Positions 1 through 64,000 of a stretch of DNA of 64,000 nucleotides are shown here, one piece after another. Position numbers and translations under genes: made by a program. The notes beneath the pieces are model-generated. The model searched no databases. It saw only the letters and a list, made by a program, of their open reading frames with translations, and was not told where the DNA came from. The DNA comes from Undibacterium piscinae. Lineage in GTDB: Bacteria > Pseudomonadota > Gammaproteobacteria > Burkholderiales > Burkholderiaceae_D. Positions within the stretch are counted from its first letter, which is position 1. Each line of letters begins with the position of its first letter. The DNA lies in the NCBI GenBank assembly GCA_003970805.2, contig CP051152.1:2604001-2668000 (forward strand). The letters run 5' to 3'.

Positions 1-1928
1 AGCAGGAAGTCGATTACCTACAAAAAAACCTGGGAATTCAAGAACGCTATCTGGAATCCATCAGCGATGAATTGCGCCGTGCCGAAGCGGAATTAAGGCA
101 AAGCCAGGAAAGTCTGGAAAAAACCCAGGTCAATAGCACGGCACGCAGTCAGGCAGCCAGGGCGATGGAATTGTCCCAGTACAAAAAAAATAGTTGGTCA
201 GCGACATTGGCTGCCAGCGATGCGCGCTTACGGTTTACCCGTCTGCGTCTGCAGGAGCGGCGCGAGCTTATGCTGGAAATTAACTCGGGAACCGAGTCCG
301 GCGAAACCATCAATCCCAAGCAGCAACTGGAGTCTGAATTCCTGCGCCTGCAAAACAACCAAAACCGCTATCGCGAACAGCAACAACAATTAGAGAATGA
401 CGCTGCCCTTTTGCAAAGCTCGCTCGATGATCTGAAAAAAAATCAGGACTATCTTGAGACCGCCCTGGGCAATGAAAAAACCAAAAATAAAGAGGCTTTG
501 CAAATCAAGAAGGATGCGATTCCTCAGCAGATACTCTGGCTGCAATTACGGCTGGAAACCAATGCGATCCACTTCGGCATACTCTCGGATCTCTTGATGA
601 GCAACACCATACAAGGTGCCTACTGGAAGGAATACGCTTCCCTGAGCAAATCCAATCAGGTGGGTTCGCTGCAAAACCTGAATACCCGGGCGGAAGTCTG
701 GCTGCAAAACTTAAGCGACGTAGAAAAATCCATGCATGTCGCTGAAGGCATCGCACAGGATCAAATCGAATATCTGGGCAAAAAGGATAGCCCCGGCGAG
801 CAAGACCTGATGCGCCACTGGCAAGAGCGTGAAAGTGCCTATGCCGAAGCGCTGACCGACTTACGGCGTGCCCGCATGCGCTTTAGCTGGCTCAAGGAAA
901 ACATCAACGATGGCGCCAATAAATCGATGGCGATGCGGGTCGATTACTGGGGTGACGCACTACGGAACTCGTTCAACGATATCTGGAATCTCGAACTGTT
1001 CAGCGTCAACGATGTACTCAACGTCGATGGCCAGAACGTCACGATCAGCCGCCCCGTCACGATAGGTAAGATGCTGATGGCCATCCTGTTGCTGACCATA
1101 GGTTTTGCCATCAGCACCTACCTGATCAACCGGGTCGAGCAACGCATGGTCAAACGCGGAAACATCGCGCCGGTCTCGCTCAAGATCGCCAAGCGCTGGG
1201 TGCTGGCGGTGATCTTCATCATCTTGCTGATTAACTCGCTGTTACTGGTAAGAATACCGCTGACCGTGTTTGCCTTCATGGGTGGTGCGGTGGCGATTGG
1301 TCTGGGTTTCGGTATGCAGACTTTGCTGAAAAACCTGATCAGCGGCCTGATGATGCTGCTGGAACGCCCGTTTAAACCCGGTGACACGATAGAAGTCGGC
1401 GGCCTGCGCGGCACCGTGGTCGACATGAGCGTGCGTGCGGCGGTGGTGCGCGACGTCAACGGTATCGATACCCTGATACCCAATAGTAGTTTTCTGGAAC
1501 AAAACGTCACCAACTGGACCTACTCCAGCAGCATGGTGCGCCAGGGCATAAAAGTCGGGGTAGCGTATGGCAGTGATGTGCGCCTGGTCGCCAAATTGCT
1601 GGAAGAAGACGTACTGCGCCACGGCCAGATCAGCACCGAAAGAAAACCGGAAATCTTGCTGGAGGACTTTGCCGCCGATGCCCTGACGTTTGGCGTTTAC
1701 TACTGGCTGGATCTATCCACCGGTGTCATCGGACGTCAGGTCGCGAGCGATTTACGCTTCATGATAGAAGCCGGTTTCCGCAAGCACGATATCAGCATCG
1801 CCTTCCCTCAGCGCGACGTCCATCTGGACAGCACCCATCCCTTGCGCATACAGATAGAACGAGGCAGTGCCGATAAGGGAAAAGCTACCGGACAAGATGA
1901 ACAAGCCGTGACGGCTGCTGAAAAATAA
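1..1928 (+). CDS. MscS-type mechanosensitive channel, 5' end outside window
   Basis: Inner-membrane mechanosensitive ion channel of the large MscK/MscM-like type, which opens under membrane tension during osmotic downshock. The frame is open from base 3, so the true start lies before the window; a TTG at 72 is only the first start-like codon. The first ~300 visible residues are charged and Gln/Glu-rich with coiled-coil character, as in the periplasmic sensor part of this class. Two hydrophobic segments follow (around 1060-1130 and 1190-1260). Then comes the MscS pore helix and beta domain, with GGAVAIGLGFGMQTLLKNLI, ERPFKPGDTIEVG and LIPNSSFLEQNVTNW. The C-terminus is short and hydrophilic. 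The family is clear; the exact subgroup is inferred. Confidence 0.9.
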   Translation, partial: QEVDYLQKNLGIQERYLESISDELRRAEAELRQSQESLEKTQVNSTARSQAARAMELSQYKKNSWSATLAASDARLRFTRLRLQERRELMLEINSGTESGETINPKQQLESEFLRLQNNQNRYREQQQQLENDAALLQSSLDDLKKNQDYLETALGNEKTKNKEALQIKKDAIPQQILWLQLRLETNAIHFGILSDLLMSNTIQGAYWKEYASLSKSNQVGSLQNLNTRAEVWLQNLSDVEKSMHVAEGIAQDQIEYLGKKDSPGEQDLMRHWQERESAYAEALTDLRRARMRFSWLKENINDGANKSMAMRVDYWGDALRNSFNDIWNLELFSVNDVLNVDGQNVTISRPVTIGKMLMAILLLTIGFAISTYLINRVEQRMVKRGNIAPVSLKIAKRWVLAVIFIILLINSLLLVRIPLTVFAFMGGAVAIGLGFGMQTLLKNLISGLMMLLERPFKPGDTIEVGGLRGTVVDMSVRAAVVRDVNGIDTLIPNSSFLEQNVTNWTYSSSMVRQGIKVGVAYGSDVRLVAKLLEEDVLRHGQISTERKPEILLEDFAADALTFGVYYWLDLSTGVIGRQVASDLRFMIEAGFRKHDISIAFPQRDVHLDSTHPLRIQIERGSADKGKATGQDEQAVTAAEK

Positions 1929-1943
1929 TGATACTCGACGCTT

Positions 1944-2360
1944 CTAGCTCTTACGCGTCCGGTATTCGTGCTTAAGCACCAGACAGCTGCTGGCGATCAG
2001 GCTATTCAATCCCAAAATCAATTGCAGCAAGACGTGCTGCGGCAAGATCCAGATCTGCCCGCGTGGTGGCGCGATCTGGGTGGTGGCGCTGATCACCGGC
2101 GCTATCCATTCGGCTTCACTGCTGACATCGAGCAGCACATCGCCATCCGAATTGGTATGCAGATAGATTTCGCCGCCATGCGCGAGAGTGAAGCAAATAC
2201 CCTGCCCCTGACTGCCATACTGGCCCAGCTTAGGGTCCAGTAATTCTTGTAATTCGCGGTTATTCAGATCCATCCAGGCTTCGACATCCTGTATCGTTTC
2301 CAGTGAGACCCACGGGTGTTCAGGCGTGACCTTATGCTGGCCTGATGGTTCCGTCTGCAT
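1944..2360 (-). CDS. hypothetical protein, 138 aa
   Basis: Unrecognised small protein converging on the channel gene. I chose the ATG at 2360 because AAAGGA lies five bases upstream; a longer open frame runs back through the 12-bp repeats and the end of the TraB gene and is unlikely to be translated. The N-terminal two thirds are hydrophilic and acidic, with EDVEAWMDLNNRELQELLD-like sequence and a GEIYLHTNSDGDVLLDVS strand region. The last ~45 residues contain a hydrophobic stretch (HVLLQLILGLNSLIASSCLV) that may be a membrane helix. No function can be assigned. Confidence 0.55.
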   Translation of the reverse strand: MQTEPSGQHKVTPEHPWVSLETIQDVEAWMDLNNRELQELLDPKLGQYGSQGQGICFTLAHGGEIYLHTNSDGDVLLDVSSEAEWIAPVISATTQIAPPRGQIWILPQHVLLQLILGLNSLIASSCLVLKHEYRTRKS

Positions 2361-2388
2361 GCTTATCCTTTGGTGCGTTGATGAATGT

Positions 2389-2436
2389 GTTAATTGGTAC
2401 GTTAATTGGTACGTTAATTGGTACGTTGATTGGTAT
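2389..2436. repeat. 12-bp tandem repeat, four units
   Basis: Three identical copies of GTTAATTGGTAC followed by a fourth with two changes (GTTGATTGGTAT). It lies between the end of the TraB-like gene and the start of the next minus-strand gene, so it is probably non-coding. Copy number may vary between strains. Confidence 0.9.
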
Positions 2437-2457
2437 TTGCCTGTGGCTTCGTTGCGC

Positions 2458-3380
2458 TCACTTGATTTGCCTGAGCTGTAAACCCTGTTTCTGCAAGATA
2501 TCGGTAATGCTGTTGATGCCGGCGATATGCCCGGCACCTACCACCACAAACAGCTTGCTACCGCTCTCTAGCATGGCGGTAATTTTTTTCGCCATGCCGA
2601 TATTTCTGTCATCCAGCAATAGCTTCATGATTTTCTTTGAACCGGCATCCTTATTCGCGGCATCGCGCAATAGTTGCGCCAGCGCCTCGGCATCACCGGC
2701 CTTCCAGGTTTCTATCATGGCCTCGGTTTCGCGCTGCATCTCACCATTGCGAAAGCCATCGAGGGTTTGCCGCAATAAGGCATCACCGTCCTTGTCGCTT
2801 AAGCCCCCAGCACGCCGGCCTGAAACGCGATACTTTCCAGCTCTACCAGTTTTTTCCGGTCATTCTTGGCGCGCGCGATGAAATGCAAGTCTATGCCATA
2901 AACCGGATCATAGCCCTGACGCGAAAAAGCGCTGATCGCCAGACCGGTAGCCACCATCGCCGGTTTATACATCTGAAATTGCGTGACGGTCTCACCGGCC
3001 ACCGCTTGCAGGCTGCTCCAGGTCGCCTTACTCACATGCTTTTTTAAATTGTCAGGCGCGGCATAGCTCAGCATAGGCATGGCCTTGGCGCTGGCCACGG
3101 TATCGGTGGCATCGATCTCTACCGCCAGCGTATCGGACTGCAGATAGGCGGCCTCTACCGCCGCCGGCAAAGGGTAAAAATCGGCCTTGGCCAGATGGAT
3201 GGAACCAAACAGATAGGCGGTATTGCCGGCCGATTTAATTTCCCACAGCAGGCCTTTGGCCGGCCCGCTAGCACTGGCCGCCAGCGCAGTTGCAGCAGCA
3301 GCCTGGCCCGCAGCGAACCAGATCACGCCAGTCAGTAACAACCGGGACAGACGCCTAATCAATGGCGGATTTTCTTGCAT
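2458..3380 (-). pseudogene. TraB/GumN family protein, frameshifted
   Basis: Secreted or periplasmic TraB/GumN-family protein, a putative metalloprotease-like fold of unclear role. The first part (3380 to about 2800) has a signal peptide (hydrophobic LLLTGVIWFAAGQAAAA) and the family motif KGLLWEIKSAGNTAYLFGSIHLAK. The second part (to 2458) has the C-terminal motif VVVGAGHIAGINSITDILQ. They are in different frames: the first ends ...FQAGVLGA-stop, while the shifted frame reads GLSDKDGDALLRQTL. One extra G in the run of five Gs on the coding strand near 2803-2807 would restore about 307 residues. It may be a true pseudogene or a homopolymer sequencing error. A second, more decayed copy lies at 4813-5054. 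Confidence 0.85.
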
Positions 3381-3472
3381 CTTGCTCTTTCATAGTCGTC
3401 GCTTGCTAGGGTTTTTTAGTGTCTTTTTTGCGCTTGTTAGCATTTATTATCGTTTATTAGCGCCCGCAGGCA

Positions 3473-4613
3473 TCAGGGCACGATAGTGGTAAACAGATAG
3501 GTGGCAAAAATCACCAGCATCACCGTTCCCTGCAAAATCGTGGTGCGTCCGGTCTGTAGCGCAATCACCGACACGAACAATGACAAGCCCAGCAATACGG
3601 TCGATTTCAGATCTATGCCTAGCGTCAGCGTCAGGCCGCTGGCGATAGAAACAATCGCCACCGCCGGGATGGTCAGGCCGATACTCGCCAGGGCAGAACC
3701 AAAAGCCAGATTCAGGCTGGTCTGCAAACGGTTATTCTGCGCCGCGCGCAGGGCCGCCAATGCTTCCGGCAATAACACTACCGCCGCGATAATCACGCCA
3801 ACCAGGGCTTTCGGCGCACCCATGCTAGCCACCACCCACTCGATATCCGGAGCCAGTTTTTTCGCCAGCAAGACTACCGCTACCAGGCTGGCCAGCAATG
3901 CCACCACGCTCAACGCTGTGATACGTCCGCTAGGCGGTGCGGCATGTACATGGGCATCATCGGCGGCATCTTTCGGCAGGAAATAATCGCGGTGACGCAC
4001 GGTCTGCACCAGCACGAAGCTCAGGTACAAGACCAGCGATACGATCGCGATAAAGATCAACTGGCTCTGGCTATACACGGGGCCGGCCACGCTGGAAGTA
4101 TAGTTAGGCAAAAATCAGGGTCAACACGGTAATGGCTGCGAGCGTCGTGAGTGAAGCGCTGACGCCGTCGAGCACAAACTTCTGCTCCCTATGCCTGACC
4201 CCGCCGACCAGCAAACACAGGCCGACGATACCGTTAAGGATAATCATCACCGCGGCAAACACGGTATCACGCGCCAGCGCGGTAGTTTCCGGGCCACCCG
4301 CCATCATCAGGGACACGATCAGCGCCACTTCGATCAGGGTTACCGCCAGCGCCAGCACCAGCGTGCCGAACGGCTCACCGACCTTATGCGCCACCACTTC
4401 GGCATGATGCACGGCAGCCAGCACCGCGCCCATCAGGCCGACCGTCAGCAAGACGTGATAGGCACCGCTGGTAAACCAGCCGGTCCCGGCATACAGCAAC
4501 CATGCCAGCACAGGTGCGGCGAGGGTCCACCATGGCAACAGAAAATTAGCGGGCAAGGCCAGCGGCGCCTTCACCTCATGAGGTTCGACCAGCTTACTTT
4601 GTGAATGTGCCAA
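3473..4613 (-). pseudogene. chaA: ChaA-type calcium/proton antiporter, frameshifted
   Basis: Inner-membrane Ca2+(Na+)/H+ antiporter of the CaCA family. The N-terminal half (4613-4104) carries the first alpha repeat, GEPFGTLVLALAVTLIEVAL. The C-terminal half (4111-3473) carries the second, around VVLLPEALAALRAAQNN and LNLAFGSALASIGLTIP, and ends in hydrophobic helices. Together they total about 380 residues, the normal ChaA length. The halves are in different frames: one ends ...TVLTLIFA-stop, while the other reads LPNYTSSVAG across the same bases. Removing one T from the coding-strand run of five near 4110 joins them into a single protein. If the indel is real, both halves lack one essential repeat and the gene is dead. 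Confidence 0.88.
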
Positions 4614-4714
4614 GATGTGCTCCTAGAGAATAGCAATTGAACAAGGATAGAGAGAACTTAAACATTTTAGTTCAAATGCATGCCACAAGACCAATTCCTC
4701 CCAACCAGGCGCGC

Positions 4715-4755
4715 GCGCCGCAAGGCCTTCAAATTCGCCAGCCGGTTTTGCGGTG
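4715..4755 (-). other. fossil of the Rep/UvrD C-terminal tail
   Basis: About 35 bases match the last codons of the helicase gene at 6111-6160 almost exactly. Read on the minus strand both give PQNRLANLKAL, after which they diverge. No other helicase sequence is present here. It sits immediately downstream of the TraB fossil, so the two look like debris of an older duplication or rearrangement. Confidence 0.65.
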
Positions 4756-4812
4756 CACGGGTTTACAACCGCCGCCAAGTCGTCAGCGTCAGATGGTTCT
4801 GTCATTTATACG

Positions 4813-5054
4813 GTGCGACATCGCTCATCAGCGACATGGCATCTTTAGTCGCCTCGACATCAGTCACATCGGTTTCCACCACCGGCATATCCGCCTACAT
4901 ATACGCCTTCTCTAGCGATGGCGAGATTAGATAAATGCGCCTTGGGCATGTAGATAAAGCCAAACCAGTAAATCGTATTAGTTCTGGACTTCACTTCAAA
5001 CAGCAGGCCTTTGGCCTCATGACAGCCTACTACGAAAATCATTAAAAAAGCCAA
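4813..5054 (-). pseudogene. decayed second copy of the TraB/GumN N-terminus
   Basis: The minus strand from 5054 encodes KGLLFEVKSRTNTIYWFG, which aligns with KGLLWEIKSAGNTAYLFG of the TraB-like gene at 2458-3380. After a frame change it continues as VVETDVTDVEATKDAMSLMS, aligning with AVEIDATDTVASAKAMPMLS. The GSIH motif has become GFIY, and the C-terminal half is missing. This is a clear fossil paralogue. Confidence 0.75.
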
Positions 5055-5484
5055 GACCAGTCAAAGGAGATTCAGGGGAGAAACGGAAATTTTCCTGATC
5101 TTCCTCTGAGAATCTCTGCGCTTCTTTGTCTTCTTCGTCTCTGTATTAAGGGGTTTTGACTTTCTTCATAGCTAGCTGAATAGTTACTCGCCATGATTGA
5201 GGAAAATTTCCTAGCCTATAGAAAACTATGACTATTTAATTTTCTATAAATTTCAGTGCACAAAAATACTTATTTTTTCAACAACTCCACTGTCGGAATA
5301 TTTTACAGTTGATTTATTTGCGAGAAAGCCAACAACATAAATTACTTGCAACAACTTGATTTAAAACACTAAAAAATATTTTTAGGCAATTGGCACAAAT
5401 CCTGCTTTATAGCGCAAGAACTCTCAAATATGTCATTTTCTACCAATTAAGAATTCATAAAACATTTAATCAAAGGGAAATATT
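5055..5484. other. AT-rich intergenic region, leader of the PEP-CTERM gene
   Basis: No gene is visible. The second half is markedly AT-rich, and an AAAGGGAAA ribosome binding site lies just before the ATG at 5485. It presumably holds the promoter of the PEP-CTERM gene, but I cannot single out convincing -35/-10 boxes. Confidence 0.5.
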
Positions 5485-6001
5485 ATGTTGAAAAAATTAG
5501 CCTTAGCAGCAATCACGGCAATGTCATTTGTTGGCAGCGCTCATGCAGTCGCTATGTTAGGACAAGAGCCAGATCCAACACTGATCGTTGATATTGGCGG
5601 CCTGGAGTGGGTATATGCAGCACCATGTGCTGGTAAAAGCCCTAGCTGCGGTGTAGTTCAATTGAGCCACGGTTTCGCTTTTGCTACGGATGCGCAATGG
5701 CTGGCAAGTTTTTCCAATATCGCAGCCTTGAAATCTGCCTTCACTTTTTCAAACGGTAGCGTAAAATGCGCTGCGGCTTATTTCAGCACTGCGCATAATC
5801 ATTGCGATTTTGGCGATGTAAGCAATGGTTTTTATCTGGCATTCACCTTTAGCGCCTGATGCTAGTCACCGCAACGGTGCGTGGTCAGAAACATTTCTGG
5901 TTCGAGTTGGCGCCAATGACGTACCAGAACCAGCAAGCATCGCTTTGCTGGGTCTTGGTTTAGCTGGCCTGGCATTTGCACGTAAAAGCAAAAAAGCCTA
6001 A
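5485..6001 (+). pseudogene. PEP-CTERM sorted exported protein, frameshifted
   Basis: Small exported protein with an N-terminal signal peptide (MLKKLALAAITAMSFVGSAHA) and four Cys in the mature part. The first frame stops at 5859 (...LAFTFSA). The next frame over continues without a stop from about 5850 to 6001 and ends with a textbook PEP-CTERM signal: VPEPASIALLGLGLAG followed by a basic tail ARKSKKA. A single-base indel near 5848-5852 would join them into about 170 residues. PEP-CTERM proteins are handled by exosortase and go with exopolysaccharide production; no exosortase gene is in this window. Without the tail the product would simply be secreted. Confidence 0.85.
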
Positions 6002-6019
6002 GTAGCAAATTGCACTGAT

Positions 6020-6048
6020 AAAAAAAACCCGCTTCGGCGGGTTTTTTT
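6020..6048. terminator. strong bidirectional rho-independent terminator
   Basis: A near-perfect GC-rich stem (CCCGC/GCGGG extended by A/T tracts) closes on a TTCG loop and is flanked by seven A on the left and seven T on the right. It can end transcription of the PEP-CTERM gene on the plus strand and of the helicase gene on the minus strand. Confidence 0.93.
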
Positions 6049-6110
6049 ATTGCTGTATAACGGCTCTACTGATCGAGTAACCTATTTAAATTAGTATTAA
6101 GGCGATTGAT

Positions 6111-7835
6111 CTAAGTCCCTTCCTTGGGCCGGCTCAGCAAGGCTTTCAGATTCGCCAGCCGGTTTTGCGGCGTGATCGCCTCCGCTTCGGTCGGTATCGC
6201 GATGCCTTCGTCCAGCTTCATTTCCTTGATGAAGCGCGAGACATCGCAATGCACGGGCGCACCGGCGCGCTTGCGCTTTTTGCACCAGGTGATGTGCAGG
6301 CTGCGCTGGGCGCGCGTGATGCCTACGTACATCAGGCGACGCTCTTCCTCGATGCGGGCGGCGATCGTCTCTACCGGCGCATCCGGATCGCCCTTATGCG
6401 GCAAGATGCCCTCTTCTACCCCGACCAGGAACACATGCGGAAACTCCAGCCCTTTGGAGGCGTGCAAAGTGGACATGCGCACCGCATCGGGCTCTTCGTC
6501 CTTGCCTTCCATCATGGTCATCAGGGCCACCATCTGGGTCAGGTCGAGCAGGCTGCGGTGCTCGTCATTGCCTTCCTTGCCGCCGGCGCCTTTTTCTTTC
6601 AGCCATTGGGTGAAGTCGAGCACGTTTTGCCATTTTGCCTGCGCCGCACGGTCGTCGAAGTTATCGTACAGATAGCCTTCGTAATTAATCTCTTTCATCA
6701 AATCATCGAGCAATTCACCGGCATGCCCTTCGCGGTGCGCATGCGCCTCGACCTGATTGATGAAGGTGCAAAACTCGCGTAGCGGGCGCAATTGGCGCTC
6801 GGTCAGCTTGGCCTCGATACCGCCTTTAAACACCGCTTCAAACAGCGAGCATTGCCACAGGCCGGAAAAGGCACCGAGAATTTCCAAGGTGGCCTGGCCG
6901 ACGCCGCGCTTAGGCGTAGTGATGGCGCGGATGAAGGCCGGATCGTCTTCTTCGTTGGCGATCAGGCGCAGGTAGGAAATGATGTCCTTGATCTCGGCTT
7001 TATCAAAAAAACTCTGACCACCCGAGATGGTGTAAGGAATGCGCTCCTTGCGCAACGCTTTCTCGATCACGCGGGCCTGATGGTTGCCGCGGTACAAAAT
7101 CGCGTAATCGGACCACTTGGCCTGGCGTTCGAATCTATGGGCCGAAATCATGATGGCGATCTGGTCGGCCTCTTGCTCATCATCTTGCATGCCCAGCACC
7201 TTGACCGGATCACCGAGCCCATGCTCGGACCAGAGCTTTTTATCAAACAGCTTGGGGTTATTCCCGATTACCGAATTGGCCGCCTGCAGGATGCGGGTAC
7301 TGGAACGGTAATTTTGCTCCAGCTTGATCAGTTTCAGATCCGGGAAATCCACCCCCAGGGTTTTCAGGTTTTCGATAGTGGCGCCGCGCCAGGCGTAAAT
7401 CGCCTGATCATCGTCGCCCACTGCGGTAAACATCGGCTTCTTGCCGATACCGGTAACCAGCAGTTTCACCAGTTCGTACTGGCAGGTATTGGTATCCTGG
7501 TATTCATCGACTAGCAGATAACGCAGGCGGCGCTGCCATTTGTCGCGCACCTGCTCGTTGATGCGAAACAGCTCTACCGGCAAGCGTATCAGGTCATCGA
7601 AATCGACCGCCTGATAGGCCGACAAGGTCGCTACATAGCTGCGGTAAATCCGCGCCGAAATCGCCTCGTCTTCGTCCTTGGCCTGCGCCAGCGCCACTTC
7701 CGGATCGACCAGGCCATTCTTCCACAGCGACATATCGGTCTGGATGCGGCGTATCAATTGCTTGTCGGTGGTAATCGCCAGATCCTGCACCAGCGAAAAG
7801 CAGTCATCGCTATCCATGATGGAAAACGTTTTCCG
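6111..7835 (-). pseudogene. rep: Rep/UvrD-type DNA helicase lacking its N-terminus
   Basis: Superfamily 1A 3'-5' DNA helicase, closest to Rep. Homology starts at TFSIMDSDDC (ATG at 7817) and runs to the natural end. Motifs II (LLVDEYQDTN), III (VGDDDQAIYAWRGA), IV (LEQNYRSS), V (MSTLHASKGLEFPHV) and VI (EERRLMYVGITRAQ) are all present. About 100 residues are missing upstream, including the Walker A GxGKT motif, so the protein cannot hydrolyse ATP. The open frame continues to an ATG at 7991, but that extension (MPAAVVSLW...) has no helicase character. The break sits head-to-head with the truncated pilY1, so one rearrangement appears to have cut both genes. Confidence 0.85.
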
Positions 7836-7911
7836 GAAAAACTGGCAGGCGCTATTGTAACGCGCACAGCCTGCCCCGGTCTGGCTAATCCAAGATAAGA
7901 TGCAAAATTGA

Positions 7912-10077
7912 TCATCTATTGACAGTATCGTTGCTTCCACATCGAACGCAGGTGGTGTGGCGACCCAAAGTGAAACCACGGCTGCTGGCAACAGGGTGTT
8001 TCAACCGGTATTTAATCCCAATGGCTGGTATGGGGAGTTACGTTGCTTCCTATTGAATGCTGATGGAACCGTGGGTGCAGGATGCACACCTAACCCTAAG
8101 GCAGTCATTCCGGCGGCGGCCAGCCGTAAAATATATTCCTCTAAAGTAACCGGAACCGCGCCCACTACGACTGCGTTTAATTTTGTCATTAATAGTGGAG
8201 ATATGACTCCTGCCCAAAAATTATTGTTGGGTGCAGATGCAACGGCTCAGAATAAGACAATAAATTTTGTTCGTGGCGACGAGACGATCACAGGCTTTCG
8301 TTCGCGTGCCGGTAATTTGTTGGGGGATATCGTTGACGGACAGCCAGTGGTGGTAACAAAGCCCAGTGGCTCTACGAACGACAGCGCTTACAGCAGTTTT
8401 ATCTCCGGTAATGCCGCGCGTAATATGGTCTTGGTTGGTGCAAATGACGGTATGATGCATGCATTTAGCATTGACAATATGACAGAGTTGATGGGCTATA
8501 TCCCTTCCACGGTTTACCCAAATCTGAAGGCATTGACGGCGACAGATTATGGCACTAGTGCCGGTACGCCGCATGCCTACCATGTCAATGGCAGTATGCG
8601 GCAGCAGGATATCAAAGCGGGTGGCTCCTGGAAAACTATCGTTGCCGGTGGCTTAGGGCAGGGCGGGCGCGGATATTATGCTGTCGATGCCACTAGTGCA
8701 GCCCAGATAACCGCTGGTGCGGGTTCAGCCGTGAAATGGGAGTGGAATAACGTCAATGACAGCGGTATGGGATATTCGTTCGGTGCTCCGGTGATCTACA
8801 ACGTAAGGAATGGTAGCAATGCTGTGGTGCCTGCCGTGATATTGTCGAATGGTTATCAGAATAAATGGGTTAGTGGCGCGCTTACACAAGTGGCCAATGA
8901 GTCCGTGTTGTATATTCTTAATGCTGATACTGGCGCCCTGCTCAAAAAAATAGAGGTACCGAATAGCACGGGACTATCTTCGCCGGCGGGTCTGGATTTT
9001 GGTCAGGATGGTGTGCTCGATTACGTTTATGCCGGTGATGTTGATGGCAAACTCTGGCGTTTTGATTTGACGTCAGATGATGCAGTCAATTTTAAAGTGC
9101 TAACTACACCGATATTCAATGCCGGCACCGGTCATCCTATCGTAATGCGTCCGGGTATCATGCCCGCGAATAAAGCCTCGGATGGCACCTCGTTAGGCAA
9201 TGTCATTTTGTTTGGCACCGGTCAGTTGTTGACGAATGGTGATCGCTCTGACACCACGACGCAAACTTTATATGGTGTTCTTGATAAGATGGCGTCATCG
9301 CCGATTACCGTTACCCTTAGTGATTTGCAACAGCAAGCTTTTGCGACGCCCAATATTAACTTGACTAATATGAGGGTAGGCACGTATAGAAAAATTAGCA
9401 CGGCAGATGCAGCCGCTAAAGCTTTTGATCTGGCTTCTGCCGCAAACTGGGCTGCGGCCACGCCGAAACTTGGTTGGTATTTGAATCTTCCGGATTCTAG
9501 TGAGCGTTTGGTCACTTCGCCTATGGTGTTTGATGACAAAGTCTTGTTTGGTACAGGCGTACCTGTGAGTGCCGAGAAATGCCTGCCTGGCGGTAAGGGG
9601 TGGATCGTAGGCTTAAATCCTATGAGTGGCTCGGTAACCCGCAAGGCAAACAAGGCGAGTGGGAAGTCTTTTAGTTTTATTGACATCAATGGTGATGGCA
9701 AATCTACATTGGGCGACCGAATCGGGGCTGGTGCCGATGATTATCTCAGTGCTTACCAAAAAGAGGGTATTCCTACCGAGATGAGCTATGTCGCTACCAC
9801 TGCGAGATTGACGGGTCCCGTAAATCAGAACACGGATGGCTGGGATGATATAGGAAGTGTGATTGCTCTAAGGGAAGCCAATTCCATGGCAGTGTATACC
9901 GGGAATGCTCCGGCAGGTACTAAGCGCGGCAAGACGATAGTACGTCAGTCGTCTGAAGGCGTCGGTTCAATCTACGGTGGCACTGTTGGTAGTGACGATC
10001 TGGGGAAAGATTCTTTGAATGGTCCAGGTGTCGAGGCGATACGTATAGAGACTACCGTCTGGCGTGAGATTAAATAA
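7912..10077 (+). pseudogene. pilY1: PilY1, C-terminal propeller part only
   Basis: Type IV pilus tip adhesin and biogenesis factor. The frame opens at 7912, with a GTG at 7957 as the first start-like codon (706 residues). Only the C-terminal PilC-type beta-propeller domain is present, including VLVGANDGMMHAF, GGLGQGGRGYYAVD and DGVLDYVYAGDVDGKLWRFD, plus a later calcium-site-like DINGDGKSTLGD. Full PilY1 is over 1000 residues and begins with a signal peptide and usually a von Willebrand A-like domain. Both are missing, so the product would not be exported. It overlaps fimT at ATGA. It lies first in the operon, whereas in Pseudomonas pilY1 sits between pilX and pilE. Confidence 0.85.
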
Positions 10078-10592
10078 TGAAGAATACCGGTCACAGGGTG
10101 TTGCTACGCAAATATGTCACGGGGTTTACCTTAATTGAATTGATGATGACATTAAGCATTTCGGTTGTGTTATTAGCCATAGGCGTACCTAGTATGCGAG
10201 ATCTGATACGTGATGCGCGACTGTCTTCTCAGGCCGATTTGCTGGTGCGCACAATTAATGCCGCTCGTATGGAGGCAATTAAGCAGCGTAGTAATTTTAA
10301 GGTTTGCCCCGCAAGCACTCCTAATTCAGCCACGGCTTGCTCGGCGCTTGTGACCGATTGGACGAACGGTTGGGTTCTCATTAGTGGTACAACGATTAGT
10401 CAGCGTATTCTTGGTAAGTCTGGTGTTACGATTACTACTGCTGCGACCGGCGTAGAGTTTGGTGCGACCTTAGGTACTCCCACTGCGGCCAGTAGTTTTG
10501 TTCTTTGTGTATCGGGTCGAAAACAACAAACGGTTAACGTAAGTGCCTCCGGGCACGTCGATAAACGAATTGATAGCACGGTATGCTCATGA
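10077..10592 (+). CDS. fimT: type IV minor pilin FimT/GspH family
   Basis: Minor pilin of 171 residues that primes pilus assembly at the inner membrane. After a 16-residue leader comes the prepilin peptidase site and hydrophobic helix GFTLIELMMTLSISVVLLAIG, with the conserved Glu at +5. The GspH-like domain follows, with paired Cys near the middle and at the C-terminus (SFVLCVSGR, STVCS) that may form disulfides. The start ATG overlaps the pilY1 stop and the end overlaps pilV by ten bases, so translation is probably coupled. FimT and FimU are hard to tell apart by eye. Confidence 0.85.
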   Translation: MKNTGHRVLLRKYVTGFTLIELMMTLSISVVLLAIGVPSMRDLIRDARLSSQADLLVRTINAARMEAIKQRSNFKVCPASTPNSATACSALVTDWTNGWVLISGTTISQRILGKSGVTITTAATGVEFGATLGTPTAASSFVLCVSGRKQQTVNVSASGHVDKRIDSTVCS

Positions 10593-11113
10593 ACGCGATG
10601 AAAAAACAAATTGTGATTTGCCGCGGCGGACTGCAAAGCGGCATGAGTTTGCTTGAAGTGATGATTGCAATTTTTCTACTCGCATTTGGTTTGATCGGTC
10701 TGGGTGCGACGCAGTCTAAAAGCATAGCCATGAATCAGAGTGTGTTTTATCGTAGCATTGCGGTTGATCTTGGTAATGACTTAGCAGATAGAATTCGCGC
10801 GGTTCGCACGCCTTTCATCGTCAGTGTTGGTGCGACAGTGACGCCAGATAAACCTGCCGATTTTTCTAAATGTAGCCCGAACCCGGCAAGTTGTGCGAGT
10901 CAGGAAGCTGATAGGAATACCTATCAGACTTTGGTGAATGCGGAGATGCTGGAGTGGAGTAATGTTTTGAAATCGCAGTTGCCCACAGCGAGTTTTACGC
11001 TTGTCGCGGTACCCAGTGCTAGTCCTGATTATTTTCGCTATACCTTGACGATAACCTGGTTGGATAATCGCAAAGATAATTCAACCTCAACCTATAGCGT
11101 GGTAATCGAATGA
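10583..11113 (+). CDS. pilV: type IV minor pilin PilV
   Basis: Minor pilin of 176 residues with a basic leader, then SGMSLLEVMIAIFLLAFGLIG, the PilV signature with Glu at +5 of the mature N-terminus. The GLGATQSKSIAMNQS segment after the helix is typical of the family. It overlaps fimT upstream and pilW downstream by an ATGA arrangement. A second possible start lies four codons inside (ATG at 10595). Confidence 0.88.
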   Translation: MLMNAMKKQIVICRGGLQSGMSLLEVMIAIFLLAFGLIGLGATQSKSIAMNQSVFYRSIAVDLGNDLADRIRAVRTPFIVSVGATVTPDKPADFSKCSPNPASCASQEADRNTYQTLVNAEMLEWSNVLKSQLPTASFTLVAVPSASPDYFRYTLTITWLDNRKDNSTSTYSVVIE

Positions 11114-11868
11114 TGGATATGCGCAAAAATGGTTTTTCCATGGTTGAGTTATTGGTTGCTATCACGATCTCTATGGTCGCTTTGGTAGCGGTGAGTGCCT
11201 CTTATGTGTCGTCCAAGCAAACTTATAAGGTCCAGGGGATGCAGGCTCCGCTGGCTGAAGAGGGGCGCTATGCGATTTCCATGATACAGCGTATCGTCTC
11301 CCAGGCCGGTTTCCGGCAGACACCGGTGAGTGCTATGCCATCAGATCGAATTGAGGTTGCCTCGAATGTACTCACCGCTAGGTTCGAAGCCGATGGGACC
11401 AATCTGATCGCTTGTGATGGAACGGTGCCGGTAGCTGGAACTGCCCAGACACTGGTGATACAAAAAACCAATACAGGTAAGTTGCAATGCGGTACGGTCG
11501 ATTGGATAGCTCCGGCAGTATCCGGTACCGGAAATAGTAGTGAAGTGGTTGATTTTTTAGTCAAGTTTGGTATTGATACCGGACCGGCGTTAACGCCCGA
11601 AAATTTTGGCTGTGGGCCAACGACCGCTGGTACCAAACCGCGCGACTGTATCGCCGATTCTTATGTTACCGCTTTGCCTGGCGGGGTAACTGCCGACCAG
11701 ATTGTTTCGGTTAAGGTCTGTCTGTTACTGCGTTCCGAGGCGCTTGATTCGTCTGTAGTGAAGCCGGCGTTAGTGAAAAATTGCTCTGGTACGGATATTG
11801 CCGGTACGCAAAATGACAGAAAATTATACCGTGCTTTTTGGACCACCGTTTTGCTCAAGAATCGTTAG
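11110..11868 (+). CDS. pilW: type IV minor pilin PilW
   Basis: Minor pilin of 252 residues, the largest of the set, as usual for PilW. A short leader precedes GFSMVELLVAITISMVALVAV. The KQTYKVQGMQAPLAEEGRYA region after the helix matches the family. Several Cys pairs lie in the globular part. It works with FimT, PilV and PilX as the priming complex under PilY1. Confidence 0.88.
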   Translation: MMDMRKNGFSMVELLVAITISMVALVAVSASYVSSKQTYKVQGMQAPLAEEGRYAISMIQRIVSQAGFRQTPVSAMPSDRIEVASNVLTARFEADGTNLIACDGTVPVAGTAQTLVIQKTNTGKLQCGTVDWIAPAVSGTGNSSEVVDFLVKFGIDTGPALTPENFGCGPTTAGTKPRDCIADSYVTALPGGVTADQIVSVKVCLLLRSEALDSSVVKPALVKNCSGTDIAGTQNDRKLYRAFWTTVLLKNR

Positions 11869-11876
11869 GAATTTTT

Positions 11877-12401
11877 ATGAATAAAGAGCAAAAAACTCAA
11901 AATGGTTTTGTCTTAATCGTATCCTTGATACTGTTGGTTGCAGTAACGCTATTTGTCATGGCCGGTATGAGATCATCCACGGTCAGTGAGCGTATGGCCG
12001 GTAGCCATATGGACAGAGGTCGCGCTAAACTCGCGGCAGAGCAAGCCATAACTCAAGGTTTGGCTGCGTTACGGACTGGTGGCAGTATATGCGTTGAAGT
12101 CGGTTGCACAAGCGCTAATCTCGCCACTACCGGGGTTGCCTATACTACCGCAGTCCTGCCCAGCGCCTGGAGTGATACCAACGCTATCGATGTAACTACC
12201 GCTACCGGGCAACTTACCAGCGCAAAATATTTAATTAATTGGTTAAATAATTCTAGTTTTACTAATCCTGTGCCTCCGTCGGTGATTCCAACGGGCAAAG
12301 AGGATTGCAAAGCTTATAGCATTATGGGGCGAGGAGTGGGATTGGCGAGCACCTCAGTGGTCGTCCTGCAAACGATAGCCTATGTCTGTCCTACCGATTA
12401 G
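11877..12401 (+). CDS. pilX: type IV pilus assembly protein PilX
   Basis: Minor pilin-like protein of 174 residues. The start at 11877 was chosen because an AGGA site lies just upstream and it gives the proper short leader; an upstream in-frame start at 11838 would overlap pilW. The leader is followed by NGFVLIVSLILLVAVTLFVMAGMRSSTVSERMAG, the PilX_N motif, which lacks the usual +5 Glu of pilins. It lies nine bases after pilW in the same operon. Confidence 0.87.
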   Translation: MNKEQKTQNGFVLIVSLILLVAVTLFVMAGMRSSTVSERMAGSHMDRGRAKLAAEQAITQGLAALRTGGSICVEVGCTSANLATTGVAYTTAVLPSAWSDTNAIDVTTATGQLTSAKYLINWLNNSSFTNPVPPSVIPTGKEDCKAYSIMGRGVGLASTSVVVLQTIAYVCPTD

Positions 12402-12416
12402 TGATTGGAGTTTTAT

Positions 12417-12821
12417 ATGAAAAATTGGCGTATGCCTAGATGGTCTCTGGAAAAAGGTTTTAGCCTGATTGAGCTAATGATCGCCGTGGCGATCTTGGGT
12501 ATTATTTTAGCTATCGCTCTGCCTTCTTATAAGAAAAACGTGGTTAAGGCGAGGCGCGGTGATGCACAACAAGCATTAAGTAGTCATGCGCAGGCACTCG
12601 AGCGATATTACACTACTAATGGTCGATATGTGACGGCCGCAAACGGAACCACATGCGGTGTCGCCGCACAGACTGCAACCGCAAATTACACATTTTCCGC
12701 AACCTGCGCAGATAATACCTTCACGGTTACCGCTACGCCGGTTAGTGGCTCGGGGTCAGCTGGTGACGGTACTCAAACCTTGACGAATACAGGTGCAACT
12801 TCCGGCAATTGGGCATCGTAA
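12417..12821 (+). CDS. pilE: type IV pilin PilE
   Basis: Pilin of 134 residues encoded last in the operon, with GGAG upstream of the ATG at 12417. The leader ends in KGFSLIELMIAVAILGIILAIALPSY, a classical cleavage site with Glu +5. KARRGDAQQALSSHAQALERYY and the two-Cys C-terminal loop are typical of the minor pilin PilE of Pseudomonas-type systems rather than of a major pilin. A terminator follows about 50 bases downstream. Confidence 0.88.
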   Translation: MKNWRMPRWSLEKGFSLIELMIAVAILGIILAIALPSYKKNVVKARRGDAQQALSSHAQALERYYTTNGRYVTAANGTTCGVAAQTATANYTFSATCADNTFTVTATPVSGSGSAGDGTQTLTNTGATSGNWAS

Positions 12822-12872
12822 GCAGATTTTTTCTTTTGTTTCTTTTTGGTTTGCCACATCAGTAGATCAGAT

Positions 12873-12911
12873 AAAAAAGCGTAACGTCCATAAAGGAGTT
12901 ACGCTTTTTGT
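12873..12911 (+). terminator. rho-independent terminator of the pilin operon
   Basis: A 13-bp stem built on AAGCGTAAC and GTTACGCTT with a loop of about a dozen bases, followed by a T-rich tail. It is placed right after pilE and could also serve the minus-strand remnants that converge on it. Confidence 0.88.
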
Positions 12912-12951
12912 TATTTAATGATCACTGAACATTGTTTTACTTCCAGACGGC

Positions 12952-13095
12952 TTACTCTGCGGCTCCATCCGCCATCATCTTCTTGCAATGCGGGCAGGAT
13001 TTTCCGGCGACGTACCATGGGGAGATTTGCTCGCGTGGCGTTACTACGGCGCGGCAGGCGTAGCATTGGGTAGTATCGGTCGCTTCGCTTGGCAT
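12952..13095 (-). pseudogene. trhO: C-terminal fragment of TrhO (YceA) sulfurtransferase
   Basis: A 47-codon open frame ends in a zinc-ribbon-like segment: QCYACRAVVTPREQ, then SPWYVAGKSCPHCKK. The CxxC...CPxC spacing and the YVxGxSCPHC ending match the C-terminus of the tRNA uridine hydroxylase/rhodanese TrhO. The catalytic rhodanese domain is absent. It directly abuts the broken ketosynthase gene, so a deletion has probably joined the two loci. It could still be expressed as a tiny zinc-binding peptide, but I infer a remnant. Confidence 0.6.
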
Positions 13096-13449
13096 TCTCC
13101 GGTTACACCAAAAAATACACCTATATTCACCGGTGCGGTATGCGCCATCATCTTGATATAGGTGGTGGCGTTAATCCCCTTGGTGCTGCGGTCTTCCATC
13201 ATGCGGCCAAAATCGCCGATGGCACTCGGGGTGCCGGCGGAGGAGCCGAACGCCACGCCCATCTGTCCGCTTTTCAGCAGTGCATGGTCCAGCAACCCAG
13301 CATCGAGTAAGGCTAATTATCGTGTATTTATCCGACAAGGCAAACCGATGGCATTGCGATACTCGCCCAGACGCGCACGTATGCTACTCCAGTCATAAAG
13401 GACTAATACCAGCCATGCCGGTCACGGCGACGCGACGCATATTTTCCAT
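13096..13449 (-). pseudogene. apeR: APE beta-ketoacyl-ACP synthase ApeR, decayed
   Basis: Remains of a FabF-like ketosynthase, last gene of the APE cluster. It starts MENMRRVAVTGMAGISPL at 13449, shifts frame to DWSSIRARLGEYRNAI, then keeps only FALSDKYT before resuming as LALLDAGLLDHALLKSG. It then reads GVAFGSSAGTPSAIGDFGRM up to PVNIGVFFGVTG. There it stops, just before the catalytic Cys region, and trhO-derived sequence begins. A frame change, internal deletions and loss of more than half of the gene (including all Cys-His-His catalytic residues) make it certainly dead. Confidence 0.85.
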
Positions 13450-13463
13450 CTATATTTCCGACA

Positions 13464-14049
13464 TCAAGCCATGCCACCATTCACCGAGATCACTTGTCGT
13501 CACATAGGCAGCATCCTTACTCATTCACTACGGCAGCCACTTCTTCGGGTTTCTTGCCGGTATCAGCTTGAGCGCCTCTTCCATAGGCACATCACTGATC
13601 ATACGGTCTCTATCAACCTGGTGCCACGCAATTGACGGTAATCTCACGTTTTGCATGGTGAGCGGATTAAGCACATTGAAAAAGCCATCCAGATTAGGCA
13701 CACGGCTGAGCGCCTCTTCCCCGCACATCGCATATCGGACGCGCCACGCCGGCTGTAATTGACAGACGGTTACCACCCCGTAATAACAGCCATGCTGTTC
13801 GACGTCCGCCAATAAAATGGCGGCAGTCTCTTCACGCTGACTAATATCAAATTGTAATACGCGCACACTGCGCCCCAGCGCCACGATACTGTCCGCTACC
13901 GCATCGGCCTCAGCGCGCTGGCTGCGGCAATGCAAGACGATGTCATAGCCATCGCGTGCCAGCCGCAAAGCAATTGCCTTGCCTATGCCGCGTGAAGAAC
14001 CGGTGACCAGGACGCTATTGCCGCTGTTTTGCTGATTTTCATTACTCAT
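13464..14049 (-). pseudogene. apeQ: APE 3-ketoacyl-ACP reductase ApeQ (FabG-like), decayed
   Basis: FabG-type short-chain reductase that should reduce the 3-keto intermediate of the growing polyene. The N-terminus is good (NSVLVTGSSRGIGKAIALRLARDGYDIVLH). Then VVTVCQLQPAWRVRYAMCGEE replaces the NAG motif through a frame change, NLDGFFNVLNPLTM is recognisable, and the segment with the catalytic Ser and YxxxK is gone. MISDVPMEEALKLIPAR, KKPEEVAAVV and finally QVISVNGGMA appear in different frames down to 13464. Several lesions make this a pseudogene; a housekeeping FabG elsewhere could replace it. Confidence 0.87.
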
Positions 14050-14058
14050 AAAAAGACC

Positions 14059-14517
14059 CTACATTTCCTGTATAAATTCTGCGACATCATCCGGTTGAAA
14101 CACGGTGATGGTGGCATGCGCCAGCGCGACGCCATCGAGCATCGCACTGTCATGGATACTACATTCAAATGCCGCCAAACCATTCTCGCCTTGCAGCAAG
14201 CGCGTGATCCTCACCACTAAGACGCTGTCTAGCGTAAACAGCGCCGTGCTGGCCTGGTAACGTCGCGCGCCAAGCAAGAAACCCACTTTGACTGCATCAC
14301 CGCGCTGTCTGGCCAAAAACCCGGCGTGCGCGGCAATCGCCTGCGCCATATATTCGACACCGACCCAAGCCGCCACACCAGAGCCATCGCAGAACATACT
14401 GCTGGCCCGTATTGTGACTTCGGCACTCAAACTCTCTTCATCTGCCAGCAGCACTTTATCCAGCAAGACCATAGGCCCTGAATGCGGTACCAGCTCGCGT
14501 AGATCGGGATAGCTCAT
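14059..14517 (-). CDS. apeP: APE 3-hydroxyacyl-ACP dehydratase ApeP
   Basis: Hotdog-fold dehydratase of 152 residues that removes water from 3-hydroxyacyl-ACP during polyene extension. LVPHSGPMVLLDKVL near the N-terminus contains the family's PHSGPM-type His motif. GSGVAAWVGVEYMAQAIAAHAGF forms the central helix. It is shorter and more divergent than FabA/FabZ, as usual for APE clusters. The start overlaps the stop of the ketosynthase gene (ATGA), and the decayed apeQ follows nine bases downstream. Confidence 0.87.
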   Translation of the reverse strand: MSYPDLRELVPHSGPMVLLDKVLLADEESLSAEVTIRASSMFCDGSGVAAWVGVEYMAQAIAAHAGFLARQRGDAVKVGFLLGARRYQASTALFTLDSVLVVRITRLLQGENGLAAFECSIHDSAMLDGVALAHATITVFQPDDVAEFIQEM

Positions 14518-15701
14518 GCCACTCTCCCAAACAAGAGGCTTGCGTTAGAGCCGCCAAAAGCAAAAGAATTACTCATCGCCCAGCGCAAGGTTCGCCCCAG
14601 ACGACTACTCGGCAGCGCCAGCTTGAGAGCTGGTAAAGCCGGATCAGGAATGCCATCCCAGAGGTGCGGGGGTAAATAGCCCTCAGGATTATCCTCTTGC
14701 AGCGCCAGCCAACACAAACCAGCCTCAAGTGCCGCAGCAGCACCCAAGGCATGCCCGGTTAAAGGTTTGGTCGAGCTAGTCCACACCGTGCTGCCAAAAA
14801 TATCGGCGATCACGCGTGACTCCATCGCGTCGTTCTGTAGTGTGGCAGTGCCGTGCAGATTGATGTAATCGATATCCTCTGGTTGTAAGCCAGCGCGCTG
14901 TAAGGCCTGCGTCATGGCCAGACGCGCACCGCCACCGGCCGGATCGGGTGCCGACATATGATGACCATCTGAGGATTCGCCCCAGCCGCACAGTGCCACC
15001 GCAGCCGGCGCGCGACTCATCAAAAATAAGGCAGCACCTTCGCCTATATTGATGCCATTACGATTCGCGCTGAGCGGATTACAGACTTGGCTACTCACCG
15101 ATTCTAGCGCTGAGAATCCGGCGATGGTAAATGCGCATAAACTATCAACGCCGCCCGTCAGCACCACGTCGCACAGGCCCATCTTGATCAAACGCGCAGC
15201 GCTGGCCATCGCTTTGGCGCTCGATGAACAAGCACTGGAATGCACATAGGCCGGGCCGCTGATACCTAATTCTGCTGCCAGCATGGCCGCTGGCGAGCCC
15301 ATCTCTTGCTGCGCATAATGAAAATCTGCGGGCAGAGTTTGCTCTAAAGCATATTGCCGTAATGCTGATTCTGTACCTGCAACACCAGAGGTACTGGTGC
15401 CAATCACAATACCGATACGGTCTGCGCCGTAACGCGCAATTGCAGCATCGAGCGCCGGACGGATCTGTGCCAGCGCGGCCAGCGCCAGCTGATTATTCCG
15501 GCTGCGTTGGGTAATCGGCAAGGCGGTCATAGACGGCAATGTGCCAGCGACACAACCCAGCGCTAAGACCCGGCCAGGCGAATAGGCATCGCTGAATGTC
15601 AGACTAGTGCCACTCGTGCCGCTATCAAACAGACGCAGTTTGACCTGCTCGGTGCTGTTACCGAGTGCGCAGACAATTCCACAGTGATTTAAATACAGCA
15701 T
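14514..15701 (-). CDS. apeO: APE ketosynthase ApeO
   Basis: Beta-ketoacyl-ACP synthase of 395 residues that condenses malonyl units onto the aryl starter. The catalytic triad is intact: Cys in HSSACSSSAKAM (about residue 160), His in NLHGTATLQND (about 290) and His in PLTGHALGAAAA (about 325). The C-terminus SNSFAFGGSNASLLFG is the usual ketosynthase end. In characterised APE systems this protein pairs with the chain length factor ApeC, present here at the other end of the cluster. With apeR dead it is the only complete ketosynthase in the cluster. Confidence 0.92.
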   Translation of the reverse strand: MLYLNHCGIVCALGNSTEQVKLRLFDSGTSGTSLTFSDAYSPGRVLALGCVAGTLPSMTALPITQRSRNNQLALAALAQIRPALDAAIARYGADRIGIVIGTSTSGVAGTESALRQYALEQTLPADFHYAQQEMGSPAAMLAAELGISGPAYVHSSACSSSAKAMASAARLIKMGLCDVVLTGGVDSLCAFTIAGFSALESVSSQVCNPLSANRNGINIGEGAALFLMSRAPAAVALCGWGESSDGHHMSAPDPAGGGARLAMTQALQRAGLQPEDIDYINLHGTATLQNDAMESRVIADIFGSTVWTSSTKPLTGHALGAAAALEAGLCWLALQEDNPEGYLPPHLWDGIPDPALPALKLALPSSRLGRTLRWAMSNSFAFGGSNASLLFGRVA

Positions 15702-15715
15702 AGTGTGTTTCTGGC

Positions 15716-16282
15716 TTAAGGTTCGCTGGCTACAGACTGTATGCTGAGCCTGTATTGGTAACGCAAATTATTCAAAATAATACTACCGCTCCAGCGTGGC
15801 ATACCGCTGTAGTCTATGGTCGCGACGATGGTATCGGAAAAATACAGGCTACGTCGCAAACCCTGGTCCTGCACCCGCCAACCAGCCGGTAAGGCAGCGC
15901 TGATGGCATCCGCAGGCCACAGACAGAGTTGCAAGTCTTCCAAGACGTCTTCAGCACGCACTTGCGCCGGTAGCATCACGTGTCGCCATGAGCTCAAATT
16001 ATTGCCATCATAATGCAGGCTCAGCACGCGTTGACCGAAGGCCAGACCGACCAGCTCCAGATGCTCAGCATCTACTTCCAGCGCCGCATCGAGTTCATCG
16101 ATACGGCCATTGCGCTCCACCTTCAGGTGCTGCTGCAAAGAGATAGCTTGCCCCAGCAGCGCCGGACTCAATTGTAAGCCCAGTCTGGCATTTGGCTGGC
16201 TAGTCAGGCTAGTGCAAGCACTCAATGCCAGCAAGGCTGGCAGCGCAAGCAGCCGCAGCCAGCGTCTTATACTGGCGTACAT
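15716..16282 (-). CDS. DUF3261-type lipoprotein of the APE cluster
   Basis: Predicted outer-membrane lipoprotein of 188 residues. The lipobox LLALSACTS follows a basic, hydrophobic leader, with the acylated Cys at about residue 22. Pfam DUF3261 proteins are regularly found in APE clusters next to the exporter and LolA-like genes and probably help place the pigment in the outer membrane; their exact role is unknown. It overlaps the upstream oxidoreductase gene by 16 bases. Confidence 0.8.
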   Translation of the reverse strand: MYASIRRWLRLLALPALLALSACTSLTSQPNARLGLQLSPALLGQAISLQQHLKVERNGRIDELDAALEVDAEHLELVGLAFGQRVLSLHYDGNNLSSWRHVMLPAQVRAEDVLEDLQLCLWPADAISAALPAGWRVQDQGLRRSLYFSDTIVATIDYSGMPRWSGSIILNNLRYQYRLSIQSVASEP

Positions 16283-17496
16283 AGGACTTCCAACGCGGCC
16301 AGACGGCGCACTGTTTCTTTGACAAAGGGGTTACTCTGATCCCAAGCGTAGCCGGCCAGAATAGAGGAAATCATGCGACGAATTTCTGGCTGTTGCGCTT
16401 CATGAAAAATGATATTTTGAAAGCCGCCTGCATACCAGGATTCTACGAAGGCACGGAAAGTATCGACGCCTTTTCGTAGCGGAATGCCGTACTCGTTTTG
16501 CCAATCGACCTGCTCACCGGCGAACTGGCGCTGCAATACTGCCGCCGCCAGAGCGGCCGATTTGACCGCGATGGTCACGCCCGAAGAAAACACCGGATCA
16601 AGAAATTCACCGGCATTGCCTAGCAGCGCATAACCCTTACCCCAGAGCGAGGCGACATTGGCAGAATAGCCCACGATTTGGCGTGCCGGCGTATCCCATT
16701 TGGCATTGGCCAAAAGTTCTCGCAAGGATGGTTCTTCGGCCACGATGGCTTGCAGTCTTTCGGTATCACTACCTTGATAGCGCTCCAGAAAACTAGTCTC
16801 AGCCACGACACCGAGAGAACAACGACCACCTGCAAAGGGAATCGTCCAGAACCAGACATTGCAATGCTGAGGATGTACCGTGACCCGGATTTTATTCCGG
16901 TCAAAACCCGCTGTGATGCCATCTTCTATGTGCGTAAAAATAGCGCCACGTACTGGGAAATTGGACGGTGTTTCCAGCTTCAGCAGGCGCGGAAGTACGC
17001 GGCCGAAACCGCTTGCATCGAGAATAAATTCGGCCTTTACCTGATAAATTTTTCCATCAGGGTCTTGCACTGTCACCAGCGGTTTATCATTTAAATCCAC
17101 CGTCTTTACTTCATGCCGATAGCGGATCTCGGCACCGAAACGTTCAGCTTCTTTTGCGAGAATATGGTCAAACTGGCCGCGTTGCACCTGGTAAGTGGTG
17201 CCCCAGCCCGCACTATGTTTATCGCGAAAATCGAAATCGGTGTAGCGCCCATTATGCACAAAAGCAGCGCCGTTCTTGAACTGGAAACCGGCCTCGACTA
17301 CCGCACGCAACATGCCGGCCTGTTCCAGATATTCCATGCTCTGGGGCAGTAGGCTTTCGCCTATAGAGAAACGTGGAAATTCTTCCCGTTCTAACACCAG
17401 CACTGCGCGCCCTTGCTGACGCAATAATGCTGCCGCTACGGCACCGGAGGGACCTGCGCCTATGATTAAGACATCAGTAGTTTCAATTTTTTGCAT
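16267..17496 (-). CDS. FAD-dependent oxidoreductase, flavin-halogenase-like
   Basis: Flavoprotein of about 409 residues with the N-terminal FAD site DVLIIGAGPSGAVAAALLRQ. The start at 17496 (MQKIETTD) puts this motif at the usual place. About midway is NVWFWTIPF, which fits the WxWxIP motif used to recognise flavin-dependent halogenases. The GESLLPQSM segment and the late GNAGEFLDPVFSSGV segment are typical of the halogenase/geranylgeranyl reductase group. Homologues occur in APE and xanthomonadin clusters, and xanthomonadins are brominated. Halogenation is possible but unproven; polyene oxidation is the main alternative. It overlaps the exporter gene by 14 bases. Confidence 0.82.
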   Translation of the reverse strand: MQKIETTDVLIIGAGPSGAVAAALLRQQGRAVLVLEREEFPRFSIGESLLPQSMEYLEQAGMLRAVVEAGFQFKNGAAFVHNGRYTDFDFRDKHSAGWGTTYQVQRGQFDHILAKEAERFGAEIRYRHEVKTVDLNDKPLVTVQDPDGKIYQVKAEFILDASGFGRVLPRLLKLETPSNFPVRGAIFTHIEDGITAGFDRNKIRVTVHPQHCNVWFWTIPFAGGRCSLGVVAETSFLERYQGSDTERLQAIVAEEPSLRELLANAKWDTPARQIVGYSANVASLWGKGYALLGNAGEFLDPVFSSGVTIAVKSAALAAAVLQRQFAGEQVDWQNEYGIPLRKGVDTFRAFVESWYAGGFQNIIFHEAQQPEIRRMISSILAGYAWDQSNPFVKETVRRLAALEVLCTPV

Positions 17497-19840
17497 CTGT
17501 CTTTTCTTTTCCAAAAATCGGTACGATCAGCCATACCATGGCAGTTCCTATTAGCATGGTCAGGCCGAAGGCCTGCAATGCGGGGGTTTTACTCAGACCC
17601 AATAAACCGAAAGAGAGTATGGTGCTGGCTGCCGACAAGCCGACCGTCGTCCAGGAAGTCGCATCGCGTCGATCGGGCTGCTCTTGCATAAAGATGCCAT
17701 AGTCCACCCCGACCCCGAGTAATAGCATCAAGGCGAGCACATGAAATAACTGCAGATTTTGCCCCGCATAGCCAAAGATTGCCAACGTGGCTAAACTCGC
17801 CAAAGCGGTGGGCAAAAGCACGCGCCAGGTATTGCGCCGGTAGCGCGGATACATCAAGCCATACACCAGTAGATACGAGGCCAACACCACCCAGCCCATA
17901 TACGCGCGATAACGTCCCAGCACCGAAGAAATTTCGGCAACCTTATCGACCCACTGCACGCCATCTAGCCCGCTGCCTGCCCGCGCCAGCACAGGCAGAT
18001 CAGCATACGACAAACCACGTAAGGCAACGATGCTGGCATATTCACCCTTGCCCTGGTTTTGCCCCAGCCACAAATGCCGCCATGGCTCGCTGGCAGGCGT
18101 TTGCAGAAAGGCCTCAGGCGTGAGTAACTGACTTGCGCCTAACAAGTGGCTGCGGGTAGCGCTGACCCAACTAGCGTCTTCACCGATTTGTGTCGCCAAT
18201 TGACTCAACACCATGCCTTCACCCAGCAGTTTTTGTTCCAGTAAACTGCGGCGTGTGGCCTGCGTCTGTGCCGACGGCACCCAATTCGAGATGGCCTGAT
18301 AGCCGCTGATCGTGTGCTGTGCAATCAAAGGATCTAGCTTGCGACGCAAGCTTTCTTCACGCTGTAATACGCCTTCAGCAGTGTCGGCGCGCACCAGAAA
18401 GAATTGCACCGGGGTCGGCGCATCGAGTAACTTACTTAGTTTAAGTTGGTCACTGATCAAATGCGCCGGTGAATTTTGCAGTAGCCGAATATCATCGTTG
18501 GCACCGAGACGGGCGCAACCGTATGCCACTACCAGCGCAAACAGCGCAAAACCTAAGCCGCTAGCCCGATTCCAACGCAGCAAGGGCCAATGACGCAAGA
18601 GCGCCGCATTGCTACGCAGCAGAGCGCCGCTCTTAAGTGCAGCGGCATTGATCAATACCGGGAACCAGCAGACCACGGTCAGCCAGGCAAACACCAGACC
18701 TAGTCCCGAGAACAGTGCCATCTGACGCAGGCCGGGAAATGGTGTCAGCGCCAATCCCAGATAACCGATCACCGTCGTGAGCAGGGTTAGCAATAAGCCC
18801 GGCATTAAACTTTTTAGTAGTTGCGAGGAATCTAACTTAGGATCGGCGGTGAGGCGGTTACACAAAAAATACAGACCATAGTCTTGCGCCACCCCGATCA
18901 GACTGGCACCAAAAACCAGGGTCAGCAAATGGATGCGTTCAAAAAATAGCCAACACAAGGAGATAGAACCGAGACAACCGATGGCGATAGAGAGCATCAC
19001 CAAGACGATAGGCTTAAACGAGCGAAAGCTGAACCACATCAGAACGATGATGCCTAACAGCGAGCCCAGACCGATAGTTGAAACCTCGCCGCTGGCCTGT
19101 TCACCCGCCGCCGCCGCATGCAAAATCACGCCAGCACTAATCACCTCGGTGGCGGGCACAGTAAGTAAGGCGCTCGCTTTGGCTTGCGCCAGCAGCGGTA
19201 ACAAGGCCTGTTGTGCGCTAATCGAAAATGCCGGCACCTGCAAAGTTAAGGGCAGTAAGACATACTGTTTTTCGGCATTGGCTACAAACAGATGTCCGTC
19301 ACGTGGACGTACTGGGGTCTCTTGCGCCCGCTCTTGCATCCAGCCGGCAAATAGGCCGAAGGGATCGTCGCGCCAGGCACCTAATTTTGGTCCGGCGAAA
19401 GGACTGTAAAGCTTACTCAGAGCGGCATCCAACCAAAACTGCGCTGGCTTACTATGCAATTGCGCCTCTTGTTCGGAACTCATCAATATCAGGCTGTGCT
19501 GCTGGAATTTACTCAACCAGTCGGCCTGATTTTGCTCGTTGAGTTGCATGGTCGCGATTAAATCAGGACGAGTACGCAGCACCGCTGCATAGGCATCAGC
19601 AGCACGTTTGGCATCGGCCCAATCCTTTGCTCCTACCAGTACCACGACACGCTGCTGCGCCGCATCGACCATCTGGGTAAATGATTTTTGCAAGATAGGA
19701 TCGCGTTCCTGCACCGGTAACAAGGCCAGAATATCGGTGTCCGGAGCAATGCGCTGGCCCAGCCACAGAGAGGCGTTATGTGCCAATAACAGCGCCACCA
19801 CCAAGGCCCAAATTACGGCAAGAGCGCGCGGCTTCGTCAA
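17483..19840 (-). CDS. MMPL/RND-family exporter of the APE cluster
   Basis: Inner-membrane transporter of 785 residues with two repeats, each having one N-terminal helix, a large periplasmic loop and a block of five helices. Examples are VSTIGLGSLLGIIVLMWFSF to VCWFPVLINAA for the first block, and YRAYMGWVVLASYLLVYGLM to MVWLIVPIFG for the second. GASLIGVAQDYGLYFL and LLGVGVDYGIFM hold the membrane Asp residues likely used for proton coupling. It probably lifts the aryl polyene lipid to the periplasm, together with the LolA-like carrier encoded just upstream. Confidence 0.9.
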   Translation of the reverse strand: MTKPRALAVIWALVVALLLAHNASLWLGQRIAPDTDILALLPVQERDPILQKSFTQMVDAAQQRVVVLVGAKDWADAKRAADAYAAVLRTRPDLIATMQLNEQNQADWLSKFQQHSLILMSSEQEAQLHSKPAQFWLDAALSKLYSPFAGPKLGAWRDDPFGLFAGWMQERAQETPVRPRDGHLFVANAEKQYVLLPLTLQVPAFSISAQQALLPLLAQAKASALLTVPATEVISAGVILHAAAAGEQASGEVSTIGLGSLLGIIVLMWFSFRSFKPIVLVMLSIAIGCLGSISLCWLFFERIHLLTLVFGASLIGVAQDYGLYFLCNRLTADPKLDSSQLLKSLMPGLLLTLLTTVIGYLGLALTPFPGLRQMALFSGLGLVFAWLTVVCWFPVLINAAALKSGALLRSNAALLRHWPLLRWNRASGLGFALFALVVAYGCARLGANDDIRLLQNSPAHLISDQLKLSKLLDAPTPVQFFLVRADTAEGVLQREESLRRKLDPLIAQHTISGYQAISNWVPSAQTQATRRSLLEQKLLGEGMVLSQLATQIGEDASWVSATRSHLLGASQLLTPEAFLQTPASEPWRHLWLGQNQGKGEYASIVALRGLSYADLPVLARAGSGLDGVQWVDKVAEISSVLGRYRAYMGWVVLASYLLVYGLMYPRYRRNTWRVLLPTALASLATLAIFGYAGQNLQLFHVLALMLLLGVGVDYGIFMQEQPDRRDATSWTTVGLSAASTILSFGLLGLSKTPALQAFGLTMLIGTAMVWLIVPIFGKEKTDAKN

Positions 19841-20445
19841 AATAGCGCCGCTTCTTCTGCCAACATGGCAGTCTCGCCAGTTTGTATCGCAGAAAACACG
19901 ATGTGACTACGGTCGCCGCTAGCCTCATTGATAGAGATATTTTTAACGTAAGCAGCACCATCCAGGCTGATGGCACCAATCGCCTTAGCCAGGGCAGGCT
20001 CGCGTGCCTTGAGCGCAACCTTCCAACTATGTTGATCGGCACTGCCTTCTACTTCAAACAAATTCTCCAGTTGCGCCAGATCACCCGACAACAGCGAGAA
20101 CAGCACGCTATTGATCATACGCACGGTTGGTTCTTGTTTGGCATCCAGACGCATGGCGACTCGGTCACCCTGAAAATGCACGATCTCTTCCCGCGTCAGA
20201 CGCAGAGTATTCGGGAACGGTTGCAGCGTGCGCCACAAGACGCCCTTACCTGCCACCACACAAAAACGCCCATTCGATGCCAGCGGTTTTTTAATACCGG
20301 TGAGTTGTTTGCTCTGATCAAATCTTCCGCATAAAATCGCCGGCTTCGCCAACATAGACTGTATCTTGGCCACTGGTGCCGCAGCAAACGTAGGCAGTGC
20401 GGCGCTCATCACGGCCATACTAATAAACAGCTGTTTGAGTGTCAT
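19837..20445 (-). CDS. LolA-like outer-membrane lipid carrier
   Basis: Periplasmic LolA-related protein of 202 residues with a signal peptide (FISMAVMSAALPTFAAA). It keeps a typical carrier start, AILCGRFDQSKQLTGIKKPL, and beta-rich sequence through the rest. In APE clusters this protein is thought to carry the polyene lipid, not lipoproteins, across the periplasm. It overlaps both neighbours by four bases. Confidence 0.85.
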   Translation of the reverse strand: MTLKQLFISMAVMSAALPTFAAAPVAKIQSMLAKPAILCGRFDQSKQLTGIKKPLASNGRFCVVAGKGVLWRTLQPFPNTLRLTREEIVHFQGDRVAMRLDAKQEPTVRMINSVLFSLLSGDLAQLENLFEVEGSADQHSWKVALKAREPALAKAIGAISLDGAAYVKNISINEASGDRSHIVFSAIQTGETAMLAEEAALF

Positions 20446-20876
20446 TGCAACTTAACTCCTAATTTTTCAAACAAGACCGGCGGCGAAACAAAGCACATTT
20501 CGCCACTATCGATCGCTACCGCAACCTGAGTAGTGCTGGCGCGTGTCAGTCGCTTGCCGCTCGCCTTATCGCTGATCAGATAGTCTATCTTCAAGCGGTT
20601 TTCCCATTCGACCAGGTCGGCTCGCAGAGTCAAAATCTGACCAAATTTGGCCGGTCCTACATAGCGCAACTGCAGGTCTATCACTGGCCAGGCGTATCCA
20701 GAATTTTTCATTTCCAGATAGTTGTAAGCGATCTTATCCAGCAAAGCACAACGCACTACTTCCAAATACTTAACGTAATTGCCGTGCCAAACTATCTCCA
20801 TAGGGTCGAGATCAAAGAACTGCACCTGCATCTCGATTTCTGCCCACCAGCGACTAGAGGTTGCCGGCTTACGCAT
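20442..20876 (-). CDS. YbgC/FadM-like acyl-CoA or acyl-ACP thioesterase
   Basis: Hotdog thioesterase of 144 residues. FFDLDPMEIVWHGNYVKYLEVVR holds the Asp and the HxNYxKY motif typical of the 4-hydroxybenzoyl-CoA thioesterase group. It may release or edit acyl chains during polyene synthesis. It overlaps the ammonia lyase gene by eight bases and the LolA-like gene by four, so it is translated as part of the operon. Confidence 0.87.
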   Translation of the reverse strand: MRKPATSSRWWAEIEMQVQFFDLDPMEIVWHGNYVKYLEVVRCALLDKIAYNYLEMKNSGYAWPVIDLQLRYVGPAKFGQILTLRADLVEWENRLKIDYLISDKASGKRLTRASTTQVAVAIDSGEMCFVSPPVLFEKLGVKLQ

Positions 20877-22425
20877 ACAGGCTCCAGGCTTGCTGACGTA
20901 TCCGCTCTAATAGCAAACGCAAATCCGGTTCCAGTCTGCGGTCTTCCTCGACGGCCGCAATATCCTCGCTCAAGGCCTGCATCATTTGCTGCAAAGGCGC
21001 TTCCGGCGCAATTGATGGATTGAGGCGGCAACGCAACCAGACGCCTTGACGCACCGTGATCAATAAGGCTGCCACCACTTGTTCGGTGAGCTCCAACACC
21101 CGCAAACAATCGCGTGCCGCGATGGTGCCCATACTGACTTTGTCTTGATTATGGCACTCCGTAGAACGCGAAAAAACCGAGGCCGGCATGGTGAGTTTGA
21201 GTGCTTCTGCAGTCCATGCCGAGGCGCTGATTTGCAGCGCCTTGAGGCCATGATTAATCGCGGCGCGCGGACCTTCGGCGCCCGACAAATTGGCTGGCAA
21301 GCCGTGGTTATAACGACTATCGACCAGCAAGGCCATTTGCCGGTCCAGCAAATCGGCCAGATTGGCCACCGCGTTTTTCATGCCATCCATCGCGAAGGCA
21401 ATATGACCACCATAAAAATGGCCGCCATGCAGCACCCGCTCGCCCTCGGCGTCAATGATGGGATTATCGTTCGCGCTATTGAGTTCATTCTCGATAGACT
21501 GGCGGAAAAACGGCAGGGCATCGGCCAACACACCGATCACATGCGGCGCGCAGCGGATTGAATAGCGGTCTTGCAGGCGTTTGCCGTTACGCTCTAGCTG
21601 TTCGCACGGCAGATCCTGGCGCAACCAACTTGCCACTGTCTGCATACCGGGATGCGGTTTAACCGAAAATAGAGTCTCATCGAAATGATGGGCATTGCCA
21701 TCCAAAGCAAACGATGCCATCGCGGTAATGCGGGTCGTCAATTGCGTCAGATAGGCGGCTCTGTCATACGCCAGGCAAGCCAGTGCCGTCATCACGGCCG
21801 TACCATTCATGATGGCCAGACCTTCTTTTGGTCGTAAGCGCAAGGGCGTAATGCCCGCTTCGCGTAGCGCCTGTGCTGCTGGCACTTGCTGGCCCGCGCG
21901 CAAGACTTCGCGCTCGCCACACAAGGCGGCCGCCAAATACGACAGTGGGGTTAAATCGCCACTCGCGCCTACCGATCCTTCTGAAGGAATTAAGGGCAGT
22001 AAATCCGCATCCAGCAGGGCTACGATCTGCTCCAGCAAGGCCACCGAGACACCCGAAAAACCCTTGCTCAGCGAGGCAAGCCTGACCGCCATCACGGCAC
22101 GCGTTTGCGCAGGCGTGAAATACTCGCCCAGACCGCAACCGTGGTAAGTGTATAAATGATGCGGCAATTCGGCGATCAATTCCGCTGGCACTGTCACCGT
22201 ACAGGAATCGCCATAACCTGTGGTAACGCCGTAGATAGTGCCATCTTCGCGCAATAAGCGGTCCAAAAAATCCGCACCACGAGTGATCGCGGCACGGAAC
22301 TCCGGTGCCGCCGAAAGGTTGGCGCGTGCGCTAGCCTTGGCGATCTCCACAATATCTTCTATACAAAGGCGGCTTTGGTCAAAGCGCACCGCACGCAGTG
22401 GCGGCTTATGTTCAGCGGACTGCAT
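20869..22425 (-). CDS. aromatic amino acid ammonia lyase (HAL/PAL/TAL family)
   Basis: MIO-dependent ammonia lyase of 518 residues from the ATG at 22425. The Ala-Ser-Gly that forms the MIO cofactor is in GSVGASGDLTPLSYLAA, and the catalytic Tyr loop is VTTGYGDSCT. The substrate-selectivity region reads TYHGCGLGEYF. That is neither the HH of known tyrosine lyases nor the exact SH of histidine lyases, so the substrate cannot be fixed by reading. In this setting a tyrosine or phenylalanine lyase making coumarate or cinnamate as polyene starter is most likely. It overlaps the acyltransferase gene by 14 bases. A longer frame to 22518 exists but lacks support. Confidence 0.88.
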   Translation of the reverse strand: MQSAEHKPPLRAVRFDQSRLCIEDIVEIAKASARANLSAAPEFRAAITRGADFLDRLLREDGTIYGVTTGYGDSCTVTVPAELIAELPHHLYTYHGCGLGEYFTPAQTRAVMAVRLASLSKGFSGVSVALLEQIVALLDADLLPLIPSEGSVGASGDLTPLSYLAAALCGEREVLRAGQQVPAAQALREAGITPLRLRPKEGLAIMNGTAVMTALACLAYDRAAYLTQLTTRITAMASFALDGNAHHFDETLFSVKPHPGMQTVASWLRQDLPCEQLERNGKRLQDRYSIRCAPHVIGVLADALPFFRQSIENELNSANDNPIIDAEGERVLHGGHFYGGHIAFAMDGMKNAVANLADLLDRQMALLVDSRYNHGLPANLSGAEGPRAAINHGLKALQISASAWTAEALKLTMPASVFSRSTECHNQDKVSMGTIAARDCLRVLELTEQVVAALLITVRQGVWLRCRLNPSIAPEAPLQQMMQALSEDIAAVEEDRRLEPDLRLLLERIRQQAWSLYA

Positions 22426-23371
22426 CAGTAGTATCCAATTCGGGTAAATGCCAAAAATCGTAAAAATTAAACCATTGCAGTGGAACGCGCTGGCAATGAT
22501 ATTCCAGGCGGTTGGCATACGAGCCGGCTAAATCTGCCAAGACCTGTTCGCGTCCTTCGCGCGGCAAACGAGGTGCCGCATGCAAGAGCTCGAAATGTAT
22601 CTCTGCATGCTTACCAGCTTGATGCGAGAACAACATATAAATCGGGCAATGCAAAATACTCGCCAGGACATAAGGTCCGACCGGGAACGCCGCCTGTGCG
22701 CCAAAAAAATTAACCAGCGCAACGCGCGGTGACTGCGCTAACGGCACTCTATCGCCGGCGATCACTATAAATTCGCCTTGCTCGACTTTTTCGGCCAGTA
22801 TCATCGCGGTAGCCGGGGTGATCTCGCTCACTTGCATCAAATTGAGCTGGCTGGCGGGATTGAGCGCCGCCAGTAATTGATTAAAGGCCTTTGCATGCTT
22901 GGTATGCACCAGGATAGTCAGGCGCAAACCCGGCCGCTTTAAAGACAAGACCCGGCACAGCTCCAGGTTACCGAGATGGGAACACACCAGCACAGCACCA
23001 CGTCGCTCGCGGATTAATTGCTCCATCTTTGCCACACCATGAAACTGCACATCCTCGGTCTTATACAGCCCTCCCCATAACAACATTTTATCCAAAATGT
23101 TTTCGGCAAAAGCGGCAAAGTGTAGGATCACACCAGGGATACCAGTAGGCACCGCAACGTAGCCGCTGATACGTCGCAAATAATCTTTGGAAGCTGCCCG
23201 AGGTCGCGGCTTAGTCATCACATACCAAAGCAGCACCGGGTAAAGCACGACTCGAAATGGCCAGCGTCCGAACAACCGGAATATCCAGAACAGCACACGC
23301 ATGCCAGTGATGAAACTGAGTTCATTCAGCGATGCCCAATGCTGATTTTTTTCTTTCATCATCTCACTCAT
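22412..23371 (-). CDS. LpxL/HtrB-like lysophospholipid acyltransferase
   Basis: Membrane-associated acyltransferase of about 319 residues. The start at 23371 makes a perfect ATGA overlap with the glycosyltransferase stop. The catalytic His-x4-Glu motif is SHLGNLELCRV, and FIVIAGDRVPLAQSPRVALVNFFG is the second family block. In APE biosynthesis such enzymes attach acyl chains to the lipid anchor that carries the polyene. Family certain, acceptor inferred. Confidence 0.87.
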   Translation of the reverse strand: MSEMMKEKNQHWASLNELSFITGMRVLFWIFRLFGRWPFRVVLYPVLLWYVMTKPRPRAASKDYLRRISGYVAVPTGIPGVILHFAAFAENILDKMLLWGGLYKTEDVQFHGVAKMEQLIRERRGAVLVCSHLGNLELCRVLSLKRPGLRLTILVHTKHAKAFNQLLAALNPASQLNLMQVSEITPATAMILAEKVEQGEFIVIAGDRVPLAQSPRVALVNFFGAQAAFPVGPYVLASILHCPIYMLFSHQAGKHAEIHFELLHAAPRLPREGREQVLADLAGSYANRLEYHCQRVPLQWFNFYDFWHLPELDTTDAVR

Positions 23372-24111
23372 CGCGTCCGCCATTTGCGCCAGAGCAAGCG
23401 CGGCGATCGCCATAACATACCGAAAAATAGACTGGTATGCATACGCGTAATCAGCACATTATCTAGCCACACACGGAAATGCGAAACCCCATCTAAAGGG
23501 TAACTGACGCGGGTAGGCAAATTAATGATTTGCACAGCGTCCCAATGCAAACGCACCAAAACCTCGGTATCAAAATTCATACGCGAACCTAGCTTTTGAT
23601 GTGCAGCCAGCGCTGTGACGCAAGCCAGCGGATACACCCGAAAACCGCACATGGAATCTTTGATCTGGAACGACAGCGTATTAATCCAGACCCAGACATG
23701 CGTCAGGTAGCGTGCATACAAACGCAGCGCTGGCACAGTTTCATCATAAATCGGGCAACCGGCAATCACTGCTGCCGGATATCTGGCAGCCAATGCCAGA
23801 AACGCCGGAAAATCACTGACGTTGTGCTGTCCATCAGCGTCTACCTGCAGTGCATGACTATAGCCGCTAGCGTAGGCATACCGCATGCCAGTCAGCACCG
23901 CAGCACCCTTGCCGCAATTACTGGCATGGCGCAGTAAAATCAAGCGCTGCGGGGCACTGGCGGCCAAGGCATCGAGCACAGCTGCGCACGCTGCGTTACT
24001 GCCATCGTCCACCAAAATACACAGAAGATCATGTGCCAATACCTGAGCCACCACCACAGCAATCGCTTGCTCATGGTTGTACACAGGGATGACTACACAA
24101 GCTTTAAACAT
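23368..24111 (-). CDS. family 2 glycosyltransferase
   Basis: GT-A fold glycosyltransferase of about 247 residues. CVVIPVYNHEQAIAVVVAQV starts the nucleotide-binding domain. LCILVDDGSN and LQVDADGQH supply the Asp residues and the DxD-like metal site. It probably builds the sugar or head-group part of the polyene lipid. The start was placed at MFKACVV (24111), giving an eight-base overlap with the methyltransferase gene. Confidence 0.87.
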   Translation of the reverse strand: MFKACVVIPVYNHEQAIAVVVAQVLAHDLLCILVDDGSNAACAAVLDALAASAPQRLILLRHASNCGKGAAVLTGMRYAYASGYSHALQVDADGQHNVSDFPAFLALAARYPAAVIAGCPIYDETVPALRLYARYLTHVWVWINTLSFQIKDSMCGFRVYPLACVTALAAHQKLGSRMNFDTEVLVRLHWDAVQIINLPTRVSYPLDGVSHFRVWLDNVLITRMHTSLFFGMLWRSPRLLWRKWRTR

Positions 24112-25195
24112 CATCACCCCCGTCGATCGCGGCAAATCGCAACAGGCTATGGCAGTAAGCAATCTCGTCGCGTACCGTCACCAATTGCAAGCCGGCCAGG
24201 CCAGCCAGGCGTATGTAATCGCTACTCTCATAAATCTTGCTATTTCCACTCGCCATCGCAGTAAAGTAAGGCGAAGTATTGATCAGACAATACGCAGCGA
24301 TATCATACTGTTGTCTGTCCCAGAAGGTATCCATGATCAATAATTGTCCGCGCGGTGCCAGCGCTGCCGCAGCGCGTTGCAAAATACTGGCAATTGCGGC
24401 TTCACTAAAGCAGCTTAGAAATTGACTCATCCAGATCACATCCATACCAGCAGGCAGCGTCGCAGCGGGGTCTAACAAATCACGCGCATGCAAATGCGCA
24501 CGCTGCTGCACTCCAGCGTTTTGTAAAGTGACTGCGGCTACCGCCAGTTGCTGTGGCAAATCCACCAAATGTAACTCTACCGTCGGCTTATACGCCAACG
24601 CCGCGCAACTAAACTTGCCGGTATTGGCACCGATATCCATTACTTTGCGCGGTGCCGTGGCAAACACATCCGGTAATATTTCCGGGAAGGAGCTATCGGA
24701 ATAGAAATGATCAAAGGCAAACCAACTGCTCTTGGCAGGCTCAGGCAACTCTGATAAACCCTGATACAAGGTATCCCAGTCACCCAAACTAGGCAAACCT
24801 AGGGGCTGCTGCTGATCCAGCGACGCATCCAGTTTAAACAGACCCTGATAACAAACATCGTGATTGAAATCAAAATTTATCTGCGTCATTTTGTCGGTCA
24901 GTATGCAGTAACCGGTTTTATCCAGCACATAGCTACCATCGCGCAGATACACCACGCCAGCGGCCAGACTAGTCTCTAGCGCCACTTTGAGGGCATACTC
25001 GCTCCAGCGTCCACTAGCCACCAAGGCGCTCAGGCTTACACCACTCGCACCGGCGTCAGCCAAGGCTTGCAACATGCCGCGCTTCCAGGCGTAACGCACG
25101 GCCTGAAACACCACCGGAGCGTAGGCGATTTTTTGTGCCTCATAACGTGCTGCAAAAGCGCTTTGCGCCTCGGGAGAAAACTTCTTATCTAGCAT
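24104..25195 (-). CDS. SAM-dependent O- or C-methyltransferase
   Basis: Class I methyltransferase of 363 residues with an N-terminal winged-helix-like dimerisation part, as in acetylserotonin O-methyltransferase relatives. SAM motif I is KVMDIGANTGKFSCAAL at about residue 183, and DVIWMSQFLSCFSE follows in the expected place. It probably methylates the aryl head group; methylated aromatic rings are known from other aryl polyenes. There is a 22-base gap to the upstream adenylation gene. Confidence 0.86.
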   Translation of the reverse strand: MLDKKFSPEAQSAFAARYEAQKIAYAPVVFQAVRYAWKRGMLQALADAGASGVSLSALVASGRWSEYALKVALETSLAAGVVYLRDGSYVLDKTGYCILTDKMTQINFDFNHDVCYQGLFKLDASLDQQQPLGLPSLGDWDTLYQGLSELPEPAKSSWFAFDHFYSDSSFPEILPDVFATAPRKVMDIGANTGKFSCAALAYKPTVELHLVDLPQQLAVAAVTLQNAGVQQRAHLHARDLLDPAATLPAGMDVIWMSQFLSCFSEAAIASILQRAAAALAPRGQLLIMDTFWDRQQYDIAAYCLINTSPYFTAMASGNSKIYESSDYIRLAGLAGLQLVTVRDEIAYCHSLLRFAAIDGGDDV

Positions 25196-25217
25196 GCTGT
25201 CTTAAAAAAAGGCCTAC

Positions 25218-26984
25218 TTAAATTGCGTCTGCAGCGCGAAACAAAATGCGCCCGCTGGAATGCGCATGCAGCGCAGAAAAATATCGAAAATTTAAACTGT
25301 TTTTTTGTACGTCAAAAATCAATTCCAAAGTGACCGGCGTATCGGCGCGTATCAGTTGTTGAAACTTCAGAGCATGCACCGCCTCAAAACATGAGGGCAA
25401 GGCAAAATATTCGCGCCCATAGTGGATCGCCCAGTCTAATTGCACCACCCCGGGCAAAATCGCCACTTGCGAAAAATGCCCATCAAAATACAATAAATCA
25501 GCCGGTGCAATCACTTCCAATGCGACCCGCTTGGCATCACGCTCCAGCAGTCGCTTATGCGGCAGGCGTGGCCTGGGATCGGCCTTGATAGGCGCTGCGG
25601 CTTCAGAAGATAAGGACTCCAGCAATAGCGCCTGGGTGGTTTTACCCTGAGCATTGAGTGGCATCTGTTCCAGATAACGCCAGCGGCGCGGTAAGGCAAC
25701 CGCTTCGACTGCGCCGCTCAGACTGGCCAAGAGGCTACGGTTGACGGCCAATTTACCATGCTGCGCCAAGTAGCTCTTACCGGCATCCGACAAGACCACA
25801 AAGGCGATCAAGCCCTCCCGCTGTGTGGCATAGAGTTGCTGTGCCACCAGGCGCACCTCAGCCACCAGCGAACTGGCCGACAACAGACTTTCAATGGCAT
25901 CCAGCGACACCCTTTTTTCTTCTATCTTGACGATACGGTCGCTACGTCCCAACAGCAAAAAATGCTGTTCACCACAGGCCTGGGCGCGATCGGCCAGGCG
26001 TAACCAGCCATCCTCAAGCAGATGGGAAGAACGCACTTCCAGCAAATTTTCTTGCGGCTCCAGCCGCCAATTGACGCCTGGCAAAGCCTGCCAGGCTGCA
26101 TCCTCACTATTTGACTGCAGATCACGCTGACGCCAGGCGATACCTCCGGTTTCGGAACTGCCATACACCTCACGCGGAATCTGGCCGAGTAGGGCCGCGC
26201 TATGCTGCGCTGCCGCCAAAGACAAAGGCCCGCCCGAGGAAAATACCGCCCGCAGGTTTTGCCGCGCCGCCGACCAATCCAAATGCGCAGGCAGACGTTT
26301 CAGATGTGCAGGACTAGCGATCAGGGCGCACGGTGCGTGCCCCAGTAAAACTGCCAAGGCTTCCGGGAAATTTTGACTGTGTGCGTGGATCGCACGGCCA
26401 ACGCAGAGCGGCCACAACAACTTAAACAATAAACCGTAAATGTGCTGATGCGACACCGTAGCGACGATCGCACATCGCCCTAAAGCGGCACCAAACTGGG
26501 CCTCCAGTGTCGCCACTTCACTGGCTAGCTGCGACATGCGTTTGGGGCATGCTTGCGCCACGCCGGTGCTGCCTGAAGTATGTACCACTAAGGCCAGAAA
26601 ATCAGACTCCAAAGCCGGATAAGCAGTGACCTGAAATGGTACCTCTACAGTAGGCTGAACGGGGGCGTATTCAGATGGAAATTCACCTAAAAATCCATCG
26701 ACCTGTAAGGCCAGAGCTGTGCAACTACTAGTCAGGGTATCGGCGCTGAGCCACAGGGTTTTACCAGCATGCCAGCCGCCCAGTAAAGCAGCAGCAAATT
26801 CCAGGCTGTCTTCCAGATACAGGGCGAAATTTTGCCCTGCTTGTGCGCTTAACAAATTGCGCCAACGCGCTACGCTGGCTAGAAAATCCGCTGCGTCTAC
26901 TGCTTGCTGATGGCGCCAGCCCAGCACCGAGCTGGACGGCCGCGCCGCCAGCACTTGAACCAGATTAAGCAGACTATCAGACAT
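25218..26984 (-). CDS. apeH: APE adenylation enzyme fused to dehydratase (ApeH-ApeI)
   Basis: Two-domain protein of 588 residues. Residues ~1-455 are an ANL-family acyl/aryl-AMP ligase with P-loop VVHTSGSTGVAQACPKRM and REVYGSSETGGIAWR. It would activate the aryl starter for loading onto an ACP. Residues ~470-588 are a hotdog dehydratase with FDGHFSQVAILPGVVQLDWA, matching ApeI. In described systems ApeH and ApeI are separate proteins. A linker rich in Ala and Pro (SSEAAAPIKADPRPRLPH) joins them, with no stop or start-like break, so the fusion looks genuine. It overlaps the upstream membrane protein gene by eight bases. Confidence 0.9.
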   Translation of the reverse strand: MSDSLLNLVQVLAARPSSSVLGWRHQQAVDAADFLASVARWRNLLSAQAGQNFALYLEDSLEFAAALLGGWHAGKTLWLSADTLTSSCTALALQVDGFLGEFPSEYAPVQPTVEVPFQVTAYPALESDFLALVVHTSGSTGVAQACPKRMSQLASEVATLEAQFGAALGRCAIVATVSHQHIYGLLFKLLWPLCVGRAIHAHSQNFPEALAVLLGHAPCALIASPAHLKRLPAHLDWSAARQNLRAVFSSGGPLSLAAAQHSAALLGQIPREVYGSSETGGIAWRQRDLQSNSEDAAWQALPGVNWRLEPQENLLEVRSSHLLEDGWLRLADRAQACGEQHFLLLGRSDRIVKIEEKRVSLDAIESLLSASSLVAEVRLVAQQLYATQREGLIAFVVLSDAGKSYLAQHGKLAVNRSLLASLSGAVEAVALPRRWRYLEQMPLNAQGKTTQALLLESLSSEAAAPIKADPRPRLPHKRLLERDAKRVALEVIAPADLLYFDGHFSQVAILPGVVQLDWAIHYGREYFALPSCFEAVHALKFQQLIRADTPVTLELIFDVQKNSLNFRYFSALHAHSSGRILFRAADAI

Positions 26985-27522
26985 GATGTAGACGCTTAAA
27001 ACGCAGGCGCAGCAAAAATTCTATGCCGAACAGAGCACCCATCAACAGATAGGAAATCACACCTGTGTACAAAGACCAGAGCGCTTCAGATGCCCATAAG
27101 GCAGTAGCGAATGCCAGCGCGCCATTGAGTATGAAAAAACCGCACCAGACCTGGGTCACACGCCGCGTATATCCGACAGCAACCGCAGGCAAGTCGGGCT
27201 CACGCATGCGTGCCAGCCGCTCCACCATAGACGGCGGTGCCAGCAAACTGTAGCCGAATGCAGCCAACAAGCCGGCATTGACCAGCACCGGATATAGTTT
27301 CAGCGGCAACAGGGCATTATTCCATACGGCCAGCAGCACCAAGAGCATGCCCGCCAACACCGACCAGCGTGCTACCCGACTGATCGCCAGCGTCGGCAAA
27401 CGGGTTGCCACTGCCAGCAATAACAGTAGTGCCAGCCAACGTGGTTGTACCTGTCCGTGTCCAAACCAGATCGCCAGTGGATAGATCAGCGTGATGATTA
27501 CCGCCAACACGCTCATCATCAC
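26977..27522 (-). CDS. COG4648-type membrane protein of the APE cluster
   Basis: Integral membrane protein of 181 residues, mostly hydrophobic, with about six helices. The EPDLPAVAVGYTRRVTQVWCGFF segment between helices is the most conserved-looking part. Homologues stand between the ACP genes and the adenylation gene in many APE clusters (ApeG position). Function unknown; it may anchor the biosynthetic complex. Confidence 0.8.
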   Translation of the reverse strand: MMMSVLAVIITLIYPLAIWFGHGQVQPRWLALLLLLAVATRLPTLAISRVARWSVLAGMLLVLLAVWNNALLPLKLYPVLVNAGLLAAFGYSLLAPPSMVERLARMREPDLPAVAVGYTRRVTQVWCGFFILNGALAFATALWASEALWSLYTGVISYLLMGALFGIEFLLRLRFKRLHHV

Positions 27523-27548
27523 GCTCAGTAAGTTGCGTTTGATGGCGT

Positions 27549-27812
27549 TTACTCCGGTGCCAAAGCGCTTAATGCATCGACCACATCGCTGATAGTGCGT
27601 ATGGTCTTGAACACTTCCGGTTGCAGACGTTTGCCAGTCATTTGTTTTAATTTCACCGCCAGATCGACCGCATCGATGCTGTCGATATCGAGATCGGCAT
27701 ATAGGTTAGACTCTGGCCGCATATCCGCCTTATCCAGCTCAAACATTTCAGCCAGCAAATCCACCACCCAAGCATACAGCTCTTCTTTACTCATTGCGCT
27801 TACCACTACCAT
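27549..27812 (-). CDS. apeF: acyl carrier protein (ApeF position)
   Basis: ACP of 87 residues. The 4'-phosphopantetheine Ser lies in LDIDSIDAVDLAVK. It carries starter or growing polyene chains. GAGG precedes the ATG at 27812; an internal ATG at 27794 is a second option. It is the second of two ACPs in tandem, 12 bases after the first. Confidence 0.92.
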   Translation of the reverse strand: MVVVSAMSKEELYAWVVDLLAEMFELDKADMRPESNLYADLDIDSIDAVDLAVKLKQMTGKRLQPEVFKTIRTISDVVDALSALAPE

Positions 27813-27824
27813 GACACGGTCCTC

Positions 27825-28079
27825 TTATTTCTTTCTGCTGGTTTCTATCAATGCCGTCAGTGCGCGCACCGAGGCGAAATGGCGACGCGTATCTTCCGAA
27901 TCGGCAGACAGCGAAATGCCATAACGTTTTTGCAGCGCCACACCCAGCTCCAGCGCATCGATAGAATCCAAACCCAGGCCCTCGACAAACAAGGCTGCAT
28001 CGCTGTCAATATCGGCGACGCTCATGTCTTCCAATTGCAGCGCATCGATAATCAATTGTTTCACTTCTTGTTCAAGCAT
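27825..28079 (-). CDS. apeE: acyl carrier protein (ApeE position)
   Basis: ACP of 84 residues with the modification site GLGLDSIDALELGVAL, Ser at about residue 38. Two ACPs are a hallmark of APE clusters, where one is thought to take the aryl starter and both may serve elongation. It overlaps the acyltransferase gene by eight bases. Confidence 0.92.
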   Translation of the reverse strand: MLEQEVKQLIIDALQLEDMSVADIDSDAALFVEGLGLDSIDALELGVALQKRYGISLSADSEDTRRHFASVRALTALIETSRKK

Positions 28080-28872
28080 GACGTTGGTATTCCTGAGTAA
28101 AATAACTTTGTAAATAATCTGTTAAACGACGTGCCGCCATGACTTCGCTGGCTGCCGCGTCGATAAAACCAGCAATTGGAATATCGTCCAACACTTCTAT
28201 CCGAAACTGCGCTCTACGCGGCGGTATCTGCCACCACTTCTCGCCCTTGCCCAAGGTCATCGGTGCGCAATGTATCAACACTGGCGTGATATTGCGCGCA
28301 CCGCGTACTGCAATGTTTGCAGCACCGCGTTTCATGCAAATCGCCGCATTTTTTTCCGTCCTCGTGCCTTCCGGAAAAATGATGAGGTTATTTCCGTCTT
28401 GCAAAGAACGAATACAATCTGCTACCAGTTGCTGACCCTGATCGTTATTGATATAGCCTGCCGCCCGCACCGGACCGCGCATGTAGGGGTTGTTCCACAA
28501 GCCTGCTTTGACAATACAATCGGCACGCTTCACCAACGCCATCAAGAACACGGTGTCTATCAGAGTAGGATGATTTGCCAGTATCAGCAAGCCTTGCCGC
28601 TGCAGCTTTTCTAGACCGATGATTTCATAGCGCAATACGCCAAGGGCATGCATCATACCAACGAAGGCGCGAAAAGTAACGCGTAATACGGCACGCGCGC
28701 AGCGTATGCGCGGCTGCCGCTGCCTGAGCATGATGTTAATCAAGGGAAACACCAGCACACCTAAGAATAGCCCACCGATTCCAAAGCTAACAAAACAGAG
28801 CCCTGTGGCAAACACCCGCCAATAATATTCCAGGCGATCAGGCATCCCGGCTCCAGCGCCAGCATCGTCCAT
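28072..28872 (-). CDS. PlsC-like 1-acylglycerol-3-phosphate acyltransferase
   Basis: Acyltransferase of up to 266 residues with a hydrophobic N-terminal helix (FVSFGIGGLFLGVLVFPLI). The HxxxxD catalytic motif is ILANHPTLIDTVF, and the substrate-binding motif is IIFPEGTRTEKN. It likely transfers the polyene or a fatty acyl chain to the lipid anchor. It overlaps the chain length factor gene by 35 bases if the first ATG is used; the inner ATG at 28845 reduces this to eight and is a better start. Confidence 0.88.
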   Translation of the reverse strand: MDDAGAGAGMPDRLEYYWRVFATGLCFVSFGIGGLFLGVLVFPLINIMLRQRQPRIRCARAVLRVTFRAFVGMMHALGVLRYEIIGLEKLQRQGLLILANHPTLIDTVFLMALVKRADCIVKAGLWNNPYMRGPVRAAGYINNDQGQQLVADCIRSLQDGNNLIIFPEGTRTEKNAAICMKRGAANIAVRGARNITPVLIHCAPMTLGKGEKWWQIPPRRAQFRIEVLDDIPIAGFIDAAASEVMAARRLTDYLQSYFTQEYQRHA

Positions 28873-29578
28873 CGAGCTGGCGCTCTAAGCTGGCGGCACC
28901 GGATAACTGAAATTGCAAAATTGCCAAACTCACCGGCAGCCCCTGTGTAACGGCCAATGGCGCGCTGCTGCAGGCGCTCCACTCTAGGTGCACAGGCTGT
29001 TCGGCGGCCGCCACCATCAACCAGGCCCAGGCATGCGGCTGTTCCTGGCAGTCCTGAAATTCCGAGAATATGGCTGGCAAAGAATCATCATAGACCACCA
29101 GCAAGACCTCAGTATTGCCGTCTGCCAACAGGCTGCAAGCCTCTAGCACCGCATGTTCGACACTGCTGGCACCCGCCGCCAGCGCCAGAGTATTGGCCTG
29201 ATCAGCGCGCGCTATCGAAAATAGCCCGGCACTAGCGTTATGCACCGCCAAACCAAAAGCGGTCGGCGAGAGCGGCTCAGCGCGCACTAAAGCATCGATC
29301 AACTCCACCGCACGCGCCACTTCGCCGTGTCGCGAACAAAATACCGTAGGCAGATCACGCCGCCCATCGCTACATTGATACGCCACTTGTAGCGCCATCT
29401 TGCCTAAAAAACCGGCACGCCGGCGCAACATAGGCGGCATCTCGGCCAGCTTAGGCTCGCCTTGCGCCGCGAACGGATGCGGTGCCTGCGCCCAAGCCTG
29501 CCAGGCCGCAGCACTCTCCACTCCAGGAGCCCAAGCGGCATGGCTAGCGATAGAGAAACTCAGCCGCGCTGTGCTCAT
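28838..29578 (-). CDS. apeC: APE chain length factor ApeC
   Basis: Beta-ketoacyl synthase-like protein of 246 residues, only the N-terminal ketosynthase half (Ketoacyl-synt_2 type). It has no catalytic Cys at the position where ApeO has SSACSSS; here FGLAVHNASAGLFSIAR takes that place. In Xenorhabdus ApeC forms a heterodimer with ApeO and tunes chain length. It is the first gene of the minus-strand operon, starting at MSTARLSFSIASHA. Confidence 0.85.
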   Translation of the reverse strand: MSTARLSFSIASHAAWAPGVESAAAWQAWAQAPHPFAAQGEPKLAEMPPMLRRRAGFLGKMALQVAYQCSDGRRDLPTVFCSRHGEVARAVELIDALVRAEPLSPTAFGLAVHNASAGLFSIARADQANTLALAAGASSVEHAVLEACSLLADGNTEVLLVVYDDSLPAIFSEFQDCQEQPHAWAWLMVAAAEQPVHLEWSACSSAPLAVTQGLPVSLAILQFQLSGAASLERQLDGRCWRWSRDA

Positions 29579-30200
29579 GTAAAAACGCCTTATTTTTGTT
29601 AAAAATACATTATTTATTCGGTTCCAAAGCAATTATTTGGAGGTCGTGCAGTATGACGTCAAAATCAATAATAATCAATTAAATCAAGGGCTTTCACAAA
29701 GAAATGACGCCGATCTTAGTCTCGCTGCCGTCCAGAATACGGGGGGCTGCGATTGTTTAAAGCCAGCTGCCCGCAGGCGCATATTCCATGCGGCTCGCAG
29801 GCCAGGCAGGCTGGAAAGCCGCATGGATTATGCGCGCTGGGCTTGCCTCGTTTCCAACATCATTCGAGCCTACTATCGATGTGCGTCCACCTTATCCGCT
29901 TATGCACCTAAGTGCAGGTCTGAAATATCAGCGGCGTCAAGCCAAGTCGATCAACAACTTCCAAGGCTTTACCCCATACCAGCGCTTGCCCTCAGTCCAT
30001 CATCAGCAGAAAGCCCCGCGCCTTTTCTGTGGGGCATAAGGCAAGAGTGTCCGATTAAAAAGTTTTTATAACATTTTTAGCTTTTGGCTCGATAGCAAAA
30101 GGGAGCGGGCAATATTGGCGACATCGAAAAAGCGCATAATCAATCGAGTCTGACTACACTGATCTTGCTTGGAAATCAAAGCACGCTCGAACTTAAATAA
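29579..30200. other. intergenic region upstream of the APE operon
   Basis: Holds no convincing gene. The first ~60 bases are AT-rich and must carry the APE operon promoter on the minus strand, but no clear boxes stand out. The middle contains a REP-like hairpin (29777-29835). Open frames on the plus strand here are short and without recognisable composition. Confidence 0.5.
29777..29835. repeat. REP-like palindromic element
   Basis: Two 19-base arms, GCGCATATTCCATGCGGCT and its near-perfect reverse complement (one mismatch), face each other across a 21-base loop containing CAGGCCAGGCAGGCTGG. Related half-sites built on GCATGG-n-TATGCGC occur near 30431, 39541 and 45924, so this is a dispersed extragenic palindrome family. 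Confidence 0.8.
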
Positions 30201-30410
30201 TCATTGATAACCATTTGCAGTTGGATCAGCTGTGATACGAAATAATTTTGTGCCCTGTTTCGCATAGTTGCCCCTCTCCCTTGTAAAAAGTTTCAACTCT
30301 ATAGGTATCTTTACTAAAGATACCTCCGAATGGAATCCAAGCCTTTCCTGTTTGATAGGCTTTAAAATCGCTTGGCTGACCAATTAAATCTTCTACCTGT
30401 CGTTTAGACA
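30201..30410 (-). pseudogene. small BamE/SmpA-like protein fragment, frameshifted
   Basis: The minus strand reads LSKRQVEDLIGQPSDFKAY followed by TGKAWIPFGGIFSKDTYRVE and then TFYKGEG. Deleting one G from the run of four at about 30266 would continue as NYAKQGTKLFRITADPTANG to a stop at 30201. The SKxQVxxLIGxP start recalls the SmpA/OmlA (BamE) fold of small outer-membrane lipoproteins, but this is only a resemblance. No signal peptide or start remains: a REP-like repeat occupies that place. Confidence 0.5.
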
Positions 30411-30427
30411 ACTGCCTGCCTGGCCTG

Positions 30428-30458
30428 CAAGGCGCATGGTATATGCGCGCTGGCGGCA
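30428..30458. repeat. REP-like element, partial copy
   Basis: GCGCATGGTATATGCGCGCTGG shares the GCATGG-n-TATGCGC core with the palindrome at 29777-29835, and is preceded by the same CCTGCCTGGCCTGC-type sequence. It interrupts the start of the small lipoprotein-like remnant. Confidence 0.65.
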
Positions 30459-30532
30459 TGCCAAAATGGATTTTCTATTTCCGCGTCAGCCTAAGCGGAG
30501 TAAACTAGCCTGCTTGAACAAGGATACCGGCT

Positions 30533-31015
30533 ATGAAATTCGAACACTTAGTAGAAATCAATGAACTGCACAACCCGCTGACGGAAGTCATCACGCGCGA
30601 ACAACTGTGGCGCGGCCTGGTATTGCGGGCAGAATCGCCGAAATTATTCGTCACCTACATCGACGAGGCCAGCATTAGCGAGCGTACCGAAGTGAGTATG
30701 TCGCGCAGCCTGCGCTATGGCGAACTGACCGTAGTCGATACGGTTAGCCTGGTGCATCTGGAACATGTGCATTACCACGTGGCAGAGCAGAAAGACATCC
30801 CGCAATCGTCGTTGCGCATGAGCATAGAAGAACCGGCACAGCATGCGCTCTTCGTACGCTTCGCCTATGACGACGGCCACAGCGCCGAAGAAGATCTGGC
30901 CAACGAGGTGTATAACGATTACCGTCGCTCCGCTTATCAGGAAGCAGATATCGACACCGTACGCCTGATACGCGAAATGGCGGAATACGGTCGCCTTAAC
31001 GGGCCGCTTTCCTGA
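30533..31015 (+). CDS. AtaL-like / DUF1857 family protein
   Basis: Soluble protein of 160 residues of the DUF1857 (AtaL-like) family, START/SRPBCC-type fold. The N-terminus MKFEHLVEINELHNPL and LTREQLWRGLVLRAESP-like block (here ITREQLWRGLVLRAESP), and the later SLRMSIEEPAQHALFVRFAY, are family hallmarks. It is transcribed alone, converging on the SLAC1 gene. Ligand and role are unknown; some relatives lie in polyketide clusters, but here it is outside the APE operon. Confidence 0.85.
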   Translation: MKFEHLVEINELHNPLTEVITREQLWRGLVLRAESPKLFVTYIDEASISERTEVSMSRSLRYGELTVVDTVSLVHLEHVHYHVAEQKDIPQSSLRMSIEEPAQHALFVRFAYDDGHSAEEDLANEVYNDYRRSAYQEADIDTVRLIREMAEYGRLNGPLS

Positions 31016-31037
31016 CTCTCGCAGACCAGTGCGACGG

Positions 31038-32078
31038 CTAGACCGGTGACAGCAAACGCCCGCGCAACAACAGGTTCAGGGTGCGGACGGCCAAAAACAG
31101 GATCACCGAACTAGCCAGCAACACCGCGCCCAAGGCCACCTCCGGCGGCCAGCCACCGCGCCGCACCGCTTCGGCGATGCAGGACGCCAGCGCTGCCGCC
31201 GGAAAAGAAAACGACCAGAAACTGAAAGAAAACGGGGTCTGGCTCCACCAGCGCCAGCGCGTCAGCACCGCAAACACCGGTCCGCTGGCTATCCCCAAGC
31301 CTATCATGATGAAGTCGGCAGACAGCATAGGCCATACGGTGGCCGCCGCCAGCGTACCGACTGCGGCAGGCGCGATTTCTATCCCCAGCGTAGGCCGCAA
31401 ACCCAGCGGCAAAGGGCCGGCAAACAGGCGATTGAGGATACGCATCTCGAGCAAGGCCCAGCCGCCCAGCCCCATCCCCATCAGCAGCATGGCAAAACCC
31501 GGCAGACCGACTACAGTTAGCGCCATGGCACCGACAAAACCACCCGGTACGATAGGCAAATACAATGCCGGGCTCAATAATTCCGAAGGCATCTGACCGG
31601 TGGCCAGCTGCGACACAATATGCCAGGCAATAATGGCCTGCAACATCAGACATAGCGCAATCACCAGGTTGACCGCCAACTGCCAGTCAGGATGAGTGGG
31701 CCGTACCAATACCACCGCCAGCAGGCAACTCACCGGCATCAGGGCCAGCAAAGCGCCCTGCACCGGATGCTTAAACTCTTGCCGGAACACGCCATGATGC
31801 AAGATTAATTTGGCGACCGCCAACAACAATAGCAGCGCCAAAATTCCCAGACCCAGCCACAGCAAGGCCTGCGCCAGTAGCGGCGCGAATTCCCAGCCGA
31901 AGCTGGTGAGGCGCTGCCAGCTGCCGGACAAAGCCAATAAGCCTAGCGGGATACTGAACAAGCCGGGATGCAGACGTGCCAGCCAGGGGCGCGCATGGGC
32001 ATGGGCGCTGACGGTAGCGGAATCAGGAGTGTCAGGAGTGGCGCGCAAGGGGGGCTCCGTGGCAAGGGTATCTGTCAT
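31038..32078 (-). CDS. SLAC1/TehA-family anion channel-like membrane protein
   Basis: Integral membrane protein of 346 residues with about ten helices, of the SLAC1/TehA (tellurite-resistance/dicarboxylate transporter) family. RPWLARLHPGLFSIPLGLLAL near the start is the family entry motif, and PALYLPIVPGGFVGAMAL and SFWSFSFPAAALAS follow at the expected places. It is the last gene of the Fur-box operon, 37 bases after the small membrane protein. Substrate unknown; it could move anions that accompany redox or metal chemistry in the periplasm. Confidence 0.85.
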   Translation of the reverse strand: MTDTLATEPPLRATPDTPDSATVSAHAHARPWLARLHPGLFSIPLGLLALSGSWQRLTSFGWEFAPLLAQALLWLGLGILALLLLLAVAKLILHHGVFRQEFKHPVQGALLALMPVSCLLAVVLVRPTHPDWQLAVNLVIALCLMLQAIIAWHIVSQLATGQMPSELLSPALYLPIVPGGFVGAMALTVVGLPGFAMLLMGMGLGGWALLEMRILNRLFAGPLPLGLRPTLGIEIAPAAVGTLAAATVWPMLSADFIMIGLGIASGPVFAVLTRWRWWSQTPFSFSFWSFSFPAAALASCIAEAVRRGGWPPEVALGAVLLASSVILFLAVRTLNLLLRGRLLSPV

Positions 32079-32115
32079 GATGCGACAGGCCGGCGCTCGC
32101 TTGCAAGCGTTACGG

Positions 32116-32622
32116 CTAACTATGTTGGATTGCCTTGCGCCCTATCAAGATATGCAGCAATAACAGTAAAGGTAAGGCCAGACCGAGTAGCCAATGGGTG
32201 CCCGACCACCAGAACCGGCTTTGCTCAGCGGCCAGATAATACAGGCCATAACCGCTGATGCTGAGTGCCGCGAATGCGGCGACCATACTCCAGCCGCTGG
32301 CGCGATTGCGGCCGGCCCTGTGGGCGCGCCGCATATGCAACTGCAATAGCGCACCGGTCAAAAACAGCGCGATCATCGCCAAGCCGCCATGCACCTGTAT
32401 CGCCGGATGCTCCCAGGGGTGCAGGGTTTCGCCGAATTCGCTGGCCTGGCGCAAGAAAAAGTGCGCGATCAGCCAGACGGCACCGGACAAGGTCAGCGCA
32501 GCGACGAGTGCATACAGCGAACGGCGATGCCAGCGTTCCAGACGGAAATGCTGCTGTCGCTGCTGCCAATGTGGCGCCAGTTGCTGGAATGGATGATGCA
32601 GGCTGGTTTTAGGCGGGCGCAT
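32116..32622 (-). CDS. four-helix membrane protein, possible cytochrome b-like (DUF4405-type)
   Basis: Small integral membrane protein of 168 residues. Four hydrophobic segments are visible: SLYALVAALTLSGAVWLIAH, VHGGLAMIALFLTGALLQL, MVAAFAALSISGYGLYYL and THWLLGLALPLLLLLHIL. His residues lie near the membrane ends in several (AIQVHGG, QLHMRR, SGTHWLLG, LLLLHILIG), a pattern fit for haem ligation. I infer a DUF4405/cytochrome b561-like electron carrier because it sits next to ApbE and a flavinylated FMN-binding protein. Family assignment is tentative. Confidence 0.6.
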   Translation of the reverse strand: MRPPKTSLHHPFQQLAPHWQQRQQHFRLERWHRRSLYALVAALTLSGAVWLIAHFFLRQASEFGETLHPWEHPAIQVHGGLAMIALFLTGALLQLHMRRAHRAGRNRASGWSMVAAFAALSISGYGLYYLAAEQSRFWWSGTHWLLGLALPLLLLLHILIGRKAIQHS

Positions 32623-32649
32623 GGTGCGGATTATCTGCTCGATTCAGGT

Positions 32650-33493
32650 TCAGGCCGCGACTATAAAAGCATCGGCGCAAAAGTAGGCCAGGCTTGGATG
32701 GTCGGCGTCGCCGCTGGCCGCCACCACCTTGGTCAGGGCATCAGCCCACAGGCATTCCGCCGCCCGTACGCTGATGCTGCCGATTCCGGTAACCGCACTT
32801 CCGGTCCAGCCATGCACCAGGGCACTGACCGCTTGATCACCATGCATTCTGGCCGAAAAATAGCTGCCGGAAGTGGCCATTGCCTGATCCTTCAACTGTA
32901 TGGTTTTGATCATCGTAGTGGGTGTGCGCGGGTCGCGGATCGCCACCTCGATAGCTTCCTCACCGATCACGCGCAAATCACCGCCGGCATTGACGCAAGC
33001 GTTGGCGACACCAGCCTGTTGTAGCGCCAGTATCGCCTGATCGACCGCATAGCCCTTGGCGATGCCGCCCAGATCCAGCCATTCATGCCGCAGTTTTTTT
33101 TATCCGGTTCTGTGACATCAGACGCCAGGCCTGTTGCCGTGGCTGATAGTCGAGCAAGGGCAACTCAGCGTTAATACGGTGCGGTAAATATTCCCACTCG
33201 GCCAGAGTGCCCGCCACACGGATATCAAACAAACCCTGGCTAGCCTCACTGACGCGCAAGGCCGCCTTGATCACGCTATGGGTATGGCCGCTGATGGTCA
33301 GGGTGCTACCGACCTCGGCGGCGTTAATCTGCGCGACCTCACTGCCCTCATACTGAAAGCTCATCAGCATGTGAATCTGGCCGATCACCGAAAACGCCGC
33401 ATGAAAGGCACGGTTCAAGGCCGCCTCGCCTAGCGGGTCGGCAATGCTGATCTCTACCAGGGTACCGAGCCAGGGTTGGGCGCGGCGTATCAT
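32650..33493 (-). pseudogene. apbE: FAD:protein FMN transferase ApbE, frameshifted
   Basis: Enzyme that links FMN covalently to Thr in target proteins. It starts at 33493 (MIRRAQPWLGTLVEISIADP), its ATG overlapping the stop of the FMN-binding gene. The first frame stops at about 33083 after SQNRIKKTAA; removing one A from the coding-strand run of eight gives KLRHEWLDLGGIAKGYAVDQ, the core ApbE motif. It then continues to DLRVIGEEAIEVAIRDP and SAVTGIGSISVRAAECLWAD, ending at 32650. The repaired product is about 280 residues without a clear signal peptide. It is either a recent pseudogene, phase-variable, or a homopolymer sequencing error. Confidence 0.87.
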
Positions 33494-34035
33494 TTCTTCA
33501 GCGCTAGCTGAGCGATCGCCGCGATCCTGCGTACGCCGTCGGTAACGTGGCTGCATGACAGGGTGGCGCCGCTGATATTGGCGACACCCTCGCCCAGCTT
33601 CAGGCCGCTGGCGGCAGTCTTGCCGGAAAACTGTTTGCGCCAGTTGGCATTTTTTATTTCAAAGCCATGGCTTTCACGGTAAGTCAGTATCTCGACCTGA
33701 CGCACGCTGGCATCAGGCAGCAAGCCTACCGCATATGAAATCAACTCAAACTTCCCTATCACCTCATCGAGCACGATGTGGCCGAGCAATTTATCGTCTT
33801 TATAGGCGGCAATCACGCGCCACGCCACTGAGCGCGCCGGCAGGCCGGCCAGCTTTTCTACCTGCTGCATCTGCTCCAGATTCAGTTGCAAGGTGGCGGG
33901 TTTAAAACTGCTGGCCTCAGGAAAAATCACCAGTTGCGCCTGCTCCGCGGTCAGATACTGGGCGGCGAAGGCGCTACTGCTGGCCAACGCCAGCGTCGAC
34001 AAAACTATCGGTGAAAAGTGTTTCAAGTGTTTCAT
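33490..34035 (-). CDS. periplasmic FMN-binding protein, covalent flavinylation target
   Basis: Exported protein of 181 residues with a signal peptide (FSPIVLSTLALASSSAFAA). The FMN_bind domain ends with NISGATLSCSHVTDGVRR; SGATLS is the consensus site where ApbE attaches FMN to the Thr. The same domain type occurs in RnfG, NqrC and flavin-based extracellular reductases. The gene is translationally coupled to apbE and lies eight bases after the porin gene, which points to a periplasmic electron-transfer role in one operon. Confidence 0.88.
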   Translation of the reverse strand: MKHLKHFSPIVLSTLALASSSAFAAQYLTAEQAQLVIFPEASSFKPATLQLNLEQMQQVEKLAGLPARSVAWRVIAAYKDDKLLGHIVLDEVIGKFELISYAVGLLPDASVRQVEILTYRESHGFEIKNANWRKQFSGKTAASGLKLGEGVANISGATLSCSHVTDGVRRIAAIAQLALKK

Positions 34036-34043
34036 TACGCGTA

Positions 34044-35363
34044 TCAGAAAGAATAGCCGACACCGAGATTGAATCTATCCATCGCGCTGTCACGCTGGAA
34101 TTTCTGGAAATCCGCTTTCAGCACCACACCCTCGCCGATGCGGAAACTGGCTCCCACCGTCGTCACTTTTTCAGCCTCAGAAGCAGCCACAGCCAAGCCC
34201 TGCGGCATGGCGCTATAACTGGCGGCGGTATTGAATTGCTCGTAACGGATGAACGGTGTCAGGCTGTAATCGGTATTGCTCCACACTTTGTACGCGCCCT
34301 GCAGATACCAGCCGTAAAACGAGGACGGCACCGGGCTAGGATTACCGGCTAAAGTGAGGTTAAGCGCCTCGGTATTGCTGATGCTGCCGCGCGCATACAA
34401 GGCCGACAAATCCCAGTTGCCCGGAGTGTAACGGGCATGCGCATCCCACAAGGTGACGCGGGCATCGTTGGCGACGAAGTCAGTAGTGGCATGGCCAGCC
34501 TTACCGCTAAACACCGAAGCGCCCAGCAACAAGCCGGGAACGCCGCGCCAGTTCAAGGCCGCATGCAAGCTCAGGTCATGCGATTTGGCAAACTGGCCTT
34601 CCTGATGGATGCTGCCCAAAGGCGATTCCTTAGCATCGCTGCCGGCGGCATCCCATTTAGTCAGGTCAAACCCGGTGGTGATACCGGCATCCCAGCTAAG
34701 GCCGTTGTCATGTGCGCCGGAAACGGAGAAGCCCGCCTCGCGCCAGGTAGTCGGGATAATCGCGGTTTCAACGAAGTTACGCTGTACGCCATAGTAGGCG
34801 GTCGGTTCGTGGCTAGGATTGATAAAACCAGCGGGTATCAGGAACAAACCGGCCTTGGCGCTCAAGCCATTCTTGAATTCGTGCTCGACGTAAATCTGCT
34901 CGACTGCCGCCTCGCCTTGATCGTCGGCCGAAGTGACCGCATGCTCCCATTCAAACTCGGCCACCATCTTGGTTTTTTCATTGAAACGGTGAGAGATCCC
35001 GAGCACGGCACGACCGACATCGGTCTGCGCCTGGTTCGCGGCATCGCGCGGACGCGTGTAAGCGATTTCGCCATAGCTGCTAATGACCGTGGCGGGAGCA
35101 GCCGCGCTGCCCTGAGTTGAGACACTGGCCGAAGGACTGGAAGAAACACTGGCCGCGGCGGCCACGCTAGTGGCCAAAACTTCCTGTTTCTGCGCTACGG
35201 TTTGCTGGCGGTTGGCGGCTAATTCGGCCTTGATGGCCTCTAATTCGGCTGCCAGCTTTTCTATTTTTTGCAGTAATTCGGCTTCGCCGGCCTGCACCGG
35301 AGCGGCGATTGCGGTGCTTAAAAATGCGACGCACAGGGCTTGTGCCAGTAAGGTTTTTTTCAT
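34044..35363 (-). CDS. outer-membrane porin, phosphate-selective-porin-like, with coiled coil
   Basis: Outer-membrane beta-barrel of 439 residues. After a signal peptide (LCVAFLSTAIAAPVQA) comes a short coiled coil (LLQKIEKLAAELEAIKAELA) and an Ala/Ser-rich linker. The barrel then starts with SSYGEIAYTRPRD and ends with RFNLGVGYSF, whose final Phe is the BAM recognition signal. The trimeric coiled-coil start resembles DcaP/OprO-P-like porins. It follows the dihaem gene by 53 bases, so it may admit a metal chelate or small substrate handled by this operon. Confidence 0.85.
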   Translation of the reverse strand: MKKTLLAQALCVAFLSTAIAAPVQAGEAELLQKIEKLAAELEAIKAELAANRQQTVAQKQEVLATSVAAAASVSSSPSASVSTQGSAAAPATVISSYGEIAYTRPRDAANQAQTDVGRAVLGISHRFNEKTKMVAEFEWEHAVTSADDQGEAAVEQIYVEHEFKNGLSAKAGLFLIPAGFINPSHEPTAYYGVQRNFVETAIIPTTWREAGFSVSGAHDNGLSWDAGITTGFDLTKWDAAGSDAKESPLGSIHQEGQFAKSHDLSLHAALNWRGVPGLLLGASVFSGKAGHATTDFVANDARVTLWDAHARYTPGNWDLSALYARGSISNTEALNLTLAGNPSPVPSSFYGWYLQGAYKVWSNTDYSLTPFIRYEQFNTAASYSAMPQGLAVAASEAEKVTTVGASFRIGEGVVLKADFQKFQRDSAMDRFNLGVGYSF

Positions 35364-35416
35364 GAGATTCTTTCGCCAGAGCTGAGTAATTGATTAAATA
35401 AATAGAATGGAATTAT

Positions 35417-36658
35417 TTAGTTTTTATAGCCATCGTTCAGGGTGGCCAGAAATTTCACCACGTCATCGACCTCGGCCGGGCTGAGCGCCGCCGCCATGCC
35501 GCGCTGGCGGTTGTATGGCACTTCAGTGGTGTTGACATTCTTCAGATAGGCGGCAGGCAGGTCGTCAAATTTCATCACGCTGCCATCGGCGGCAAGCGGA
35601 TACCATTCTTCAGGATTGGTATCGCGGCGCACATAAAAACTCACCGCATCGCGCAGACTGGTAAAACGGCCGTTATGGAAAAACACCTTGCGGGTCGCGA
35701 CATTGCGCAAACTCGGTACCTTAAACGCACCACACAAATCAGTCCGCGCCTTCAGATCCGTACGGTCAGGGCCGCACAGGCCCAGATCCGCATAGGCCGC
35801 GTCGGCAGTAGCCGGAATCGCGTAATTGCGCGGTACACCGAGGTTATCGTAAGTAAAATCGGTGAACAGCGGTGAAGATCCATCGGCGCCTTTGGCGCTG
35901 CTATGGCAGCCTATGCAATTGCCCTTGCTTGGATTATTGAATAAGGCCAGACCACGTAATTCGGCCTCATTGAGCGCAGCTTTACCGGCCAAAAACTGAT
36001 CGTATTTGGAGTCATACGGATGAAAATCCTTATCTTCCTTCTGATACTGCTGCAGGGCGAATAAGGCACGCTCAAAAGCGCTGTCAGTATTCTCAAAAAT
36101 CGTCGCGCCAAAGGCCGCTTTAAATTCACTGACATAGGCGCTGCGCTGCAATTTGGCGACCACGTCGGCCCGATCGCGATTGGCCATCTCGTGCGGCGCC
36201 AAAAATGGCGTTTCAGCCTGCTGCGCCAGCGTCTGCGCCCTGCCGTCATGGGTAAAGCCACCGGTAGGCGTACCATCCTTATCAAAGAAGAAGGCCGGTG
36301 TTAGGTTCAGATAGCGTAATGATGGCGTAGCGCGAAAACCCGGCACGTCCAGCTTGGCACCACCCAATTGCACGCTCAAATTATTCGCCGGGGCATGGGC
36401 GTTGGCTGGATCATGGCAAGTCGCGCAAGACATCTTGCCGGAAGCCGACAGGCTGATATCCTTGAAGATTTTTTCACCGACACTGGCGGCAGCGCTCACG
36501 CTCGCCTCTGGCGTGGGCTGGGCTGTACCACCCGTGCTACCCGAACTGTCAGCGGATCCGGAACCACCGCAGCCAGCCAGCAATCCGGCCAGCCCGAAGG
36601 CCAGCAGCGCAGCCGAGAAAGAAGAATGTTGTACTGTCATTTTTTGCTTAAACCACAT
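35417..36658 (-). CDS. dihaem cytochrome c peroxidase/MauG-like lipoprotein
   Basis: Exported dihaem c-type cytochrome of 413 residues. The start at 36658 has GGAAG six bases upstream and supplies the basic n-region. The lipobox is LAGLLAGC, so it is probably membrane-anchored. Haem sites are SCATCHDPANAH and NCIGCHSSAKG; DGRAQTLAQQAETPFLAPHEM and VPSLRNVATRKVFFHNGRF are typical of the bacterial peroxidase/MauG family. As first gene behind a Fur box it may oxidise or reduce a periplasmic substrate linked to iron supply. Specific activity cannot be read from sequence. Confidence 0.9.
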   Translation of the reverse strand: MWFKQKMTVQHSSFSAALLAFGLAGLLAGCGGSGSADSSGSTGGTAQPTPEASVSAAASVGEKIFKDISLSASGKMSCATCHDPANAHAPANNLSVQLGGAKLDVPGFRATPSLRYLNLTPAFFFDKDGTPTGGFTHDGRAQTLAQQAETPFLAPHEMANRDRADVVAKLQRSAYVSEFKAAFGATIFENTDSAFERALFALQQYQKEDKDFHPYDSKYDQFLAGKAALNEAELRGLALFNNPSKGNCIGCHSSAKGADGSSPLFTDFTYDNLGVPRNYAIPATADAAYADLGLCGPDRTDLKARTDLCGAFKVPSLRNVATRKVFFHNGRFTSLRDAVSFYVRRDTNPEEWYPLAADGSVMKFDDLPAAYLKNVNTTEVPYNRQRGMAAALSPAEVDDVVKFLATLNDGYKN

Positions 36659-36714
36659 GATCGCTTCCGTTGCATCCGGCGCCACCAATAGCTCGCCTTC
36701 GCTTTATTAATACA

Positions 36715-36733
36715 AATGAGAATGATTACTATT
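36715..36733. promoter_or_regulatory. Fur box
   Basis: TGAGAAT-G-ATTACTA fits the 7-1-7 Fur consensus TGATAAT-n-ATTATCA at 11 of 14 half-site positions, and the surrounding AATGAG-AATGAT hexamers fit the array model. It lies 57 bases before the dihaem gene start on the minus strand, so iron repression of the whole operon is expected. The plus-strand gene at 36919 is much farther away. Confidence 0.8.
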
Positions 36734-36918
36734 ATACTGTTGAGCTAAAGCTGCTGACAAGAAATACACTTTGATCCAGGATAAATCCATGTCGTTTCCT
36801 TACCACTTCAGGGCTAATTCACGCTTTTCCGGTCTTCTTCGACAGCGGGCGGATTATCTTGGATAATGGCAAGGTATTCCTGCCCGTTGCGCAGCGTTCA
36901 ATCTAACGGAAAGCCTGT

Positions 36919-38047
36919 ATGCCTACTCTGACCACACCCGAACCATTTCAATCCAAGCGCCTCAAGCGCAAGCAATTTTCCAGCACGGGCGACGTCCATA
37001 TCCAGGGCGATCTGTTGATCAGCACCCAGATTCTGGTCGGCGGCGATTTGCTGGTAGACGGTGACCTGGAAGCCGAAGAAGTGTTTTGCCTGGGCAAACT
37101 GACTGTCACCGGCAGCATCCGCGTGCAATCGCTGTATGTCGGCCAGGCACTCGATTGCGGTGGTGATATCGAAGTTGAATTCCTGCTGAAAACCGGTTGC
37201 GGCGCCGAATGGATGGCGCGCATGCTGGAACTCGATCAAGCCAAGCCCGCCAAAGATGGCAGCCCTTACATGGACAAGCTTGTGCATCCGGTGATCTTGC
37301 AACGGAATGACCATCAGGAAGTGTTCGGTGGCTACGGCGATATCCAGGCGCTCGGCTATCTGGCCTGCGATGTACTCGATTGCCATGGCAACGTGCAACT
37401 GGACGGCGTATTTGATGTAGTCGAAGTGCAGTACATAGGCGGTCATCTGACTGCCAGCGAAATCGAAGTGGCAGGCGACTGCAATTGCAAGGGCGAGATG
37501 TTCAGCGAAACCGATATCACGGTAGCTGGTAGCCTGTTTGCCGGTTCCGTCACTTGCGAAGGCAATATCGACACCGGCTCTATCCACAGCCAGGGCGATA
37601 TCAGTGCCTGGGGTTACTTGCGCGCCAACGAAGAAATCAGCAGCCTCAACGGCGAAATCCATTGTGGCCGCTGGATCGCCACCAAATCTACCATCTTCGC
37701 GGCCAAATACATTAAGGCCGGAGAATCGGTGATCGGTGAAAAAGGCATCAGCTGCGGCGATGACTACGGCATTCTGGCCGCCACTACCTTGCGCCGCTCG
37801 CGCTGGGCAAAACTGGGCATGGTCTCGGCAGCGAAGCAGCCGGAACACCTGTTGTCTGGCCAGTTTGTCGCCGGGAAAAAAACGCAGCCACATCGATGCG
37901 CTGGAGAAAAAGCGTGACTGGGAGCTCGATTGGGAAATCCCGCGTCGCCTGAAACGCGAAGCCGAACACAGTCATGGCGTTGACGGTAGCGCGACCATTT
38001 CGTTATTTTACTGCCCAAAACCGGGCAAGCCGATGCCATCGCGGTAG
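36919..38047 (+). pseudogene. polymer-forming (bactofilin-like) protein, frameshifted near end
   Basis: Beta-helical protein made of short repeats such as GDVHIQGDLLISTQILVGGD, GDLLVDGDLEAEEVFCLGK and IEVAGDCNCKGEMFSETDI, as in the polymer-forming cytoskeletal (bactofilin-like) family. The first frame ends at 37917 after VAGKKTQPHRCAGEKA. Removing one A from the run of seven at about 37879 gives GKKRSHIDALEKKRDWELDW and a basic, charged tail ending in a junction with a GGDEF fragment near 37985. So the gene is either shifted at its last tenth or miscalled in sequencing. Partner and role are unknown. Confidence 0.8.
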
Positions 38048-38140
38048 CCGAAAAAATCCGCCTGCGGATCGCCGCAGATGGCGCAAAATCGCTGCCCAGT
38101 GTGTCTGTCCAAACCGCGACCCTAGAAGACCTATACCTGG
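37990..38140 (+). pseudogene. fragment of a GGDEF (diguanylate cyclase) domain
   Basis: In the frame of 37996 the plus strand reads HFVILLPKTGQADAIAVAEK, then IRLRIAADGAKSLPSVSV. This matches the segment after the GG(D/E)EF signature in diguanylate cyclases (xxLLPxTxxxxAxxVAEKIRxxI...VSVSIG). A stop codon lies directly upstream, so neither the active-site loop nor the start is present. The fragment abuts the bactofilin-like gene on one side and IS30-linked debris on the other. Confidence 0.5.
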
Positions 38141-38225
38141 CATGCGTGCCATCGCGCCAAACAAACTGGCCGACTGCGTCCACTACGCAGCCCCAGGCCT
38201 GGTCGCCAGCCCAGCACCGCTCAGC

Positions 38226-38545
38226 TTACGCGGTCATGCGGGCGACAGCTAGTTTTAAGTTCTCGCCTGACGGCAAACCATACATGGCTGAATCGGATTT
38301 GACGCCACCGACGATCCAGCGTTCGCGCAATAAACCTTTAAATAGCACTTTGGCCGAAGCCAGATTGGCCGGATCACTTCTCGGCGTTTTGTAGCCTAAA
38401 GCCATTTTCTGGGGCGAATTCATGGCTTCCTGCATATTCAATGTGTTGAATGCGCGCCAGACCATAGCCCACTTCGCCGCGCCGGCATTCTTTCCAGATT
38501 GACGGATCAAGTACCATTGGTATTCATCCTCATTGCGGAAACAGC
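38226..38545 (-). other. unidentified coding remnant next to the IS30 copy
   Basis: The minus strand keeps an open frame that joins IS30-derived codons to a segment reading NEDEYQWYLIRQSGKNAG and later KVLFKGLLRERWIVGGVKSD. The second part is not transposase and looks like the end of some other protein, ending ...LKLAVARMTA. I do not recognise it. It is probably host or other mobile DNA to which the broken IS was joined. Confidence 0.45.
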
Positions 38546-38779
38546 GCTGCCGATACTGGCGACCAGGATCTGGCAAAGATGACCGGTAAGCCCATGTCTT
38601 TGAAGTGCGCAAATTCACAGCCATTTCTAAGGTCAGTGAAAGGCCGGGTAATCCATTGTAGTTCGGGAGCGCTGCCGAGGGCGACCAGGATCGGCAAAGA
38701 AGACCGGTAAGCCCACTTTGAAGTGCGCAAATTCACAGCCATTATCTAAGGTCAGTGAAAGGCCGGGTAATCCATTGAG
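38544..38779. repeat. tandem duplication inside the IS30 remnant
   Basis: Two direct copies of about 110-125 bases (38544-38668 and 38670-38779) share GCGCTGCCGA, GAAGTGCGCAAATTCACAGC and AGGCCGGGTAATCCATTG. They differ by several small indels, so the duplication is not brand new. It repeats the transposase codons around the second catalytic Asp. Confidence 0.88.
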
Positions 38780-39480
38780 TTCCTTACCAACCGCAGCGGC
38801 AACAGTGATGGCCGTCTTTTGCAAGACGGGAGAGATTTTGGTGTACAAGCTTTTGCGTTCGACCAAAGTGAGTAGGCAGTGATGATGTGACTGTCCGCGG
38901 ATGGTGTCGCCTTCCCAGTGACCAGCAATCTCTCTTGTCAACGCGCCTTTGGGACGCTGTCGAATACTCTTGCGACCGGCCGGATAGCTAGATTTGGCGG
39001 GCTTCCAGACGTTGGCAAGCTGATAGCGACGTAATTTTTTATTCAATGCACTCTTGGTACGCCGTATCCAGTTGTAGATCGTTTGGTGACTGATAGACCA
39101 ATTCTCTTCACTGCCCGCAATGCGCAAACGTGCGCTGATTTCGTCTGGAGACCATTCTTGATTTAATAAATGTCGCACCAGCGGCCAGATTTCTTTCGGT
39201 TTGGTTGGATGATTGGCCGCGCTTTTGGCAATGCGTTTAAGCGCTCTTTCATTGGACGCGAGGGCGTTGTATTTTTGATTTACTTTGCCTCGCTTGATCT
39301 CACGATAAATGGTCGAACGATCTACCCCAACTGCTATAGCAATCTCACTTACGCTGGTTTTTGATCCCAACAGACGTTCAATCTGGGAACGCTGTTTAGC
39401 TTTGAGATGAGTAAATTCCATTGCGATTTCCCTCGGTTAAGAACAACACAAAGGTACTCCTGTAACGAGAAAAACCTTTG
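38546..39480 (-). mobile_element. IS30-family insertion sequence remnant
   Basis: The transposase starts at 39421 (MEFTHLKAKQRSQIERLLG). It has the IS30 N-terminal helix-turn-helix (SEIAIAVGVDRSTIYREIKR) and two catalytic Asp sites, GHWEGDTIRG and LTLDNGCEFAHF. After FADP the frame is lost at 38633. The last catalytic Glu (NENTNG-type motif) and the distal third of the element are missing. A segment of about 110 bases around DNGCEFAHFK is repeated in tandem. The element cannot transpose by itself. No matching right-hand inverted repeat can be found because that end is gone. Confidence 0.88.
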
Positions 39481-39627
39481 TATTTTTATCCTTTTACCGT
39501 CGCAATTCGAACTTTAATTCGCAAGATAGGCTGGAAACCCGCATGGGCTATGCGCAAGCGCCATGCCGTCTTTGTCGTCGCTCGCCCTGAGTCGCAACAG
39601 TGAGCGATAGATTTTCTGGTTTTTAAT
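39481..39627. repeat. IS-flank with REP-like element
   Basis: The stretch after the transposase start holds CGTCGCAATTCGAACTTTAA (39499-39518), a candidate outer terminal repeat of the IS. It is followed by AGGCTGGAAACCCGCATGGG and CTATGCGC (39528-39554), the REP-like core also present near 29800 and 45930. No gene is visible. Confidence 0.6.
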
Positions 39628-41064
39628 TTACTTGCCTAAGCTTAGCGCTCTGCCTATAGGCGTATCGATATTTGCCAGGAACCAGGCGGTAGTGGTCAAT
39701 AGCGCGACCTGGCGGCGTAGGTTTTCCGGATCGACTTTATCGAGTGTGTCGGCGCTGGTGTGGTGGTAGTGAAAATAATCATGGGTATCGACCAGCGGCT
39801 CAAAGCTTGGCACCCCGGCTTCTTCCAGGCCGCTCAGGTCGCCGGTATCTAAGGCATCGGCGCGCTTGAAAACGCCGGCACCGATAGGCTGCAAGGCTGC
39901 CATCAACGGTGCAAACAAAGCTTCGGACTTAGCCGGGACGCTCGCCAGTAAGCCGAACGGGCGGCCAGCGCCGGAGTCGCTTTCTATCGCCGCGATGTGT
40001 TTATCGAGCTTGGGCGGCTGATTTTTTTGGTAGGCCAGCGCGCCGCGGCCGCCGTTCTCTTCATTCATCCAGGCGATCATGCGTATGGTACGGCGTGGTT
40101 TTAGTGCTAGCCGTTTCAAGGTCTCGATCACGCCCATGGCACCGGCGACTCCGGCACCATCGTCTATCGCCCCGGTGCCCAGATCCCAGGAATCAAGATG
40201 GCCGGAGACAATCACGATTTCATCGGCTTTGTCGCTACCCGGCCAGTCGGCTATCACGTTAAAACTATCGGCATCGGCCAGGATTTGCGGCGTCAGAGTG
40301 AGGTGCATAGACACCGCCCCGCGTGCCGCCAGCCGGCTGATGAGCATGGCGTCTTCGGCAGTCACTGCCGCTGCGGGAATACGATTGGTCGGATCCAGAC
40401 TGGTGGCGCCGGTGTGCGCCAGACGGAAATTAGCGCCACCGACAGCACGCACCAGCGCCGCCACCGCACCCAGTTTGGCCGCTGCTTTGGGGCCTTTGCT
40501 GCGGTATTGCGCGCCCTCGCCATATGCCGGGCCGGCCAGACCGCGATCAGCCATAGCTTGGTTAAACGGCACATCAAACAGCACAATACGTCCCTTGACC
40601 TCAGCAGCGCGCGCTTGTAGTTCTTCAAAATTATGTACCACGATAATTTCTGCGGTAAGCCCGGTGTCGGCGGTCGCGCCAGATCCGCCTAGCGCGGTCA
40701 ATATCACCCTTTGCGACAAGCCGGCAGGCCGGCCTGCATATTCAATCAACTCCGCAGTTTCTGCGCCACGTACCCAGTGCGGCACTTTGACCGGTTCTAA
40801 GCTGACGCGCGCGCCGAGCTGACGCATGGCCTCGGCCACTTGCGTGACTGCCGCCGCGGCACCGGGCGAGCCGCTTAAACGTGGGCCGATCAGGTCTGTC
40901 ATATCGGCCAGCCTTTGGTAGGCATAATCGCTGTCCATGGCGGCAGTGCGGATTTTCTGCAAGTGCGCGGCATCATTGCCGGAGGTGGCTGCCAGCGCAT
41001 TGACGCTTAGGCTGGCGCTCAACAACAAAGAAATACTGCATAAGGCTTGAAGCTTGAAACGCAT
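39628..41064 (-). CDS. secreted M28-family metallopeptidase with PA domain
   Basis: Exported zinc peptidase of 478 residues, probably an aminopeptidase or carboxypeptidase-like enzyme. The start at 41064 gives a signal peptide ending SLSVNALAA. A protease-associated domain comes first. The M28 catalytic part has IVSGHLDSWDLGTGAIDDGAG (His and bridging Asp), WMNEENGGRGA (catalytic Glu pair), ESDSGAG and HYHHTSADTLD with the last metal His. It stands alone, about 90 bases after the SDR gene. Confidence 0.9.
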   Translation of the reverse strand: MRFKLQALCSISLLLSASLSVNALAATSGNDAAHLQKIRTAAMDSDYAYQRLADMTDLIGPRLSGSPGAAAAVTQVAEAMRQLGARVSLEPVKVPHWVRGAETAELIEYAGRPAGLSQRVILTALGGSGATADTGLTAEIIVVHNFEELQARAAEVKGRIVLFDVPFNQAMADRGLAGPAYGEGAQYRSKGPKAAAKLGAVAALVRAVGGANFRLAHTGATSLDPTNRIPAAAVTAEDAMLISRLAARGAVSMHLTLTPQILADADSFNVIADWPGSDKADEIVIVSGHLDSWDLGTGAIDDGAGVAGAMGVIETLKRLALKPRRTIRMIAWMNEENGGRGALAYQKNQPPKLDKHIAAIESDSGAGRPFGLLASVPAKSEALFAPLMAALQPIGAGVFKRADALDTGDLSGLEEAGVPSFEPLVDTHDYFHYHHTSADTLDKVDPENLRRQVALLTTTAWFLANIDTPIGRALSLGK

Positions 41065-41155
41065 GTCTATCCCCGGGCTTGAAAGAGCAAGCGGCAGACC
41101 CGCTTGCGGAGCCAAGAACATAACGCATCTAGTTACTATTTGCTAGAGCTGAGGC

Positions 41156-41911
41156 TTATATTTGCGTATATCCGCCATCGACACAGAGCTCGACGCCGTT
41201 GACAAAACTAGCCGCGTCTGAGGATAAAAAGAGTACGGCAGCGGCGATTTCTTTGACATCCGCCAAGCGCCCGGCGGGCACCGCGTCTTTCAAATAGTGG
41301 GCGAGTTCAGCGATCTGCGGCGCCGTCATTTTCAGACCTGTTTCTAAAATTGGCGTCAAAGTGACACCCGGGCTGACCGTATTGACGCGGATTTTTTGCG
41401 CCTTTAAGTCGTTACACCAGGTACGTGCAAAAGAGCGCACCGCCGCTTTCGAGGCGCTGTACAGACTGAGGTTTTGCATGCCCTTATTTGCCGCCACCGA
41501 TGCATTTAATACGATGCTGCTACCCGGATTCATGAGCGGCAATACACTTTGTACGGTGAAGAAGACGCCTTTCACATTGGTATCAAAAGTCGCGTCAAAA
41601 GCGGCCTCAGTGGTGCTACCGACGAGGTTGTTTTCTGCGATACCGGCATTGGCAAACAGCACGTCCAGAGTGTCTCCGTTGTGGCGGATTTTGCCGGCCA
41701 TTTGTTCCAGTTGCGCCAGATTGCCAACGTCGGCCACCAGAGCGACCGCGCGCTCACCTAATTGCGCTTGCGCTAACTCGAGTTTTTGCGCATTACGGCC
41801 TATGATGTACACGCGTTTCGCACCTTGTTCCAGATAGGCTTGTGCTGCGGCAAAGCCTATACCGGAAGACGCGCCGGTGACCAAAATGGTTTTGTTATTA
41901 AAATCTGACAT
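41156..41911 (-). CDS. SDR-family oxidoreductase
   Basis: Classical short-chain dehydrogenase of 251 residues. Coenzyme motif ILVTGASSGIGFAAA, NAG in LFANAGIAEN, catalytic Ser in VLNASVAANKG and YSASKAAV with the Tyr-Lys pair. The C-terminus NGVELCVDGGYTQI is typical. It is divergent from the LysR gene, which starts 128 bases away and is probably its regulator. Substrate unknown. Confidence 0.9.
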   Translation of the reverse strand: MSDFNNKTILVTGASSGIGFAAAQAYLEQGAKRVYIIGRNAQKLELAQAQLGERAVALVADVGNLAQLEQMAGKIRHNGDTLDVLFANAGIAENNLVGSTTEAAFDATFDTNVKGVFFTVQSVLPLMNPGSSIVLNASVAANKGMQNLSLYSASKAAVRSFARTWCNDLKAQKIRVNTVSPGVTLTPILETGLKMTAPQIAELAHYLKDAVPAGRLADVKEIAAAVLFLSSDAASFVNGVELCVDGGYTQI

Positions 41912-42039
41912 GCCTGACTCCAAAGATATTTGAAAATTTCAGTCGCCGCCAAGCGGCGATACAGATGAACAGTGTAGAAGCTAAGCTTTTAGCGAACAAT
42001 CCGTATAATGCTCAGTAGATTAATGAATATGGCTCAACA

Positions 42040-42918
42040 ATGAACTCTGACCTCAATGCGCTTTCCGCCTTTGCCCGTGTCGCCTATTGGCGCAGTTTCC
42101 GGCGTGCCGCGCAGGAGCTGCAAGTGTCGCCTTCGGCCTTAAGTCACACCGTCAGTAAACTGGAGCAAACTTTGGGCTTGCGTCTGCTCAATCGCAGCAC
42201 GCGCAGCGTGAGTCTGAGTGATGCCGGTGCGCGTTTGTTTGCACAGCTTAATCCCGCCCTGGATCAAATTAGCCAGGCGCTGGATGTCTTGAACGAAGTA
42301 CGCTTGCGTCCCATGGGTAAGCTCAAACTGAATGTGCCGCGGGTGGCGGCGCAATTGGTGCTGGCACCTAAATTAGGACAATTTTTAGCTGCATTTCCTG
42401 ATGTGCAATTGGATCTAGTGACTAACGACGCTCTGGTCGATATCGTCGAGCAAGGCTGCGATGCCGGCATACGTTTTGGCGAAAGCCTGCAGCAAGATAT
42501 GATCGCCGTAGCTATAGGCCAGCCTTTGCAATTTTCTGTGTGTGCTTCGCCCGAATATCTGCGGTTGCACGGCATCCCGAAAAAACCCAAAGACTTACTC
42601 AAGCATGCATGTCTGCAGTATCGCTTTCCTAGTGATTTACATTACGTATGGCAGTTTTTAGCGAATGGAAAAGCGCTGGATGTCGCCACCAATGGCGCGT
42701 TTGCCTCGGACGATTTTACGACCATTATCCAGGCGGCAGTAGATGGCGCAGGGATCTGCTACACCTATCAGGCGCACGTCGCAGCCCTGATAAAACAGGG
42801 CAAGCTGCAAGCTATTTTGCAAGAAGCGATACCGCCTGCTGAGCGTATGTATCTGTATTACCCCAGCCGCAGCAACCTATCGCTAAGTCTGCGTGCCTTC
42901 ATTGATTTTTATAAATAG
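42040..42918 (+). CDS. LysR-family transcriptional regulator
   Basis: DNA-binding regulator of 292 residues. The winged helix-turn-helix is SFRRAAQELQVSPSALSHTV followed by [20 protein letters not shown]. The rest is the periplasmic-binding-protein-like effector domain. The gene is divergent from the SDR gene; LysR proteins of this layout usually control the neighbour and themselves. The subgroup resembles those that act on single SDR or quinone-reductase genes. Confidence 0.92.
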   Translation: MNSDLNALSAFARVAYWRSFRRAAQELQVSPSALSHTVSKLEQTLGLRLLNRSTRSVSLSDAGARLFAQLNPALDQISQALDVLNEVRLRPMGKLKLNVPRVAAQLVLAPKLGQFLAAFPDVQLDLVTNDALVDIVEQGCDAGIRFGESLQQDMIAVAIGQPLQFSVCASPEYLRLHGIPKKPKDLLKHACLQYRFPSDLHYVWQFLANGKALDVATNGAFASDDFTTIIQAAVDGAGICYTYQAHVAALIKQGKLQAILQEAIPPAERMYLYYPSRSNLSLSLRAFIDFYK

Positions 42919-42998
42919 GTTGAGCATTAAAGCGTGTTCGACATTATCCGGATCCTAAGCTAGGTACAAAATCTGCCTATTTATTTTGCACATGCCGC

Positions 42999-43027
42999 TT
43001 GACAAAGGTAATTTGCCAGCCTAAGAT
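42999..43027 (+). promoter_or_regulatory. sigma70 promoter of the cupin-tetR operon
   Basis: TTGACA, a 17-base spacer, then TAAGAT, a nearly ideal vegetative promoter. The expected start point falls on the palindromic operator at 43031-43046, so a bound repressor would block initiation. Confidence 0.85.
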
Positions 43028-43030
43028 ACC

Positions 43031-43046
43031 TACCAACTAGTCGGCA
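43031..43046. promoter_or_regulatory. TetR-type operator in front of the cupin gene
   Basis: TACCAACTAGTCGGCA matches the perfect palindrome at 44405-44420 in 14 of 16 positions. It lies just downstream of the -10 box. Confidence 0.82.
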
Positions 43047-43069
43047 CATAAACGATAAGAAGGTAAGTC

Positions 43070-43744
43070 ATGAAACTCAATACAGATTTTTCACAGCGTG
43101 TGGTGCTACAGACTGGCGATTTGCCTTGGGTAGATGCGCCGGTCGCGGGCATACAACGTCAGTTGCTGGAAAGAGATGGCGCCGAAGTGGCACGTGCCAC
43201 GTCGGTGGTGCGTTATGCGCCGGGCTCGCAGTTTCCGAATCATGTGCATGAACTGGGCGAAGAGATTTTTGTTCTGGATGGGGTTTTCAGCGATGAGTCT
43301 GGCAGTTTTGGCGCAGGAACTTATCTCAAAAATCCACCCGGTTCGTCGCACGCACCTGGCTCTGCGAGCGGCTGCACCCTGTTGGTAAAATTGCGCCATC
43401 TTGACCCAGATGACCAGCAGGCTGTGATGATTGATACTCGCAACGCCGCGTGGTTTCCCGGCATGGTGCCGGGCTTATCGGTGATGCCCTTGTCTGAATT
43501 CGGCGGCCAACATACGGCCTTGGTGCGCTGGGCACCGGGTACCCAATTTAATCCGCATAGACACTATGGTGGCGAGGAAATCTACGTGCTGGAAGGGGTG
43601 TTTGAAGACGAGTTCGGCCGCTATCCGGCGGGTACCTGGATGCGCAGTCCGCATTTGAGCGCGCATTGTCCGTTTAGCAGCGAAGGCTGTACTATTCTGG
43701 TCAAAACTGGTCACTTGCCATTATCCAATCTCAAACAGGCATAA
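43070..43744 (+). CDS. double-cupin (ChrR cupin-like) protein
   Basis: Two cupin barrels in 224 residues. Metal-site residues are FPNHVHELGEEIFVLDGVF in the first half and FNPHRHYGGEEIYVLEGVF in the second, both HxHxxxxEE. It resembles the cupin part of the anti-sigma factor ChrR but has no sigma-binding domain. It sits first in a two-gene operon with a TetR regulator, starting two bases before it, and downstream of a repressor operator. A stress- or carbonyl-responsive dioxygenase or isomerase role is possible but not shown. Confidence 0.87.
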   Translation: MKLNTDFSQRVVLQTGDLPWVDAPVAGIQRQLLERDGAEVARATSVVRYAPGSQFPNHVHELGEEIFVLDGVFSDESGSFGAGTYLKNPPGSSHAPGSASGCTLLVKLRHLDPDDQQAVMIDTRNAAWFPGMVPGLSVMPLSEFGGQHTALVRWAPGTQFNPHRHYGGEEIYVLEGVFEDEFGRYPAGTWMRSPHLSAHCPFSSEGCTILVKTGHLPLSNLKQA

Positions 43745-43746
43745 GC

Positions 43747-44334
43747 ATGAAGCATTTTTCCGAAATTTCTAGCAGTGCCGAACGCGTGGTGGACGCCGCC
43801 GAAGGCTTGATACAGCAGCACGGCTACAACGGTTTTTCCTATGATGACGTGGCGCAACTGGTGGGGATTAAAAAGCCTAGCATTCATCATCACTTCCCCA
43901 AAAAAGAAGAGTTGGTGGCGGTGGTGGCGCAGCGTTACACCCATCGCTTCCGTAGCGAATTATTGAATATCGAAGGCCAGCATGCCAAGGCTCCGGATCG
44001 GCTGAGCGCCTACGCGGCACTGTTCCAGCATACCTTCGCTCTCGACCGTCGCTTGTGCGTATGCGGCATGCTGGGCGCCGAAACCGATTCACTGCCGGAA
44101 CTGGTCGCCAGCGAAGTGGCGCACTTCTTTAAAGTCAATCTGGATTGGCTGTGCCTGGTGATAGGCGAGGGACAAAGCGCCGGGCTGATCAATGCACGCA
44201 TCAGTGCAGCGGCGCTGGCCGAACAGTTTTTGTGCGCGATGGAGGGTGCCATGATGGTCGGCCGCGGTATGCGATCAGCACGCGGACCGGCAGCCGTTGG
44301 GCAAACTTTTATCGCGACGGTGACTATCGCTTGA
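43747..44334 (+). CDS. TetR-family repressor
   Basis: Regulator of 195 residues. The helix-turn-helix is GFSYDDVAQLVGIKKPSIHH followed by HFPKKEELVAVV. The C-terminal ligand domain contains a Cys pair (DRRLCVCGMLGAE) that could sense reactive compounds. The operon is headed by a palindromic operator and the same site precedes the next SDR gene, so I infer that it represses itself and both flanking genes. Confidence 0.9.
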   Translation: MKHFSEISSSAERVVDAAEGLIQQHGYNGFSYDDVAQLVGIKKPSIHHHFPKKEELVAVVAQRYTHRFRSELLNIEGQHAKAPDRLSAYAALFQHTFALDRRLCVCGMLGAETDSLPELVASEVAHFFKVNLDWLCLVIGEGQSAGLINARISAAALAEQFLCAMEGAMMVGRGMRSARGPAAVGQTFIATVTIA

Positions 44335-44361
44335 TGCCGCTAGTTTAATCTTGAGTTTCCC

Positions 44362-44391
44362 AAAGTGCTGGCATAGAACCGGCACTTTTTT
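44362..44391 (+). terminator. rho-independent terminator after tetR
   Basis: AAAGTGC and GCACTTT stem arms with a loop of about fifteen bases and a run of seven T. It ends the cupin-tetR transcript before the SDR operator. Confidence 0.85.
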
Positions 44392-44404
44392 TCAGTAGTA
44401 AACC

Positions 44405-44420
44405 TACCGACTAGTCGGTA
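44405..44420. promoter_or_regulatory. perfect 16-bp palindrome, TetR operator of the SDR gene
   Basis: TACCGACTAGTCGGTA is exactly self-complementary and lies 29 bases before the SDR start codon. The near-identical site at 43031 points to one shared repressor. Confidence 0.87.
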
Positions 44421-44449
44421 TTTAATTTAATCATTTTTGGAGAAATAAT

Positions 44450-45217
44450 ATGTCTGCAGAATCTATCGCCTTAATCATTGGTGGCTCATCCGGTATGGGT
44501 AAAGAGAGCGCCAAACGCCTGCTGCAAGCAGGTGTCGTGGTTAAAATTTTATCGCATGATGAGCAAAATCTGGCTGCCGCAAAACTCGATCTGGAGAGCA
44601 TGACTGGTGGCCAGGTAGAAACAGTGAAGGTGGATTTATACGATACCCGGCAAGTGCAGGCTTTCATTGCGCAGATCGCACAAGAGCAAAGACATATTCG
44701 TTATCTGGTCAACGCCGCTGGATTTTTCAAGCCAGTCAGCTTTCTAGAGCACAGTACGCAAGATTATGATTTGCAGATGGATCTGAACAAGGCATTTTTC
44801 TTCATCACCCAGGCGGTGGCGCAAAATATGAAACAGCATCAGGGTGGTGCGATTGTGAATATCGGCTCAATGTGGGCGCACCAGGCCGTTAAGGCTACCC
44901 CTTCATCAGCCTATTCCATGCAAAAAGCCGCGCTGCATGCACTGACCAAAAATCTTGCGATGGAATTGGGCGAATACGGCATCCGCGCCAATGCGGTGGC
45001 TCCGGCGGTGGTATTGTCCAGCATCTATAAATCTTTTATCGCTGAAGATCAGATCAAAGAATCCTTGCAAGGGTTTAATAGCTTCCATCCTATCGGTCGC
45101 ATCGGTGCGCCGGAAGATATCGCCGATGCGATAGAGTTCCTGCTCTCGGACAAGGCAAGTTGGATCACCGGTACCGTGCTTGATGTGGATGGCGGCGTCA
45201 TGGCAGGGCGCAATTAA
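44450..45217 (+). CDS. SDR-family oxidoreductase, likely TetR-controlled
   Basis: Short-chain dehydrogenase of 255 residues. [16 protein letters not shown] is the coenzyme motif, NAAG is in [10 protein letters not shown], the catalytic Ser in [10 protein letters not shown] and [11 protein letters not shown] gives Tyr and Lys. [16 protein letters not shown] is the usual end. GGAG precedes the ATG. A palindromic operator lies just upstream, so it probably belongs to the regulon of the TetR protein encoded before it. Confidence 0.9.
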
Positions 45218-45328
45218 TCCTTGTCGAACAGAACGAACGGGACCAACAGAGTGAGCGTAAATCCAATGCTGGCCTAGCCTCACTCGGTATCTATTGGTAT
45301 CTATCCGCAGCAGTATAGAAAGCGCTCC

Positions 45329-45871
45329 ATGCACAATTCAGATTTTCAAATTGAACTAGTCACGCACTTTAATCAGATCCGTCACCAGTTGACTGACCCC
45401 GGCCAGATCACGGTCCTGCACTTGGCGGCTGAACTGGTTGGCATTGCCAGCGGGTCGGGTATGGGCCCGCCTGAGACGCAGATTCTGGCCTTAGGTGCGC
45501 AACGCAGCGCGCGCGAATATTTTAGGTTAACACCACCCGGTAGGCAGGAGTTTGAGTTAGCGATAGAGCGCGTTGAGGATGAAATTATTCGTGCCAGTAA
45601 GCTGTTGCCGCTGCACGCTAAACTTTATTCCAGCGACCAGCTGGTGCGCCAGATCGCTTTGCTCGCAGGCGTCCCCGACAGCGCGTTCATGTTGCTTGAC
45701 CTTGAGACGATGGAGCGCTGCTTTAGCCGCCTGGCGGCCGTGATACAAGGTCAGCCCGCCACGCATGAGGGCATACCGCTCGACAATAACTTCGCTGCCA
45801 CTTTACTGATACTGCGCGAGTTCATGCATCACTTAAGTTTTTCCAGTATCTGCATACTGCGCGGGGTTTAG
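45329..45871 (+). CDS. hypothetical protein, 180 aa
   Basis: Unrecognised soluble protein. It is mostly helical in character, with a Gly-rich GIASGSGMGPPETQ turn and an N-terminal half rich in charged residues (QSAREYFRLTPPG-like region, here QRSAREYFRLTPPGRQEF). No membrane segment or signal peptide. Codon use looks normal for the region, and no antisense candidate is better. It lies 111 bases after the SDR gene. Confidence 0.6.
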   Translation: MHNSDFQIELVTHFNQIRHQLTDPGQITVLHLAAELVGIASGSGMGPPETQILALGAQRSAREYFRLTPPGRQEFELAIERVEDEIIRASKLLPLHAKLYSSDQLVRQIALLAGVPDSAFMLLDLETMERCFSRLAAVIQGQPATHEGIPLDNNFAATLLILREFMHHLSFSSICILRGV

Positions 45872-45923
45872 CTAAGTCTTAATAAATCGCGGCACAAACT
45901 ATAAGCTCAAGCAGGCCCCAACT

Positions 45924-45947
45924 CGCATATTCCATGCGCCTTTGCGC
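45924..45947. repeat. REP-like element copy
   Basis: CGCATATTCCATGCGCCTTTGCGC shares the left arm of the palindrome at 29777-29795. It lies in the gap between the hypothetical gene and the priA-lipoprotein gene, like the other copies outside coding sequence. Confidence 0.65.
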
Positions 45948-46034
45948 ACATCTGCCCTGAGAGCCGCATCCTGCTTAGCTATTGGCGGGGGTGCTTGAAA
46001 AAACTAAGCAAACCAAGCAAATTTATCGGCCAGC

Positions 46035-46919
46035 TTATTTTCTGGCATCGTACTGCAGCAGATGGCTGGCGCTACGTTGTGCGCTGATGCTGCTGTTCTT
46101 GGACAGCGCGCTGGCGCTCTGGCCGCTTTGACTCAGGGTCCAGATCAGCTCCAGATCACAACTACGCACTAGGGATAAATTCGGGTTGGCTGAATTGAGC
46201 GCCCTGCTGGCGTCGTTCAGAGCTTGATCCAACTCCAGGGTGTCGATACGATAGACGGCACCGCCAGCAGCGCTGGGCTCATACACGGATTTAAGCGCCG
46301 TTGTGGCTTCAAACACGCTAGTGTCAGCACGCTGACAGAGCATCTTAGTACTGGCCGAGATCGCGGCATCACTCGCTACATCGAGTTGCACATACAAGCT
46401 GCCAGCCGAACGCCCGAGCGCAATCTGCTCGCTCGGTGAGACGATGGCAAATTGCTTGGGCATGCTCACGCTACTGACAAAGGCCTCGCTGCCACGATTA
46501 AAACTCACGCTAACACTCGCTTGTGGGCTGGCATCAGCTAGATTTGCCACATATTTGGTGCCACTGCCATCGATATCGTTCAAGCTGCTGCTCTGACTGC
46601 CGATGCTGGCGCTCAGCTTGTCCTTGCCATTGAGGGAAACCAGCGTTGCCGAATTTGTGCTGAGGCTGAAACTAGCTTCTACTTTGACGCTACCAGCGTT
46701 TTGGCTAATCAGATAGTTGGCCCGAATTTCATCGGGACGCAAGGAGCTGGAATCCTTGCAGTCTTTGCCGCCACAGCTAGTCACTTCGCCCAAGCGCTTG
46801 ATGAGATCGTCGGCGCCACCACCGCAACTGCTCAGCATGAAGCTGCTGGCCAAAGCCACCATCAGTAAGCGATATGGCCGCGGAGAAAAACTGTTGCTTG
46901 GGTGTGATGAGATATCCAC
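46035..46919 (-). CDS. lipoprotein encoded in frame within the priA 3' end
   Basis: A predicted lipoprotein shares the priA frame. Starting from GTG at 46919 (the Val of DPVDI), with GGAG nine bases upstream, it would have a basic start RPYRLL, a hydrophobic stretch VALASSFM and lipobox LSSC. ATG at 46862 is a second choice. The mature part is Ser-rich (SFSLSTNSATLVSLNGKDKL) and about 270 residues, with a KLSASIGSQSSSLNDIDGSG region suggesting beta structure. Four Cys include SCGGKDC near the N-terminus. It is probably translated separately from its own start. Function unknown. Confidence 0.6.
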   Translation of the reverse strand: MDISSHPSNSFSPRPYRLLMVALASSFMLSSCGGGADDLIKRLGEVTSCGGKDCKDSSSLRPDEIRANYLISQNAGSVKVEASFSLSTNSATLVSLNGKDKLSASIGSQSSSLNDIDGSGTKYVANLADASPQASVSVSFNRGSEAFVSSVSMPKQFAIVSPSEQIALGRSAGSLYVQLDVASDAAISASTKMLCQRADTSVFEATTALKSVYEPSAAGGAVYRIDTLELDQALNDASRALNSANPNLSLVRSCDLELIWTLSQSGQSASALSKNSSISAQRSASHLLQYDARK

Positions 46920-48980
46920 AGGGTCGATCTCCACGCCCCACTTCACCCGGCTCTTCAAGCCCCGCAGCGTGGCTATCCATACTTTCAAAAATGCCTGCAA
47001 GGCTGGGCGTGAGACTGACTCTACCAACAATTGCGCACGCTCAACATTGGCGACGCGTGTCATGGTCATCGGTATCGGATCATGGATGGTGATGCCGGCA
47101 TGGGCAATGCAGTTGACCGCCAGATGCAGAAAATCTAGCGCGGTTTGCAAGTCTTTGGCTTCGGCGCGTAACAAGGCCTGATAAATGAACGGTGGCATGC
47201 TGGCTTGCTGACGCTCTTCCAGCAAGTCATTGGCAAAGCGGTCGTAGTCGTGCGCCATCAGCGCGTGGTACAGCGGATGGTCAGGGTAACGGGTCTGGAT
47301 CAGCACTTCGCTGATGTTGCCGCCTTGTTTCTGGGCGGCACGCCCGGCGCGACCGGCCACCTGCATCAATTGCGCAAACAAACGTTCACTGGCTCTATAG
47401 TCTTGCGAAAACAGGGCGCTATCGGGATTGAGCGCGCCAACCAGGGTCAGGTTTTTAAAGTCGTGCCCTTTGGCAACCATCTGGGTGCCGATCAGGATAT
47501 CCACTTCACCGCGGTGTACGGTGTCGAAAGCCGCCTCGGCACTCCCCTTGAAGCGGGTCGAGTCGGCATCAATCCGAAACACCCTGGCTTCAGGGAAAAT
47601 TAATTTCAGCCCTTCTTCCATCCTCTGGGTGCCGCGCCCCAAGGGTTGCAGATCAATATTGCCGCAGGTAGGGCAATGATGCGGGATGCGCTGCTCGTAT
47701 CCGCAGTGATGGCAGCGCAACTTGCGATCCAGTTTATGCATTACCAGATGGGCGGTGCAACGCGTGCAATCGCTGATCCAGCCACAGGCATCGCAGGCGA
47801 TCACGGGCGCGTAGCCGCGCCGGTTCAAGAATAAGAGTGACTGCTCACCCTTCTCCAGACGCAAGCGTATCGACGCAATGAGTCTGGCGGTCAGACCTTC
47901 TGCGGGTTTTTCATGCTCCAGGTTGATGATCTTCACCACCGGCAAGACCGCATCCTTGACGGCGCGCTCGCGCAATTCCAGCTTGCGGTAGCGCCCTACT
48001 TTGGCATGCTGCCAACTCTCCAGCGAAGGCGTGGCCGAACCTAGCACCACCGGTATGCCCAGTTGATGGGCGCGCCATACGGCAAGGTCACGCGCCGAAT
48101 AACGCAGGCCTTCCTGTTGCTTGTAAGAAGGATCGTGCTCCTCGTCGATCACAATCATTTTCAGGTAGGGCAGCGACGCCAGGATCGCCAGACGCGTGCC
48201 GAGGATGATGCGAGCCTGCCCCAGATGCGCTGCCAACCAGTGCTGCAAACGTTCGCCTTCCGCCATGCCGCTGTGCAAGGTGGCGATCTGTATGCCGGAA
48301 AAGCGCTTGCGGATATTCGTTTCAAGCTGCGGCGTCAGATTAATTTCCGGCACCAGTATCAGCACCTGAGCCTGTTCAGATTGCGCCAGGATCCGCGCCG
48401 CCGCCTGCAGGTAGACTTCGGTCTTGCCGCTGCCGGTAACGCCATACAGCAAATGCGCAGCGAAGCCAGCGTTGCCACTAGCGGTACCACTGATAGCGTC
48501 GACCGCTTCTTGCTGGGCCGCATTTAACGGCGGTTCGGGATTCGGGTTGGCATCCAAGGCCGGACTGAGTTTCGCCAGTTTCTTCAGGTTGCGGTCGAGC
48601 GAAGTGGCTTTGCCCGCACGCAGATTACGCGGTAAGGCAGGCAAGGCGACCTCGCCCAGCGGACGCTGATAGTAATCGGCGGCAAACCGGCACAGCGCGA
48701 TCCACTGTGCGCTTAAGGGCGGCAATTGACTGCGTAGTTCCAGCCCATCTTTCAACTTAGCCTCGGGAACATCCGTATGATCGCTGATACCGACAATCAA
48801 GCCCATCATCTGCTGGCGGCCAAACGGCAGCAACACTAACTGACCTAGCTGCGGCATGGGCGCAGCGCAAGCCTCAACCGTATCACCCGTAACAGGGCCA
48901 GGGGCCGGAAGCGGCCAACGATAGTCAAAAAGTCGATCTAGTGGCGTGTCAAGTGCGACTTGGAGTATGCAATGTTCCAC
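46035..48980 (-). CDS. priA: primosomal helicase PriA with in-frame lipoprotein extension
   Basis: Replication restart helicase PriA (residues 1 to about 689) with 292 extra residues. N-terminal DNA-binding part, then Walker A GVTGSGKTEVYLQA, DEEHDPSYKQQEGLRYSARD, VLGSATPSLESW, the zinc-binding Cys set (CDACGWISDCTRC, CHHCGYEQRIPHHCPTCG) and QVAGRAGRA. The normal PriA end VKWGVEIDPVDI is followed without a stop by a linker and a lipoprotein sequence starting RLLMVALASSFMLSSC. No PriA has such a tail to my knowledge. Either the PriA stop was lost or the two are read through. Confidence 0.9.
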   Translation of the reverse strand: MEHCILQVALDTPLDRLFDYRWPLPAPGPVTGDTVEACAAPMPQLGQLVLLPFGRQQMMGLIVGISDHTDVPEAKLKDGLELRSQLPPLSAQWIALCRFAADYYQRPLGEVALPALPRNLRAGKATSLDRNLKKLAKLSPALDANPNPEPPLNAAQQEAVDAISGTASGNAGFAAHLLYGVTGSGKTEVYLQAAARILAQSEQAQVLILVPEINLTPQLETNIRKRFSGIQIATLHSGMAEGERLQHWLAAHLGQARIILGTRLAILASLPYLKMIVIDEEHDPSYKQQEGLRYSARDLAVWRAHQLGIPVVLGSATPSLESWQHAKVGRYRKLELRERAVKDAVLPVVKIINLEHEKPAEGLTARLIASIRLRLEKGEQSLLFLNRRGYAPVIACDACGWISDCTRCTAHLVMHKLDRKLRCHHCGYEQRIPHHCPTCGNIDLQPLGRGTQRMEEGLKLIFPEARVFRIDADSTRFKGSAEAAFDTVHRGEVDILIGTQMVAKGHDFKNLTLVGALNPDSALFSQDYRASERLFAQLMQVAGRAGRAAQKQGGNISEVLIQTRYPDHPLYHALMAHDYDRFANDLLEERQQASMPPFIYQALLRAEAKDLQTALDFLHLAVNCIAHAGITIHDPIPMTMTRVANVERAQLLVESVSRPALQAFLKVWIATLRGLKSRVKWGVEIDPVDISSHPSNSFSPRPYRLLMVALASSFMLSSCGGGADDLIKRLGEVTSCGGKDCKDSSSLRPDEIRANYLISQNAGSVKVEASFSLSTNSATLVSLNGKDKLSASIGSQSSSLNDIDGSGTKYVANLADASPQASVSVSFNRGSEAFVSSVSMPKQFAIVSPSEQIALGRSAGSLYVQLDVASDAAISASTKMLCQRADTSVFEATTALKSVYEPSAAGGAVYRIDTLELDQALNDASRALNSANPNLSLVRSCDLELIWTLSQSGQSASALSKNSSISAQRSASHLLQYDARK

Positions 48981-49040
48981 GAACTTAATGTAGACCTTGA
49001 AAAAATGAGCTAACTATCGGTTTTATAAGGGCTTTTTGAC

Positions 49041-49238
49041 ATATCCACATATACTGTGGATAACTTTGTGGAGAACTGCCTATTGACATCCGCTTATAGT
49101 AGGTTTTATGCGGGTTTCAATAGAATGCTCATTCTAAAAGCAAAAAATAATTCGTTTAAAAACAATGAGTTGCAAAAGTGATGTAAATACTGAAAATAAA
49201 TTTCCCAGATTTATTTGTTTCCCCAAATTTGTGCATAA
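49041..49238. promoter_or_regulatory. DnaA-box cluster upstream of priA
   Basis: Perfect DnaA box TGTGGATAA at 49055-49063, an adjacent opposite one-mismatch box ATATCCACA at 49041-49049 and TGTGCATAA at 49230-49238, all fitting or nearly fitting TTATNCACA. The sequence CTGTGGATAACTTTGTGGA is repeated exactly upstream of hemE. Confidence 0.7.
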
Positions 49239-49366
49239 GTTACAAAGCAAGGAGAAAATGCAGTTAATTTGACATGGCTAATTCATTCACTTTCCCAGCC
49301 ATTTCGCCTTGAGATCCGCATGGATACTGGCTCACGCCTGACAACATGGCGTCGCTCAAGGCTGAC

Positions 49367-49390
49367 AAAGCATATTGTTCGATATGCTTT
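49367..49390. terminator. hairpin downstream of hemE
   Basis: AAAGCATAT and ATATGCTTT pair across a six-base loop. It lies 26 bases after the hemE stop and is followed on the plus strand by T-rich sequence. On the hemE (minus) strand the T-run is weak, so its role as hemE terminator is uncertain. Confidence 0.6.
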
Positions 49391-49415
49391 TATCTTTTCA
49401 AACTAACAGCAGATT

Positions 49416-50507
49416 TTATGCTGCATTTTGGCGCATCTTGCGGCTCACTTCGTGCACCGTATCAACCAGCACACTTACCGCTTCCGGCGGAGTGAATTGA
49501 GAAATACCGTGACCCAGATTGAAAACATGGCCGTGACCGGCACTAGGCATGCCATAGGATTGCAAAGCGGCAGTCACTTGTTCGCGGATCTGCGCCGGTT
49601 CGGCAAACAGCACGGCCGGATCCAGATTACCTTGCAGAGCGACCTTATCACCGACTCTGGCACGCGCCTGACCCAGATTAACGGTCCAATCCAGACCCAA
49701 GGCATCGGCACCGATATCTGCGATCTGCTCGAGCCACAGACCACCGCCTTTAGTGAAAACAATCACCGGAATACGCTGGCCATCTTTTTCGCGTTGCAAC
49801 TTATTCACGACATCCTGCATATAGCGCAGCGAAAAACGCTGGTAGGCGCCATCGGCCAGGGCACCGCCCCAGCTGTCAAAAATCATCACGGCTTGCGCAC
49901 CGGCATCGATCTGGGAATTCAGGTAAGCAGCGACTGCATCGGCGTTAGTACGCAGGATATGCTCCATCAGGTCAGGACGCTTATACATCATGCTCTTGAC
50001 CGCATGGAATTCACGCGAACCCTGACCTTCTACCATGTAGCACGCCAAAGTCCATGGACTACCGGCAAAACCTATCAGTGGCACCCGGCCATTGAGCGTA
50101 GTACGGATCTGCGTGACCGCATCGAACACATACTGCAAACTGCCCTCTTCCGGCACCTTCAGTGCCATCACGTCTTTTTCAGTCTTCAGCGGGCGCTCAA
50201 ACTTTGGGCCTTCGCCTTCTTCAAAATACAAACCCAGACCCATTGCGTCGGGTACGGTCAAAATGTCGGAAAACAGGATCGCAGCATCCAGCGCAAAGCG
50301 ATCCAATGGCTGGATTGTCACTTCGGTGGCAAAATCCGGGTTCTTCGCCAGACTCATGAAAGAGCCAGCACCTTTACGGGTCGCTTTATATTCAGGCAGA
50401 TAGCGGCCAGCCTGGCGCATCAGCCACAAAGGGGTATATTCAGTTTCCTGGCGCAACAAGGCTCTCAGGAAGGTGTCATTTTTCAGTGGAGCAAAACGGG
50501 TAGACAT
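49416..50507 (-). CDS. hemE: uroporphyrinogen decarboxylase HemE
   Basis: Cytosolic enzyme of 363 residues that removes four carboxyl groups from uroporphyrinogen III to give coproporphyrinogen III in haem synthesis. [20 protein letters not shown] near the start binds the substrate, and [20 protein letters not shown] and [19 protein letters not shown] are family blocks. It ends [20 protein letters not shown]. It is transcribed from its own AT-rich leader, and the open frame on the other strand is a shadow. Confidence 0.97.
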
Positions 50508-50939
50508 AAGTAACTTTCAAAAACACGGTAATTTCAGTTGATCGCGACAGCAAACGTCTATTATCGCCTATGCACGACACCGAAGTATCTGATCTGGAGC
50601 AATTTGCCAGGCATACAGTGAAGAATTTGCCCACAATAAACTGTGGATAACTTTGTGGACAGTTTCCTTAAAAAATATTCAGAATAGAAATTTTCTAGGT
50701 AAACCTGTAAAAAATTATTCTAATGCTTTGATTTAATTGAATATTTAATTAGAACATCTGTCTATCATAGATTTTAAGCTAAAAATAAGTTTTTTATATA
50801 TGTGCATAAGTCCCTAGCGCGCAATCTATTTTTTAGTTTTTCCCTCAGCACAAGTCACTAATTCGATTAAGCAAAGTTAGCGCAATTTTAAGAGAAGATA
50901 GTGAAAGGCGATGCCATTTGGAAACTAATTGTGCTCTTT
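50508..50939. other. AT-rich region upstream of hemE
   Basis: No gene. Strongly AT-rich between about 50670 and 50800. It contains TGTGGATAA (50642-50650) and TGTGCATAA (50801-50809). These repeat the pair of boxes found on the other side of hemE, in the same order and orientation, about 160-175 bases apart in both places. Confidence 0.7.
50642..50809. promoter_or_regulatory. DnaA-box pair upstream of hemE
   Basis: TGTGGATAA at 50642 followed by TTTGTGGA, and TGTGCATAA at 50801, enclose an AT-rich stretch. Both agree with TTATNCACA on the minus strand. This may be DnaA regulation or a titration site rather than an origin. Confidence 0.65.
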
Positions 50940-51752
50940 TTAATTCACACAGATATCTTTGTAATCGGAATTGCCTGGTGGGAAAGCTAATTTCATGCTT
51001 TCCAATTTCTCAGTGACAATATGAGCGATCGCCAGATTGCGCTGGGTTTTCGAATCCGACGGAATAATGTACCAGGGAGCATGATCGATATCGGTTGCAC
51101 TGATCGTGCTGGCATAGGCTTGCTGATAGCGTGCCCAGTGCTCTCGTTCTATCAGATCCTGGGGATCAAATTTCCAGTGTTTGTCAGGATCTGCCAAGCG
51201 CTCTTGCAGTCTTTGCTTTTGCTCATCTTTAGAAATATGCAGAAAAAACTTCAGAATGGTAGTCCCGGTTTCACTCAGCATGCGCTCAAAATCACATATC
51301 TGGGTAAACCGCCGTTGGCACTCTTCCTGATCGATCCAGTCATGCACGCGCGTAATCAGGACATCTTCGTAGTGGCTGCGGTTAAAGATAGTGATCTCGC
51401 CTTTGCCAGGCACCTCTTTATGCACGCGCCACAGATAATCATGCTCAAGCTCGACGCTGCTCGGTGCCTTGAACGCGACCGTACGAGCGCCTAAGGGGTT
51501 AATCTGGCCAAACACGCCACGTACCGTTCCGTCCTTGCCCGAGGTGTCCATACCTTGCAGGATAATCAGCAACTTATGCTGCTTCTGTGCATACAGAATG
51601 TTTTGATAGTCGGAAATTTTTTCCGCCAGTGCCAGCGTCGTCAGTTTATCGGCCGGTTTGCTGTCGGAGCCATTACCCAAAGGGCGTGCTTTGGCATCGC
51701 TATCGCTGAGCTGCAAATTTTCTTTGGCGCGAAATCGACTACTGATATTCAT
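50940..51752 (-). CDS. ppk2: polyphosphate kinase 2 family protein
   Basis: Cytosolic PPK2-type phosphotransferase of 270 residues that moves phosphate between polyphosphate and nucleotides. Walker A is LQGMDTSGKDGTVRGVFGQI; INPLGARTVAFKAPSS and FNRSHYEDVLITRVHDWI contain the lid and Walker B-like parts. Length fits a one-domain PPK2 (polyphosphate:AMP/ADP type). It follows no operon partner closely; the CoA-binding protein gene is 46 bases upstream on the same strand. Confidence 0.92.
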   Translation of the reverse strand: MNISSRFRAKENLQLSDSDAKARPLGNGSDSKPADKLTTLALAEKISDYQNILYAQKQHKLLIILQGMDTSGKDGTVRGVFGQINPLGARTVAFKAPSSVELEHDYLWRVHKEVPGKGEITIFNRSHYEDVLITRVHDWIDQEECQRRFTQICDFERMLSETGTTILKFFLHISKDEQKQRLQERLADPDKHWKFDPQDLIEREHWARYQQAYASTISATDIDHAPWYIIPSDSKTQRNLAIAHIVTEKLESMKLAFPPGNSDYKDICVN

Positions 51753-51798
51753 GGCATCACCATCTCAATTTTTAAACTATCGCTTAAGCCTGAATCGC

Positions 51799-52215
51799 TT
51801 AAGGGCGCACTGCGTGATCAATTTTAGTGCATCTGTCCATTACCACCTGAAGACCGGCCTGTTCGGCTTTTTGTGCAGCAGCCTCATTGCGTATGCCTAA
51901 CTGCATCCACAGGCAAGTCGCACCGACCGCGATCGCTTCATCGACGATAGGCGGAATATCGGCGGCCTTGCGGAAGCAATCGACGATGTCTATATGCAGG
52001 CCGGTAGCCGCAACCGCCTCAGCCAGACTGGAGTAGCAAAGCTCATTGAGTATCGTGGTTCCGGCCTGGGCTGGATTAACAGGCAAGATCCGATATCCGT
52101 GCTTTTGCAGATAGGCTGCCACTTCGTAGCTGGCACGATCCGGTTTGGGCGATAAGCCAACCACCGCGATGGTCTTGGAATTTTTCAGCAAACTAGAGAT
52201 CAGGCTATCGACCAT
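51799..52215 (-). CDS. CoA-binding (YccU-like) protein
   Basis: Rossmann-fold CoA-binding domain protein of 138 residues. SKTIAVVGLSPKPDRASYEV and HGYRILPVNP are the nucleotide-binding start, and DIVDCFRKAADIPPIVDEAI and CLWMQLGIRNEAA are conserved. It is related to the succinyl-CoA synthetase alpha N-domain but acts alone; role unknown. The start MVDSLI at 52215 is preferred over 52224. Confidence 0.87.
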   Translation of the reverse strand: MVDSLISSLLKNSKTIAVVGLSPKPDRASYEVAAYLQKHGYRILPVNPAQAGTTILNELCYSSLAEAVAATGLHIDIVDCFRKAADIPPIVDEAIAVGATCLWMQLGIRNEAAAQKAEQAGLQVVMDRCTKIDHAVRP

Positions 52216-52262
52216 GGCGAACATTCTAAGAATTGAAATTGATTGCCTATATACGAAAAGTA

Positions 52263-52286
52263 AAAAGGCAGCCTAAGCTGCCTTTT
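52263..52286 (-). terminator. terminator of the atp operon
   Basis: AAAAGGCAGC and GCTGCCTTTT form a perfect ten-base stem with a four-base loop, 43 bases after the atpC stop codon. A and T tracts on both sides make it usable in both directions. Confidence 0.9.
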
Positions 52287-52328
52287 ATTGTACTACCGTG
52301 CTTGTAGCCTTGTTGCGCTAAGTCAGGA

Positions 52329-52751
52329 TTAACGCTTTAAACGTAATCTCTGAATTGCCGCCAACTGCGCTACCGCGACGCTCAATTCGGCTTGTGCTTT
52401 CGCATAGTCGAATTTAGATTCGCGATTTACCAGAGCTTCTTCCGCTAATTTTTTAGCTTCAGCCGCTTTGGCTTCGTCCAGATCTTTACCGCGTATCGCA
52501 GTATCCGCCAGAACAGTGACCGTATCCGGTTGCACTTCAAGCAAACCACCGGCGACGAATACGAATTCATCTTCCGCTTGGCCTGGAACCTTGATGCGCA
52601 CCGCGCCCGGCTTGATGCGCGTGATCAGCGGAGTGTGCTTTGGATAGATACCCAATTCACCTGCTTCACCCGGCAACGCCACGAACTCGGCTTCGCCGGA
52701 GAAGATCAACTCTTCTGCAGAAACCACGTCAACGTGAATAGTATGTGCCAT
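52329..52751 (-). CDS. atpC: ATP synthase epsilon subunit AtpC
   Basis: F1 central-stalk subunit of 140 residues. [40 protein letters not shown] and the C-terminal helical hairpin are typical. It couples gamma rotation to the c ring and can inhibit hydrolysis. Start MAHTIHV at 52751. Confidence 0.97.
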
Positions 52752-52843
52752 ATTCAAACTTTCTCATTCGTCAAAGGTTCAAAAAATGCACTGCTTTTGT
52801 CAGACGTGCATACGAGCGAACCCACATGCACATCCAAACAAAA

Positions 52844-54265
<1,422 letters not shown>

Positions 54266-54276
54266 TTAAATTCAGT

Positions 54277-55146
54277 TTAGACCGCTGCCGCGCCGGCGAC
54301 GATCTCGGAAAGCTCTTTGGTAATTGCAGCTTGGCGTGTTTTGTTGTAAATCAACTTCAACTCACCAATCACGCTTACTGCGTTATCGCTAGCTGATTTC
54401 ATCGCCACCATACGTGCCGACTGTTCAGATGCCATGTTTTCAGCTACAGCCTGATAAATCAGCGCTTCAACATAACGCACCAACAATTCGTCAATCACCG
54501 TGTTCGCATCTGGCTCGTAGATGTAATCCCATGAATGGGATGTTCTACCTGCTTCGAGCTGATCAGCCTGCAGGGGCAATAACTGCTCCAACACCGGCTG
54601 TTGCTTCATCGTGTTAACAAACTTGTTGTAGCAAACGTAGACTGCATCCAGTTTGCCTTCCTGATAGGCGTCCAGCATTACCTTCACTGGACCGATCAAC
54701 TTATCCAGATGTGGCGTATCGCCGAGTTGCACTGCGTGCCCCACGACTTTTGCGCCCATCCGGTTCAGGAAGCCTAGACCTTTATTACCAATTGCGACCG
54801 CTTCAAATGTCGAACCCGACCCATCAAGTTCACGCAGTTTGTTGGTGACTAAACGCAATACGTTAGTATTCAAGCCACCACACAGACCCTTGTCTGTCGT
54901 TACCAAGATCAATCCAATTTTCTTGGACTGATCTTGCTGAACCATGAAAGGGTGCGAGTACTCTGGGTTTGCCTGTGACAAGTTAGCAGTGATATTACGA
55001 ATTTTTTCACTGTACGGGCGAGCCGCACGCATCCGGTCTTGCGCTTTACGCATTTTGGATGCAGCGACCATTTCCATCGCTTTAGTGATCTTCTTCGTAT
55101 TTTCTACGCTCTTGATCTTGCCACGTATCTCTTTACCTACAGCCAT
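54277..55146 (-). CDS. atpG: ATP synthase gamma subunit AtpG
   Basis: Rotating central stalk of 289 residues. The N-terminal helix [20 protein letters not shown] and the C-terminal helix [20 protein letters not shown] pair as the coiled coil inside F1. [16 protein letters not shown] is the conserved middle block. Confidence 0.97.
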
Positions 55147-55175
55147 GAGTATTGACTCCTTCTAGCTATAGTAAA

Positions 55176-56717
55176 TTAATAGGCGCCGGATTTTTTGAAA
55201 TCAGCAATAGCGGCAGACATGGCAGCTTCGCCATCTTTGTCCAGTTGCTTGGTTTCTTCTATCTTTTGCAGCAAAGCAGCATGACTAGTTTTCATGAAAT
55301 TATGTATGCCAGCTTCGAAAGCCAAAACCTTCGTGACAGGTACATCATCCAGGAAGCCCTTGTTCGCTGAGAACAAAGTAACTGCCATCAGAGAAATCGA
55401 CAATGGAGCGTACTGAGCTTGTTTCAACAGTTCTGTAACGCGTGCACCACGATCCAATTGCTTACGTGTTGCGGCATCCAGATCCGAAGCGAACTGCGCA
55501 AACGCAGCCAATTCACGGTACTGAGCCAAATCGGTACGGATACCGCCGGACAGGTTTTTGATAACCTTAGTCTGAGCAGCACCACCAACGCGGGAAACCG
55601 AAATACCGGCGTTAATCGCAGGACGGATACCAGCGTTGAACAAGGATGTTTCCAGGAAGATCTGACCGTCAGTAATCGAAATTACGTTGGTTGGAACGAA
55701 AGCGGAAACGTCACCTGCCTGAGTTTCAATGATAGGCAATGCTGTCAATGAACCTGTTTTACCTTTAACTTCACCGTTAGTGAATTTCTCAACGTAGTCA
55801 GGGTTAACGCGTGCTGCGCGCTCTAACAGACGGGAGTGGAGGTAGAACACGTCACCTGGATAAGCTTCGCGACCTGGTGGACGGCGCAGCAACAGGGACA
55901 ACTGACGGTAAGCAACAGCTTGCTTGGACAAATCATCATAAATGATCAGAGCGTCTTCACCACGATCACGGAAGTATTCGCCCATCGCGCAACCAGCGTA
56001 AGCGGATACATATTGCATCGCTGCTGATTCTGCGGCGGTAGCTGCTACCACGATAGTGTATTCCATCGCGCCGTGTGCTTCTAATGCACGTACGACGTTT
56101 TTGACGGAAGAAGCTTTTTGACCAATCGCAACATAGATACATGTTACGTTTTGACCTTTTTGGTTGATCACGGCATCAATCGCTACCGCAGTCTTACCTG
56201 TTTGACGATCGCCAATGATCAATTCACGCTGACCACGACCAACCGGAACCATCGCATCAATTGACTTCAAACCAGTTTGCAGAGGTTCGGAAACTGATTG
56301 ACGGGCAATAACGCCCGGAGCGATTTTTTCGATAGGTGTCGTCAATTTTGCATTGATCGGACCTTTACCGTCGATAGGCTGACCCAGTGCGTTAACTACA
56401 CGGCCGCGCAGTTCCGGGCCAATTGGCACTTCCAGAATACGACCGGTACATTTAACTGTATCGCCTTCGGAAATGTGCTCGTAGTCACCCAAAATAACGG
56501 CGCCAACGGAATCACGTTCCAAGTTCAATGCCAGACCAAATGTGTTGCCTGGGAATTCCAGCATCTCACCTTGCATCGCGTCAGACAGACCGTGAATGCG
56601 GCAGATACCGTCGGTAACGGAAATAACCGTACCTTGATTGCGAATCTCAGTGTTGTCGCCAAGGCCTTGGATCCGGCTCTTGATCAACTCGCTGATTTCT
56701 GATGGGTTGAGTTGCAT
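55176..56717 (-). CDS. atpA: ATP synthase alpha subunit AtpA
   Basis: Regulatory nucleotide-binding F1 subunit of 513 residues. P-loop [20 protein letters not shown], signature [37 protein letters not shown] and the expected length. In frame without any interruption. Confidence 0.98.
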
Positions 56718-56765
56718 ACTAACTCCTAAAATTAATTCAGTACTTACGTCCGCGGTTACGCGGTG

Positions 56766-57299
56766 TTACGCAGTTAAGGCAACTTGCATCTGTTGCAGCT
56801 TGGCACGTACGGAAGTATCCAGCACTTGATCACCAACCACGATATGCACGCCACCGATAAGGGAAGCATCCACTTTTACGGTTGAGTGCAATTTGCGGCC
56901 AAATTTCTTTTCCAGCGTAGCCGTCAAATCGCTTACCTGTTCAGCCGTCATTTCAAACGCACTAGTAATTTTCGCGTCTGCAGCGCCGGCTTCGGCGTTT
57001 TTCAGAACATGAAATTGACTGGCGATTTCAGGCAACAGGGTTAAGCGGTCATATTCTGTGAGCGTTTCGATGAAGTTTTTGGCTTCACCAGTCACAGGCG
57101 ACTTCAACACGGACAAGAAAGCCTCTGCAGTTTGCGCTGCGGAGACTTTTGGATTGTGAGCAAGAGCTAGTACATCGGGATGTGCCGCGACTTGCGCCAT
57201 CTCGGCAACCAGATCCGACCAAGCGGATAGGTTGCCGGATTTGGCAACACGGAACAAGGCTTCGGCGTAAGGACGAGCGATCGTTGCGAGTTCAGCCAT
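56766..57299 (-). CDS. atpH: ATP synthase delta subunit AtpH
   Basis: Peripheral-stalk cap of 177 residues connecting F1 to the b dimer. Start [20 protein letters not shown] and end [20 protein letters not shown] are typical. Two bases separate it from atpF. Confidence 0.96.
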
Positions 57300-57301
57300 G
57301 A

Positions 57302-57772
57302 TTACAGCTCAGTCTTCAACTGGTTCAACATATCAGCGTGAGCCGATGCGTTAACCTCACGTTTCAGAATTTGCTCTGCGCCTTTGACTGCCAATACGGC
57401 AACCTGGTCGCGCAATTCTTCGCGTGCTTTGGTGACTTGATTGTCCGCTTCGGCTTTAGCTGCAGCGATGATGCGTGCGGCTTCTGCGTTAGCAGTATTC
57501 TTGGCTTCTTCCACGATCAACTGTGCGCGCTTCTCTGCGTTGGCAACATGCGTCAGACCCTCTTCACGGGCACCAGCCAATTGGGCTTGTACACGTTTCT
57601 CAGCGTCTTGCATCTTTGCCTGGCCTTGATCAGCAGCAGCCAAGCCGTCGGCAATTTTTTGCCTACGAGCGTCGATCGCACCAATCAATGGTGGCCACAC
57701 GAATTTCATCGTGAAGAGTGCCAGGATGAAAAACACCCCAGCCTGATACCACATTGTTAAATTAAGGTTCAC
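57302..57772 (-). CDS. atpF: ATP synthase b subunit AtpF
   Basis: Peripheral stalk of 156 residues. One N-terminal membrane helix ([20 protein letters not shown]) and a long charged helix with [16 protein letters not shown] and Ala-rich coiled coil. Forms a dimer from Fo to delta. Preceded by a perfect hairpin in the gap to atpE. Confidence 0.97.
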
Positions 57773-57799
57773 GGTAGATTTCCTATGAAAATAATCGTT

Positions 57800-57821
57800 C
57801 CGTAAGCAGACTTGCTTACGG
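57800..57821 (-). other. perfect hairpin between atpE and atpF
   Basis: CCGTAAGCA and TGCTTACGG pair in a nine-base stem with a four-base loop, 19 bases after the atpE stop. No T-run follows, so it is not a typical terminator. It may mark an mRNA end or stabilise the 3' end of atpE, which must be made in much larger amounts than atpF. Confidence 0.8.
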
Positions 57822-57839
57822 TAGAAAAAGGAAAGCTAA

Positions 57840-58150
<311 letters not shown>

Positions 58151-58162
58151 CTGATTACTACA

Positions 58163-59014
58163 TTAGTGCGCTTCGTGAGCCTGACCCATGTACACCAGAG
58201 TCAACATCATGAAAATAAATGCTTGCAAGAACACGATCAAAATATGGAAAATTGCCCATATAGAACCAGCGAACAAGTGTCCGATACCACCAAATACTGT
58301 TGCGGTAGAACCCAGCAAGGCGATCAACAGGAACAACAATTCACCGGCGAACATATTACCGAAAAGTCGCATACCGAGCGAAAATGTTTTTGCTGCGTAT
58401 TCAACCAGATTCAAAGCCAGATTGGCCGGAAACATCATAGGACCAAACGGTGCTGAGAACAATTCTTTTACGAAACCGCCGGCGCCCTTGATTTTCACGC
58501 TGTAATACATCATCAAGGCAAACACACCGACAGCAATACCCAAGGTACCGTTCAGATCGGCAGTAGGTACGACACGGTGATGCACTGAAGCATCCAGACC
58601 GAGTGCAGGGAAAACACTATTCAGTGCCGGGAAAATCCAGACAGAGAACAAATCGACAGGCAAGAAATCCAGCGAGTTCATCAGGGCAACCCAGACAAAT
58701 ACCGTCAAGGCCATAGGCGCGATGAAACTGGTGTTACCGTGAACAATACTTTTCGCCTGATTGTCTACCATCTCAACGAGCATCTCTACCGCTGACTGGA
58801 AGCGACCAGGAACGCCTGAACTTGCCTTGCGCGCGGCCATGTACATCAGCAAACTGCCGATAACACCACAGGCGATAGACCAGAACAAGGTATCGTAATT
58901 GATGATGGACATGTCCACCAAGGCTGTTTGTTGCTCATGCGAATTAGAAAGATGTCCCAGATGATGGGAAATGTATTCTGACGCGGTAGGTGCTGCGTGC
59001 TCGGTTGCGCTCAT
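58163..59014 (-). CDS. atpB: ATP synthase a subunit AtpB
   Basis: Stator channel of 283 residues with about six helices. The essential Arg is in [20 protein letters not shown]. The N-terminus is longer than usual and hydrophilic ([20 protein letters not shown]). It overlaps atpI by four bases. Confidence 0.97.
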
Positions 59015-59355
59015 AGTTTGTGTCTAAAGAGTAAAATGAAATAACTTTTCAATATCACGACGATCCCAGCGATAAACGCTACCCAATGCAAATCGCGATA
59101 CAACCAAACAACTGCAATCATTAACGCAATTGTTGACCCAATCTTAATAAATTCACCGATAAAGAAACTCATCGGGTTGGCGCCTCCTGGCTTTTTGGCG
59201 CTCATCGTCAAGCGCAAAGCAAACAAAGAGTTAGGGACCGCACAACAAAGCCCGCCTAACAAAGCGGAAATGCCGGCGGCGACACCAGACACCAGAGCGG
59301 CAATCAACGCGACTACAAAAGCTGCTGCCAATTGCAACAGAACTATACGCGCCAT
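59011..59355 (-). CDS. atpI: ATP synthase protein I AtpI
   Basis: Small membrane protein of 114 residues with four hydrophobic helices; helps c-ring assembly and is dispensable for activity. [20 protein letters not shown] and [20 protein letters not shown] are family-like. First gene of the atp operon. Confidence 0.9.
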
Positions 59356-59455
59356 GCCGATTCCTCACTTTTAATTACTGTTGGCTATTGAGCTTACTGT
59401 GTTTGTCACGATATTTCGTTTTCAACTCCAAACACACGCCAACCAAAACCACGGA

Positions 59456-59485
59456 ATTATACGTGCTTGTGCGTATCAGCGTCAA
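59456..59485 (-). promoter_or_regulatory. sigma70 promoter of the atp operon
   Basis: On the minus strand TTGACG (59485-59480), 18 bases, then TATAAT (59461-59456). The predicted start point is about 95 bases before atpI. Confidence 0.82.
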
Positions 59486-59538
59486 ACGTTTGATGCAACG
59501 CATCAAAATGAGACATTTCCATTTTTTCGCTTGAATTT

Positions 59539-60090
59539 TTACTCGCTTACGGGGCCGAAAAACAGCTGCGAAAGCCACTGCCGCCCTTGCTGCCACTCTG
59601 CCAAAGCCGATTCGCTATTGATATGCCCTAACGCACCAATACAGTGAAATTGGGCACCCCACTCTAATGCCCACTGCTGCGCCAAGCCCAATTCACACCA
59701 GGGATCATCTTCGGATGCGATGACAATTGTTGTAAATGGTAAACAATTGACCGGCATGGGCGAAAAGCTTGGCGCCGGAAATTTAGCTCGCGCGACATCC
59801 GGCGGAGCTACCAGCAACGCGCCCCTTACCCTGGCTTTTTGCTCCCCGGTTGTAGTGCTAGTGGCGGCCCACCAGGCCACTAAAGCACATCCCAGACTAT
59901 GCGCCACCAGTATCACAGGCTCTTCACTGGCGACGATAGCCGCGTCTAGCGTGGCGACCCATTCCTGACGGTTTGGCGTCACCCAATCCTGCTGAAGCAC
60001 GCGCTGAGCGTTCGGTAAGTCACGCTCCCAGTGACTTTGCCAGTGTTCATGGTCTGAATTGTACAAACCCGGTAACAGCAGAATTCTCAT
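59539..60090 (-). CDS. RBBP9/YdeN-family serine hydrolase
   Basis: Alpha/beta hydrolase of 183 residues. MRILLLPGLYNSDHEHWQSH is the typical first strand, the nucleophile is in ILVAHSLGCALVAW, the acid in IASEDDPWCELG and the His in GALGHINSES. Intracellular; substrate unknown. It lies 14 bases after parB on the same strand. Confidence 0.9.
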   Translation of the reverse strand: MRILLLPGLYNSDHEHWQSHWERDLPNAQRVLQQDWVTPNRQEWVATLDAAIVASEEPVILVAHSLGCALVAWWAATSTTTGEQKARVRGALLVAPPDVARAKFPAPSFSPMPVNCLPFTTIVIASEDDPWCELGLAQQWALEWGAQFHCIGALGHINSESALAEWQQGRQWLSQLFFGPVSE

Positions 60091-60104
60091 ACGAATTTTC
60101 CCGC

Positions 60105-61001
60105 TTATTCGCCGCGAATTTTCAGAATCACGCCATCAAGGGAATCAAGGTCGGCAAAATCGACGATCATCTGTCCGCGCCCCTTACTGCCCATCTTGAG
60201 CGTGACCTGGGTAACCAGCAAATCAGAGAGCTCTTCCTCCAGACGGGTGATATCACGTGACTTCTCAGGCTTGTCGCGCGTTTTTGTCGGTGAATTCAAC
60301 TCTGCCGTGGTGCGGGACACCAATTTCTCTGCTTCACGCACCGACATGCGCTTGGCGATCACTTCATTGGCCAGCTGAATTTGGGTGGCGGCATCGGTCG
60401 CCAGCAAGGCGCGTGCATGTCCCATGTCGATATCACCGGCCATCAACATGGTCTGTACCGGCTTGGCCAGATTTAACAGGCGTAATAAGTTCGACACCGC
60501 GCTGCGCGAGCGCCCTACCGCATTGGCTGCCTGCTCGTGCGTGAAGGAAAAATCAGAAATCAAGCGATGTATACCTTGCGCCTCTTCCAGAGGATTCAGG
60601 TCTTCACGCTGAATATTCTCTATCAGCGCCATCGCGGCCGCAGCCAGATCATCTACATCCTTGACCAGTACCGGCACTTCTTCCAGACCGGCCATCTGGG
60701 AGGCGCGATAGCGACGTTCACCGGCGATAATTTCATAGCGGGTGACACCGTTGCTGTTTTGCCCTATCGGTCTGACCAGAATAGGCTGCATCAGGCCCTG
60801 GGCCTTGATCGAAGCCGCCAACTCCGTCAGCGCGCCCTCATCCATACGGGTACGTGGCTGGTATTTACCGGCCTGCATCAGGCTGACATGCAAACTGGTA
60901 GGCGCACCCGCGACTGTCTCTACCGCTTCCGCGAAATCACCGGCACCATCAAATAAAGCTTCCAATCCACGGCCTAAGCCTTTTTGTTTCTTTGTTGCCA
61001 T
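60105..61001 (-). CDS. parB: chromosome partitioning protein ParB
   Basis: CTP-dependent DNA clamp of 298 residues that loads at parS. IIAGERRYRASQMAGLEEVP contains the CTP-binding box and FTHEQAANAVGRSRSAVSNL the helix-turn-helix; the C-terminus has the dimer domain. A parS-like site lies about 2 kb away in mnmG. It overlaps the parA stop by a base. Confidence 0.97.
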   Translation of the reverse strand: MATKKQKGLGRGLEALFDGAGDFAEAVETVAGAPTSLHVSLMQAGKYQPRTRMDEGALTELAASIKAQGLMQPILVRPIGQNSNGVTRYEIIAGERRYRASQMAGLEEVPVLVKDVDDLAAAAMALIENIQREDLNPLEEAQGIHRLISDFSFTHEQAANAVGRSRSAVSNLLRLLNLAKPVQTMLMAGDIDMGHARALLATDAATQIQLANEVIAKRMSVREAEKLVSRTTAELNSPTKTRDKPEKSRDITRLEEELSDLLVTQVTLKMGSKGRGQMIVDFADLDSLDGVILKIRGE

Positions 61002-61780
61002 TATTTTACATCCAATAATTTAATTCTTTCCAGCATCTCGGCACCAAAGGCGACGTAAGCTTGTGCGCCTTTTGAGGAAGGGTCAAACACCACACCCGGC
61101 ATGCCATACGATGGCGCTTCCGCCAGACGCACATTACGCGGGATCACCGTGTTAAAGACCTTGTCACCGAAATGTTGCTCCAACTGCTCAGAGACCTGCT
61201 GTGACAAGGTCATGCGCGGATCAAACATGACCCGCAATAAGCCGACGATTTTCAAATCCGGGTTGAGGTTGACTGCCACTTTTTTAATCGTATTCGATAA
61301 ATCAGACAAGCCTTCCAGCGCGTAATACTCACACTGCATAGGAATAATCACGCCATGTGCGGCACATAAGCCGTTCAGGGTCAGCAGCGATAAAGCCGGC
61401 GGGCAATCGATCAAAATGAAATCGTAGTCTGCGCTCACTTCCAGCAATGCGTCGCGCAGGCGCTTGTCACGGTTTTCCAACTCAACCATCTCAACTTCAG
61501 CACCGGCCAGTTCGCGATTGGCTGGTAAGACATCAAATTTACCGGCTTCGGAACGCACCCGTGCAGTCTTGACATCGCTCATGCCCAATAAGACTTCATA
61601 GATCGAACAAGTCAGTTTGGCCTTATTGATGCCGGCACCCATGGTGGCATTGCCTTGAGGATCAAGATCGACTAACAACACTCTTTGGTCCAGTTTTGCC
61701 AGACCGGCGGCAAGATTGACAGTCGTCGTGGTTTTACCGACGCCACCCTTTTGATTTGCTACACAAAATATTTTTGTCAT
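61001..61780 (-). CDS. parA: chromosome partitioning ATPase ParA (Soj)
   Basis: ParA ATPase of 259 residues without an N-terminal DNA-binding domain, so of the chromosomal Soj type. Deviant Walker A CVANQKGGVGKTTTTVNLAA, then LVDLDPQGNATMG and FILIDCPPALSLLTLNGL. Moves ParB-parS complexes on the nucleoid. Confidence 0.97.
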   Translation of the reverse strand: MTKIFCVANQKGGVGKTTTTVNLAAGLAKLDQRVLLVDLDPQGNATMGAGINKAKLTCSIYEVLLGMSDVKTARVRSEAGKFDVLPANRELAGAEVEMVELENRDKRLRDALLEVSADYDFILIDCPPALSLLTLNGLCAAHGVIIPMQCEYYALEGLSDLSNTIKKVAVNLNPDLKIVGLLRVMFDPRMTLSQQVSEQLEQHFGDKVFNTVIPRNVRLAEAPSYGMPGVVFDPSSKGAQAYVAFGAEMLERIKLLDVK

Positions 61781-61873
61781 TTTGCTCTTATGTTGTTCTA
61801 TTCGGGTTTACTTCACATTCAGCACCTGGCTGAATTGCAATTAATATTGAATTTATATTGAATCTATATTTAA

Positions 61874-62518
61874 CTAAGATTTCTTTATATAAATCAGATG
61901 TCTTTCCACATCCAAGCCGGGAACAGACAAGACTTCTATTCCGCTGACCGCCCAACCTGCAGGCATACGCTCAATTTCCTCATTCGGGTTGACACCCTTC
62001 ATCGCCAGAAACTGACCGCCTTCCGCCAGCAGATGGCCAGACCAGTTTACGAAATTGCAAATTTCGGAAAATGCCCGCGACGTAATAACATCAAACTTAT
62101 CCACAACTTGCAACGCTTCCACCCTGCCGGTATGCACAGTGACGTTCTTCAATCCCAACTCGGCTTTAGCTTGATTGAGGAAAGCGGTTTTTTTGTTGAC
62201 GGTATCGATCATAGAGATACGCTTATCCGGGTAACAGATCGCCAGGATCATTCCGGGCAAACCGCCGCCAGAACCCACATCCAGAATATTTTGCGCATCC
62301 TTGAACGCATGCGCCGCCGACAGCGAATCGAGCAGGTGTTGCTTAACCATTTCCTTAGGATCGCGAACAGATGTCAAATTATAAACAGAATTCCATTTAA
62401 CCAATAATGCCAAATAAGCAATCATTTTTGATAACTGCTCATCACTGAGAGAAAGTGGTAGTAATTTAACACCTTCTGCCAACATAGAGCTCAATTCATC
62501 AGTATTAAATCCACTCAT
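61874..62518 (-). CDS. rsmG: 16S rRNA m7G527 methyltransferase RsmG
   Basis: Formerly GidB; methylates G527 of 16S rRNA. 214 residues from the start at 62518, whose ATGA overlaps the mnmG stop. SAM site [20 protein letters not shown] and [20 protein letters not shown]. An in-frame extension to 62650 lies inside mnmG and is not used. Confidence 0.96.
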
Positions 62519-64000
62519 GATTCTTCGCCTTCTTTTTGTAAAATAGTTGTACTGATTTCTGCATTTGCAAATTGTTGAAAACCGCGCTTTTTTAAATGTA
62601 CCAATAATAGGGAAATCGCCGCCGGCGTCACGCCAGAAACACGGCCACACTGCCCCAGAGTTTCGGGTCTGAATTTATTCAGCTTCTGTTTAACTTCCAC
62701 CGACAGGCTATTCACTTCCAGATAATCAAAATCTGCCGGCATCTTCAGGTTTTCAAAATAAAGCTGACGCTCGACTTCTTTGGCCTGACGTTCTATATAG
62801 CCAGAATATTTAACCTGAATTTCAACCTGCTCTTTCACCGCATCTTCTGCGACGCCTGGACCGGCGAGTGCCTGGCCTTCTTTGCCAGCCAGGCTCATCA
62901 AAGTTTCATAAGTCACCTGCGGACGGCGCAATAGATCTGCCAAGGAATATTCACGTTCCAGAGCCTTACCGACAACGCGCTCGGCTTCGGCATCTTCCAC
63001 TAACCTAGGGCTAACCCAAGTCGACTTCAGCCTTTCCATTTCACGTGAAACAGCTTCGCGCTTGGTTTCAAATACCGCCCACTGGGCATCGCTGACACAA
63101 CCAAGCTGGCGACCGATTTCAGTCAGACGCATATCGGCATTATCTTCACGCAAACTAAGCCTGTATTCGGCGCGGCTGGTAAACATCCGATAGGGCTCCT
63201 GCACACCCTTGCTGGTCAGGTCATCGACCAAGACGCCAAGATAAGCCTCATCACGGCGTGGCACCCAGGCATCCCTGCCCTGAGTCTGCAAGGCGGCATT
63301 CAAACCTGCCAACATACCTTGGGCAGCGGCTTCTTCGTAACCGGTAGTGCCATTGATTTGTCCTGCAAAGAACAGGCCTTTGATCTGACGGGTTTCCAAG
63401 GAAGTCTTTAAACCGCGCGGATCAAAGTAGTCATATTCGATCGCATAACCTGGACGCAAAATATAGGCGTTTTCCATGCCGCGCATAGAACGCACCAATT
63501 CCAATTGCACATCGAAAGGCAAACTGGTTGAGATACCGTTAGGATAGTATTCATTGGTAGTCAGACCTTCTGGCTCCAAAAATATCTGATGAGAATCCTT
63601 ACCGGAAAATCTATGGATTTTATCTTCGATAGACGGGCAGTAACGCGGTCCCACTCCTTCGATCACACCCGTGTACATGGGGCTGCGATCAAGGCCGGCA
63701 CGAATAATGTCATGCGTACGTTCATTGGTATGGGTAATCCAGCACGGCAACTGACGCGGATGCATAGATACATTACCCATCACCGAAAATACCGGAATAG
63801 GATCAAGATCACCGGCTTGCTCCTGCATCACGGAAAAATCTATGCTGCGCCCATCAATCCGCGGTGGCGTTCCGGTTTTCAGACGGCCTTGCGGCAAAGC
63901 CAATTCTTTCAGGCGCGAGGATAGCGAGATAGCAGGAGGATCACCGGCACGACCAGCCGCATAGCTATTCAAGCCCACGTGAATTTTACCGTCAAGGAAA
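62515..64000 (-). CDS. mnmG: tRNA uridine-5-carboxymethylaminomethyl synthase MnmG, 5' end outside window
   Basis: Formerly GidA; FAD enzyme that with MnmE modifies wobble uridine 34 of tRNAs. 495 codons are in the window, in frame up to base 63999 ([16 protein letters not shown]). [31 protein letters not shown] and [20 protein letters not shown] are diagnostic. The N-terminal FAD motif lies beyond the edge. It carries an internal parS-like site. Confidence 0.97.
63037..63052. other. parS-like ParB binding site inside mnmG
   Basis: CATTTCACGTGAAACA agrees with the parS consensus TGTTTCACGTGAAACA in 14 of 16 bases; the central TTTCACGTGAAA is perfect. It is within coding sequence, about 2 kb from parB. 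Confidence 0.85.

Follow-up and report, generated by a model that had tools for sequence, protein, structure and literature searches.

A conserved set of five minus-strand genes in Undibacterium piscinae, preceded by a Fur-like box, encodes a di-haem c-type lipoprotein, an outer-membrane porin, an exported FMN-binding protein, an ApbE flavin transferase and a four-helix membrane protein. We read the set as a Fur-repressed periplasmic electron chain that would run from b haems to covalent FMN, would be fed by quinol or another donor, would include the porin and a BthA-like peroxidase, and would probably serve reductive iron assimilation; we give this reading as a whole an even chance of being correct. 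The parts of the chain are well supported by the sequence, and we infer its donor and its substrate.

Gene order and conservation of the operon

The operon lies in a stretch of 64,000 nucleotides, referred to here as the window. Its genes follow one another in the order di-haem lipoprotein, porin, FMN-binding protein, ApbE, four-helix membrane protein and SLAC1 channel, with intergenic gaps of 53, 8, -4 (an overlap), 27 and 37 nt according to the ORF coordinates. The order, the strand and the tight packing of the six-gene operon described in the original prediction therefore stand, whereas an intact ApbE gene (its frame is broken, see below) and the membership of the last gene do not. The SLAC1/TehA-type channel (31038..32078, minus strand; PF03595, 96.8 bits, cut-off 27.9) follows gene 5 in the window, but among the 80 relative loci it does so in only 3; it is a local addition, and we rejected it as part of the unit.

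Relatives of the operon were found in 344 confirmed stretches, the best 80 of which were used for all locus counts. The first five genes stand in the same order in 67 of these 80 loci; the original prediction had named a lack of conserved gene order as grounds for abandoning it. The di-haem gene, which is first in the operon, is present in 74 of the 80, and several of the six loci with no match to it stop at a contig edge. When the ORFs flanking the 80 loci were clustered, most of them without annotation, no neighbour cluster was common to most loci outside the five genes' own frames and their overlaps, and on the basis of this clustering we rejected iron transporters, TonB receptors and the like as stable neighbours. 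Because the order is kept and no wider neighbour is common to most loci, the five genes form a unit, and the conserved set has five genes rather than six. In Collimonas silvisoli L081 the locus is decayed, with ApbE missing and only a C-terminal piece of the di-haem gene present.

A class-level search gave matches in 29 other genomes of Gammaproteobacteria, of which 12 neighbourhoods were read. A related porin and FMN protein adjoin there in groups that contain no di-haem gene, and several loci keep the FMN protein and a membrane partner, some of them with a porin, with no di-haem gene nearby; 5 of the 7 strongest class-level loci had no porin match. The membrane partner in the porin-FMN loci is of the PepSY_TM type in 2 of the 3 tested, proteins that were picked by hand and give no unbiased count. 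Because the related pair stands together in other Gammaproteobacteria without the di-haem gene, the porin-flavin pair looks like the core of the system.

The FMN-binding protein and ApbE

Gene 3 (33490..34035, minus strand) encodes an FMN-binding protein (PF04205, 29.9 bits, cut-off 22) with a Sec-type signal, recognized by eye and by a simple rule. Its flavinylation site SGATLS (residues 155-160) fits the [ST]GA[ST] pattern and is invariant in all 19 aligned gene 3 proteins, which bears out the flavinylation site originally noted on this exported protein. RnfG and NqrC share the FMN_bind fold and an SGAT-type site, and their solved structures gave weak profile matches (E values of 5e-5 and 0.03, respectively); unlike them, the gene 3 protein is soluble after its signal, and Pfam and NCBIfam assigned no other gene of the operon to an Rnf or Nqr family. 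With an ApbE domain encoded immediately downstream, the machinery for covalent FMN is present, as had been proposed.

The ApbE gene (32650..33493, minus strand) is not the single intact gene that had been described. Its two halves, both above the ApbE cut-off of 25.6 bits (104.4 and 50.1 bits), lie in different frames, and the shift occurs at an eight-base homopolymer (33094-33101). One or both halves are missing in 6 of the 80 loci, and the frame is open in all 74 relatives that have both; the run is shorter in the five close relatives examined. A programmed frameshift as a conserved device was rejected on both counts; an accidental, partly tolerated slip at the run may occur. It is quite possible, although somewhat short of an even chance, that the operon is decaying in this strain because ApbE is broken, the FMN protein then receiving its flavin from another ApbE or remaining unloaded, which would be compatible with any reading of the intact set. 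The change of frame at a homopolymer in a gene that is open in every such relative, the decay at the same locus in C. silvisoli L081, and two further ApbE genes elsewhere in the strain's genome, one of which starts, judged by eye, with a twin-arginine-like N-terminus, are consistent with decay. The operon's other genes are nevertheless open in the window, a homopolymer miscount in the assembly would look the same, and slippage at the run could still yield some full-length protein.

Neither a signal peptide nor a lipobox was found in the operon ApbE of any of the 62 readable relatives, the signal test being a 15-residue stretch with a mean hydropathy above 1.6 before the domain (the highest value was 1.36, in locus L140); the N-terminal motif could not be used to read 12 further rows. 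The protein starts straight at the catalytic domain in every readable relative, whereas its presumed substrate carries the Sec-type signal. Two draft genomes, both listed as 100% complete, gave no ApbE besides that of the operon. The place of flavinylation is thus directly testable in a system that has a signal-less ApbE and an exported substrate.

The four-helix membrane protein

Gene 5 (32116..32622, minus strand) encodes a membrane protein whose structural model (pLDDT 87.4) contains four long helices. His78 and His96 are present in 75 of 75 aligned rows, and His143 and His157 in 74 of 75, the remaining row having a gap. The four-helix protein with histidines that had been described is therefore upheld, and the four invariant histidines are as expected for two b haems, so that the protein is a predicted di-haem b cytochrome. 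Its family matches all lie below the Pfam cut-offs: Acyl_transf_3, cytochrome b561 and DUF4405 (PF14358, 21.1 bits for the window protein, cut-off 26.7), and among 34 aligned members, 20 match DUF4405 and 23 match Acyl_transf_3 at an E value of 0.01. Foldseek found no match to the protein with an E value of 0.001 or lower, its top-ranked entries being unrelated four-helix domains, and comparison of its profile with solved structures gave nothing useful. A second fold comparison returned designed haem bundles, cytochrome b6f/bc1 and superoxide oxidase, together with designed bundles for other ligands at the same Z-score (12.4 for one), all of them in or close to the score range that helical bundles reach through their shape alone.

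DUF4405-type cytochromes associated with flavinylation are already in print and, like gene 5, adjoin apbE and have four conserved membrane histidines; as described in PMC11334425, they have six helices, whereas gene 5 has four. No PepSY match was found among the seven window proteins scanned with Pfam.

The di-haem lipoprotein

Gene 1 (35417..36658, minus strand) encodes a di-haem c-type lipoprotein of the BthA/MauG kind (PF03150, CCP_MauG, 121.3 bits, cut-off 25.6), and BthA (PDB accession number 6nx0) matches residues 56-410 with an E value of 9.4e-73. The lipobox Cys30, two CXXCH motifs, Cys295, Cys309 and Tyr342 are kept in all 74 aligned rows, in agreement with the di-haem lipoprotein originally proposed. 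By the 6nx0 alignment and the residue numbers given in PMC6405878, Tyr342, Cys295 and Cys309 correspond to the Tyr463 ligand and the Cys415-Cys430 pair of BthA. Gene 1 thus resembles BthA, as that paper describes it, in its two c haems, its tyrosine ligand and a cysteine pair near the second haem. The residue between the haems is different: it is Ser257 in BthA, which is absent from the 74 rows of the gene 1 family, and varies by lineage in the latter (Arg in 56, His in 11 and Trp in 7 rows), being His137 in the window. The bthA gene is moreover described in PMC6405878 as lying beside a phosphatase gene, whereas gene 1 stands in a flavin-porin operon and has an invariant lipobox. The closest NCBIfam models are those for MbnH (TIGR04039, 90.3 bits, cut-off 362.85) and MauG (TIGR03791, 82.6 bits, cut-off 443.85), both far below their cut-offs.

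According to PMC6405878, BthA turns over peroxide if it is given an external source of electrons, and its function is stated there as not yet discovered. Because of this need for external electrons, a dedicated donor in a di-haem operon makes sense, a point in favor of the iron-assimilation reading. The chain might instead exist to feed the di-haem enzyme, the cytochrome and the FMN protein supplying a BthA-type peroxidase that would reduce periplasmic hydrogen peroxide, the porin providing substrate entry or docking, and Fur control guarding iron-stressed cells. The first position of the di-haem gene, its presence in most loci and the peroxide turnover of BthA with external electrons favor this explanation, which we nonetheless consider unlikely: several Gammaproteobacterial loci have the FMN protein and its membrane partner without the di-haem gene nearby, a peroxidase rich in haem would be a strange response to a lack of iron, and the porin is poorly explained.

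The porin

Gene 2 (34044..35363, minus strand) encodes an outer-membrane porin with 16 predicted strands and an N-terminal coiled coil. The window porin itself has no Pfam match; Pfam matches among its relatives may point to Porin_O_P. In a second fold comparison OprO has the highest Z-score, with a lead over OmpF types of only about 1 Z, and the top ranks in Foldseek go to OmpC/OmpF types; by fold, OprO/OprP and OmpF types cannot be told apart. The protein is similar to the phosphate-selective porins OprO and OprP in its predicted 16-strand barrel; it differs from them in its low identity (~15%) and its coiled coil.

The promoter and the Fur-like box

A sigma-70-like promoter, TTGTCA-18-TATAAT (36731..36760, minus strand; 11/12 matches), is the best of 5 promoter-like sites between 30900 and 37000, a region in which shuffled sequences average 3.3 sites. 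Its -10 hexamer is overlapped by a Fur-box-like 19-mer (36718..36736, minus strand) with 15/19 matches. The box originally placed ahead of the operon is thus present, as a Fur-like site, and conserved; its distance from the ATG at 36658 is 59 nt, however, and not 57 as had been given. A score of at least 13/19 was reached in 62 of 74 upstream regions, those of the window and of 73 relatives (the 80 minus the six without a di-haem match and one with too little upstream sequence), compared with 5.5% of 1480 windows drawn at random from these loci. The Fur core motif occurs upstream in 40 of the 73 relatives, where 1.14 would be expected. The conserved Fur-like box exceeds chance, and the five-gene set is probably switched on when iron is scarce.

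Scores below 13 were obtained for Ralstonia (4/4), Cupriavidus (1/1), Derxia (2/2), Massilia (3/6) and Telluria (1/1), and only 4 of 15 scanned upstream sites of related operon types reach 13. In the genomes of 8 relatives the Fur motif gave 25 sites versus 2 for the reversed pattern, with FeoA/FeoB, TonB-receptor plugs and ECF sigma factors among the neighbours, proteins chosen by eye at 9 of the 25 sites and thus no unbiased count. The strain itself has just two sites of the strict motif, the second next to a gene with no apparent link to iron, and a looser pattern gave 17 sites versus 8 for the control; as a genome-wide marker the motif is weak in this genome.

The substrate could also be other than iron, an anion or another small molecule that would enter through an OprO/OprP-like porin and be reduced by the covalent FMN, with Fur signalling only a wider redox or anaerobic state. 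The conserved box and the Fur control reported for related flavinylation clusters in PMC8238504 make this improbable, and the narrow lead of OprO over OmpF types weakens its porin argument.

Proposed function

In the iron-chain reading, which is favored by the invariant redox residues, the conserved Fur-like box and the kept gene order, the set would form a trans-envelope chain. Fur would leave the promoter at low iron, and the membrane protein would take electrons through its two b haems from quinol or another donor and hand them on to covalent FMN in the periplasm. The protein that carries this FMN would act as a distributor: it could reduce small anionic ferric chelates entering via the porin, so that the ferrous iron, once released, could be taken up, and it could also feed the BthA-like enzyme, which would remove peroxide that otherwise reacts with the released ferrous iron. 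Several points weigh against this reading. By Pfam the set encodes no iron transporter, and no iron transporter was a stable neighbour in the clustering of the 80 loci; the box scores low in the genera named above and in most upstream sites of related operon types, and the motif is weak in the strain's own genome; 5 of the 7 strongest class-level loci gave no porin match; four haems per chain are costly under iron scarcity; the ApbE frame is broken in this sequence; and the site and timing of flavinylation count against it because the ApbE has no signal peptide. A very improbable alternative casts the di-haem enzyme as a MauG- or MbnH-like maturase, which would oxidize residues of the porin or of the FMN protein (for example, in building a metal site) and be reset by the flavin chain: the tyrosine ligand, shared with MauG and BthA in 74/74 rows, and the nearest NCBIfam models point in that direction, but its closest solved relative, BthA, turns over peroxide, no Trp is fixed between the haems, and the porin and FMN protein occur without it.

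If the operon ApbE works, FMN may be attached to the short SGATLS site in the cytoplasm, either ahead of export or while it proceeds, and the carrier, once loaded, may link the four-His b cytochrome with the BthA-type di-haem lipoprotein and the porin, as a Fur-controlled, flavin-based analogue of the porin-cytochrome conduits; this proposal is tentative, and we regard it as doubtful.

The notion of Fur-repressed flavinylated chains as reducers of iron is already in print for PepSY-type clusters: PMC8238504 describes such clusters as Fur repressed in two species and proposes them as iron reductases. The present operon shares with them a covalently flavinylated carrier, an ApbE, an electron carrier in the membrane, probable control by Fur and the proposed reduction of iron; it differs in that FMN_bind replaces their DUF2271/DUF4198 pair, a porin and a di-haem enzyme are added, and a PepSY match is lacking. 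The words peroxidase, MauG and porin are absent from the main text of that paper, and searches of open-licence PubMed Central text turned up no paper on the gene set, although the supplementary cluster tables of PMC8238504 may list such clusters without discussing them. The FMN-binding protein in a Cupriavidus paper (PMC2864759) is presented there in vitamin B6 synthesis and is different from the five-gene set. The parts belong to known families, and their combination seems new, the new part being that a flavin chain is paired with a porin and a di-haem enzyme of the BthA type. The operon extends flavin-based extracytosolic electron transfer by a branch that is linked to a porin, and it offers a close relative of BthA a candidate electron donor and an iron-related setting, both testable by gene removal.

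Organization and conservation of the gene set

In the single-contig genome of 4.19 Mb that contains the window, six minus-strand genes run in the same direction from 36658 down to 31038 (window ORFs), with intergenic gaps of 53, 8, -4 (an overlap), 27, and 37 nt by ORF coordinates. Pfam cut-offs are exceeded by the di-haem peroxidase-family protein, the FMN_bind protein, the SLAC1 channel, and both pieces into which ApbE is split. The porin has no Pfam match in the scan of the window proteins, and the four-helix membrane protein has only sub-cut-off Pfam matches, the best being Acyl_transf_3, Ni_hydr_CYTB, and DUF4405. Elsewhere on this strand, a row of two small acyl-carrier-like ORFs plus one acyltransferase-like ORF occupies 27549-28872 and may resemble an aryl-polyene-type cluster, and a broken transposase of IS30 appearance by eye (38226-39421) contains internally repeated pieces in several frames.

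Relatives were scanned with the FMN protein as the query and one genome per species, and the best 80 of the 344 confirmed loci were analysed; those nearest to the window operon belong to Undibacterium and other Oxalobacteraceae. The conserved neighbourhood of the original prediction holds for five genes, which share order and orientation in 67 of these 80 loci, but not for SLAC1, which follows the set directly in only 3 of the 80 and is thus not retained as a member of the conserved set. The 13 incomplete loci, several of which are at a contig end, lack at least one gene. Across the best 80 of the 344 loci, the porin and the FMN protein are each present in all 80, ApbE in 76, and the di-haem gene and the membrane protein in 74 each; no additional gene is common to most of them. 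According to locus titles or classification, complete sets occur in Undibacterium, Collimonas, Noviherbaspirillum, Herminiimonas, Janthinobacterium, Rugamonas, Duganella, Massilia, Limnobacter, Derxia, Ralstonia, and Cupriavidus, among others. In sampled genomes of this bacterial family, an FMN-protein match at E 1e-5 was found in 43/245 genomes, a count that includes the own genome and a more distant FMN-protein type, and in 36/217 good-quality genomes.

ApbE and the site of flavinylation

The window ApbE, formerly taken to be intact, is broken by a frame shift at a run of eight identical bases (33094-33101; the 64 kb window has four of this kind), whereas all 74 relatives in which both halves were found have one open frame; the cause may be a lesion or an error in the assembly. 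Besides that of the operon, two ApbE genes are present in the own genome, one with a twin-arginine-like N-terminus by eye, and another ApbE could serve in place of the broken one. In this genome, a non-operon ApbE (locus L144, 1426-3453), with no obvious signal peptide, adjoins a secreted DUF4198-like protein by eye, and this cluster is perhaps of the published PepSY/DUF4198 iron type.

No signal peptide was found for the operon ApbE in any of the 62 readable relatives (12 rows unreadable by the N-terminal motif were left out), the test being a stretch ahead of the ApbE domain with a mean hydropathy >1.6; the highest value was 1.36 (L140). By a simple rule, the FMN protein has a Sec-type signal in 69 of 81 rows, and at least 10 of the other 12 fail by eye on the cleavage-site pattern alone. 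The operon ApbE is the sole one at E 1e-10 in two genomes, G061 (locus L076) and G013 (L097), which are listed as 100% complete but are in about 60 and 90 contigs, respectively; the other six of the eight genomes searched have more than one. Passages of a review (PMC12052999) state that most ApbE proteins are secreted and some act in the cytosol on a substrate located there, that a knock-out could not grow in the absence of thiamine when supplied with ApbE truncated to a cytosolic form, and that a seven-residue tag can be flavinylated. Taken with these passages, the signal-less ApbE and its sole occurrence in two genomes lead us to regard FMN loading before export as possible.

Promoter-like site and Fur-like box

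A sigma-70-like site with 11/12 matches is located at 36731-36760, and the first part of the Fur-like 19-mer at 36718-36736 is its -10 hexamer. At least 13/19 Fur-box matches were found upstream of the di-haem gene in 62/74 cases (window included) versus 5.5% of 1480 random windows, and the core AATCATTCTC in 40/73 relatives' upstream regions (expected, 1.14), although relatedness inflates these counts. A scan of eight relatives gave 25 sites of the motif AATNATTCTCATT versus 2 for the reversed pattern, with none in one relative. Four of the 25 map, by coordinates, to the promoter of the five-gene operon itself, and the proteins picked by hand beside nine further sites are FeoA/FeoB, TonB-receptor plugs, ECF sigma factors, and an MFS transporter. 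Several results, however, count against Fur control: the 13/19 threshold is not reached in Ralstonia (0/4), Cupriavidus (0/1), Derxia (0/2), Telluria (0/1), or 3/6 Massilia upstream regions; only 4/15 upstream sites of related operon types score ≥13; and the own genome has only one strict Fur motif besides that of the operon. The gene adjoining that other site presumably resembles a non-iron membrane enzyme.

Proposed electron transfer chain

In the proposed scheme, Fur would repress the genes, and electrons would pass from quinol through b haems to covalent FMN. The chain would act on a substrate entering through the porin, with ferric chelates as the likeliest candidates, and would also feed a peroxidase resembling BthA, the di-haem peroxidase of Burkholderia thailandensis. 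The parts of this chain are well supported by sequence, while we infer its donor, acceptor, and direction. Passages of earlier reports present the general idea for PepSY clusters (PMC8238504) and DUF4405 cytochromes (PMC11334425). The words peroxidase, MauG, and porin are absent from the main text of both, and a description of the five-gene set was not found in open-licence PubMed Central text; what appears new is therefore this combination, not the principle.

Partner exchange in related operon types

Among other Gammaproteobacteria, an FMN-protein match was found in 30/369 genomes (own included), and 12 neighbourhoods were read. In the seven strongest, the four-helix protein and ApbE accompany the FMN protein; 2/7 also have the porin, and none has the di-haem gene. 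In all five weaker loci a related porin adjoins; the membrane partners tested (n = 3) are PepSY_TM in L204 and L206 and a protein with no Pfam match in L202. A divergent di-haem gene adjoins the porin in L205, and the shared upstream region contains a Fur-like site (14/19). In that locus (4151-8483), the MauG-family gene and the porin-FMN group diverge from this common region.

In a second operon type of the bacterial family (L061 and L236), a DUF6662 protein, assigned in 3/3 proteins tested, replaces the porin and the di-haem gene and is followed by FMN_bind, ApbE, and the four-helix protein; the term DUF6662 was not found in open-licence PubMed Central text. In locus L232, a distant FMN paralogue lacks all of the partners. 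What recurs is a membrane cytochrome-like protein together with a periplasmic flavoprotein, often with an outer-membrane-type protein; the di-haem enzyme appears to have been added to these.

Locus L199 has both a DUF6662 protein and a porin. Collimonas silvisoli, whose DUF6662-type cluster (L061) has its own ApbE, also carries a decayed copy of the five-gene set (L081, 1490-4059) with no ApbE and a di-haem gene matched as a C-terminal piece only. Two Collimonas members of the operon's porin family (P0049 and P0071) bear the database name phosphonate C-P lyase system protein PhnG, which is probably a misnaming.
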